38,341 nucleotides of DNA from an uncultured Mediterraneibacter sp. (lineage in GTDB: Bacteria > Bacillota > Clostridia > Lachnospirales > Lachnospiraceae): contig NZ_CALWFZ010000020.1 of the NCBI RefSeq assembly GCF_944377805.1, forward strand, positions 1-38,341, given 5' to 3'. Position numbers and translations under genes: made by a program. The notes beneath the pieces were generated by a model. That model saw only the letters and a program-made list of their open reading frames with translations, searched no databases and was not told the origin of the DNA. Shown here in pieces: positions 1-38,341 of this stretch. How positions within the stretch are numbered: position 1 is the first letter of the stretch; the number at the start of each line of letters is the position of its first letter.

Positions 1-2
1 GA

Positions 3-77
3 GAGAAGATAATTGGAATGTTGATAACCACAGAAGAAAAGCCCCGGCGTAAACCGAGGACTTTGTCTACAGTCTGA
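3..77 (+). CDS. Possible 3' end of an upstream gene (partial)
   Basis: A reading frame enters from the left edge and stays open for 24 codons, ending in TGA at 75-77 directly before a strong hairpin at 78-109. That position fits the tail of a plus-strand gene followed by its terminator. The peptide is basic near its end (a KPRRKPR stretch) and gives no family clue. Another frame is open only to position 52. The call rests on frame length and terminator position alone. Confidence 0.22.
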   Translation, partial: EKIIGMLITTEEKPRRKPRTLSTV

Positions 78-109
78 CATAACCCCGGAGTATTCGCTCC
101 GGGGTTATG
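78..109. terminator. Rho-independent terminator, probably shared by converging genes
   Basis: A near-perfect inverted repeat lies at 78-90 and 97-109: CATAACCCCGGAG pairs with CTCCGGGGTTATG around a 6-nt loop. It lies three bases from the stop codon of the minus-strand GNAT gene and directly after a plus-strand frame, so it can end transcripts from both sides. The T-tract is short, so stem stability must do most of the work. Confidence 0.7.
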
Positions 110-111
110 TA

Positions 112-744
112 TTAAAGCATTGCGAAATATTGTAGTAAATAATCTCCGCTTATGTCTGTTTCATCTCTGTCCAATGTTCTTTTTCCAAACAGCTTAAAAT
201 TGTTCCTTTCATAGAAGTCTCTCAATTTTTCCTTATCTTCACATTCTAAATAGACAAATCTGCCTCCAACTTCGCGTTGTACCTTTTTAACTTTTTCCAT
301 TGCTAGGTTTAGTAAGTCATCCCCTGAGATAAGTGTATTATTCCCATTCGTATAATTTTTACCGAGCTGCCCAATCAGCGGAGCAGAGACAGTGTATTCA
401 TTTGTCTTTTCATTGAAGATACCGTGTTCTCTTAATTTCCTTGCTTCTCCGGATGTTACCGAACTTCTTTGCACGGTGATAAATTTGGATGCAATTGTGT
501 AATATCCCACCAACGCCTTACTTTTACAGTCATCAGTTTCCCAAAATACAAGATGAGTTTTTGAAAATCCCCGTCTCGAGAACTCTATGGCTTTTTCGCG
601 TAAAAATTTTTGTACATCCAAATTAATTGGACAAGAAAAATTGGAGAGGATCTCCTTTGTGTCATCCTCTCCTAATTGCTCTACTACATCTGATAAATTT
701 ACTTCTCTAAAGTGGGTTTTTATGGCAAGATCCGACAAATTCAC
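112..744 (-). CDS. GNAT-family N-acetyltransferase, probable toxin-like partner of the upstream small gene
   Basis: A 210-residue protein with a GNAT-like C-terminal half. The core strand reads LVGYYTIASKFI (about 78-89), an acetyl-CoA-loop-like region follows (LIGQLGKN onward), and the end has the typical FYERNNFKLFGKR strand-helix. In this family the enzyme transfers an acetyl group from acetyl-CoA to an amine. Size and layout match GNAT proteins encoded after a short upstream partner in type II toxin-antitoxin-like pairs, where charged tRNA is a known target. No substrate can be read from this sequence. The start is GTG, overlapping the stop of the upstream gene by 4 nt (GTGA), which implies translational coupling. 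A housekeeping acetyltransferase remains possible. Confidence 0.72.
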   Translation of the reverse strand: MNLSDLAIKTHFREVNLSDVVEQLGEDDTKEILSNFSCPINLDVQKFLREKAIEFSRRGFSKTHLVFWETDDCKSKALVGYYTIASKFITVQRSSVTSGEARKLREHGIFNEKTNEYTVSAPLIGQLGKNYTNGNNTLISGDDLLNLAMEKVKKVQREVGGRFVYLECEDKEKLRDFYERNNFKLFGKRTLDRDETDISGDYLLQYFAML

Positions 745-914
745 TTTTTTTCAAAAAACTCCTTGATTTTATCGCTCGTAATTTCTTTACAATCCCGTGA
801 TAGCTTTGGTGGAGTATATTTAGTATTTTCAGCTTCGCTTAAAGCGTCAACAAATGTACGGGCGAGTCGCTTATCTTTTATATTGATATTTTTCAAAATG
901 CTCTTCGTTGCCAT
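741..914 (-). CDS. Small antitoxin-like protein upstream of the GNAT gene
   Basis: A 57-residue, Lys-rich protein beginning MATKSILKNINIKDKRLAR. I chose the ATG at 914 because AGGAGGTGA sits at 920-928, seven bases upstream of it. The GTG at 932 would put the ribosome binding site inside the gene. The protein resembles the short proteins often encoded just ahead of GNAT-fold toxins in Firmicutes. The 4-nt overlap with the downstream gene and the shared promoter support a functional pair. No clear ribbon-helix-helix or HTH can be assigned by eye, so calling it an antitoxin is inference from context. Confidence 0.6.
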   Translation of the reverse strand: MATKSILKNINIKDKRLARTFVDALSEAENTKYTPPKLSRDCKEITSDKIKEFFEKK

Positions 915-978
915 ACTTTCACCTCCTGCCACACACTTTTTCCCAATAAACGGTCAGGAATAATTCTTGCGTACTACT

Positions 979-1006
979 ATTATACCCGCTTTTATATAAA
1001 AATCAA
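979..1006 (-). promoter_or_regulatory. SigmaA-type promoter for the antitoxin-like/GNAT operon
   Basis: On the minus strand, TTGATT (1006-1001) and a perfect TATAAT (984-979) are separated by 16 nt. Transcription would begin about 60 nt before the start codon at 914. Confidence 0.65.
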
Positions 1007-1103
1007 CCACGATGCTGAAATTTTATAAACAAGCAGGTGTTGTTAAGTGTATTTCTCTGTTACACTTACAGTATAGCACCACATGTCAAGGGGTGGATTT
1101 ACA

Positions 1104-1154
1104 ATGGAAAAACGGTATGTTAAGATAGAGTTCATAAGGGAGGAAAACAGATGA
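1104..1154 (+). CDS. Possible 16-codon leader peptide coupled to yfcE
   Basis: A short ORF (MEKRYVKIEFIREENR) starts at an ATG preceded by AGGGGTGG at a 6-nt spacing. Its TGA stop overlaps the yfcE ATG as ATGA. The yfcE ribosome binding site (AGGGAGG) lies inside it, so ribosomes finishing this ORF could re-initiate on yfcE. Both the short length and the coincidence of a good Shine-Dalgarno with an ATGA overlap are directly visible. Translation is unproven. Confidence 0.3.
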   Translation: MEKRYVKIEFIREENR

Positions 1155-1729
1155 GGTATATGATTGCATCAGATATTCACGGCTCGGCGCTGTATTGTGA
1201 ACAGATGCTTGAGGCATATAGAAGAGAAGGGGCGGACCGTTTGCTCCTTCTCGGGGATCTTCTCTATCACGGCCCCCGGAATGATCTGCCGGAAGGGTAT
1301 GCTCCCAAGGAAGTGATCGTTATGCTCAATTCGGTGAAGAATGAATTGCTCTGTGTGAGGGGAAACTGTGATACAGAAGTAGATCAGATGGTGCTGGAAT
1401 TTCCGATTATGGCAGATTACTGCTTTCTGGAACTGTCTGGCGGGGAGCCTGTGACGGTGTTCGCGTCTCACGGGCATATATATCATCCAAAGCATCTGCC
1501 GCCGCTAAAAAGCGGTGACATCCTGCTCAACGGCCACACGCACATACCCGCATGCGATGAGATAACAGATGTGGAGGGGAGACGATACCGGTATCTTAAC
1601 CCGGGTTCGGTATCTATTCCGAAAGCAGGCTCTGTCCACAGTTATATGACCTGTGAGAATGGAACATTTCAGTGGAAAGATATGAAGGGGGAGGAATACA
1701 TGACATGGAAGACCGATTCGCGCTTTTAA
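1151..1729 (+). CDS. yfcE: YfcE-family metallophosphodiesterase
   Basis: A 192-residue calcineurin-like phosphoesterase of the YfcE/MJ0936 type, the usual size. All metal-binding motifs are present: D8-x-H10 (SDIHG), GD at 35-36, GNCD at 71-74, SHGH at 106-109 and GHTH at 128-131. The C-terminal NPGSVSIP motif is typical of the family. Members hydrolyse phosphodiesters with two metal ions, usually manganese, in the cytoplasm; the physiological substrate is generally unknown. AGGGAGG precedes the ATG. The end overlaps the next gene by 25 nt, so the two are co-transcribed. Confidence 0.93.
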   Translation: MRYMIASDIHGSALYCEQMLEAYRREGADRLLLLGDLLYHGPRNDLPEGYAPKEVIVMLNSVKNELLCVRGNCDTEVDQMVLEFPIMADYCFLELSGGEPVTVFASHGHIYHPKHLPPLKSGDILLNGHTHIPACDEITDVEGRRYRYLNPGSVSIPKAGSVHSYMTCENGTFQWKDMKGEEYMTWKTDSRF

Positions 1730-2676
1730 TTGACGCCGATAATGTATCGGCAAAATACATTCAGCCTATCTTAGATGAGCTGTCGAAGTATGGAAATGTT
1801 ACTTACAAGAGAATCTATGGGGACTGGACGAGGACGAACAACGCCAGCTGGAAAGAGGAACTCTTACAGAATTCCATTACGCCGATTCAGCAGTTCAGCT
1901 ATACTCACGGGAAAAACGCAACGGACTCGGCAATGATCATTGAGGCGATGGACATGCTTTATACAAGCGAACTGGAAGGATTCTGCCTGGTATCAAGTGA
2001 CAGTGATTTTACCCGCCTTGCCAGCCGCTTAAGAGAAAGCGGGAAAACGGTGATCGGAATGGGAGAGAATAAGACGCCGTCGCCATTTCGCAAGGCATGC
2101 GATATCTTCACGGAGCTGGAACTTCTTCTGGAAGACAGTATGATGGGCAAGGAGGACCGGGAGGAGCGAAGCGCTGCTCATCACACTCATGAAAAGGAGC
2201 AGAAGAAGCAGACTGCGGTATCAAAGGAGCAGATCGAGGAAGCGGTAGTCAAGATTATAACGGAGAATCAGAATAATGACAGGGAAACCGGACTCGGAGA
2301 AGTCGGGAGCCGTCTTGTAAAGCTTTATCCTGACTTTGACGTTCGCCGTTATGGGTACAGCCTGTTATCCAAGTTTCTTGAGACGCTGCCAAAACTCAAA
2401 CTCATGCAGGAGGGCACGAAAGTAACCGTCACGCTTTATGAGGATAAGAGCCGCAAGGAGATGTTGGAAGAATATATTATGCGGCAGATTCAAAGCAGCG
2501 GAAAGTACGGGATTGCTCTTAGCGCTCTCGGGAACCGCATCCGTATGGAGTTCGGAGACTTCAAAGTAAGAGACTATGGATTTTCACAGTTTAAGCAGTA
2601 TATCCAGAGTTTTGAAAATGTTGAGATTATCGACGACGGCGAGCGAACGAGGGCGGTCTATACCAGAGAGATCTGA
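1705..2676 (+). CDS. NYN-domain protein with two C-terminal OST-HTH (LOTUS) domains
   Basis: A 323-residue cytoplasmic protein. The N-terminal third is an NYN/LabA (DUF88) PIN-like nuclease fold: FALLIDADNVS at the start, KRIYGDW, then SSDSDFTRL, which carries the conserved acidic metal ligands. The second half holds two OST-HTH/LOTUS-like modules, each with an RRYGYS or RDYGFS type motif. LOTUS domains bind RNA in known proteins, and NYN domains are RNases or RNA-binding. This points to RNA processing, but no substrate is evident. I chose the ATG at 1705 because GGGGGAGGA precedes it and the core motif follows at once. It overlaps yfcE by 25 nt. Confidence 0.85.
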   Translation: MEDRFALLIDADNVSAKYIQPILDELSKYGNVTYKRIYGDWTRTNNASWKEELLQNSITPIQQFSYTHGKNATDSAMIIEAMDMLYTSELEGFCLVSSDSDFTRLASRLRESGKTVIGMGENKTPSPFRKACDIFTELELLLEDSMMGKEDREERSAAHHTHEKEQKKQTAVSKEQIEEAVVKIITENQNNDRETGLGEVGSRLVKLYPDFDVRRYGYSLLSKFLETLPKLKLMQEGTKVTVTLYEDKSRKEMLEEYIMRQIQSSGKYGIALSALGNRIRMEFGDFKVRDYGFSQFKQYIQSFENVEIIDDGERTRAVYTREI

Positions 2677-2724
2677 TCCGCATGGAATCGCGCGGCCCGC
2701 ATAGGATTTTCAGATCGTGGAAAA

Positions 2725-3955
2725 ATGACAAAGAAGAGAAAGGATTTTGGCAAAGAGTATATGAATGAGATCCGGGAACTGCTGGATACAGTCTTGAATA
2801 TGGATTTTATCCGCGCCGTTATCAGCGGACCGCGGAAAAAGGAGGGCATACGGAAAGTAAAGGTCCGCCCTCTTGAAAAAAATAAAAAACTTTACTTTCA
2901 AATAGAATCGTTTACAGACACGCAGGCGTTTCATGAAAATCTGGAAAAGGAGGACGCCTGCGGACGTATGTTAAACTATATGGAAGAGTTCAGACAGATG
3001 CAGATTGAAACTGTCGGCGGGGAATATACGGTTCTGGTCAGCAAGAAGGGGAAGGTCACGGTGAGACGAAAACAGCGCCGGGTGAAGGCACAGCAGGCGG
3101 ATCTCTCCCATAACAGAAGGAAACATTATATTCTGGAGGAGGGGATTCCGGTTCCGTTTCTCATCGACCTGGGCGTCATGACCGAAGACGGCAGGATCGC
3201 GCGGAACAGGACGGATAAGTTTCGCCAGATCAACCGTTTCCTTGAGTTTATCGAGGATATTCTTCCACGATATTCTTCCACAGCTTGATAAGGACAGGGA
3301 GCTTACGATACTGGATTTCGGATGCGGCAAATCTTACCTGACCTTTGCCATGTACTATTATCTTCACGAGTTAAAGGGATATGATATTCGCATCGTAGGA
3401 TTGGATCTGAAAAAAGAAGTGATCGCGCACTGTGAAGAACTGGCCCGCGGATACGGATATGAAAAGCTGAAATTTCTGGTAGGCGATATTGCCGATTATG
3501 ACGGGGCTGACAGGGTGGACATGGTGGTGACCCTTCATGCCTGTGACACGGCGACTGATTATGCGCTGGCCAAAGCGATCGGCTGGAACGCAAAAGTGAT
3601 TTTGTCCGTGCCCTGTTGTCAGCATGAACTAAACGCACAGCTTCTGCAGGAGAGGGAGACTGGGGAGGAGAGCGTCCGGGCGCTGGCTCCGGTGTTGGAC
3701 TACGGTCTTTTAAAAGAGCGTTTTGCCGCGCTTGTAACAGACGGGCTTCGTGCCAAATATCTGGAAAGTATGGGATATGAGACACAGGTGCTGGAATTTA
3801 TAGACATGGAGCACACGCCGAAAAATATATTGCTGCGTGCAGTAAAAAGGGGAAAAAGAAATAATAATGCATCGCAGGAAATCATAAAATGTCAACAGTT
3901 TTTGCGGGTAAACCCAACTCTTGGGAGCCTGCTTTCAGATAAAGAGGAGAGTTAA
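2725..3955 (+). pseudogene. SAM-dependent methyltransferase (Methyltransf_32-like), frameshifted by a 13-bp duplication
   Basis: Two frames make one protein of about 405 residues. The first (2725-3288) encodes the N-terminal domain through FLEFIEDILP, then diverges to a TGA at 3286. The second continues without loss as ILPQLDKDRELTILDFGCGK and runs to 3955. It carries the SAM-binding FGCGKSYLTFAMYYYL segment and a catalytic-looking VPCCQHELN motif. The break is an exact tandem duplication of 13 bp at 3256-3281; removing one copy restores the frame. Related proteins (METTL25-like) are methyltransferases, many presumed to act on RNA. Re-initiation at TTG 3242 has no good ribosome binding site, so the catalytic half is probably not made. 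Reversible slippage or an assembly error are alternatives. Confidence 0.85.
3256..3281 (+). repeat. 13-bp perfect tandem duplication (two copies) causing the frameshift
   Basis: GATATTCTTCCAC occurs at 3256-3268 and again at 3269-3281 with no mismatch. Thirteen is not a multiple of three, so the second copy shifts the methyltransferase frame by +1. Confidence 0.95.
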
Positions 3956-3960
3956 TAAAA

Positions 3961-6399
3961 ATGAAGAGACGGATCATCAAGGCGGGAGTGCTGCTGGCTG
4001 TATTTGTGGCGGCGCTTGTGATCAGCAGTATATTTATCAACAGGGGAACAGACGACAAGATCGTGGATATGGGGGCGCCCACTTTGCCGCGGATCTCATT
4101 TTTCGTGGGCGGAACCAAGGTGAATCCATTGTTCGGATACACACAGGATATGGATATTACTGCCATGCGGGATACGATTATTCCACTGGAACAGGACAGT
4201 TCCCTGACAGTTGGTATTGAGGCCAATGGCAATCAGATCGATTCTATCCGGTATGAAGTGTGTTCTCTGGACGGAGAAGATCAGTATACCGAAGGGGAGG
4301 CTGAACTGCCGGGGGAGGACGGACAGAGCAAGCTTGGGATTGGCAGCATTTTATCCGCTGAAAACAGAGAGGCAGTGCTCAAAGTGATTCTGACAGTAGA
4401 TGAGGAACCGGTCAGCTACTATACAAGGATCGCTCTGCCGGACGACATTACCACGGCGGAGTGCCTTGCGTACGCACAGGACTTCCACACAAAGGCGCTG
4501 ACTAAAGAAGGAACGGATGAGATTCAGAGCCATCTTGAACCGAGTGAGGAGAGCGACAACACTACTTATCAGACGGTCAACATCCATTCCAATATCACTC
4601 ATGTGCAGTGGGGCAGTCTTGCGCCGGAAGTGGTGGGGGATGTGGAGTGGAATATTAAGGAAAGCAACACTGTCTATACTTCCATTCTGGCAAAGTATCA
4701 GGTGTCATGCAAGGATGAAGACGGTCAAGCGGCCCTCTATAATGTGAAAGAATTCTTCCGGGTCCGCTCATTAAGAGGTACGATCTATCTGCTGGATTAC
4801 AGCAGGGATATGGAGCAGATCTTCCAGGGGACAAACCAGGACTTTGACGAGAACGGCATCCTTTTCGGGATTGCTTCGGATGACATCCAGTATGAGACGA
4901 ACAGTGATGAATCTATTGTGGCTTTTGTACAGGAGCGGGATCTCTGGCTGTACAACGGCCGGGATCATGAACTGACCCAGGTATTCAGCTTCTCGGATCA
5001 GGAGGGGCGCGACATGCGAAGCAAAAATGACCAGCACGCGGTCCGCATCATCAGCATGGATGATGACGGCAATCTGGCTTTCGCAGTGTATGGATATATG
5101 AACCGCGGTTTCCACGAGGGAGAAGTCGGCGTTGGCATCTACTATTTCAGCGTGGACAGCAATGTGATTGAAGAAAAGGCGTTTATACCGAGCACCAAGT
5201 CCTATGCCATAGCGGCGGAGGAGCTGGGCAGAATGGTGTACTACAATCACAGCGAGGAGGTGCTGCACGTCCTGGCGGACGGTACACTCTATCAGATTGA
5301 TCTCGACAGTGATGAGCAGACGGTGCTGGCGGAGGATCTTACAGAAGACGAGTACGCGGTTTCCGATGACGGCCATCAGATGGCGTACGGAACGGAAGGG
5401 GAATCCGGAGAGAACCAGATCGTCGTTATGAATCTGCGAAGCGGGGACAATTATACGATCGATGCCGGGAATGGTGAAAACGTCCGTCCTCTTGGTTTTA
5501 TACACGGAGACTTCATATTCGGGCGCCTCAATCCTCAGGACGCGGGAACGACGGTCTCTGGAGAAGAGGTCAGCCCCATGTATGAGATCGAGATCAGGAA
5601 CAGTCAGAATGAGACGGAGGCACAGTACAGCTTCACAGAGCAGAATATATACACGACCGACATCCTGATCGTTGATAACCAGATTACCTTAAACCGTGTG
5701 GTGAAAGAGGGAGAGCAGTATAATTCCACTTCCCAGGAATACATTACGAATAATCAGGAGCGGACCGACACTGCCATTACTCTGGAGACGTATACAACGG
5801 ATATACGGGAAAGACAGGTGCGCCTGACGTTTGCCGACGGGCTTCCCGACACAGAGCCCGTGTATGTGCGCCCGGGGCAGATCGTATCCGGGGAACCGCT
5901 TACTGTAACAATCAGCGGCGGCGATAACGCAGAGAAATTCTATGTGTATGGTATGGGTGAGCTGATCGCAGTGTATGACAGAGCGGGATACGCTGTACAG
6001 AGAGCCAATGAAGTGTCGGGTGTTGTCATATCGTCGGAGCAGGCCTATGTCTGGGAGAGAGGCAACCGGGATCTCTCATACGACACAGGTGCAGCGGCGT
6101 TCGGGCGGACCGGGGATGAGACTTCTCTGGGAGCGTGTGAGCGCTACATGGAACAGTACGACGCCCACCAGATCGACCTGACGGGTTGTACACTGGATCA
6201 GGTGCTTTATGTGATCAACCGGGGATGCCCGATGATCGCGCTGATTGATACCGGCCACGCGGTGCTGCTGACGGGTTATACGACGACGGACATTACCTAT
6301 ATCGATCCCGACGACGGACAGACGCACACAGTTGGCCAGGGGACGATGCAGGACATGACAGAAAACAACGGAAATGTCTTCATTGGATATATCCAGTAG
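3961..6399 (+). CDS. Membrane-anchored extracytoplasmic protein: propeller-like body with C39-like C-terminal domain
   Basis: An 812-residue protein of unknown function. Residues about 7-27 form one hydrophobic segment after MKRR, so the rest should lie outside the membrane. The middle (about 290-560) shows repeated blade-like strands such as LWLYNGRDHELTQVF and HQMAYGTEG, suggesting a TolB/WD-type propeller. The last 150 residues resemble a papain-like C39_2 domain: the GCPMIALIDTGHAVLLTGY region has the His, and YIDPDDG has the Asp. I see no cysteine at the expected N-terminal end of that domain (the segment reads YVWERGNRDLSYDTG), so peptidase activity may be lost. The gene begins 5 nt after the methyltransferase stop and is probably co-transcribed from yfcE onward. 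Confidence 0.7.
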   Translation: MKRRIIKAGVLLAVFVAALVISSIFINRGTDDKIVDMGAPTLPRISFFVGGTKVNPLFGYTQDMDITAMRDTIIPLEQDSSLTVGIEANGNQIDSIRYEVCSLDGEDQYTEGEAELPGEDGQSKLGIGSILSAENREAVLKVILTVDEEPVSYYTRIALPDDITTAECLAYAQDFHTKALTKEGTDEIQSHLEPSEESDNTTYQTVNIHSNITHVQWGSLAPEVVGDVEWNIKESNTVYTSILAKYQVSCKDEDGQAALYNVKEFFRVRSLRGTIYLLDYSRDMEQIFQGTNQDFDENGILFGIASDDIQYETNSDESIVAFVQERDLWLYNGRDHELTQVFSFSDQEGRDMRSKNDQHAVRIISMDDDGNLAFAVYGYMNRGFHEGEVGVGIYYFSVDSNVIEEKAFIPSTKSYAIAAEELGRMVYYNHSEEVLHVLADGTLYQIDLDSDEQTVLAEDLTEDEYAVSDDGHQMAYGTEGESGENQIVVMNLRSGDNYTIDAGNGENVRPLGFIHGDFIFGRLNPQDAGTTVSGEEVSPMYEIEIRNSQNETEAQYSFTEQNIYTTDILIVDNQITLNRVVKEGEQYNSTSQEYITNNQERTDTAITLETYTTDIRERQVRLTFADGLPDTEPVYVRPGQIVSGEPLTVTISGGDNAEKFYVYGMGELIAVYDRAGYAVQRANEVSGVVISSEQAYVWERGNRDLSYDTGAAAFGRTGDETSLGACERYMEQYDAHQIDLTGCTLDQVLYVINRGCPMIALIDTGHAVLLTGYTTTDITYIDPDDGQTHTVGQGTMQDMTENNGNVFIGYIQ

Positions 6400-6423
6400 A
6401 GGAACCATAAGATAAAACAAAAG

Positions 6424-6463
6424 AATCCCTTACACATATTGCTGGGAATAAGTGTAAGGGATT
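6424..6463. terminator. Bidirectional terminator between convergent genes
   Basis: AATCCCTTACAC (6424-6435) pairs with GTGTAAGGGATT (6452-6463). On the minus strand the stem is followed by a T-rich stretch (TCTTTTGTTTT), so it fits best as the end of the queT operon. It also lies just after the plus-strand gene ending at 6399. Confidence 0.75.
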
Positions 6464-6497
6464 TGCCGCATTTTACGATAGATTCTGGGGCTGCGGT

Positions 6498-6998
6498 TTA
6501 TGATTTCCGGGGGAACAGGATTCCTCTGTATCTGTTCAGTGCCGCATAGAGAACCAGGCCGATCACCCCGCACGAGATCACTTCCCCGATGCCGACCGTC
6601 AGCATCATGAACGGAATCGGGAGGGGAACCATATACCCGTATCTGAGTACGAACGGAACAATAATCATATTGGCGACAATCGGCGGAACGGGAGCGAGGA
6701 ATTTACTTCGATTTCTCAGCATCCATGTAATAACAGCGCCGATCAGCGTTGCCAGACTTCCGAATATAATGTCCGGAAGAATGCATCCGCCAAGGATGTT
6801 GCTGATAAGACAGCCTAGAAATACACCCGGAATCGCAGCCGGGGTAAATACGGGAAGAATAGTCAGCGCCTCGGAAATACGCACCTGAATCTCTCCGTAA
6901 CTGAGTGACGCGCCGAGCAGAGTCAGCACAACGTAGATTGCTGTGATCATAGCTGCCTGTGCCATGAACAGCACTTTGCCCTGTCGATTTGTTTTCAT
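6498..6998 (-). CDS. queT: QueT-family ECF transporter S component (queuosine precursor uptake)
   Basis: A 166-residue integral membrane protein with about five to six hydrophobic segments. It carries the QueT signature around SYGEIQVRISEALTILPVF and the following PGVFLGCLISN. QueT proteins are substrate-binding subunits of ECF transporters; they work with the shared EcfA/A'/T module, encoded elsewhere, to import queuosine precursors. No preQ1 riboswitch is possible in the 31-nt gap to the upstream gene. The gene follows the exonuclease gene in one minus-strand unit and ends at a clear terminator. Family assignment is strong; the exact ligand is inferred from the family. Confidence 0.85.
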   Translation of the reverse strand: MKTNRQGKVLFMAQAAMITAIYVVLTLLGASLSYGEIQVRISEALTILPVFTPAAIPGVFLGCLISNILGGCILPDIIFGSLATLIGAVITWMLRNRSKFLAPVPPIVANMIIVPFVLRYGYMVPLPIPFMMLTVGIGEVISCGVIGLVLYAALNRYRGILFPRKS

Positions 6999-7029
6999 TT
7001 TGCGTTCTCCTTTAGTTTTGCTTTGAACT

Positions 7030-7728
7030 TTAATTTGCTTTTAACAGTTCGTCTATCATTCTGGACGCCTCGCTCCTTGTGAGTGTTTCCGGATTCCAGT
7101 CGACTGACGCCTGCTTTTTCTGTATCAGACTGGTGAGAAATGTGATCTGTTTCTGGGTGGCCGGCTGAGGTTTTTTTATTTTATATGTAAGCTGAACCGG
7201 TTTGAACAGCCGGGGATCTTTTTCCTCAAAATAATGTGCCAGCGTCTGGTACAGCTTGGCCGTGGCAAGGGCGTCGTGGTAGGCGCGGTGCGCGGATTTG
7301 TTTTCGATATTGTAATACGCGCACAGGCTTCCCAGACTTTTGGAGTCCAGCTCTCTGTGAACTTTCTGGGCGATTTTAAGCGTATCAATGCCCATTTTTT
7401 CAAAGGGGCGGCCGTCGGCAGCCGCGCTGCATTTCATGAAGCTGTAATCGAAAGAGACGTTGTGCCCGATCAGCACATCATCTTCGCAGAAGTCAAGAAA
7501 ATCCGCGATGACGTCGCACCTGGAGCGGGCGCCGGCGACCATCTCGTCTGTAATGCCGGTAAGTGAAGTAATGGACGCAGAGATGGAGCCCGCCGGTTTG
7601 ATGAATTCCATGAACCGCTCGGCAACTTTTCCCTCGCGGACTTTCAGGGCGCCGATCTCTATAATTTCATTTTCAAGCGGGTTTAATCCCGTTGTTTCTA
7701 CGTCAAACGCAATGTATGATTTCAGCAT
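7030..7728 (-). CDS. DnaQ-like 3'-5' exonuclease with C-terminal KQ-x-x-FL extension
   Basis: A 232-residue DEDDh exonuclease. Exo I is FDVETTG (Asp9, Glu11), Exo II is HNVSFDYSF, and Exo III is HRAYHDALATAKLY with the general-base His. These residues bind two metal ions and remove 3'-terminal nucleotides. The last 50 residues (QKQITFLTSLIQKK through SEASRMIDELL) form a small helical tail also seen in DUF3072-type segments. I chose the ATG at 7728 because GGAGAA lies eight bases upstream; the upstream in-frame ATG at 7782 lacks an equally good site. It is a stand-alone epsilon-like enzyme, not a polymerase fusion, so repair or oligonucleotide degradation is a likely role. Confidence 0.88.
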   Translation of the reverse strand: MLKSYIAFDVETTGLNPLENEIIEIGALKVREGKVAERFMEFIKPAGSISASITSLTGITDEMVAGARSRCDVIADFLDFCEDDVLIGHNVSFDYSFMKCSAAADGRPFEKMGIDTLKIAQKVHRELDSKSLGSLCAYYNIENKSAHRAYHDALATAKLYQTLAHYFEEKDPRLFKPVQLTYKIKKPQPATQKQITFLTSLIQKKQASVDWNPETLTRSEASRMIDELLKAN

Positions 7729-7880
7729 AGTAACTTCTCCTTTTCTCACGTTATTATAATAAAGATGTCGAAGAAAATCCAATTAATTTTTTATGATTAT
7801 AATGAATGCCTTGATCTTTTTTAACATACAAATTATTACCAGATTATGAAAATAATAAAAATTTTATAAATAAATATCAT

Positions 7881-7908
7881 TTACAAGACGGTATGCCGCA
7901 GTTATACT
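7881..7908 (+). promoter_or_regulatory. Candidate sigmaA promoter for cstA
   Basis: TTACAA (7881-7886) and TATACT (7903-7908) are separated by 16 nt. A second TATACT at 7917-7922 could serve as an alternative -10. The leader to the cstA start is about 55 nt. The region upstream (7729-7880) is AT-rich and shows no recognised riboswitch. Confidence 0.45.
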
Positions 7909-7968
7909 AAATACATTATACTGTGTTAATTTATCTCCCAGGGGGAAAGAAAAGGAGGGTATTTTAAG

Positions 7969-9453
7969 ATGATAACATTTATCATTGGTCTTGCGATTCT
8001 TTTCGTCGGAGCCGCGCTCTATGGAAAATTCTGCGAGAAAGTATTTGGTCCTGACGACAGGAAGACTCCTGCCTACGCAAAAGAGGACGGCGTTGACTAT
8101 GTGCCCATGAGAGGCTGGAAAAACAGTCTGATCAACCTGCTGAACATCGCAGGTACGGGTCCGATTCTCGGGCCGATTCAGGGTATCCTGTTCGGACCGA
8201 TCGCGTTTATCACAATTCCGATCGGCAACATTATCGGCGGCGCTATGCACGATTATTTCTCCGGTATGATCTGTCTGCGCGACGGCGGAACACAGATGCC
8301 TGATATGATCCGAAAGTACAGCAACAAGGGCGTTTACACATTCTACCAGATCTTCTGCAGCCTGCTGCTTCTTCTGGTAGGCGCCGTGTTCATCTACACG
8401 CCCGGAGACATTGCGGCGACCCAGGTGTTTGGCTTTGACGGAGCGGTGGACTCTGTATCTACATGGGTAATCTACGGCGTAATCTTCATATATTATCTTG
8501 TCGCAACGGTATTCCCGATCGATAAGATCATCGGGCGCATCTATCCGATCTTCGGCGCGATCCTTCTGTTTTCAGCGGTAGGAGTGTTCGTCGGAATCTT
8601 CGCTCTTGGCTTTCCGCTCAACGAGATCTGGGAGGACTGGAACGCGGGTGGTGTCCTGTACGGCGATTATTTCAACGCGAACCACTTTGTTCCGATTTTC
8701 TTCATCACAGTTGCGTGCGGTATCCTGTCAGGATTCCACTCTACGCAGACGGCGATCATCTCCCGTACGATGAAGAGTGAGAAACAGGGCCGCATGACAT
8801 TTTACAATATGATGATTGTAGAAGGCTTCATCGCTATGGTATGGGCAGCAGGCGCTATGGGCGTTTATAACCTGGGGCTTCAGGAGGCAAACGCGTCCCT
8901 GGCTACAGCTACGATCGGAGTAGTATGTAAGTACATCCTTGGCCCGGTGGGCGGTATTATCGCTCTTCTGGGAGTTATCGTACTGCCGATCACATCGGGA
9001 GATACGGCGCTCAGGGCGCTTCGTCTGGCGATCGCGGACGCTTTCCATCTGGATCAGAAATCTACGAAGAAGCGTCTCGGGCTGGCGGCGATTATTTTCG
9101 TTCTTGTGGCAGTGATTCTTGTGTTTGCCAAGAGCAACGCGGATGGTTTTAATATTTTGTGGAGATATTTCGCATGGTCCAATCAGAGTCTGTCACTGTT
9201 CGCCTTCCTTGCGATCACGGTATGGATGTTTGAGACGGGCAGAGGCAAATTCGCGTGGATGCCGATGATCCCGGGAGCCTGGTATACATTTGTCACGATT
9301 ACATATATCGCGAATGCCCAGATCGGATTCAATATTCCGTGGCTCGGAGCGTATATCATCGGAGTTGTCGCAGCGGCAGCTTATGTGATACTTCTGATCT
9401 GGTACGGCAGGAAACGCTCTGCCGTCAAGGCAAAACAGATGGCATCCAATTAA
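7969..9453 (+). CDS. cstA: CstA-family carbon starvation protein (pyruvate/peptide transporter)
   Basis: A 494-residue polytopic membrane protein with at least a dozen hydrophobic segments. CstA hallmarks are present: the LNIAGTGPILGPIQGILFGP region near residue 60, then HDYFSGMICLRDGG, and GILSGFHSTQTAIISRT. Members take up pyruvate or peptides when preferred carbon is scarce. The protein is shorter than the roughly 700-residue E. coli CstA, as usual for the Firmicutes type. AAAGGAGGG precedes the ATG. The gene is monocistronic: its own promoter lies upstream and a terminator follows at 9476. Confidence 0.93.
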   Translation: MITFIIGLAILFVGAALYGKFCEKVFGPDDRKTPAYAKEDGVDYVPMRGWKNSLINLLNIAGTGPILGPIQGILFGPIAFITIPIGNIIGGAMHDYFSGMICLRDGGTQMPDMIRKYSNKGVYTFYQIFCSLLLLLVGAVFIYTPGDIAATQVFGFDGAVDSVSTWVIYGVIFIYYLVATVFPIDKIIGRIYPIFGAILLFSAVGVFVGIFALGFPLNEIWEDWNAGGVLYGDYFNANHFVPIFFITVACGILSGFHSTQTAIISRTMKSEKQGRMTFYNMMIVEGFIAMVWAAGAMGVYNLGLQEANASLATATIGVVCKYILGPVGGIIALLGVIVLPITSGDTALRALRLAIADAFHLDQKSTKKRLGLAAIIFVLVAVILVFAKSNADGFNILWRYFAWSNQSLSLFAFLAITVWMFETGRGKFAWMPMIPGAWYTFVTITYIANAQIGFNIPWLGAYIIGVVAAAAYVILLIWYGRKRSAVKAKQMASN

Positions 9454-9475
9454 CTGAATAAAAGATGACAGAATA

Positions 9476-9519
9476 AAAACAGATACTGCGTCTCGGGAAT
9501 GGGATGCGGTATCTGTTTT
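9476..9519. terminator. Bidirectional terminator between cstA and the DUF2383-type gene
   Basis: AAAACAGATAC (9476-9486) pairs with GTATCTGTTTT (9509-9519), with partial further pairing inside. T-rich tracts flank both sides, so it can serve the converging genes. Confidence 0.75.
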
Positions 9520-9548
9520 CATTTATGACGGCGACCGCTTCCGGTGGT

Positions 9549-9980
9549 TTAAAGAAATTTCTGTAATTTCTTCATCAGGTCTTCTTCGGCGCATATGATC
9601 TTCTGCGCCAGAGCGGCAGCCTTCTTATCAGCCGAACTGTATTGATTGGATTTTTCTCCAAGTGTTTTGATTCCCATACTGCACCCGTCCATCAAGAGTT
9701 TGGCGACCTGGGTATTGTCGCTGTTGATCGATAACTTTACTTCTGTAGTAACCCGGGAAAAGGTGCTGGCCATGACTCCGGGGGACTTCTCCTCGCTGCC
9801 GCTCTCTTTTAACATTGCTGCTGCTTCTTCCTCCAGCTTCCGGTGCTTCTGCGTGTATTCGTCGATCAGCTTTTTAAACTCCGTGTCGCGAACGAATTGT
9901 TTTACCTGCTCGAAACTCTCCACCGCCATCTTGCATCCCTGACAGCATTCTTCCAGTAATTTTCTCGTCTGTTCATCCAT
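9549..9980 (-). CDS. Four-helix-bundle, ferritin-like protein of the DUF2383 type
   Basis: A 143-residue, wholly helical, soluble protein. It begins MDEQTRKLLEECCQGCKMAVES, with a CCxxC cluster in the first helix, and has further long charged helices ending in ICAEEDLMKKLQKFL. The layout resembles the DUF2383 / PA2169 family of ferritin-like bundles, which are linked to stress or stationary phase but lack a defined reaction. A canonical diiron ExxH pair is not obvious, so metal binding is uncertain. AGGGAGGG lies upstream of the ATG. The gene stands alone. Confidence 0.6.
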   Translation of the reverse strand: MDEQTRKLLEECCQGCKMAVESFEQVKQFVRDTEFKKLIDEYTQKHRKLEEEAAAMLKESGSEEKSPGVMASTFSRVTTEVKLSINSDNTQVAKLLMDGCSMGIKTLGEKSNQYSSADKKAAALAQKIICAEEDLMKKLQKFL

Positions 9981-10092
9981 AGGAAACGACCCTCCCTGTA
10001 TTTTTATTTCCGGCCGGTATTATTTTACAAACCAGGACTGATAGTATTTTTTGTATTTTTTCTGGTAATATGCATGAAAATATGAGGCAGAA

Positions 10093-10121
10093 TTGATTTT
10101 TCAATACCGATCCCCTATAAT
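10093..10121 (+). promoter_or_regulatory. SigmaA promoter for the coaBC-panT-coaX operon
   Basis: TTGATT (10093-10098), a 17-nt spacer and a perfect TATAAT (10116-10121). Transcription would start near 10128, about 80 nt before coaBC. Confidence 0.75.
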
Positions 10122-10207
10122 AAACCCGAACCGGAGCAATCCCGATATGTATGCGGGATGTTCACACTTATCGGAAAAGGTTCTACAAAAAAGAAAGGGG
10201 GAAGCCT

Positions 10208-11419
10208 ATGTTAAGAGGAAAGACAGTCCTGCTTGGAGTGACCGGAAGCATTGCCGCGTACAAGGCGGCATATCTGGCAAGCGCTCTGAGAAAACAGCAT
10301 GCGGATGTGCATGTGCTCATGACGAAAAACGCGGAGAATTTTATTAATCCGATTACATTCGAGACTTTGACAGGGAATAAGTGTCTGATCGATACGTTTG
10401 ACCGTAACTTTGAGTTCAGCGTGGAGCATGTCTCACTGGCAAAGAAAGCGGACGTAGTAATGATCGCGCCGGCAAGTGCCAATGTGATCGGGAAGATTGC
10501 TCACGGAATTGCGGACGATATGCTTACTACTACTGTGATGGCATGTACCTGTAAAAAAATCTTCGCGCCGGCCATGAATACGAATATGTATGAAAATCCG
10601 ATTGTGCAGGACAATCTGAAACTTCTGGAGAAATACGGATACCAGGTGGTCACTCCGGCAACGGGGTACCTGGCGTGCGGGGATACGGGCGCCGGAAAGA
10701 TGCCTGAACCCGAGCTGCTGCTTGAGTATATTCTTCAGGAGGCAGCACATAAAAAGGATATGCTGGGGCTGCGGGTTCTTGTGACGGCCGGGCCCACTCG
10801 TGAAGCAATCGACCCGGTGCGCTACATTACCAACCACTCTTCGGGAAAGATGGGATATGCCATCGCGCGGGCAGCGTCAAGAAGGGGGGCTTCTGTGACG
10901 CTGGTCACAGGACCGTCAGCGGAAAAGCCGCCGGAATTTACCGATGTAGTCTCTGTAGAGTCGGCCAGGGATATGTTTGAAGCAGTGACTGCCCGGGCGG
11001 GAGAGCATGATGTGATCATCAAGGCCGCTGCCGTGGCGGACTACCGTCCCGTACATGTCAGTGACAGGAAGGTAAAAAAGCAGGACGGAAAACTTGGCAT
11101 TGAACTGGAGCGCACTGATGATATTCTGGCATTTCTCGGGGAGCATAAGCGCCCGGGGCAGCTCCTGTGCGGCTTCGCGATGGAGACGGAGGATCTTCTG
11201 GAGAATGCGAGAAAGAAGCTCGCGCAGAAGCACCTGGATATGATCGTCGCGAACAGCTTAAGAGTAGAGGGAGCCGGATTCGGCGGTGATACGAATGTGG
11301 TGACGATCCTCACGGAATATCAGGAGATCACGCCTGGGAAAATGACCAAGTACGAGACGGCATCAGAGATACTTGATGCTATTGTGGCACTAAAAGGAAC
11401 AGTAAAACCGGCAGAGTAG
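10208..11419 (+). CDS. coaBC: Bifunctional phosphopantothenoylcysteine synthetase/decarboxylase CoaBC
   Basis: A 403-residue fusion that joins cysteine to 4'-phosphopantothenate (CoaB, nucleotide-dependent) and decarboxylates the product (CoaC, FMN-dependent) in coenzyme A synthesis. The N-terminal CoaC part has GVTGSIAAYKAA, the active-site His in FSVEHVSLA, the APAMNTNMY loop and the catalytic Cys in YLACGDTGAGKMPEPE. The C-terminal CoaB part has VLVTAGPTREAIDPVRYITN, HSSGKMGYAIA and AAAVADYRP. I chose the ATG at 10208, after AAAGGGGGAAGCCT; the longer upstream frame lacks conservation. It is the first gene of a CoA cluster. Confidence 0.96.
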   Translation: MLRGKTVLLGVTGSIAAYKAAYLASALRKQHADVHVLMTKNAENFINPITFETLTGNKCLIDTFDRNFEFSVEHVSLAKKADVVMIAPASANVIGKIAHGIADDMLTTTVMACTCKKIFAPAMNTNMYENPIVQDNLKLLEKYGYQVVTPATGYLACGDTGAGKMPEPELLLEYILQEAAHKKDMLGLRVLVTAGPTREAIDPVRYITNHSSGKMGYAIARAASRRGASVTLVTGPSAEKPPEFTDVVSVESARDMFEAVTARAGEHDVIIKAAAVADYRPVHVSDRKVKKQDGKLGIELERTDDILAFLGEHKRPGQLLCGFAMETEDLLENARKKLAQKHLDMIVANSLRVEGAGFGGDTNVVTILTEYQEITPGKMTKYETASEILDAIVALKGTVKPAE

Positions 11420-11484
11420 CCGTCCGGTGCTCTGCGCCAAAAGTATTGTATCCCGCAGGGGAATGATAACTTAAGGAGGCAATT

Positions 11485-12186
11485 ATGAACAATTTAATAC
11501 CGAACAATTCCGCAGGAAGCAGATACAGCACGATGAGTATGGTCCAGGTGGCGATCTTCGGTGCTATCATATGCATCATGGCCTTTACCCCCTTTCTGGG
11601 CTATATCCCGCTTGGGTTTACCAGGGCTACGATTATTCACATCCCCGTGATTATCGCTTCACTGCTGATGGGTCCGAAAAAAGGAGGAGCGCTGGGCTTC
11701 CTGTTCGGCCTGACAAGTTTTATCAATAACACGATCAATCCGACGGTAACCTCGTTTGTATTTACGCCGTTTTACAGCCTCGGCGAGTTCAGCGGCGGCG
11801 TCGGAAGCGTGATTATCTGTTTTATCCCGCGCATTTTAGTGGGGATCGTTCCCTTCTATGTATACAGGCTGGTACTTCGATTTGCGAAAGAAGAGACGAG
11901 AGCGCGGGGCGTGTCGGGAATCGGGCTTGTACTCTCCGGTGTGACGGGCTCTCTTGTAAATACGCTCCTTGTCATGAATATGATCTTCCTGTTCTTCCGG
12001 GACGCGTATGCACAGGCAAACGGCGTTGCCGCTTCCGCTGTCTATACGTTCATCCTCTCTGTCATCGGCATCAACGGTGTGCCGGAGGCGGTCGTGGCAG
12101 GTCTGCTCACCCTGTGTATCGGTAGGGCGCTGTTAAAGAAAAATGTCAGGGAAAGGCTGGGATTCAAGAATGATTTTGGCTATTGA
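11485..12186 (+). CDS. panT: PanT-type ECF transporter S component (predicted pantothenate uptake)
   Basis: A 233-residue membrane protein with six hydrophobic segments and the ECF S-component opening (VAIFGAIICIMAFTPFLGYIP, just past the start). S components bind a vitamin and dock to a shared energising module encoded elsewhere. The pantothenate assignment comes mainly from position between coaBC and coaX, the two flanking steps of CoA synthesis, and from the GFTRATIIHIP region seen in PanT-like proteins. TAAGGAGG precedes the ATG. The end overlaps coaX by 17 nt. Confidence 0.8.
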   Translation: MNNLIPNNSAGSRYSTMSMVQVAIFGAIICIMAFTPFLGYIPLGFTRATIIHIPVIIASLLMGPKKGGALGFLFGLTSFINNTINPTVTSFVFTPFYSLGEFSGGVGSVIICFIPRILVGIVPFYVYRLVLRFAKEETRARGVSGIGLVLSGVTGSLVNTLLVMNMIFLFFRDAYAQANGVAASAVYTFILSVIGINGVPEAVVAGLLTLCIGRALLKKNVRERLGFKNDFGY

Positions 12187-12937
12187 CATCGGAAATACGA
12201 ATATCGTCATCGGATGCATTGACGGCGACCAGTGCCTTTTCGTGGAACGCCTCTCAACGGTGCGGACGAAGACAGAGCTGGAGTACGCGATAGATATTAA
12301 AAGTGTTCTCGACATCTATCATATCAAAAGAAGTGATCTGGAGGGCGGCATCATCTCCTCTGTTGTGCCGCAGATCACCACAGTGGCCAAGCTCGCAGTG
12401 GAAAAGATACTGAAGCGGGAAGTACTGGTCGTCGGCGCGGGGATTAAGACGGGGCTTAATATCAGGATCGACAATCCGGCTCAGCTGGGAAGTGATCTGG
12501 TGGTGGACTCTGTGGCCGCGCTTGCGGAGTATCCGGCTCCTCTTCTGATCTTTGACATGGGAACGGCCAACACGGTGTGTGTGATCGACAAGAATAAGAA
12601 CTATATCGGCGGTATGATCTACCCCGGGATCGGTGTTTCCCTTGATTCTCTGACAGCTCACGCGTCACAGCTTGGCGGGATCAGCCTGGAACCACCGGAG
12701 CATATCATCGGGAAGAATACCGTAGACTGCATGAAAAGCGGAACTATCTACAGCGCCGCGGCTGCCATTGACGGAATCATAGACCGTCTCTCGGAAGAAC
12801 TGGAAGGCAGTGTTACGGTGATCGCCACAGGAGGGCTGGCGGGAAAGATCATCCCATATTGCCGGAGGGAGATCATACTGGATGATAACCTGCTGCTCAA
12901 GGGGCTGGCGGTGATCTATCGAAAGAACCGCAGATAG
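12170..12937 (+). CDS. coaX: Type III pantothenate kinase CoaX
   Basis: A 255-residue ASKHA-fold kinase that phosphorylates pantothenate, the committed step of CoA synthesis; type III enzymes need a monovalent cation and are not inhibited by CoA. Motifs: AIDIGNTNIVIG at the N terminus (phosphate 1), DNPAQLGSDLVVDSVAA in the middle, FDMGTANTVCVID (phosphate 2) and GGMIYPGIGVS. I chose the ATG at 12170 because the conserved ILAIDIGNT begins right after it. It overlaps panT by 17 nt, indicating coupled translation. Confidence 0.95.
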   Translation: MILAIDIGNTNIVIGCIDGDQCLFVERLSTVRTKTELEYAIDIKSVLDIYHIKRSDLEGGIISSVVPQITTVAKLAVEKILKREVLVVGAGIKTGLNIRIDNPAQLGSDLVVDSVAALAEYPAPLLIFDMGTANTVCVIDKNKNYIGGMIYPGIGVSLDSLTAHASQLGGISLEPPEHIIGKNTVDCMKSGTIYSAAAAIDGIIDRLSEELEGSVTVIATGGLAGKIIPYCRREIILDDNLLLKGLAVIYRKNRR

Positions 12938-13016
12938 AGTGCGGAAGAAGGCCGACGCCCCCTGATGCCTGTGTCAGGATGTTTATTAGAATAAGAAAGA
13001 AATATAAAAATCTGCG

Positions 13017-13042
13017 GTGGCTTTGCATGAATGCAAAGCCAC
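13017..13042 (+). terminator. Terminator after coaX
   Basis: GTGGCTTTGCAT (13017-13028) and ATGCAAAGCCAC (13031-13042) form a perfect stem, followed by TCTGTTATTATT. It separates the CoA operon from the sigma factor gene. Confidence 0.7.
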
Positions 13043-13069
13043 TCTGTTATTATTCACTTCCAATTTCAT

Positions 13070-13100
13070 TGCAACAAATTCCTCTTTACGTTACTCTTAT
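13070..13100 (+). promoter_or_regulatory. Candidate ECF-type, possibly autoregulated, promoter of the sigma factor gene
   Basis: TGCAACAAATTCC (from 13070), CGTTAC (from 13089) and the AT-rich TCTTATATATAAC lie 50-80 nt upstream of the sigma factor start. A -35 with an AAC core and a CGT-containing -10 are typical of ECF promoters. The gap between them here (13 nt) is shorter than the usual 16, so the assignment is tentative. Confidence 0.3.
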
Positions 13101-13149
13101 ATATAACAGACATTACCGGTTTTGTGTACGGCACGGGAGGAGGGGGCAG

Positions 13150-13695
13150 ATGTACGATTATGAAAAAGGTTCGGAGCAGGAGCTGATCCGGCGCGCCAGG
13201 CGGGGCGACGCGAAGGCGTTCGCAAAGCTTTATTCGGGAATTTATAAAGACCTGTATAAGTTCGCCCTGTGTATGCTCCGGCATCCGCAGGAAGCGGAGG
13301 ACGCGGTGAGTGAGGCAGTGATTGCCGCCTATGAGAATATCTCAGGACTGAAGAAAGAGAGTTCCTTTAGAAGCTGGATATTTAAGATACTGAGCAATCA
13401 GTGCAGACAGACTCTTACGAGGCGCCAGAGAGAGATTGTGTCTACGGAAGATACTCACATATATCTGGGGAAATCAGGCGGAAACGAGCCTGATTACGCG
13501 CAGCAGCAGGATGTACGGCGGGCATTTGAATCGCTGGACGAGGAAGAGCGGATGATTGTGGCGTTCTCTGTTTTCGGCGGATACACAAGTGAGGAGATTG
13601 CCGTTATGCTGAAGAAAAAAGCGGTAACCGTACGGTCCAGGAAGAGCCGCGCGCTGGAGAAGATGCGCGTCGATCTGGGAAGAGCAGAGGGTTAG
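13150..13695 (+). CDS. ECF-subfamily RNA polymerase sigma factor
   Basis: A 181-residue sigma-70 family protein with only regions 2 and 4. Region 2 spans about 10-80 (LIRRARRGDAKAFAKLYSG, EAEDAVSEAVIAAYENI, SFRSWIFKIL). Region 4 lies at about 120-175 (SLDEEERMIVAFSVFGGYTSEEIAVMLKK, then VRSRKSRALEKMR). ECF sigmas redirect RNA polymerase after an envelope signal. I chose the ATG at 13150 because GGAGGAGGGGG lies directly upstream; the longer upstream frame encodes no conserved residues and would cross the promoter region. The next gene, 10 nt downstream, is the probable anti-sigma factor. Confidence 0.93.
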   Translation: MYDYEKGSEQELIRRARRGDAKAFAKLYSGIYKDLYKFALCMLRHPQEAEDAVSEAVIAAYENISGLKKESSFRSWIFKILSNQCRQTLTRRQREIVSTEDTHIYLGKSGGNEPDYAQQQDVRRAFESLDEEERMIVAFSVFGGYTSEEIAVMLKKKAVTVRSRKSRALEKMRVDLGRAEG

Positions 13696-13705
13696 GAGGA
13701 TGGAT

Positions 13706-15742
13706 ATGGACGAGAAAAAGAACTACAGCCCGGACTACGATCAGACAGACCTTCGAGATCAGGAAGAACTGATCAGGGAACTTCGGAGCAGGACGGACGA
13801 TATTGACGTGCCTCCTGCACTTGAGCCGGAAGCGATTGAGGAAATGCTAAGTCACAGGAGAGAAGTGAAAAGTCGCAGATACAGAAGAAGGTATATCGCG
13901 GGGGCGGCCGCCGCCTGTGTCTGCCTTGCGGTCGGCATTACTGCGGGGTATCTGACATTCGGTCCCGGGGGGAGAGAGGCAGACAGCGACCGGAGTACCG
14001 CGGCTATCGGGGATGAAAGCGGAGAGGGCGCCCGGGCTCAAAAGATCGTCTCGGCAGAAAACTATGACGAGATATACCGTTACATTCAGGAGGAACAGCG
14101 CCAGGCTCAAAGGGAGACAAGGGCTCTCAGTGACGGTGCGGCGATGGAATCGGCCGACAGCTCTGATGCGGCGGGAGGCTCATCTGACAGCGGTTCGCCT
14201 GCCGGATACTCAGGAACAACATCAGACAGTACTTCGGCGTCTTACTCTGATACAAATGTGCGGGAGGAAGGTGTCGGAGAGGCCGACATCGTGAAGACGG
14301 ACGGAGAGAATCTCTATATCGCATATGAGGATACGGTAGAGATAGTCGGAATCACAGAAGAGGCGATGCAGGAATATGAGGGAATTGACCTGGAGGGAGA
14401 CTGCTATGCGTCAGAACTTTATGTCAAAGAAGATAAGCTCGTCGTGCTGTATACGAAAAATGAATACAGTGACGGCGAGACAGGATACGACGGGTACTTC
14501 CGTAATTACACATGTGCCGACGTCTATAATATCAGCGATCCGAAAGTTCCGCAGAAGATCGCCTCATTTTCCCAGAGTGGAAGTTACAACACGATGAGAG
14601 TGCGGAACGGATATGTCTATGTATTAAGCGACTTCTATGCGGATGCTGCTGTGGCCAGATCCGATACGCGCGCTTATGTTCCCGAAGTCGGGGGAAGCGT
14701 CATGGATGCGAAGGATATTTACATGCCCCAGAGGGGGATGGGAAGCTCGTATACGGTAATCACGGCATTTTCCCTGGACAATCCGAAGGAAAAGACAGAC
14801 AGCAAGGCGGTCTTCGGCACTGCCGGAACCTGCTATGTGAGCACGGACAATATTTACATTACAGAGAACTATTATGACAACAATGACGCTGATGTTACCC
14901 AGACGTCCATCAGGAAGATTTCATATAAGGACGGAAAACTCCAGGGAAGCGGCCAGACGAAAGTGAACGGTACACTGAACGATTCTTTCAGCATCGATGA
15001 ATACAACGGGTACCTCAGGCTGGTTACTACCGTAAGCGAGATAAACAGCGGCGGTCTGCTTGGGGATTTCTTTGTTCCGGCGGAGCAGCAGGAGAGTGAA
15101 GATACCAATTCACTCTATATACTGGATGAGAACCTTGAGATAACAGGCGAGATTCACGATCTGGCCAGAGACGAGAGCATATATTCCGCCCGCCTCATGG
15201 GAGACGTGGGATATTTTGTCACCTTTAAGCAGGTGGATCCACTCTTCTCGGTGGACCTCTCCGATCCCCGCAACCCGAAGATCATCGGGGAACTGAAGAT
15301 TCCCGGATTCTCGGAATATCTTCATCCATACGGCGACGGGAAGCTTCTTGGCATCGGAATGGATGTGGACGAGGAAGGGATTACGACAGAGGGCGTGAAG
15401 ATAACAATGTTCGACGTCTCGGATCCGTCGGATGTGAGGGAAGAAGACACATACATTCTGGAAGATATGTATGGAACCGATGTGGGATATGACTATAAAG
15501 CCGTGTTTGTAGATGTGGAGAAGAACCTGTTCGGCTTTCTTTCCTATGGAGATAAAGGGGTATATACGATATTTACCTATGATGAGGAAGAGGGGCTGAA
15601 AGAAGTATTCTCAAGAGAGCTTACATGGTATGGAAGTACCAGAGGGCTGTATGTCGGGGAAAAATTTTACCTCGTATCTGGCAGTACGGTAGAGTCGTTC
15701 AGACTTTCTGATTTTGAAAAAGCAGATGATATTGTGCTGTAA
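13706..15742 (+). CDS. Membrane anti-sigma-like protein with extracytoplasmic beta-propeller domain
   Basis: A 678-residue single-pass protein. Residues 1-60 are charged and cytoplasmic. A hydrophobic segment follows at about 65-85 (YIAGAAAACVCLAVGITAGY), then a Ser/Asp/Gly-rich linker, then a large beta-propeller domain. The opening motif NVREEGVGEADIVKTDG is characteristic of the Beta_propel (PF09826) family. Position 10 nt after an ECF sigma gene and topology suggest it holds the sigma factor at the membrane and senses an outside signal; that role is inferred. The second ATG (13706) is preferred: AGGAGG at 13694-13699 directly abuts the first ATG (13700) but is 6 nt from the second. Transcription ends at 15784-15820. 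Confidence 0.82.
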   Translation: MDEKKNYSPDYDQTDLRDQEELIRELRSRTDDIDVPPALEPEAIEEMLSHRREVKSRRYRRRYIAGAAAACVCLAVGITAGYLTFGPGGREADSDRSTAAIGDESGEGARAQKIVSAENYDEIYRYIQEEQRQAQRETRALSDGAAMESADSSDAAGGSSDSGSPAGYSGTTSDSTSASYSDTNVREEGVGEADIVKTDGENLYIAYEDTVEIVGITEEAMQEYEGIDLEGDCYASELYVKEDKLVVLYTKNEYSDGETGYDGYFRNYTCADVYNISDPKVPQKIASFSQSGSYNTMRVRNGYVYVLSDFYADAAVARSDTRAYVPEVGGSVMDAKDIYMPQRGMGSSYTVITAFSLDNPKEKTDSKAVFGTAGTCYVSTDNIYITENYYDNNDADVTQTSIRKISYKDGKLQGSGQTKVNGTLNDSFSIDEYNGYLRLVTTVSEINSGGLLGDFFVPAEQQESEDTNSLYILDENLEITGEIHDLARDESIYSARLMGDVGYFVTFKQVDPLFSVDLSDPRNPKIIGELKIPGFSEYLHPYGDGKLLGIGMDVDEEGITTEGVKITMFDVSDPSDVREEDTYILEDMYGTDVGYDYKAVFVDVEKNLFGFLSYGDKGVYTIFTYDEEEGLKEVFSRELTWYGSTRGLYVGEKFYLVSGSTVESFRLSDFEKADDIVL

Positions 15743-15783
15743 AGCATCCCACACTTTATTTTGACATACAGGACCGGTTTCGG

Positions 15784-15820
15784 GAGGGGATTCGCGTTTA
15801 GAATCCCCTCTTCTTTTTCA
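15784..15820 (+). terminator. Terminator of the sigma/anti-sigma operon
   Basis: GAGGGGATTC (15784-15793) pairs with GAATCCCCTC (15801-15810), followed by TTCTTTTTC. The right arm and T-tract lie inside the last codons of the convergent glycosyltransferase gene, so terminator and coding sequence are shared. Confidence 0.75.
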
Positions 15821-16718
15821 CAATATAGATGGGGCGGTTCTTGCTCTCGATGTAATCTTTCGATGCATACTGCCCTACGATGGAGATGAAGAACATCTGG
15901 ATACCGTTCAGCAGCAGGATCAGACATACGAGAAGAGGGATTCCGGTCAGTCCGTTGCCTGTGAGAAGAGAGCACATGCCGATTATGATGGCCGCAATGA
16001 CAAGCAGAGCGCCCGTTGTGCCGGCAAGCGTGGCAGGAACCGATGAGAACGAGAGGATACCTTCTACCGCGTATCTGAACAGAGAGCGGAGCGACCATTT
16101 CGTCTCGCCGGCAGTTCTCTCCACATTATGGAAGGGAATCCATTTCGTATCAAATCCTACAAAGGAAAAGATACCTTTCATATATCGATTGTATTCTTTG
16201 AGTTCCAGTACCGAGTCTGCCATTGCCCGGTTCATCATGCGGAAATCGCCTTTGCCGTCTCCCATGTCCAGCTTGCATATCTTCCGTATAACTTTGTAAA
16301 ACGCGCGGGATAAGACGGTACGCACGCCCTTTTCTCCGGTCCGGTCCTCTCTTAGACCGGCGCAGCAGTCGTAACCCTCAGTGGAGACTACACGGTACAT
16401 TTCTTTGAGCAGGGCGGGCGGATGCTGAAGATCTGCATCCATGAACACGCAGTAGTCGCCTTCGGCATTCTGAAGGCCTGCGTACATGGCGGCCTCCTTT
16501 CCGAAGTTTCTGGAAAAGGAGATAGAGCGGCAGCGTTTGTCCGTACACGCGAGGCTGTCCAGGATGTCAGGCGTGTGATCCCGGCTTCCGTCGTCCACGA
16601 AGATAAACTCGCACTCTGCGCCGTCGATCTCTTCCACAGCGGCCGAGACCGCGCGATAGAACTCAGGCAGCGCCTGTTCTTCATTGTAACAGGGAACAAT
16701 AATACTGATTTTATCCAC
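15798..16718 (-). CDS. Family 2 glycosyltransferase, polyprenyl-phosphate type (CsbB/GtrB/DPM1-like)
   Basis: A 306-residue GT2 enzyme with two C-terminal membrane segments. The catalytic part shows IIVPCYNEE, VDDGS (42-45) and DADLQHP (94-100, metal-binding Asp), then GDGKGDFRMMNR and RYMKGIFSFVGF, typical of enzymes loading a sugar onto undecaprenyl phosphate. The two hydrophobic spans lie at about 230-285. It is the last gene of a minus-strand operon after YfhO and GtrA homologues and overlaps gtrA by 8 nt. In Bacillus and Listeria this trio glycosylates teichoic acids: this enzyme makes the lipid-linked sugar. The sugar itself cannot be read from sequence. Confidence 0.9.
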   Translation of the reverse strand: MDKISIIVPCYNEEQALPEFYRAVSAAVEEIDGAECEFIFVDDGSRDHTPDILDSLACTDKRCRSISFSRNFGKEAAMYAGLQNAEGDYCVFMDADLQHPPALLKEMYRVVSTEGYDCCAGLREDRTGEKGVRTVLSRAFYKVIRKICKLDMGDGKGDFRMMNRAMADSVLELKEYNRYMKGIFSFVGFDTKWIPFHNVERTAGETKWSLRSLFRYAVEGILSFSSVPATLAGTTGALLVIAAIIIGMCSLLTGNGLTGIPLLVCLILLLNGIQMFFISIVGQYASKDYIESKNRPIYIVKKKRGF

Positions 16719-17103
16719 GACAGATCACCTCCTTTTTGAATATGCCGAATTTGCACAGTACATAATTTCCGATCACTGTAACTACACTGACTATCAGCTT
16801 GGCGGGCAGCGCGGCCGCGTCCAGCCGGCTGATCAGAAGCCAGAGGAGCGCGTTCTCCAGAACAAGAGTAATGAACCGGAGGGCCGCGAAAGACGCCAGC
16901 TCTGCGCCCATCTGTTTTTTGGAACGGAATACCCAGAGGCGGTTGAGCGCGTAGGCAGTCAGTACGGCGCCCACCCAGGCGATGCTGTTGGCGATAAGGT
17001 ATGGAACACCTGCCCACATCAGAGCGAGATATAACATGTAATTGACTGCGGTGGTGATCCCGCCGCTGACCAGGTATGTGAATAACTCTTTTTTCAGTTT
17101 CAT
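16711..17103 (-). CDS. GtrA/GtcA-family small membrane protein (probable lipid-linked sugar flippase)
   Basis: A 130-residue protein with four hydrophobic helices. The GtrA opening reads FTYLVSGGITTAVNYMLYLA, and AYALNRLWVF is the conserved second-helix motif. Family members are thought to flip undecaprenyl-phosphate-sugar across the membrane. The ATG overlaps the YfhO stop by 4 nt and the end overlaps the GT2 gene by 8 nt, so the three products are probably made in fixed proportion. Confidence 0.9.
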   Translation of the reverse strand: MKLKKELFTYLVSGGITTAVNYMLYLALMWAGVPYLIANSIAWVGAVLTAYALNRLWVFRSKKQMGAELASFAALRFITLVLENALLWLLISRLDAAALPAKLIVSVVTVIGNYVLCKFGIFKKEVICRG

Positions 17104-19697
17104 AAATGTTTCCTCCTTTTCGACGCAATGAGATAAAGTCCGTATCCCACGACAGAGATCAGGCTGATTATGATGCCCGCCTGCCTGCCGGGAGGCGAGA
17201 AGCGGATCTCTATTGTGTGTTCTCCTTCTGTCAGAGCCGCTCCGGCAAAAGCCTGGTTCACAGTGACCGGTTCGGTCTCTTTTCCATCCACCACAATGGA
17301 AAGTCCGTTCTGAAGGGGGATGGATGTGACAAGACAGCCGTCCTGATCTGCGCGAACCGTTCCTTGCAGAACTTCATATGTGCCTTTCATGATTCCGCCT
17401 TCTGAGCGGCTTTGCGCGTCTGTCTGCGCCTTGTTTCCGCTGTGTGCGGCACTCTGTAAGTATTCCAATGTCAGAGGCGTATATTCCTTTTCGGTGAAAA
17501 GTTCCGAGTCACAGACATACCACTCAGGGTCGGTCAGCCGGTACTTTCCCTTTGAAAATGTAACTTTAAGCTGCGAAACTCCCTGCGGCGATGCATCGGA
17601 AAACTGATAGTGAAACACATTATTCCCGTTAGGGTACGGGGCAAATGTTCCCGAGAGTTTGTTGCGCATACCGTTGATGTCTATGACCACGGCGCTCCGG
17701 GACAGATTTTCCACTTTAAACCCGCAAAGCAGGATGCTCTTTGCTGCCGGATTCTGTATATCAAGAGTCAGGGTACAGTCTTTTTTTGCGTAGATCTCCC
17801 AGCCGTTTTCTGCTTCCCTGATCTCCAGACCGTCCGGCAGAGACGCTAAGGCGCCGGAGGATCCGGAGGAGAGAGACAGATCGGGAGTATATGTCAGAAC
17901 CCCTTCGGCAGCAGAAACCGCTCCGGTATCAGATCTGGAAGCGCCATCCTGTACCACGGTTTTCTGAGCTATTACTGAAAGCTTCTGAGCAGGCGTCAGT
18001 GTATCGAACCAGTTCTGCGATACAGTGTCGCCCGTGAAATAAGCCATTGGAAGCACCCGCTCGTTTTCCGCGATGACAGTATCTCCACTTCGGAAAATTT
18101 CCTTATATCCGGCGGGAACGGCATCTTTCTCCGTTTCCAGATAGCGGACACCCAGCAGATTCAGCATAAACGGATTGTCTGAAGTCAGCAGAGCTACCCG
18201 GTTATTAATCCGTATCGGAGTGAGCAGTGTATCGTAGTACAGATCAGAGTATGCCTGATTTGTGATGGAAGAATACATGGTGCTCCTTGTTATTTCCGGA
18301 AAGAGTTCATTGCCGCTTACAAGCGGGCTGAGCAGGCTGTCAAAATGATAGAGAGGATCCATCCCGACTGACTCTGATTCTTCTGCGGTGATCCCCGGGC
18401 TTATATCCTCGTTTTTCACCCAGTCCTCCGTACCCGCCGTGGTGAGATACAGCCCGATGGGAGCGGCCAGCAGGGCGAGATAAAACAGTCTTTCACGGAG
18501 CGGCCCGCAAAGAGAGGAGGCAAATCGCCGGGGGAGACGAGAGCCGAATTTTCTTATAAGAATAAGCAGCAACAGGAGCGTGGCATCGGCCAGTATCCAC
18601 GGAAACTGTTTCTGGCTGATCCAAAGAAGGCCTGAGGGGATCATTACCGCAAAAGGCCACAGGGGGAGCGACTCCTTCTTTTCTGCCAGTATCCGTACTG
18701 CGTGAAGGACTACCAGCGGCATGAACGGAATCAGAATTTTCGGTCTGGCGTACAGTGTGCCGTTTAAGACGTATGAGAAGATTCCGAACAGTCCGAACAG
18801 AAGGAAGAGAATGCTGTCCGCGCGCCTCTTCTTTATCGCAAGGCCTGCCAGTATACCGTACAGGCAGACGAAAGTAAGCCCCATCCCATATTCGTTAAAC
18901 AAAAGGTTATTGAAAACAGGATTGGGAGCCAGCAGTTCCAGAAGACCGAAAAGTCCCGAAGAGCTGCCATTTCGCCTGTGCTCCAGCAGTGCCAGCGCCG
19001 TCGGGATCAAAAGCGCGGCCGACATTCCCACAGCGGCCGCGGCAGACGGGAGATACCGTCTCAGAAAAGAACCCTTCCAAAAGGAACGCCCTTCGCTGCG
19101 ATACCAGTACCATCCGATGGCGACAAAGGCGGATATGGCGAAATAAAAACTGCTCAGGCAGATCAGCAGCATACAGAGAGGAAGCCATTTGTGCCGCTTC
19201 TTTCTAATACAGAGAAAAGCCAGCAGAAGATAAGGAAGATAGTTCACAAACATGATCTGGCGGTGCATGTGGAAGAGGCATCCCGCAGTCAGGAAAAGGA
19301 CGCTCCCCGCCCATGCGGGCATATCTCTGACGCCTTCTGAGCGCAGCCATGCGAAGCAGAGCAGCACAGAGGCAAGGAATAGAACCAGCATATATCCGAT
19401 TACAATATTCAGCATGGGAACCTGCGGCAGCAGGCAGCCAATCAGTATATCAGGCCGCATAAATCCGTAATAAGAGAACTGAAATCCATTGGAACCGCCG
19501 CCCAGTCCGATCCAGGAGGGCAGAAGCGTGCGCTGGTCAAGACATGCATCCCGTATCGTTTCGGCCAGTGTGACATGCTGGCTTAACCAGTCCGTGTTTG
19601 AGCCGTAAACATACCCCTGCGGTATGACCGCGGCAATCAATATAGTGAACAGAATGATGAGAGAAGCCCAATAAATCCGGTGATTCCTTGTTTTCAT
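17100..19697 (-). CDS. YfhO-family polytopic membrane glycosyltransferase
   Basis: An 865-residue protein. The first half has about a dozen hydrophobic segments in a GT-C-like arrangement, starting after MKTRNHRIYWAS. A conserved early outer loop (QHVTLAETIRDACLDQ) carries the acidic residues usual in GT-C enzymes. A large extracytoplasmic C-terminal region follows, then one last helix (about 840-858) and a basic tail. YfhO proteins transfer a sugar from undecaprenyl phosphate onto lipoteichoic acid in Bacillus; this is the known role for a YfhO/GtcA/CsbB set. The ATG at 19697 is chosen; a TTG directly before it (19700) is an alternative, both behind AGGGAGGT. First gene of its operon. Confidence 0.85.
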   Translation of the reverse strand: MKTRNHRIYWASLIILFTILIAAVIPQGYVYGSNTDWLSQHVTLAETIRDACLDQRTLLPSWIGLGGGSNGFQFSYYGFMRPDILIGCLLPQVPMLNIVIGYMLVLFLASVLLCFAWLRSEGVRDMPAWAGSVLFLTAGCLFHMHRQIMFVNYLPYLLLAFLCIRKKRHKWLPLCMLLICLSSFYFAISAFVAIGWYWYRSEGRSFWKGSFLRRYLPSAAAAVGMSAALLIPTALALLEHRRNGSSSGLFGLLELLAPNPVFNNLLFNEYGMGLTFVCLYGILAGLAIKKRRADSILFLLFGLFGIFSYVLNGTLYARPKILIPFMPLVVLHAVRILAEKKESLPLWPFAVMIPSGLLWISQKQFPWILADATLLLLLILIRKFGSRLPRRFASSLCGPLRERLFYLALLAAPIGLYLTTAGTEDWVKNEDISPGITAEESESVGMDPLYHFDSLLSPLVSGNELFPEITRSTMYSSITNQAYSDLYYDTLLTPIRINNRVALLTSDNPFMLNLLGVRYLETEKDAVPAGYKEIFRSGDTVIAENERVLPMAYFTGDTVSQNWFDTLTPAQKLSVIAQKTVVQDGASRSDTGAVSAAEGVLTYTPDLSLSSGSSGALASLPDGLEIREAENGWEIYAKKDCTLTLDIQNPAAKSILLCGFKVENLSRSAVVIDINGMRNKLSGTFAPYPNGNNVFHYQFSDASPQGVSQLKVTFSKGKYRLTDPEWYVCDSELFTEKEYTPLTLEYLQSAAHSGNKAQTDAQSRSEGGIMKGTYEVLQGTVRADQDGCLVTSIPLQNGLSIVVDGKETEPVTVNQAFAGAALTEGEHTIEIRFSPPGRQAGIIISLISVVGYGLYLIASKRRKHL

Positions 19698-19949
19698 CAA
19701 CTGTGTACCTCCCTTTCAACAATCTCAGGATAGACCCTCTTTCTTAAAATCAGGTGAAAGAGAATCTAAAGAATTCTTAAGAAGCAGCACAGAAAAATTA
19801 AAATGGTGTATAATCAGTTTTGGCAAAGTAAGAAGAGTTCATACTGGTTCAGAGGAAAGAGGTACTACAAGAGAAAAGAAAAATTATCAGAAAATTCAAA
19901 CAAAATAGAACAAATAATAAATTTATTTTAAATAAATTTTAAAAATGCA

Positions 19950-19978
19950 TTGACAAATTGTGGCCTTAGTGCTATTAT
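19950..19978 (+). promoter_or_regulatory. Near-consensus sigmaA promoter of the orphan transcription unit
   Basis: TTGACA (19950-19955), a 17-nt spacer and TATTAT (19973-19978). This is among the best promoter matches in the window. The predicted start is near 19985, about 110 nt before the first good start codon. Confidence 0.8.
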
Positions 19979-20095
19979 ATAACCATCCAAAAGAGATCAG
20001 AAATAAAATCTTCTCGGAAGGATATTTATCTAAGCGAACAAAAGATACACTTGTTCAATTAGATTAAAAATACAAGATAGCAGGAGGTAAGTCCA

Positions 20096-20188
20096 ATGGA
20101 CAGTATAGTTTCAGTTTTTCATCAATATGTCAGTGGTACGGCAAATGAAAGTTCCTGTGATGTAAGAGACCTTTGCTGGAAACGATAG
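20096..20188 (+). CDS. Small ORF of 30 codons with strong translation signals
   Basis: ATG at 20096 follows a perfect AGGAGGT (20082-20088) at a 7-nt spacing and ends in TAG at 20186. The peptide begins MDSIVSVFHQYVSG and has two cysteines (SSCDVRDLCWKR at the end). I recognise no family. The same frame continues past the TAG through a second TAG at 20210 and then 37 sense codons to a TAA at 20324. It could therefore be a remnant of a longer gene. A leader peptide, a small secreted or modified peptide, or a chance ORF in an RNA are the other readings. Confidence 0.4.
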   Translation: MDSIVSVFHQYVSGTANESSCDVRDLCWKR

Positions 20189-20680
20189 ATTAATAATCCG
20201 GAAATATTTTAGAATGAAGAAATGATCGGAGAGTACGGAATCCGGATGAAAATCAGACAAGATTTATCATTTGCAGACGTATTGAATATAGATACCACAT
20301 ATAGCGGAATTTCAAAAGATGTGTAAAGAAACATTGAGTAGAATATTATTTTATAGTAAAGAGCACTTAGTTATAGAAGTAATAATTCAGTACCCGGCAC
20401 AGAATCCGAACAGGAAAACGTAAAAGGGGAACCATTATAGGAAGAATAACTTGGGAGGCTTTTTAAGAATATAAAATGGTACCGGGGATCGGAACGCAAG
20501 GGATGATAAGGATGCCGCTATGAACCTCAAATTGTTATTGAAGGAGGGAAGATTTAGTAAGCAGGTCTTAATAAATCGACCGCTGATCAAATAACAGATG
20601 GCAGAGGTCTCACAGGAACAGAATCTACACATTTCCTCCGATTTATAATATAGAAATATGATAAAATTAAATAGTTTATG

Positions 20681-20717
20681 AATGCATCTTCAATGTCAAC
20701 TGGAGGTGCATTTTTTT
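20681..20717 (+). terminator. Strong intrinsic terminator of the orphan unit
   Basis: AATGCATCTTCA (20681-20692) pairs with TGGAGGTGCATT (20701-20712): 12 pairs including two G-U, an 8-nt loop, and a run of seven Ts (20711-20717). The T-run overlaps the -35 box of the next promoter. Confidence 0.88.
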
Positions 20718-20744
20718 GACATAATGGAACTCATATGATAAACT
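20716..20744 (+). promoter_or_regulatory. SigmaA promoter for the TPR/AAA gene
   Basis: TTGACA (20716-20721), a 17-nt spacer and TAAACT (20739-20744). The -35 box is built into the end of the upstream terminator T-tract. The leader is about 75 nt. Confidence 0.6.
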
Positions 20745-20825
20745 AGTGAAAAATGTTGTCTTGCGTTAAGAGTCTGATAGACAGATACTGACCAATGAAA
20801 TTATTTTTTCGATGGGGTGAATGCG

Positions 20826-23800
20826 GTGGATAAGTACGAATATAAGCTAAAGACAGAGCAATTACTTGAACTGGTGGAGGAAGGCTCATATGGAAAAGCC
20901 GCGGAGATCGCGGATACGATCGACTGGAGAAGAGTTCGCAATGCTTCCATGCTGGCAAATGTCAGCGACGTTTATGAGAAGAACAGGGAATATGAGAAAA
21001 GCTACGATGTGCTGAATATTGCTTACCGCCGTGCCGAAGGAAGCAGAAAGATCATAAGCAGACTGTGCACGCTGGCTCTGAAGACGGGAAATGTGGATGA
21101 AGCGATTGATTATTATGATGACTTCATGCAGATTGCGCCTAAGGATCCGAATCAGTATATTCTCAGATACCAGATCCTCCGCGCTCAGAAAGCGCCCGTT
21201 GAGCAGCAGATAGAGGCTCTGGAAGAGTACAAGAAGTCGGAATACATTGAAGAGTGGGCCTATGAACTGGCGAAGCTTTATCAGGAGGCGGGCATGACGG
21301 CGGAATGCCTGGAAGAGTGCGACGATCTGATTCTCTGGTTCAGCGAGGGTCAGTATGTGTATAAAGCGATGGAATTAAAGATGCAGTATAAGCCTCTTAC
21401 TCCGTCTCAGCAGGAGAAGTACGACAGAAGATACGAGAAACTGTCCGGGGAGACAGAGGAAATGCCTGACATTGTCACTTATGCCGAGACAAAGGGCAGT
21501 GCCGGAGCTGTCGAAGACGAGAGCGATGCCGAGGAAGTTCCGGCTGACAGCCGGACAGGCGGAGAGAATACGGGAGAGACAATTTCTGATTCAGAGCATA
21601 CAGGTGAAACAGATGCGGATGGCTCGGCTGTGAGCACGTCTGTTTCTGACGACGCTGCCGAGATCGAGAGAGAGGAGACGGCTGCGGCGCCGGCGATAGA
21701 GGAGACTGCTGTCCAAGAGGAAGAACCTGTCGTAAAGAAGAAAAAGATCGGAAATACGATGCCTCTCGACGAAGCGCTCAGACAACTGCTTCAGCCAAAA
21801 AGCGAAGAAAAACAGGAGCAGGATGCTTCTGCCGGTGAGGAACCGGAGCCGGAACTGGACGATCTTGAGGAAGTAATCGGTGAGATCGAATCGGTTGTGG
21901 ACGTGGATATGGTAAAGCAGATGGCGGAAGATAAGAAGAAAAAGCAGGCGACTTCCAACGGTGAGATGACCGAGATCATTCCCGAGGAGGATGATGATCA
22001 GATCGACGGTCAGATGAATCTGGAAGATATTCTGACAGATTGGGAGGGAGCACCGGCTGCGGAAACGGAAGAGACTGTGGAAGAGGCACTTCCCGAACTT
22101 GACGCCGAAGTGATTTCTAAGACCGGGGAGGACAACACCTCCGAGGCGGACGCAGAAGAAACAGCGGGAGGAGATCTCGCTGCGGCGGACGCAGAAGAAG
22201 CAGCGGAAGAAGACCTCGTTGTGACGGACGCGGAAGAAGCAGTGGAAGAAGAGATCGCTGCGGCGGATGCAGAAGAAGTAGAGGAGGAAGAAGATCTCTC
22301 CGAGGCGGACGCAGAAGATATAGAAGAACTTCTTGCGGCAGATGCCGAAGAGATGGAGGAGGAAGATGAACTTCCGGAGGATGAAACGGAAGAGAATGAC
22401 CAAGAGGAGATTATAGAAGAAGGGGAAATAAAAGGGGAGACAATGGAACAGAAAACGAAAAAGATGGAACCGATTCTGCCGCCTGACATTCAGCGCATGA
22501 TCGATGAGATCGAGGGAGTAATTCCGCCGGAGGAAGAGAACGAGCCGGCTCCGGTTCGTACGGTCAAGAAGGAAGAACCCCGTGAGAATATGGGAAAGGT
22601 AGCAGATTCACTCCGCATGGAGGATGATTTCGACAGCGATATTGACGAGTTCGGAGAAGACCTGGAAGAAGATTTGTTTGACGACAGAGAGACGTCGGAC
22701 GAAGCGGAGGAATACTTCGATGAAGAGGAAGATCCGGACGAAGATGAGGAGTACTTTGACGAAGCCGAGGATCTTGATGAAGGGGAAGACTATTTCGATG
22801 AAGGTGAGTATCTCGACGAGGATGAGGAGTACCTTGACGAAGGCGAGGACCTTGATGAAGGGGAAGAGTATCTCGATGAAGATGAGGACCTTGGCGAAGC
22901 GGAAGAGTATTTTGATGAGGATGAGGAGTCTGACGACAGCGAAGTCTTTGCAGAAGACGCGGAAGATATTGACAGCATTTCTGACTGGGATGAGGAATTC
23001 AGAGTAAATCCGGAACATGCGGATTTGGAAGATGACAGAGAAATCCCTGACGATGATGACGACAATATGGACATTCTTTCTGCCACAACTCCGCTCAGCC
23101 GGAAAGAAACGGCGAAAATGATCGCTACCGGAAAGACAGCGCCGCTGCCGCTTGATGAAATATCCGACGCTCTTTCCATGACCGATACAGGATTCATTGT
23201 ACATGGCCGTTATGATCTGGGTGTGCAGAGCGGTATCGGAACGAGGGCAGGGCTTACGGAAGAGCAGAAGAAGCTTTTCTCATACTTCGTGCCGGTGCGC
23301 GGTATGAGCGAGCAGCTGGTGGACGTTCTGGAACAGGATAAGAACTGTACAAACCGCCAGGGTACTTCAAGAACGGGAAATCTCCTGATTATAGGAAATA
23401 AAGGAAACGGAAAGACAGTTCTTGCGGTAGATGTAGTAAAAGCGATCCAAAAGCAGCGGAACATCCATCAGGGCAAAGTGGCAATTGTGACAGGTGATTC
23501 TCTGAATAAGAAAAAGATCGGTGATATATTCGACAAACTGTACGGTGGGGCGCTGATTATAGAGAAGGCCGGAAAGATGAACGAAAAGACTGTGGCGCGC
23601 CTGAATAAGGCGATGGAGAAAGACACAGGAGAGCTTCTGATTGTACTGGAAGAGCAGAGGAAGCCGATTGACCGTCTGCTCTCGTCCAACAGAGAGTTCC
23701 GAAGAAAGTTCACTTCGCGCCTTGAAGTGCCGATTTTCATCAATGATGAGCTCGTCACATTTGGGCAGACATATGCTCAGGAGAACGGATACCGTATCGA

Positions 23801-24011
23801 TGAGATGGGAATTCTGGCGCTTTACAGCAAGATCGATTCTCTTCAGAGGGAAGATCATGCCGTGACAGTGGCGGAAGTCAAAGGGATCATGGACGAGGCG
23901 ATCCAGCACTCCCAGAAGGCGTCCGCGAAGAAGCTGGTGAAACGAGTATTCGGTAAAAATACAGACGAGGCGGACAGGATCTTCCTGTCGGAAAAAGATT
24001 TTAATATCTAG
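20826..24011 (+). CDS. Large cytoplasmic protein: TPR N-terminus, acidic repeat region, degenerate CbxX/EccA-like AAA domain
   Basis: About 1061 residues with no signal peptide or membrane span. Residues 1-215 form helical TPR-like repeats (YEKSYDVLNIAYRRAEG, NVDEAIDYYDDFMQIAPKDP). Residues about 220-790 are extremely Asp/Glu-rich and probably disordered, with two sets of 13-residue repeats. The C-terminal part has a Walker A, GNKGNGKT (857-864), in a CbxX/SpoVK-like AAA context. The Walker B position reads LIIEKA (910-915) where the family has a D-E pair, so ATP may be bound but poorly hydrolysed. TPR plus CbxX-type AAA recalls EccA of type VII secretion, but no secretion genes are nearby. 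GTG at 20826 is preferred because GGGGTG lies 6 nt upstream; GTG at 20817 is the alternative. Confidence 0.75.
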   Translation: MDKYEYKLKTEQLLELVEEGSYGKAAEIADTIDWRRVRNASMLANVSDVYEKNREYEKSYDVLNIAYRRAEGSRKIISRLCTLALKTGNVDEAIDYYDDFMQIAPKDPNQYILRYQILRAQKAPVEQQIEALEEYKKSEYIEEWAYELAKLYQEAGMTAECLEECDDLILWFSEGQYVYKAMELKMQYKPLTPSQQEKYDRRYEKLSGETEEMPDIVTYAETKGSAGAVEDESDAEEVPADSRTGGENTGETISDSEHTGETDADGSAVSTSVSDDAAEIEREETAAAPAIEETAVQEEEPVVKKKKIGNTMPLDEALRQLLQPKSEEKQEQDASAGEEPEPELDDLEEVIGEIESVVDVDMVKQMAEDKKKKQATSNGEMTEIIPEEDDDQIDGQMNLEDILTDWEGAPAAETEETVEEALPELDAEVISKTGEDNTSEADAEETAGGDLAAADAEEAAEEDLVVTDAEEAVEEEIAAADAEEVEEEEDLSEADAEDIEELLAADAEEMEEEDELPEDETEENDQEEIIEEGEIKGETMEQKTKKMEPILPPDIQRMIDEIEGVIPPEEENEPAPVRTVKKEEPRENMGKVADSLRMEDDFDSDIDEFGEDLEEDLFDDRETSDEAEEYFDEEEDPDEDEEYFDEAEDLDEGEDYFDEGEYLDEDEEYLDEGEDLDEGEEYLDEDEDLGEAEEYFDEDEESDDSEVFAEDAEDIDSISDWDEEFRVNPEHADLEDDREIPDDDDDNMDILSATTPLSRKETAKMIATGKTAPLPLDEISDALSMTDTGFIVHGRYDLGVQSGIGTRAGLTEEQKKLFSYFVPVRGMSEQLVDVLEQDKNCTNRQGTSRTGNLLIIGNKGNGKTVLAVDVVKAIQKQRNIHQGKVAIVTGDSLNKKKIGDIFDKLYGGALIIEKAGKMNEKTVARLNKAMEKDTGELLIVLEEQRKPIDRLLSSNREFRRKFTSRLEVPIFINDELVTFGQTYAQENGYRIDEMGILALYSKIDSLQREDHAVTVAEVKGIMDEAIQHSQKASAKKLVKRVFGKNTDEADRIFLSEKDFNI
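22146..22373 (+). repeat. Tandem acidic repeats, ADAEE type
   Basis: Six imperfect units starting A/T-DAE-E/D. The first three are exact 39-bp (13-codon) periods (ADAEETAGGDLAA, ADAEEAAEEDLVV, TDAEEAVEEEIAA); later units are 11-14 codons. They lie in the disordered centre of the TPR/AAA protein. Confidence 0.85.
22707..22940 (+). repeat. Six tandem 39-bp repeats encoding 13-residue EEYFDE units
   Basis: Six successive 13-residue units with no gaps: EEYFDEEEDPDED, EEYFDEAEDLDEG, EDYFDEGEYLDED, EEYLDEGEDLDEG, EEYLDEDEDLGEA, EEYFDEDEESDDS. The repeat length keeps the frame, so copy number can vary without breaking the protein. The DNA is strongly purine-rich on the plus strand. Confidence 0.95.
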
Positions 24012-24032
24012 ATGTTTCATACAGAAAATATT

Positions 24033-24079
24033 CTGGCAGTCGGCAGGGGATGAACTCCTGCCCGGCTGTCAGTTTTTTT
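24033..24079 (+). terminator. Terminator after the TPR/AAA gene
   Basis: CTGGCAGTCGGCAGGGG pairs with CTCCTGCCCGGCTGTCAG (with small bulges), followed by seven Ts. It ends the 20826-24011 transcript 20 nt after the stop. Confidence 0.85.
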
Positions 24080-24181
24080 GTTCACAATTTCAGTTTCCAG
24101 ACGGCTTTTCCCTTTCCTTTTCAGACAGTTTCAAGTATAATATATTTATTATTATAAAAATGAAACGGCGAGGTGTCTTTT

Positions 24182-26107
24182 ATGAAAAAGGGAAAAAGCA
24201 CAAAGAAAAAATTAGAGCCTTTTGAGATCGGAGAACTGGATCAGTATCTTTTTGGTCAGGGAAATCATTATGAAGTCTATGAGAAACTTGGAGCGCATAA
24301 GGCAGTTTATAAAGGGCAGCAGGGAGTCTATTTCGCGGTCTGGGCGCCGAACGCGCGCAGAGTCGCTGTTGTGGGTGATTTTAACGGCTGGGATTTTGAG
24401 GCGAACTATATGGAGCGTCAGGAGCCGGTAGGGATCTACACCTGTTTTGTGCCGGGAGTAAAAGAGGGAGACCTGTATAAGTTCTGCATCGAAACACAGC
24501 AGGGAAAACGGATCTTTAAGGCGGATCCGTTCGCGAACTATGCGGAGTTAAGACCGGGTACGGCGTCACGGGTTTTTGATATTTCACATTTGCACTGGAC
24601 AGACAGCGCCTGGATGAAAAAGCGCGAGGAATGGGATCATAAAGTGAATCCGATGTCCATATACGAGGTACATCCGGGGTCGTGGATGCGCCACCCCGGA
24701 CGGGATGATGAAGGCTTTTATACTTACAGAGAGTTCGCGGATACGGTCGTGAAATATGTAAAGGATATGGGATATACGCATGTGGAGCTGATGGGAGTGG
24801 CAGAGCATCCTTTTGACGGCTCGTGGGGATACCAGGTGACAGGATACTATGCCCCGACTTCCAGGTATGGAACACCCGAAGATTTTGCGTATATGATCAA
24901 TCATTTCCACCGGAACAATATCGGAGTTATACTGGACTGGGTACCGGCGCACTTTCCGAGAGACGCCCACGGACTGGCTGATTTTGACGGCACGCCCACC
25001 TTTGAGTATGCAGATCCGAGAAAGGGGGAGCATCCGGACTGGGGCACAAAGATCTTCGATTACGGCAAGCCGGAGGTGAAGAACTTCCTGATCGCCAACG
25101 CGCTGTTCTGGATCGAGCACTATCATGTGGACGGGCTCCGCGTGGACGCCGTGGCTTCCATGCTTTATCTTGATTATGGAAAACAGGATGGACAGTGGGT
25201 TGCGAACAAATACGGGGGCAATGAGAATCTGGAGGCTATCGAATTTTTCAAACATCTGAATTCTGTGGTGCTGGGAAGAAATAAGGGGGCTGTCATGATT
25301 GCCGAGGAGTCCACAGCGTGGCCGAAAGTAACGGGCTCGCCTGAGGATGACGGTCTTGGATTCAGCCTGAAGTGGAATATGGGGTGGATGCATGATTTCA
25401 CGGAGTATATGAAGCTTGATCCGTATTTCAGAAAGAATGCACATCATATGATGACATTTGCAAGTTCCTATGCTTACAGCGAGAACTATATCCTTGTGCT
25501 TTCACACGATGAGGTAGTGCATCTGAAGTGCTCCATGCTCAATAAGATGCCGGGGCTTGGGTTCGATAAGTATGCGAACCTGAAAGTCGCGTATGCGTTT
25601 ATGACCGGGCACCCGGGGAAGAAGCTTCTTTTTATGGGGCAGGAATTCGCCCAGCTCCGTGAGTGGAGCGAGGAGAGAGAACTTGACTGGTATCTTCTGG
25701 CGGAGCCGGAACACCAGGCGGTCCAGAACTGGTACAGAGATCTGCTTCATCTGTATAAAAAGAATAAAGCGCTCTATGAGATGGACTCACAGCCTGAGGG
25801 ATTCGACTGGATCAATGCGGACGACATTTTCCGCAGTATATACAGCTTTGAGAGACACTCTAAAGACAATAAAAAGAATCTGCTCTTTGTATGTAACTTT
25901 ACGCCTGTGGAAAGACCGGATTACCGGGTGGGCGTACCGAGAAGGAAACAGCTTAAGCTTGTTCTAAACAGCGATGAGAAGAAGTACGGCGGACAGGGCG
26001 TTGAGCGGCCGCTTATCTATAAGCCGGTGAAACAGGAGTGCGATGGTCAGAAATATTCGATCGCATATCCGCTTCCGGCATACGGAGTCGCGGTGTTTGA
26101 ATTCTGA
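24182..26107 (+). CDS. glgB: 1,4-alpha-glucan branching enzyme GlgB
   Basis: A 641-residue GH13 enzyme that cuts alpha-1,4 glucan chains and rejoins them by alpha-1,6 links in glycogen. The N-terminal CBM48 region contains VAVVGDFNGWD. The catalytic barrel has the four GH13 regions: ILDWVPAHF, DGLRVDAVAS with the nucleophile Asp, IAEEST with the acid Glu, and LSHDEVVH with the transition-state Asp. GSWGYQVTGYYAPTSRYG and the C-terminal all-beta domain are typical. ATG 24182 is chosen, with GAGGTG 6 nt upstream; the GTG at 24173 lies inside that site. No other glycogen genes flank it. A TATAAT at 24136-24141 may be its -10, though its -35 is poor. Confidence 0.96.
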   Translation: MKKGKSTKKKLEPFEIGELDQYLFGQGNHYEVYEKLGAHKAVYKGQQGVYFAVWAPNARRVAVVGDFNGWDFEANYMERQEPVGIYTCFVPGVKEGDLYKFCIETQQGKRIFKADPFANYAELRPGTASRVFDISHLHWTDSAWMKKREEWDHKVNPMSIYEVHPGSWMRHPGRDDEGFYTYREFADTVVKYVKDMGYTHVELMGVAEHPFDGSWGYQVTGYYAPTSRYGTPEDFAYMINHFHRNNIGVILDWVPAHFPRDAHGLADFDGTPTFEYADPRKGEHPDWGTKIFDYGKPEVKNFLIANALFWIEHYHVDGLRVDAVASMLYLDYGKQDGQWVANKYGGNENLEAIEFFKHLNSVVLGRNKGAVMIAEESTAWPKVTGSPEDDGLGFSLKWNMGWMHDFTEYMKLDPYFRKNAHHMMTFASSYAYSENYILVLSHDEVVHLKCSMLNKMPGLGFDKYANLKVAYAFMTGHPGKKLLFMGQEFAQLREWSEERELDWYLLAEPEHQAVQNWYRDLLHLYKKNKALYEMDSQPEGFDWINADDIFRSIYSFERHSKDNKKNLLFVCNFTPVERPDYRVGVPRRKQLKLVLNSDEKKYGGQGVERPLIYKPVKQECDGQKYSIAYPLPAYGVAVFEF

Positions 26108-26128
26108 CAAAACCCGATATGTAAATAC

Positions 26129-26178
26129 AAAAACCGGATCCGGATCTTTTTTAAGAGATAACTGGAACCGGTTTTTAA
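26129..26178 (+). terminator. Terminator after glgB
   Basis: AAAAACCGG (26129-26137) pairs with CCGGTTTTT (26168-26176), with internal bases that pair partly. The right arm supplies its own T-tract. Confidence 0.7.
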
Positions 26179-26290
26179 ATATGCACAAAAACAATTATAG
26201 AGACCAAAAATATTCAGAAAAATATACTAAAACGAAAGAATAAATGATATAATAAATCATGTACACATAGAAATGGAAGGAGAGATAGAA

Positions 26291-28390
26291 ATGGACAATC
26301 AATTGGCACTACTTACATTATGCGGCTCCATTATCGCGCTTCTGTTTGTGGCAAGCAGGGCGCAGAAGGTACTCCGTTTCTCAGAGGGAAACGATACTAT
26401 GAGAAAGATTTCCGCATCCATCCACAAGGGCGCGATGGCCTACCTGCGCCGGCAGTATAAGATCCTGATCGGATTTTTTGCTATTATGTTCGTAATCCTG
26501 TTTGTGATGGCGGCACTTGGACTTCTTACATGGTTTGTTCCCTTTGCATTTGTAACGGGCGGGTTCTTCTCCGGATTATCAGGCTTTGTCGGTATGCAGA
26601 TTGCCACAAGAGCGAACGCAAGGACTGCGGCAGCCTGCCAAAAAAGCCTGAACAAGGGTCTGAACGTGGCATTTTCAGCGGGATCGGTTATGGGCTTTAC
26701 AGTTGTGGGGCTGGGACTTCTGGACATATCGATCTGGTATCTTCTGCTCAGGCTAGTGTTTAAACTTCCGATTGAAGATATTACCAGCACGATGCTTACG
26801 TTCGGAATGGGAGCGTCTTCTATGGCTCTGTTCGCGCGCGTGGGCGGCGGTATCTATACGAAAGCGGCGGATGTGGGCGCGGATCTTGTAGGAAAGGTAG
26901 AGGCCGGAATCCCCGAAGACGATCCGAGAAACCCTGCGGTTATTGCTGACAATGTAGGCGATAACGTAGGCGATGTGGCAGGTATGGGAGCAGATCTCTA
27001 CGAATCCTATGTGGGCTCCATTCTGTCGGCATGTGCTCTGGGAGTGATCGCTTTTAATAAAATAGAGTCCGTGGACCGGGTAAATGCGGTTGTGATTCCG
27101 ATGGTACTGGCAGCAGTCGGAGTACTGGCATCCATCATCGGTTCTCTCCTTGTAAAGACCGGTGAGAGCACAGATCAGAGTACGCTTCTCAAGGCTCTGA
27201 GAAGAGGCACGAATACAAGTGCAATCATCATTGCGGTTGTAGCATTTCCTCTTGTCTGGTTTATTCTGGGCAGTGATTTTATCGGATTTTATGTCGCGAT
27301 TCTGGCAGGTCTTCTGGCCGGAGTACTGATCGGATTTTTTACAGAGTATTTTACATCCGATACATACAGGCCGACTCAGAAGCTTGCGGATAAATCGGAG
27401 ACAGGTTCAGCTACAATCATCATCGGAGGCCTGAGTCTTGGTATGCTCTCCACAGCAGTTCCTATCGTGATTATCGCGATCTGTGTTATGGCGGCATATG
27501 CGCTCTCGGGAGGATTCATTGAGTCTACAAGAGGCTTGTACGGAATCGCCCTGGCAGCTGTCGGCATGCTGTCCACACTTGGAATTACGCTTGCGACGGA
27601 CGCCTATGGCCCCATTGCGGATAACGCGGGCGGTATCGCCGAGATGGCAGGTCTGGAAGCAGACGTCAGAAAACGTACGGACGCACTGGATTCTCTCGGC
27701 AATACAACAGCCGCAACAGGAAAAGGATTCGCAATCGGCTCCGCGGCTCTGACAGCGCTTGCCCTGATCGCTTCTTATGTAGAGAAAGTTCAGGAAGTGG
27801 GCGGCCCGGACATTGCGCTCGACATGAGTGTTATGAACCCGACTGTTCTGGTCGGCATCTTCATTGGCGCCTGCCTGCCGTTTGTATTCGCGGCGCTTAC
27901 AATGGACTCTGTAGGCCGTGCGGCTCAGAGTATTGTAGTTGAGGTTCGCCGTCAGTTTAAAGAGATCAAAGGCCTGATGGAAGGAAGAGCCGAAGCGGAC
28001 TATGAGACATGTGTGGATATTTGTACGAAGGCTTCGCTTCATGAGATGATCCTGCCGACTCTTCTGGCAATCATTACCCCCGTTGTGACGGGATTGATTC
28101 TGGGATATAACGGAGTAATCGGCCTTCTGACCGGTTCAACCGCAACCGGATTCCTCATGGCGATCTTCATGGCTAATGCCGGAGGAGCGTGGGATAACGC
28201 CAAGAAGTATATCGAGGGAGGCAAGCACGGCGGAAAAGGCAGTGACTGCCATAAGGCCGCAGTAGTCGGCGATACGGTGGGCGACCCCTTCAAAGATACG
28301 TCGGGACCGTCGATCAATATTCTGATTAAGCTGCTGTCGATGGTATCGATTGTGTTTGCGGCGTTGGTCGTGAATTATCATATTTTCTAA
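26291..28390 (+). CDS. hppA: Membrane-bound ion-translocating pyrophosphatase HppA
   Basis: A 699-residue protein with about 16 membrane helices. It couples pyrophosphate hydrolysis to pumping of H+ or Na+. The substrate-site motifs are intact: [35 protein letters not shown], and [15 protein letters not shown] near the end. The segment [10 protein letters not shown] has Ala where K+-independent enzymes carry Lys, so this is predicted to be the K+-dependent class, many members of which pump Na+. The ATG at 26291 follows AAGGAGA; the in-frame ATG at 26273 precedes that site and is rejected. A TATAAT lies at 26248-26253 without a good -35. The gene is monocistronic. Confidence 0.95.
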
Positions 28391-28417
28391 ATAGCAGAAT
28401 ATAAAAATGATTTCGGT

Positions 28418-28460
28418 AAACCGGAGACTCGTGAGATGTACGAAGTCTCCGGTTTTATTT
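28418..28460 (+). terminator. Terminator after hppA
   Basis: AAACCGGAGAC (28418-28428) pairs perfectly with GTCTCCGGTTT (28445-28455), followed by TATTTTTTC. Confidence 0.88.
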
Positions 28461-28470
28461 TTTCTCCATA

Positions 28471-28486
28471 TGTTGTTATAACAACA
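28471..28486. promoter_or_regulatory. Perfect 16-bp palindrome, candidate CRP/FNR-family (HcpR-like) operator
   Basis: TGTTGTTATAACAACA is identical to its reverse complement. A plausible -10 (TATTCT, 28508-28513) lies downstream; with a start near 28520 the palindrome centre is at about -41.5, the classic class II activator position. The usual -35 is absent, as expected for an activated promoter. The genes behind it (cupin, hcp) are typical targets of CRP/FNR-type nitrosative-stress regulators. The regulator is not in the window. Confidence 0.55.
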
Positions 28487-28551
28487 GATTTTTGCGGTTG
28501 ATCATAGTATTCTAAACGAGGAAACGCAAGAGAAAGGAAGGTTCTGAAGCT

Positions 28552-28884
28552 ATGGACGCAAAAATAAAAAATATTGCGAATTCAGAAGTGCTAACTCTGA
28601 AAGACCAGATTTCCTATCAGGATGGTCAGGTTGTCAGCAAGACGCTGGCGCAGAACCCGGCGGTGAGCATTACACTGTTTTCCTTCGCAAAAGGAGAAGA
28701 AATCAGTACTCATGAGTCAGGGGGAGACGCTTTTGTTACCTGCCTGGACGGCGTCGGAAAGATCACAATTGACGGCGTTGAATATGTGCTGCACGAGGGG
28801 GAGTCGATCGTTATGCCGGCCAGACACCCACATGCGGTATATGCCCAGGAAGAGTTTAAGATGCTTTTAGTTGTTGTATTTTAA
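28552..28884 (+). CDS. Small single-domain cupin protein
   Basis: A 110-residue beta-barrel protein. The first cupin motif is degenerate (STHESGGDAFVTCLDG); the second is EYVLHEGESIVMPARHPHAV. His53 or so, Asp and His in these motifs could bind a metal. It lies 21 nt upstream of hcp and behind the same palindrome-bearing promoter, so it is very likely co-expressed with hydroxylamine reductase. Cupins of this size next to hcp are common in Clostridia; their reaction is not established. GAAAGGAAGG precedes the ATG. Confidence 0.85.
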   Translation: MDAKIKNIANSEVLTLKDQISYQDGQVVSKTLAQNPAVSITLFSFAKGEEISTHESGGDAFVTCLDGVGKITIDGVEYVLHEGESIVMPARHPHAVYAQEEFKMLLVVVF

Positions 28885-28905
28885 TAATTTATCAGGAGGT
28901 TTATT

Positions 28906-30543
28906 ATGGAACAGAAAATGTTTTGTTATCAATGTCAGGAAACAGCGGGATGTAAAGGATGTACTATGTCAGGCGTATGCGGGAAGAAACCTGATGTGGC
29001 GGCTATGCAGGACCTGCTCGTCTATGTCACAAAAGGGATTTCAGCCGTTACGACTGCGCTGCGCAGGGAAGGAACCAAGGTGCCTGCCGAGACAGATCAT
29101 CTGATCACTCTGAACCTGTTTACGACTATCACCAACGCGAATTTTGACAGGGAGAGTATTGAGGAACGGATCCGCGTCACGCTGACAGCTAAGGAAACTT
29201 TGCTCGCACAACTTCGGGATTCATCTGCTCTGCCCGAAGCCGCAGCATGGGACGGCTCCGGAGACTGGGAGGAAAAGGCAAAAAAGGTTGGCGTACTTTC
29301 TACAGAAAACGAAGACATTCGTTCTCTGCGTGAACTGATTACTTACGGTCTGAAAGGACTGTCTGCCTACACAAAGCACGCAAATGCGCTGCTTAACGAT
29401 GATGAGGAAGTGGAGGCGTTCATTCAGAGAGCTCTTGCCGCTACGCTGGATGACAGTCTCAGTGTGGACGAGCTGATCGGGCTGACTATGGAAGCCGGAA
29501 AATACGGCGTTTCCGCTATGGCGCTTCTCGACAAGGCCAATACGGACGCCTACGGTAATCCTGAGATCACAAAAGTAAATATTGGAGTAAGAAACAATCC
29601 GGCTATTCTGGTCTCCGGCCATGATCTTCGAGATCTGGAAATGCTGCTGGAACAGACTCAGGGAACGGGTGTGGACGTCTACACACATTCTGAGATGCTG
29701 CCTGCACATTACTATCCTGCTTTCAAAAAATATTCCAACTTTGCCGGAAACTATGGAAATGCATGGTGGAAACAGAAAGAGGAGTTTGAATCCTTTAACG
29801 GACCTATTTTGATGACGACAAACTGTATTGTGCCGCCTAAGGACAGTTATAAAGACCGTCTGTATACGACCGGTGCGGCAGGTTATCCGGGATGCACTCA
29901 TATTCCTGGAGAAATCGGGGAACAGAAGGACTTCTCGGCGCTGATCGAGCACGCAAAAAGATGTCCGGCTCCGGCTGAAATCGAAACCGGGGAGATTGTC
30001 GGCGGATTTGCGCATGCACAGGTGCTTGCGCTGGCAGATCAGGTAGTGGACGCAGTAAAGAGCGGAGCCATTAAAAAATTCGTGGTTATGGCGGGATGTG
30101 ACGGCCGCGCAAAGAGCCGCGAGTATTACACAGAATTTGCCAAAGCGCTGCCTCAGGATACTGTGATCCTTACTGCAGGCTGCGCGAAGTACAAATACAA
30201 CAAGCTGCCGCTGGGTGACATCAATGGAATCCCACGGGTACTGGACGCCGGACAGTGCAACGATTCCTACTCGCTGGCTGTGATTGCACTGAAGCTCAAA
30301 GAAGTTTTCGGGCTGGATGACATTAACGATCTGCCGATCGTCTACAATATCGCATGGTACGAGCAGAAAGCAGTTATTGTTCTGCTGGCGCTTCTACACC
30401 TCGGCGTTAAGAACATCCACCTTGGACCGACTCTTCCGGCATTTCTCAGTCCAAATGTGGCGAAAGTCCTGGTTGAGAACTTCGGTATCTCGGGGATCGG
30501 TACAGTGGAAGACGACCTCAAACTGTTTTTCGGTGCAAACTAA
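28906..30543 (+). CDS. hcp: Hydroxylamine reductase / hybrid-cluster protein (class I)
   Basis: A 545-residue cytoplasmic redox enzyme. The N-terminal iron-sulphur cluster ligands are Cys7, Cys10, Cys19 and Cys25 in [23 protein letters not shown]. Hybrid-cluster ligands follow in order: [57 protein letters not shown], and the WYEQKAV Glu/Lys pair. Hcp reduces hydroxylamine and, physiologically, nitric oxide to nitrous oxide under anaerobic nitrosative stress. AGGAGG precedes the ATG. It is the second gene of the cupin-hcp unit and ends at a strong terminator. Confidence 0.97.
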
Positions 30544-30560
30544 AAAACGATGGAAACAGC

Positions 30561-30602
30561 AAAAAGGAGCAAAAGCAGTGTTAACTGCTGTGCTCCTTTT
30601 TT
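30561..30602 (+). terminator. Terminator after hcp
   Basis: An outer stem AAAAAGGAGCA/TGCTCCTTTTT (30561-30571 with 30591-30601) encloses a smaller AGCAGT/ACTGCT stem, ending in a run of six Ts. Confidence 0.9.
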
Positions 30603-30720
30603 GTGATAGCGACGAACCAAAGGCCGGGTTTGCCCGAGACGGACCCTGGCACCGCTTACAACCCCGGAATGCGCTTTTTGGCGTTTTCGCCGATTGACGG
30701 CCAGTGTTGCTCTAATAAAA
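30603..30720. repeat. GC-rich intergenic segment, possible dispersed repeat or gene remnant
   Basis: This stretch is much richer in GC than the AT-rich DNA that follows. It contains short self-complementary pieces (CGGGTTTGCCCG, GGCGTTTTCGCC). On the minus strand a frame reads like protein for about 19 codons (LEQHWPSIGENAKKRIPGL) before a stop. I suspect a repeated intergenic unit or the tail of a lost gene. The rest of the gap to 30827 is AT-rich with no signal that I recognise. Confidence 0.3.
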
Positions 30721-30827
30721 TAAAAATGATATATTCTAAAAAATGTTTACTAAATTATATGACCAGACGTCCAAATAATGATAATATAAATATGTAAAAT
30801 TTATACTGATTTTGAAGGGAGATGTAA

Positions 30828-31718
30828 ATGCTAAGAAAACTGAAGATAAAGTATTATTTCTGGAAGTTAAAACGAAATAAGATTGATTTGCAGACAGTGG
30901 CATTAAAATTGTCAGTACCAACAGGCAAAGTAAAAGAGGAGTATGACAGATACATAAACCCATTTAAGCAAATAAAAATAGAACCGTTTGTCTCATTTGT
31001 GGCTGTATGTGTTTCTGTGTGTTCAATTTTTATTGCCGTGGAAACACTAAATGAGATGCGAAGAGAACGAGACTTAACATATAAGCCGGATCTTAGAGTG
31101 TATGAAAATGATATTTCTCTGTATTGGAATGAAGAGGGCAGAGAGACCAGGAGAGAAGACAATTATAGCCGCCAATATCAGTCAGATGAAGAAAATGTCC
31201 TGTATGGCGTTTATCTCAATATAGACAACATTGGAGCCGGAAATGCAAAAGACATAAAATATGATTGGAATTATGAGGATAATCTTAGAACGTTCAATTC
31301 CTTTTTAGAAAAAAGCGGGGTGGAAGCATTCTTTGATGAGACAGAAAATCTCATTGAGATAGACTATAAAGATGAGTGGGTGTCATGGACAAGAATTGAC
31401 GAAAATGATATGGAAAGCTATATATCACAGGATACACAGAAAAGAGTACTGATACCGTCGGTTTATCTGGAGTTATTAACGGCGTATTGCTATGAGAAAC
31501 TCCCCCCTTCATCAGAAATAGAATACACGCAACCGCTGACTATGCACGACTTTCCTAAGTTGTCTCTGACTATTTCTTACAAAGACATACAAGGATTGGA
31601 AACGCAGAAGAAAGTGGAGATTGGACTTGAACCAACAGCATATAATAAAGAGGATACAGGTGAAGGAAACTGCAGTTGGCGCGTAAGAAATCTGGGGGAA
31701 GAAATAATAAACGAATAA
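30828..31718 (+). CDS. Uncharacterised single-pass membrane protein, AT-rich orphan
   Basis: A 296-residue protein that I do not recognise. Residues 1-50 are basic and include an HTH-like stretch (DLQTVALKLSVPTGKVKEEY). One hydrophobic helix follows at about 55-73 (FVSFVAVCVSVCSIFIAVE). The remaining 220 residues are hydrophilic and rich in Asp, Glu and Tyr, with a beta-rich look (LYGVYLNIDNIGAGNAKDIKYDW). The ATG follows AAGGGAGATGTAA. Base composition is lower in GC than the neighbours and no functional partner adjoins it, suggesting acquisition by transfer. A membrane anchor with a regulatory N-terminus is possible but unsupported. Confidence 0.7.
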   Translation: MLRKLKIKYYFWKLKRNKIDLQTVALKLSVPTGKVKEEYDRYINPFKQIKIEPFVSFVAVCVSVCSIFIAVETLNEMRRERDLTYKPDLRVYENDISLYWNEEGRETRREDNYSRQYQSDEENVLYGVYLNIDNIGAGNAKDIKYDWNYEDNLRTFNSFLEKSGVEAFFDETENLIEIDYKDEWVSWTRIDENDMESYISQDTQKRVLIPSVYLELLTAYCYEKLPPSSEIEYTQPLTMHDFPKLSLTISYKDIQGLETQKKVEIGLEPTAYNKEDTGEGNCSWRVRNLGEEIINE

Positions 31719-31815
31719 TAAGAGTGCGGTGCATATCGTTGCAATAAATATGGAAAAACAGAGCCATATTCCGATAAGGGGGCCTATATGTTGATAGCAT
31801 GTCGGAAGCTTAAAG

Positions 31816-31844
31816 GCATGACTTCCCTTTTTCCAGCATACATT
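31816..31844 (+). promoter_or_regulatory. Candidate sigma-E promoter of spoIIID
   Basis: CATACATT (31837-31844) matches the sigma-E -10 consensus (CATACANT). A GGCATGAC element at 31815-31822 lies 14 nt upstream, a suitable distance for the weaker -35 (GTCATATT-like). The mother-cell sigma-E is the known regulator of spoIIID in spore formers. Confidence 0.6.
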
Positions 31845-31873
31845 GTAAAAACGATGTTTGCAGGGGGATTTTT

Positions 31874-32146
31874 TTGAAAGATTATATTGAAGAGAGAGCC
31901 GTGGAGATTGCTGATTATATTATAGAGAATAACGCGACTGTGAGGCAGACGGCGAAACAGTTCCGGATCAGCAAGAGTACGGTACATAAAGATGTAACCG
32001 AACGGCTCCTTCAGATAAACCCCTCTCTGGCGCGAGAAGCCAGGAAAGTGCTGGACATGAACAAATCCGAGCGCCATATCAGGGGCGGAATGGCCACCAG
32101 AGAAAAATATCTTCACCAGCACGAATGCAAGGCCAGCGGGCTGTGA
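31874..32146 (+). CDS. spoIIID: Sporulation transcriptional regulator SpoIIID
   Basis: A 90-residue DNA-binding protein, the usual size. It begins MKDYIEERAVEIADYIIE and has a helix-turn-helix at about 23-42 (TVRQTAKQFRISKSTVHKDV), then the basic C-terminal helix with RHIRGGMATREKY, also needed for binding. SpoIIID acts in the mother cell after engulfment begins, repressing early sigma-E genes and activating later ones. The start codon is TTG, preceded by CAGGGGG at a 6-nt spacing. The presence of this gene shows that the host lineage sporulates or recently did. Confidence 0.96.
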   Translation: MKDYIEERAVEIADYIIENNATVRQTAKQFRISKSTVHKDVTERLLQINPSLAREARKVLDMNKSERHIRGGMATREKYLHQHECKASGL

Positions 32147-32214
32147 GAGTGAGGGGCATGACTTTACATTTGGAGAAAAGTCTTTTATACTTTTAGTATA
32201 CGGATATGGTGGAC

Positions 32215-32255
32215 GAGGGCATAGCGATGTTTCACGGGAACTCCGCTGTGCCCTC
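32215..32255 (+). terminator. GC-rich hairpin after spoIIID (weak terminator or leader structure)
   Basis: GAGGGCATAGCG (32215-32226) pairs with CGCTGTGCCCTC (32244-32255), 12 pairs with one G-U. Only TTCTGG follows, so termination would be inefficient; it may instead be a leader structure of the next gene, 86 nt downstream. Confidence 0.4.
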
Positions 32256-32341
32256 TTCTGGTAGCAGGGAAACCGTTTATACCCGAAGCGGTGCTTTTTC
32301 TCTGACCCAGATGAAGCCCACTGTCGGGAGAGAGATGTAGG

Positions 32342-33871
32342 ATGAAAGTTGCAATTCTTGAAGAGAAATGCAGTGACAGAGAGATAATAGAAAATATAGT
32401 GGAGCAACTTGGCCCGGAGTATGAGGTGGCGGGAGCTGCGTCTGACGGGAAAACGGGATATGACCTGATCAAGGCGGAAAAACCGGATCTTGTTATTATG
32501 GATACCTATCTGCCGAAGATGAGCGGTCTGTCCATGTTGAAGAAACTGAGGGCAGAAAAAAACGGTGTTAAGGTGCTGATCCTCACTGCGGATACGAATT
32601 TTGACCGCGCAAGACAAGCGATCGGACTTGGAGTGGACAACTATCTGCTCAAGCCGATTAAGAAAAATCAGCTTAAAAAGGCGATCATACAGCTTGCGGA
32701 AAAGCTGGAGGACGAGCGGGCGATACAGGAAACATTTACGGTAGAAAACATTTTCAGAGGATGGCTGAATGGCCAGATTAAAACGGACAATAATCTCGTA
32801 CGGCTTACCGAAGAGCGGTATGGATTCACATTTGATGATCCGGGAGCAATATTTACCCTTTGGCTTGGATCAGATTATATTGCCAATAAAGAGACGGCAA
32901 GAAACATCCTGGAGAAATCCGGGCGGGAAAAGGGCTGTGAGATCTGTGTACTGGAGATTGACGTATGGAGACTTCTGGCGGTCATCATATATAAGCCCAG
33001 TATAGCTGGATCGGACTATCAGTTTTTCCGGAACCATGTGGTGCAGGCGCTGTGCAGCAGTCTGCAGGGAGAAGTGGTGTGCCTGTGGGAGGATGCGGAG
33101 CATCTGTCGATGCTTCCAATGGCACTTCGGGAGTTGAGGAAGATCAGAGAGTGGAATCTTGTGTTTGACAGAGGTGAGCTGATCAGGCCCCGTGACGTTT
33201 TGAGCCTGGAGCCGGCGGCCCTGAAGTATCCTGTGGAACTTGAAGGACGCGTGAAGCGGGCAGCGATCGCGGAAAATGGGGAAGAGATCAAGAAGTGTTA
33301 CTATGAATTGTATGCTTTGTTCCGCGGGGAAACTTACAGCCCGTCAGAGATCAAGGAATGTCTGATGCGGTTCAGTCTGGCCGCGGTGGACGCATATAAA
33401 ACGCGTCATATCATTGAATCAGAAATGCAGATACAGTATTGTATGCAGGCGATCTCTGAGGCGATGAGCTGGAGACAGATGCGAATGGCGATGGAAAAGC
33501 TTCTCGGAATGTTCCGCTACGAGACATTTGCCGATGCCAGTGACAAGAATTTAAGCCCTCTTGTCCGGAACGCGGTTCACCTGGTCAGAAAATATTATGA
33601 TCACGGGATTACTCTGGAGGAGACCGCCAACCGTCTTTATGTATCTGAAGAGTACTTGAGCAGTCAGTTCAAGAAAGAGACAGGTGTCGGATTCACCGAG
33701 ACGGTGAGAAACTACAGAATTGAGAGAATCAAATATCTCCTGCTTAATACGAAATTGAAACTGAACCAGATCGCAGAGCTGGTTGGATACACTGATCCGA
33801 AATATATGAGCCGGGTGTTCAAAGAAGAGACGGGAGTGCTCCCGAGCGAATTCCGGAAGGCTGCTCCCTGA
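32342..33871 (+). CDS. Orphan response regulator: REC domain with AraC-type DNA-binding domain (YesN-like)
   Basis: A 509-residue cytoplasmic regulator. The N-terminal receiver domain has the phosphoacceptor Asp54 (VIMDTYLP), the conserved LILTAD switch region and Lys104 (LLKPIKK). A middle region of about 250 residues is of unknown fold. The C-terminal 100 residues form a double-HTH AraC domain (ITLEETANRLYVSEEYLSSQF; LNQIAELVGYTDPKYMSRVF). Such proteins pair with a histidine kinase to control sugar uptake or other envelope genes, but no kinase is nearby. The ATG is chosen from the start of the REC fold; GGGAGAGAGATG lies just upstream. Confidence 0.88.
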   Translation: MKVAILEEKCSDREIIENIVEQLGPEYEVAGAASDGKTGYDLIKAEKPDLVIMDTYLPKMSGLSMLKKLRAEKNGVKVLILTADTNFDRARQAIGLGVDNYLLKPIKKNQLKKAIIQLAEKLEDERAIQETFTVENIFRGWLNGQIKTDNNLVRLTEERYGFTFDDPGAIFTLWLGSDYIANKETARNILEKSGREKGCEICVLEIDVWRLLAVIIYKPSIAGSDYQFFRNHVVQALCSSLQGEVVCLWEDAEHLSMLPMALRELRKIREWNLVFDRGELIRPRDVLSLEPAALKYPVELEGRVKRAAIAENGEEIKKCYYELYALFRGETYSPSEIKECLMRFSLAAVDAYKTRHIIESEMQIQYCMQAISEAMSWRQMRMAMEKLLGMFRYETFADASDKNLSPLVRNAVHLVRKYYDHGITLEETANRLYVSEEYLSSQFKKETGVGFTETVRNYRIERIKYLLLNTKLKLNQIAELVGYTDPKYMSRVFKEETGVLPSEFRKAAP

Positions 33872-34053
33872 GACGTGTTTACAGATGAAATGAATAATGT
33901 GCGGTTTCGTGTCGAATATTGATTAAAAAACTCCACCTTTTTTAAGAAATTCCCCCTTTTCGATAAGGAAAATTGTGGTAATATGGTTGCTGATGCAAGA
34001 AGGAAGACTTGAAGCATACTTCACATGGAATTCTAAGAGAGGTGAGTTGAACG

Positions 34054-34281
34054 ATGAGTGATATGAAGATTACTTTCAAAAATCCGAATGAGATCCTTGA
34101 ATTTGTGAACACCGTTTCAAAGTATGAATTCGATATGGACATTAAAAGAGGTCGCATTATCGTAGACGCGAAATCACTGCTTGGGATCATGCATCTTGGG
34201 CTGAACAGCGAAATGGAACTGCGGGTACATTCGGATGACTGCGAGGAACTGCAGAAAAAAATCGCAAAGTATGCCGCATAA
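34054..34281 (+). CDS. HPr-like protein lacking the phosphorylatable histidine (Crh-like)
   Basis: A 75-residue HPr-fold protein. The regulatory half is clear: IVDAKSLLGIMHLGL contains the equivalent of HPr Ser46 (Ser41 here) with its usual LLGIM context. The active-site region, normally GLHARPA with His15, reads FKNPNEILEFV and has no His or Arg. It therefore cannot carry phosphate from PEP in the PTS but might still be a target of HPr kinase, as Crh is in Bacillus. AGAGGTGAG precedes the ATG. It is a lone gene upstream of guaA. Confidence 0.78.
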   Translation: MSDMKITFKNPNEILEFVNTVSKYEFDMDIKRGRIIVDAKSLLGIMHLGLNSEMELRVHSDDCEELQKKIAKYAA

Positions 34282-34335
34282 GCAGGGCATTGTGTATTAT
34301 AAAAGTAATTGGATAGAATTATTTGCAGATGGGAA

Positions 34336-34366
34336 CCGGCGTATAATTTTGCGCCGGGATTTTTAT
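34336..34366 (+). terminator. Terminator after the HPr-like gene
   Basis: CCGGCG (34336-34341) pairs with CGCCGG (34352-34357), followed by GATTTTTATAT. Confidence 0.65.
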
Positions 34367-34375
34367 ATATTATTA

Positions 34376-34404
34376 TTGTAAAAAAAGAGCGGCTCTACTA
34401 TAAT
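34376..34404 (+). promoter_or_regulatory. SigmaA promoter for guaA
   Basis: TTGTAA (34376-34381), a 17-nt spacer and a perfect TATAAT (34399-34404). The leader is only about 45 nt, which leaves no room for a purine riboswitch. Confidence 0.7.
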
Positions 34405-34457
34405 TAGAAGCATATAAAAAGCAGCCGCAGGCTGTATTTCACATGAGGAGGAAGATC

Positions 34458-36005
34458 TTGAAGAATGAATTAGTGATCGTGCTTGATTTTGGCGGGCAGT
34501 ATAATCAGCTCGTCGCAAGGCGTGTCAGAGAATGTAATGTGTACTGTGAGATCTATTCTTACAAAACAGATCTTAAGAAGATTAAAGAGATGAACCCGAA
34601 GGGAATCATTCTCACAGGCGGGCCGAACAGTTGTTATCTGCCGGACTCCCCTACTTATTCCGATGAACTGTTTAAACTGGGTATCCCGGTTTTAGGGCTC
34701 TGCTATGGCGCGCAGCTTATGATGCATGTGCTGGGCGGCGAGGTGAAAAAAGCAGATGTCAGGGAATATGGAAAGACAGAGGTTATCATCGATAAAACAG
34801 CCTCAAAAGTATTTGAAAATGTTTCTACTCCCACAGTATGCTGGATGAGCCATTTTGATTATATTGCAAATGTGGCGCCCGGATTTGAGATTTCCGCTCA
34901 TACAGCCGACTGCCCGGTTGCCTCGGCGGAAAATGAAGAGCGGAAACTCTATGCCATTCAGTTCCACCCGGAAGTGCTGCACACTGCCGAGGGAACGAAG
35001 ATGATCAACAACTTCGTGAAAAATGTGTGCGGATGTGCCGGAGACTGGAGAATGGACGCATTTGTGGAGAACTCTGTAAAGGCAATCCGGGAAAAGGTCG
35101 GCGACGGTAAGGTACTCTGCGCTCTGTCGGGCGGAGTGGACTCTTCTGTGGCGGCTGTCATGCTGTCAAAAGCGATTGGCAAGCAGCTGACCTGCGTATT
35201 CGTGGATCACGGACTGCTCAGAAAGAATGAGGGAGACGAAGTTGAGGCTGTATTCGGACCGGAGGGCCCATATGACCTGAACTTTATTCGTGTAAATGCA
35301 CAGGAGAGATTTTACAGCAGGCTCAAAGGCGTGGAAGAGCCGGAGGAGAAACGGAAGATTATAGGAGAAGAGTTTATCCGCGTGTTTGAGGAAGAGGCGA
35401 AGAAGATTGGCGCTGTGGATTTCCTCGTGCAGGGAACGATCTACCCTGATGTGGTGGAAAGCGGACTGGGCGGTGAGTCTGCCGTAATCAAGTCTCACCA
35501 CAATGTGGGAGGCTTGCCGGATTATGTTGATTTTAAAGAGATCATCGAACCGCTTCGGGATCTGTTCAAGGATGAGGTGAGAAAAGCCGGTCTGGAGATG
35601 GGCATTCCGGAATATCTGGTGTATCGTCAGCCGTTCCCGGGACCGGGGCTTGGTATCCGCATCATCGGAGAGATCACAGCGGAGAAGGTAAAGATCGTTC
35701 AGGACGCGGACGCGATCTACCGCGAAGAGATTGCCAAAGCCGGACTGGACAGGAGCATCGGGCAGTATTTTGCCGGGCTTACAAATATGAGAAGCGTCGG
35801 TGTTATGGGTGATGAGAGGACATATGACTATGCGGTAGCACTCAGAGCTGTGAATACGGTAGATTTTATGACTGCAGAAGCGGCAGAGATCCCATATGAG
35901 GTGCTCAGTAAGGTGATGAGCAGAATCATTAATGAGGTCAGAGGGGTTAACCGGGTAATGTATGATCTGACGAGTAAGCCGCCGGGGACGATAGAGTTTG
36001 AGTGA
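34458..36005 (+). CDS. guaA: GMP synthase (glutamine-hydrolysing)
   Basis: A 515-residue enzyme that converts XMP to GMP with glutamine and ATP. The N-terminal glutamine amidotransferase has GGPNSCY, the nucleophile Cys in [10 protein letters not shown] and the His/Glu pair in QFHPEV. The ATP-pyrophosphatase part carries the P-loop [12 protein letters not shown]. The C-terminal dimerisation domain ends in the conserved [11 protein letters not shown] at 34458 is preferred because GAGGAGG lies 6 nt upstream; the ATG at 34443 precedes that site and adds only five residues. The 3' end of guaA is a documented integration hotspot, and mobile genes follow here. Confidence 0.96.
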
Positions 36006-36124
36006 TGAAATAAGTTGTAAGAATCCAGTGTTTATGCGGGGCTCAAGCAAATTTGTTTAGGCGCTGGCAACGATTTGGCAACATTATTGCATTATTTATC
36101 AAATAAAATACTTCAATAACATAA
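36006..36124. other. Putative attachment-proximal region downstream of guaA
   Basis: Between the guaA stop and the next terminator lie two TGGCAAC direct repeats 11 nt apart (36065-36071, 36076-36082), spaced like integrase arm-binding sites. AGCAAATTTGTTTA (from 36046) nearly repeats the palindrome at 37540-37551. An exact att core cannot be defined because the far end of the element is outside the window. Confidence 0.35.
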
Positions 36125-36178
36125 AAAACCTTACTGATTTTCAGGTATTTTGAAGCTGAAAGTCGGTAAGGTTTTATT
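36125..36178. terminator. Long-stem terminator of the DUF2971 gene
   Basis: AAAACCTTACTGATTTTCAG (36125-36144) pairs with CTGAAAGTCGGTAAGGTTTT (36156-36175) over 20 positions with two G-U pairs. T-tracts on both sides allow either direction. Confidence 0.85.
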
Positions 36179-36195
36179 TAATATGTAGCAAAAGT

Positions 36196-37020
36196 TTATA
36201 TTAGACCTAGAATATTGCTTTCTTTTAATTCAGCGGTTGGATTATATTTTTCGACTAAATTTTGAACTATGATACGGCTTCCTGCACTTATACGCGGACT
36301 TAGAGTTATTTGCATATCGATGAAAGCATCACTGGACAAGGTCATATCGTAGTATGGAATTGGTTGTTTTTCTAGACCTAAACGCATTTTATTTGCGATA
36401 ATTTGAAAATTATGAATTGCACCTTCAACTGGTTGATTCAAATTTAATGGCAAGATATTAAGTATATAACGCCATTCATTTTGAAATTGCCAGTGAAGAT
36501 TTTTGTATTTTCCAAGTTCGCCTAATGCTATAGAAAACTGTTCGCCATTTTCTTTTAGTAAACTGGGATATAGTTTGGTGGTATCATTGGTGTATTCAAC
36601 TTTATGTAATAGTTCTTTGGACATTGCTTGAACTGAAAAAAAACCTTTCGAGAACATTTCGCTCAGAGGAATTATAGACTGAAGATACTTACCGCCGGAT
36701 TCATCTTTAATAGGTGAATTTAAAACCCTTGATAAGTCCGATGGGAGATTATTGTATATCTTAAAGGGATTTTTCCGGAGTTTTATGCGAACGCCAAGAT
36801 TTAAAGAAGCGTACATATTCCACATAGGGATACTTTCGGTTTCATCATCTGTCCAAGAACTTATATAACAAAATTGACCAATATTTTTTAAATCAGAGGT
36901 TTCTTGCTCCTGAAGATCATCCATTTTATCAAGAGAGTTAAAACGAATAGTTTGGTTTTTTAATATTAAAGCGAGAGTTTCGATATTGGTGTAATGGTAG
37001 AGATATTCAATAGTTTCCAT
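36196..37020 (-). CDS. DUF2971 domain protein, probable mobile-element cargo
   Basis: A 274-residue soluble protein. DUF2971 marks: the opening YLYHYTNIETLALILKNQ, RFNSLDKMDDLQE, then SWTDDETESIPMWNMYAS, and QFQNEWRY late in the protein. The YHYT start and the SIPMW segment recall ADP-ribosyltransferase-like folds, but no activity is established for this group. I chose the ATG at 37020 because AAGGAGAAG precedes it. It overlaps the XRE regulator gene by 14 nt and is translated after it. The pair sits between guaA and an excisionase/integrase set and is AT-rich, so it is probably acquired. A defence or toxin role is inference from that setting. Confidence 0.72.
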   Translation of the reverse strand: METIEYLYHYTNIETLALILKNQTIRFNSLDKMDDLQEQETSDLKNIGQFCYISSWTDDETESIPMWNMYASLNLGVRIKLRKNPFKIYNNLPSDLSRVLNSPIKDESGGKYLQSIIPLSEMFSKGFFSVQAMSKELLHKVEYTNDTTKLYPSLLKENGEQFSIALGELGKYKNLHWQFQNEWRYILNILPLNLNQPVEGAIHNFQIIANKMRLGLEKQPIPYYDMTLSSDAFIDMQITLSPRISAGSRIIVQNLVEKYNPTAELKESNILGLI

Positions 37021-37492
37021 TTTTCTTCTCCTTTTGAAAATTAAAAGTTTCATCATCGGGATAGTTGTACCGCCACTGGTCGTATTCCTCTTTGGTTATC
37101 TCTCCCCGTTCCAGACGGGCAGCCTGCTTCTGCCATGCGTGGAACATATCAAACATAGTGGAGTAGGTGGAGCCGGTGGACTTATCCAGCCGCAGGCATA
37201 CTTCTCCATCAATCTCTCCGATTTTCAGCCCGTACATATCTTCCAGTGCAAAGAGCGTGTGCATAAGACCTATATAGCTGTCTATTTCCGGGACAGTGAT
37301 TGCACGAGGACTTACATCAAGGATATGTGCCATTTCTTTTACAAGGTCTTGTTTCGGCGTTCTGGCTTCTGATTCGTACTGCGCCATACGAACATCAGAG
37401 GTTTTTCCGAGAAAACCGAGGATTTCGCCTAGCTGCTTCTGCGTCATGCCTTTCCGATTGCGGAAAAAGCGTATTCGTTTGCCGATTGCCAT
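37007..37492 (-). CDS. XRE-family transcriptional regulator
   Basis: A 161-residue protein. The N-terminal 65 residues are a Cro/CI-type helix-turn-helix (GKRIRFFRNRKGMTQKQLGEIL, then RMAQYESEARTPKQDLVKEMAHIL). The rest is a helical, charged domain (LERGEITKEEYDQWRYNYP) of unknown role. The ATG at 37492 is chosen; GGAGG lies 8 nt upstream. It is the first gene of a two-gene minus-strand unit with the DUF2971 gene. A palindrome over its likely start of transcription suggests self-repression. Confidence 0.88.
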   Translation of the reverse strand: MAIGKRIRFFRNRKGMTQKQLGEILGFLGKTSDVRMAQYESEARTPKQDLVKEMAHILDVSPRAITVPEIDSYIGLMHTLFALEDMYGLKIGEIDGEVCLRLDKSTGSTYSTMFDMFHAWQKQAARLERGEITKEEYDQWRYNYPDDETFNFQKEKKNGNY

Positions 37493-37539
37493 AATAAAAC
37501 CTCCGTTGTAGTTATAGTGATACAACCATTCTTGACTTA

Positions 37540-37551
37540 AACAAATTTGTT
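37540..37551. promoter_or_regulatory. 12-bp palindrome, candidate XRE operator
   Basis: AACAAATTTGTT is a perfect palindrome. It lies just downstream of the minus-strand -10 at 37558-37563, overlapping the predicted start site, where a repressor would block transcription. A near copy is present at 36046-36057. Confidence 0.5.
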
Positions 37552-37557
37552 GAATTT

Positions 37558-37586
37558 AGTATAACACGGCACAACAGGAATAGCAA
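37558..37586 (-). promoter_or_regulatory. Candidate promoter of the XRE-DUF2971 operon
   Basis: On the minus strand, TTGCTA (37586-37581) and TATACT (37563-37558) are separated by 17 nt. Confidence 0.5.
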
Positions 37587-37629
37587 GAGAAACTTAAATA
37601 AAAAAAGTTAATATTTTTCTGCAAACCAC

Positions 37630-37658
37630 TTGACTTAACGGAATTTATTTAGTATTAT
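37630..37658 (+). promoter_or_regulatory. Candidate promoter of the excisionase/integrase genes
   Basis: TTGACT (37630-37635), a 17-nt spacer and TATTAT (37653-37658). It points toward the excisionase-like gene, leaving a leader of about 180 nt. Confidence 0.6.
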
Positions 37659-37845
37659 GAATACAACTTAAACAAAAAGAGTTAAAAACTGAATGACCGT
37701 CCAAACTGAACAAACGCCATGACTTCCAGAAATGGAACGAGCGGCTCTCATATATGAGGGACTGGCACAGCGCCGAACAGGGTTGCCTGCCAGAACAGGG
37801 AGGCAGAACGGCGAAGATTTTAAAGGAAAGGGGGACGATAACGGA

Positions 37846-38025
37846 ATGGCAGAAAAATCATTTATGACTGTGGAGGAAGTGGCAGCGGAATTGCGGGTGT
37901 CAAAGTCAAAAGCCTACCAGATTGTGCGGGAACTGAACGCAGAATTACAGAAACAGGGCTATCTGACGGTGGCTGGTCGTGTGAACGCTACATTTTTTCA
38001 TAAAAAGGTCTGTTACAGCGATTAA
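37846..38025 (+). CDS. Excisionase-like small HTH protein
   Basis: A 59-residue protein with a MerR/excisionase-type winged helix: FMTVEEVAAELRVSKSKAYQIVRELNAEL, then GYLTVAGRVNATFF. Proteins of this kind stand directly before tyrosine integrases in integrative elements and bias the integrase toward excision. I chose the ATG at 37846 because it starts the conserved domain; a GGAAAGGGGG lies upstream at a long spacing. The integrase begins 38 nt downstream. Confidence 0.82.
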   Translation: MAEKSFMTVEEVAAELRVSKSKAYQIVRELNAELQKQGYLTVAGRVNATFFHKKVCYSD

Positions 38026-38063
38026 AACGCAAAAAGATTTTGCGTGGAAAGGAGATGATTTGA

Positions 38064-38341
38064 ATGGCTGTATACAAAGACAACGCTACGGGAACGTGGC
38101 GGGTAATCTATCGCTTTACGAACTGGAAGGGGGAGCGGAAGCAGACACAGAAACGAGGATTTGCTACGAAACGGGAAGCGCAAGCATGGGAGCATGAGGT
38201 CATGCTGAAACAGAGCTCAAAGTTGGATATGACGTTTGCCAGCTTCTTTGAGGTTTACGAAGCCGACAAGAAACAGCGTGTCAAGGAAAGCACATGGGAA
38301 TCCAAAAGCCATGTAATCCGCACAAAGATTTTACCGTATTT
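38064..38341 (+). CDS. Tyrosine-type site-specific integrase (N-terminal part, cut by window end)
   Basis: The first 92 codons are present. They begin MAVYKDNATGTWRVIYRFTN with an arm-type DNA-binding domain, RKQTQKRGFATKREAQAWE being the conserved linker, followed by the start of the core-binding domain (MTFASFFEVYEADKKQRVKESTW). The catalytic domain with its R-H-R-Y residues lies outside the window. AAAGGAG precedes the ATG. Tn916-like and related integrases share this layout. It reads away from guaA. Confidence 0.9.
   Translation, partial: MAVYKDNATGTWRVIYRFTNWKGERKQTQKRGFATKREAQAWEHEVMLKQSSKLDMTFASFFEVYEADKKQRVKESTWESKSHVIRTKILPY

Follow-up and report, generated by a model that had tools for sequence, protein, structure and literature searches.

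A conserved class of structured RNA very likely exists in the Lachnospiraceae, and one of its copies is encoded in a 38,341-nt stretch from an uncultured Mediterraneibacter sp. (contig NZ_CALWFZ010000020.1; this whole stretch is referred to below as the window). The uncatalogued RNA gene spans positions 19950–20717 of the window, and its transcript has a predicted length of ~730 nt. Comparison of homologues shows that a predicted pseudoknotted core, composed of the helices P2a, P2b, P3, P3b, P4, P5, and PH, is kept by compensatory change, and that a putative short frame with a strong ribosome-binding site, mostly of 26–32 codons (~15 in one subgroup), is kept open within this core. On balance, we lean towards explaining the element as a translation-gated structured RNA, probably nutrient-controlled. 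A preliminary description of the region had favored a functional structured RNA over a decayed gene, and this preference is borne out: the element is conserved and covarying, has no Rfam match, and bears no consistently longer protein frame in 57 homologues.

The predicted transcription unit is delimited by signals that were correctly recognized at the outset. Its near-consensus promoter (19950–19978, plus strand), TTGACA-17-TATTAT with an extended −10 TG, matches the consensus at 11 of 12 positions and is kept in the genus, while in other genera a similar promoter is found within 180 nt upstream of the core at 33 of 51 loci. The unit is closed by a strong intrinsic terminator (20682–20717, plus strand), a hairpin followed by seven Ts, which is also kept in the genus; in an alignment of 56 homologues it is 97% paired, with two-sided changes in 5 of 15 pairs. 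This terminator is absent from the list produced by a simple scan, and the same pattern did not reveal a terminator in L095, L101, L106, and L114, among others. The promoter of the downstream gene (20716–20744, plus strand) has a −35 element that overlaps the T-run of the RNA terminator, an overlap also present in the genus sequences shown. The 12-pair hairpin initially noted at the 5′ end is real, but it is made of three short helices with mismatches (20025–28/20065–68, 20030–33/20059–62, and 20036–41/20051–56, within 20025–20068 of the plus strand); these are 93–98% paired, the apical one with two-sided changes in 6/6 pairs, and the whole hairpin is missing from some homologues.

The initial statement that reading frames in this region are broken at a roughly random frequency holds as far as length is concerned. 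The longest open frame of the window copy comprises 80 aa (shuffled sequences give a median of 70 and a 95th percentile of 108), and in 57 homologues the longest frames have a median of 79 and a maximum of 140, exceeding 108 in 5 of the 57; no consistently longer protein frame was seen among these homologues. What that statement missed is a plus-strand frame of 30 codons, which is conserved and is considered below. The longest open frame of the RNA region (20000–20700 of the window) lies on the minus strand in 56 of 57 homologues, perhaps only because that strand is poor in A.

Conservation in close relatives, which had been named as a check, is extensive at two taxonomic levels. A DNA search with positions 19940–20720 recovered the element in 54 of the 58 genus genomes, a few matches being partial and located at contig ends, and in all 35 genomes of good quality. 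A DNA pattern of the core identified 53 stretches in named genomes, 52 of which resemble the element by BLAST; the remaining match, L100, lacks BLAST similarity to the element and was dismissed as a chance hit. Among the carriers are [Ruminococcus] torques ATCC 27756, [Ruminococcus] faecis JCM 15917, Mediterraneibacter massiliensis, M. glycyrrhizinilyticus, and M. catenae, as well as Faecalicatena orotica, F. contorta, and F. faecalis. Beyond the genus, the RNA core was sought with two covariance models, R1 and R2, the latter built from R1 matches. In a sample of the Lachnospiraceae, R1 recognized the core in 56 of 397 genomes (48 of 334 genera), and R2 in 82 of 397 genomes (69 of 334 genera) at 83 places. 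R1 had a single match in the order sample (1/196), which was the window's own genome, and R2 had two in the class sample (2/245) and one in the phylum sample (1/119); all of these matches fall within the Lachnospiraceae, some genomes of which are contained in the order and class samples, and the filters applied were strict, so that weak copies may be missed.

Usually, a genome has one copy of the RNA. Among the 82 genomes listed for R2, only G163 has two matches (C12:353063-353250 and C7:23854-24032), of which one adjoins a TPR-AAA gene (see below) and the other lies elsewhere, as in a possible duplication. Two genomes of the window's genus, G026 (C73 and C25) and G061 (C22 and C57), carry two long copies on different contigs; with a contamination of 4–6% in these genomes, this may reflect either a second copy or mixed assemblies. 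At the locus L132 (G001:C5:304000-311500), a second match to the terminator/promoter region lies ~4 kb after the RNA, as if the locus had been split by an insertion. One copy, L114, comes from a contig of the viral collection IMG/VR and may belong to a prophage or to a mis-sorted chromosome. Searched against 50,697 phage and 72,556 plasmid records as a single blastn query, the core of the window had no match, and an origin from phages or plasmids was rejected on this ground.

The core is organized around long-range helices, all on the plus strand. The helix P3 (20123–20131/20276–20284) is 97–98% paired in family-wide alignments and includes the pair 20130/20277, the top covarying pair among all pairs tested. 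It is crossed by the pseudoknot P4 (20133–20138/20293–20298), 98.2–99.7% paired, and is adjoined by P3b (20141–20147/20268–20274), which is 85% paired, with two-sided changes in 7/7 pairs and E<0.05 for 3/7; the 3′ strands of P3b, P3, and P4 thus occupy 20268–20298. The 3′ strands of P2b and P2a occupy 20599–20619. In the genus-level set, every pair of P2a (20151–20158/20612–20619) is intact and sequence variation is almost absent. P2b (20166–20178/20599–20611) is the 13-pair helix of the preliminary description, whose coordinates were correct: the pairing is exact in the window and 97.1% paired in 56 homologues. The caution that such a helix could arise by chance does not stand, as 7 of its 13 pairs change on both sides, and the idea of a single closing helix is too simple for an architecture in which the pseudoknot P4 crosses another helix.

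Two hairpins complete the core, namely P5 (20196–20202/20241–20247), in which the pair 20200/20243 switches between GC and AU, and PH (20318–20335), whose loop GU(A/G)AAGAA is kept in most copies while its stem changes and covaries (2/5 pairs with E<0.05). A variable domain (20300–20522, plus strand), with helices 20300–07/20515–22, 20344–55/20470–81, 20369–74/20446–51, 20400–08/20413–21, and others, is shorter in some species, e.g., at L028 and L030. There is also a candidate helix PA, in which GG(N) beside the 5′ GGAGG would pair with bases before CCTT (GGCTTA/TAAGCC, GGCA/TGCC, GGCAT/ATGCC, and GGTC/GACC). In other genera, an AAGCC corresponding to the 5′ strand of P2b can instead pair with the GGCTT beside GGAGG, so PA and P2b may be alternatives, the window using P2b for that strand.

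The evidence that these helices are maintained comes from several comparisons. For 56 near-full-length homologues (57 sequences minus L128), RNAalifold proposed 187 pairs; tested against tree-simulated alignments with per-column rates kept, 5 of them had E<0.05 and 15 had E<1, compared with 0–1 and 1–3 pairs, respectively, when the partners were slid by 1–3 columns. For the core set, 8 of 38 pairs had E<0.05 on the tree-aware null, versus 0–1 when slid. In the model-fitted alignment A2 (65 distinct rows), 93.8% of cells are paired versus 27.2–38.1% when slid, and 33 of 38 pairs change on both sides; in the sequence-only alignment A4 (57 cores), the respective values are 92.9% versus 23.1–44.7% and 27 of 34 pairs. 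Such tests of a proposed structure favor a structure derived from the same sequences, and the tests of P2a and P4 are less exposed to this circularity. For P2a, strands were swapped among 31 loci of other genera: the own-strand score was 18.61 versus 13.84 (sd 0.58) for swapped strands, and none of 500 swaps reached it, meaning that the two strands change together.

P4 is less exposed because the alignment model did not contain it. It was first spotted by eye on A2 and then tested on A2, A3, and A4, which have most sequences in common. In A4 (n = 57), it is 99.7% paired, with two-sided changes in 3/6 pairs; in A2, it is 98.2% paired, with such changes in 6/6. Compensation is exemplified by GTGATACT with AGTATCAC in L183 and by GTAGTAG with CTACTAC in L190, while none of the six P4 pairs is significant singly on the tree null. 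De novo covariation is weak: when all pairs were tested blindly, no more than one from the full-length set and two from the core set beat every simulation. All of these are Watson–Crick pairs within proposed helices (P5 in the full-length set; P3 and P5 in the core set). As to the composition of the alignments, L016, L021, L106, L164, L194, L197, and L206 were left out between A2 (66 sequences) and A3 (59), L194 lacking part of P3; L191 and L202 were left out between A3 and A4 (57), L191 lacking an aligned 3′ strand of P4; A2 includes all of them, and one earlier genus-level pairing table was made without L086, L101, L106, L123, and L128. Taken with these limits, the covariation proposed as a check at the outset is present when measured against slid, shuffled, tree-simulated, and swapped controls.

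The label “non-coding” initially given to the region has to be revised, since a short frame with its own ribosome-binding site runs into the core. In the window, it comprises 30 codons (MDSIVSVFHQYVSGTANESSCDVRDLCWKR) and a stop (20096–20188, plus strand), the start being located 8 nt after GGAGG. Among 106 homologues (2 duplicates removed), a start could be scored in 100, namely ATG in 70, TTG in 26, and GTG in 4, these being the only starts that the search pattern allowed; five of the six unscored sequences (L023, L024, L027, L046, and L099) show an aligned ATG. In 97 of the 100 scored homologues, no stop interrupts the frame for at least 15 codons, and in 81 it has 26–32 codons, whereas the other two frames reach 15 codons in only 21 and 34. 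The stretch from codon 3 to the conserved QY codons is variable and unpaired in the model. Of 76 distinct stretches, only 3 contain a stop in frame 0. The other two frames are interrupted in 52 and 24 of them, and shuffling predicts 35.6 interrupted stretches (sd 4.2), with 23 as the lowest count among 2000 shuffles. The 51 loci of other genera taken alone give 3 frame-0 stops versus 21.3 expected, with 0 of 2000 shuffles as low. Between the start and QY, 94 of 98 anchored sequences have 24, 27, or 30 nt; the remaining four (19 and 22 nt) look mis-anchored on a second TCAATAT.

The encoded peptide is conserved less strictly than the frame. No excess of synonymous changes was found, the observed/expected fraction being 0.66 in frame 0 versus 0.91 and 0.96 in the other frames. 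A QY.SG.A motif recurs in most of the aligned peptides from other genera, and the strands encoding it are base-paired. No Pfam or NCBIfam family above the cut-off was found for the four peptides tried. In the Faecalicatena group, a 1-nt difference alters the C-terminus of the peptide, with a length still of ~30; in one subgroup, the frame ends at 15–16 codons, before P2a; and in 4 of 51 copies from other genera (L194, L200, L205, and L217) it is lost or changed. Phase is not preserved in the second half of the frame. Among gap patterns, only 8 of 15 within the frame and 27 of 78 after it have lengths divisible by three; these counts are affected by alignment artefacts and are not taken as support for the frame. 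By comparison, the open frame and the avoidance of stops argue that the frame is probably translated. Since it is kept open while synonymous changes are not favored, what counts seems to be translation as such and not the peptide, with selection apparently acting on ribosome passage more than on the product.

The ribosome-binding sequence of this frame may itself take part in the fold. GGAGG (20083–20087, plus strand) is also the putative 5′ strand of a helix P1, and its partner CCUCC (20635–20639) is presented in the loop of a 3′ hairpin (20621–20625/20640–20644, within 20621–20644 of the plus strand). In the family, CCTCC is found within 60 nt after the P2a partner at 26 of 47 loci, compared with 0.18 expected from shuffles, and it is absent in its exact form from the other 21. 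It sits some 8–21 nt after the 3′ strand of P2a, and in most cases GAT or GGT follows. Because GGAGG and CCUCC are nearly invariant, the pairing is not provable by covariation; provided that P1 pairs, GGAGG would be hidden in the folded RNA. The coding stretch, in turn, covers the 5′ strands of P3, P4, P3b, P2a, and P2b, all of which a ribosome has to open in order to translate it.

Upstream of the promoter, there is a palindrome resembling a CodY box, AATTATCAGAAAATT (19882–19896, plus strand), which has one mismatch to AATTTTCWGAAAATT, the sequence that we take to be the CodY-box consensus. In the genus, the best match upstream of the −35 element has at most two mismatches in 41 of 56 promoters, compared with 0.6% of shuffles, and three to five mismatches in the remaining 15. 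In other genera, where the matches are weaker, 8 of 41 promoters have one with at most two mismatches and 18 of 41 with at most three (0.6% and 5.8% of shuffles, respectively); the shuffles preserve composition only. The positions of these boxes are restricted as well. The best matches in the genus start at −66 to −69 from the −35 element in 48 promoters and at −75 to −77 in 8, while among the 18 boxes of other genera, 11 start at −67/−68 and 4 at −96 to −98; such spacings suggest helical phasing. The genome encodes a CodY protein, and, as the upstream genes differ among genera, the CodY-like site probably serves the RNA. Control of the RNA gene by CodY is plausible, binding and its sign being assumed here.

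On the other side of the RNA gene, on the same strand, lies a gene (20817–24011) for a protein with TPR repeats, an acidic middle part, and a weak AAA domain similar to CbbX/SpoVK/EccA, designated here as TPR-AAA; the protein has no family above the cut-off, and its domains did not point to a function. In 34 of 83 copies, representing many genera, the start of this gene is no more than 2 kb from the RNA core, with both on one strand. In 14 copies, the gene shares a contig with the RNA at a distance of ~4 kb to 3.3 Mb; in 24, it is on another contig, some of these copies lying at contig ends and possibly still being neighbors; and in 11, there is no TPR-AAA gene among the matches listed. The C-terminal part of the protein matches 356 of 397 genomes of the family, the weaker matches being perhaps to other AAA proteins. 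No gene is common to all RNA neighborhoods (22 loci, among the matches listed). A putative aconitase-like gene lies upstream of the RNA at L193, L196, L197, and L205, and its presence in several distant genera suggests one ancestral neighborhood. As only 34 of 83 copies adjoin the downstream gene, the RNA is no fixed leader, and an obligate leader role was rejected on the same basis. The RNA is hence a gene of its own, and its shared neighborhood seems to be an ancestral one; a partnership with the TPR-AAA protein is possible.

None of the known RNA classes considered accounts for the element, in agreement with the initial impression. The covariance models of Rfam 15, which include OLE, ROOL, GOLLD, and raiA, gave no match at the gathering score in the window and 14 related loci, and below the threshold there were three weak matches, the best with 18.7 bits and an E-value of 0.75. 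The raiA motif (RF03072) has no match in the window or in the genome, while the same model matches 19 of 118 genomes of the class; in the reverse comparison, R2 gave only one match of 6.9 bits (E 2.3) to 12 raiA loci. According to PMC11706538, raiA RNA (ModT) has a role in growth transition in C. difficile; it is a pseudoknotted structured RNA from Bacillota whose sigma-A promoter is conserved, features reminiscent of the RNA described here. The two differ in their conserved sequences and in the lack of a noteworthy model match either way, and a relationship between them was rejected. To our knowledge, raiA RNA has no embedded frame. OLE RNA has been described as a large, ornate RNA found in anaerobic and Gram-positive bacteria and connected with nutrient use and the ribosomal protein bS21; it resembles the present RNA in being large and elaborate, but the latter has no Rfam match. 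A membrane RNP with OapA is a further characteristic of OLE RNA. According to PMC12286853, ROOL, predicted to contain multiple pseudoknots, and GOLLD, many representatives of which exceed 800 nt, are likewise large and very elaborate but are encoded by phages or prophages, often near tRNA islands. In contrast, the RNA considered here is chromosomal in the studied loci, and ARAGORN found no tRNA in the window, so a phage or tRNA-island setting is not seen there. RNA-only homo-oligomers are another characteristic of ROOL, GOLLD, and OLE.

The presence of a frame calls for comparison with two other groups. RNAIII/hld, SgrS, and SR1 are dual-function RNAs that combine a structured regulatory RNA with a short frame, and the folding of RNAIII affects the translation of its frame. 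The present RNA is similar to them in its conserved start, ribosome-binding site, and open frame; it differs in that its frame is threaded into a pseudoknotted core, as seen in most sampled genera, and that no synonymous constraint is seen on the peptide. Another structured RNA with pseudoknots and a short frame is tmRNA, characterized by tRNA-like ends and a tag frame, which was not detected in the window by ARAGORN or by Rfam; the frame described here differs from that of tmRNA in having its own start and ribosome-binding site. No published description of the RNA was found in the one open-licence library searched. Parts of it may be among the supplementary candidates of PMC8040213, which reports 3161 candidate RNAs from human microbiomes; Ruminococcus, Blautia, Roseburia, and Eubacterium are absent from the main texts of PMC11109978 and PMC8632094, as far as the available portions of those texts extend.

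How translation and folding might be connected can be outlined as follows. In the folded RNA, the 3′ CCUCC would close GGAGG, which would create a switch between two states. Ribosomes that load on the frame and translate it would have to separate the 5′ strands of P3, P4, and P2a from their partners, and when translation is lacking, the pseudoknotted core would form. The upstream CodY-like site may tie transcription to the supply of amino acids and GTP, and the candidate outputs of the core are protein binding, catalysis, or a target RNA. Translation-gated folding as the working principle is an idea that we regard with slightly more doubt than belief. As a working guess, drawn by analogy, the RNA may be a protein-bound regulator of the growth state comparable to raiA/ModT or OLE RNA. 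Still more tentatively, it may represent a new class of RNA machine in the Lachnospiraceae, in which ribosome traffic on the short frame sets the fold: the SD (GGAGG) and an anti-SD mimic (CCUCC) would close the RNA, and translation through the core would turn it off or on. The RNA, controlled by CodY, would report on the capacity for translation, and its folded core would work in trans as an RNP, a ribosome-directed decoy, or a ribozyme.

Other explanations differ mainly in the meaning that they give to the frame. If the RNA were purely non-coding, a scaffold or ribozyme similar to OLE, ROOL, GOLLD, or raiA, the frame would be a by-product of conserved sequence. The strong structural covariation fits well with such a view, as do the absence of synonymous preservation of the peptide, the loss of the frame in a few copies, and its out-of-phase second half; what makes this explanation unlikely is the rarity of frame-0 stops in a stretch that is variable and unpaired in the model (3 of 76, as opposed to 52 and 24 for the other frames and 35.6 for shuffles). 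The opposite extreme is an mRNA for a microprotein, in which a peptide of ~30 aa is the product and the RNA fold controls only its synthesis. The conservation of the ribosome-binding site, start, and frame and the recurrence of QY.SG.A in other genera speak for it, yet QYxSGxA is encoded by base-paired strands, the synonymous fraction in frame 0 (0.66) is below that of the other frames (0.91 and 0.96), and the peptide tolerates both the 1-nt change of its C-terminus in Faecalicatena and a shortening to 15–16 codons in a subgroup. With about seven-eighths of the predicted transcript outside the frame and none of the four peptides assigned to a Pfam or NCBIfam family above the cut-off, this possibility appears quite improbable.

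A cis-acting attenuator or leader of the TPR-AAA gene, in which translation of a leader peptide would decide on termination at 20717, is less probable again. A short leader-like frame and a terminator are indeed present, and in 34 of 83 copies over many genera the RNA lies directly upstream of the gene on the same strand; however, the gene has its own promoter overlapping the T-run, and the RNA is apart from it on the same contig in 14 copies, on other contigs in 24 (some at contig ends), and unaccompanied by it in 11 among the matches listed. Finally, the decay of a protein gene, or an intergenic sequence conserved by chance, would agree with the lack of a long plus-strand frame and with the 1-nt indel in one lineage, but it can hardly be reconciled with compensatory changes, conservation over 69 sampled genera, a promoter and a terminator kept in the genus, and the lack of a consistently longer frame in 57 relatives, and its probability is practically negligible. 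A structured RNA whose fold is gated by translation is the explanation that we retain, at the modest strength given to it above.

For the abundant Lachnospiraceae of the gut, these results mean that about a fifth of the sampled genomes of the family (82 of 397), with Mediterraneibacter torques among the named carriers, have a match to a structured RNA that is not represented in Rfam. Only a few large structured RNAs are known from bacteria, and unusual biochemistry has been found in the ones examined. The conserved frame in the pseudoknotted core makes a coupling of translation to RNA folding directly testable, and the CodY-like site offers a first physiological handle on the RNA.
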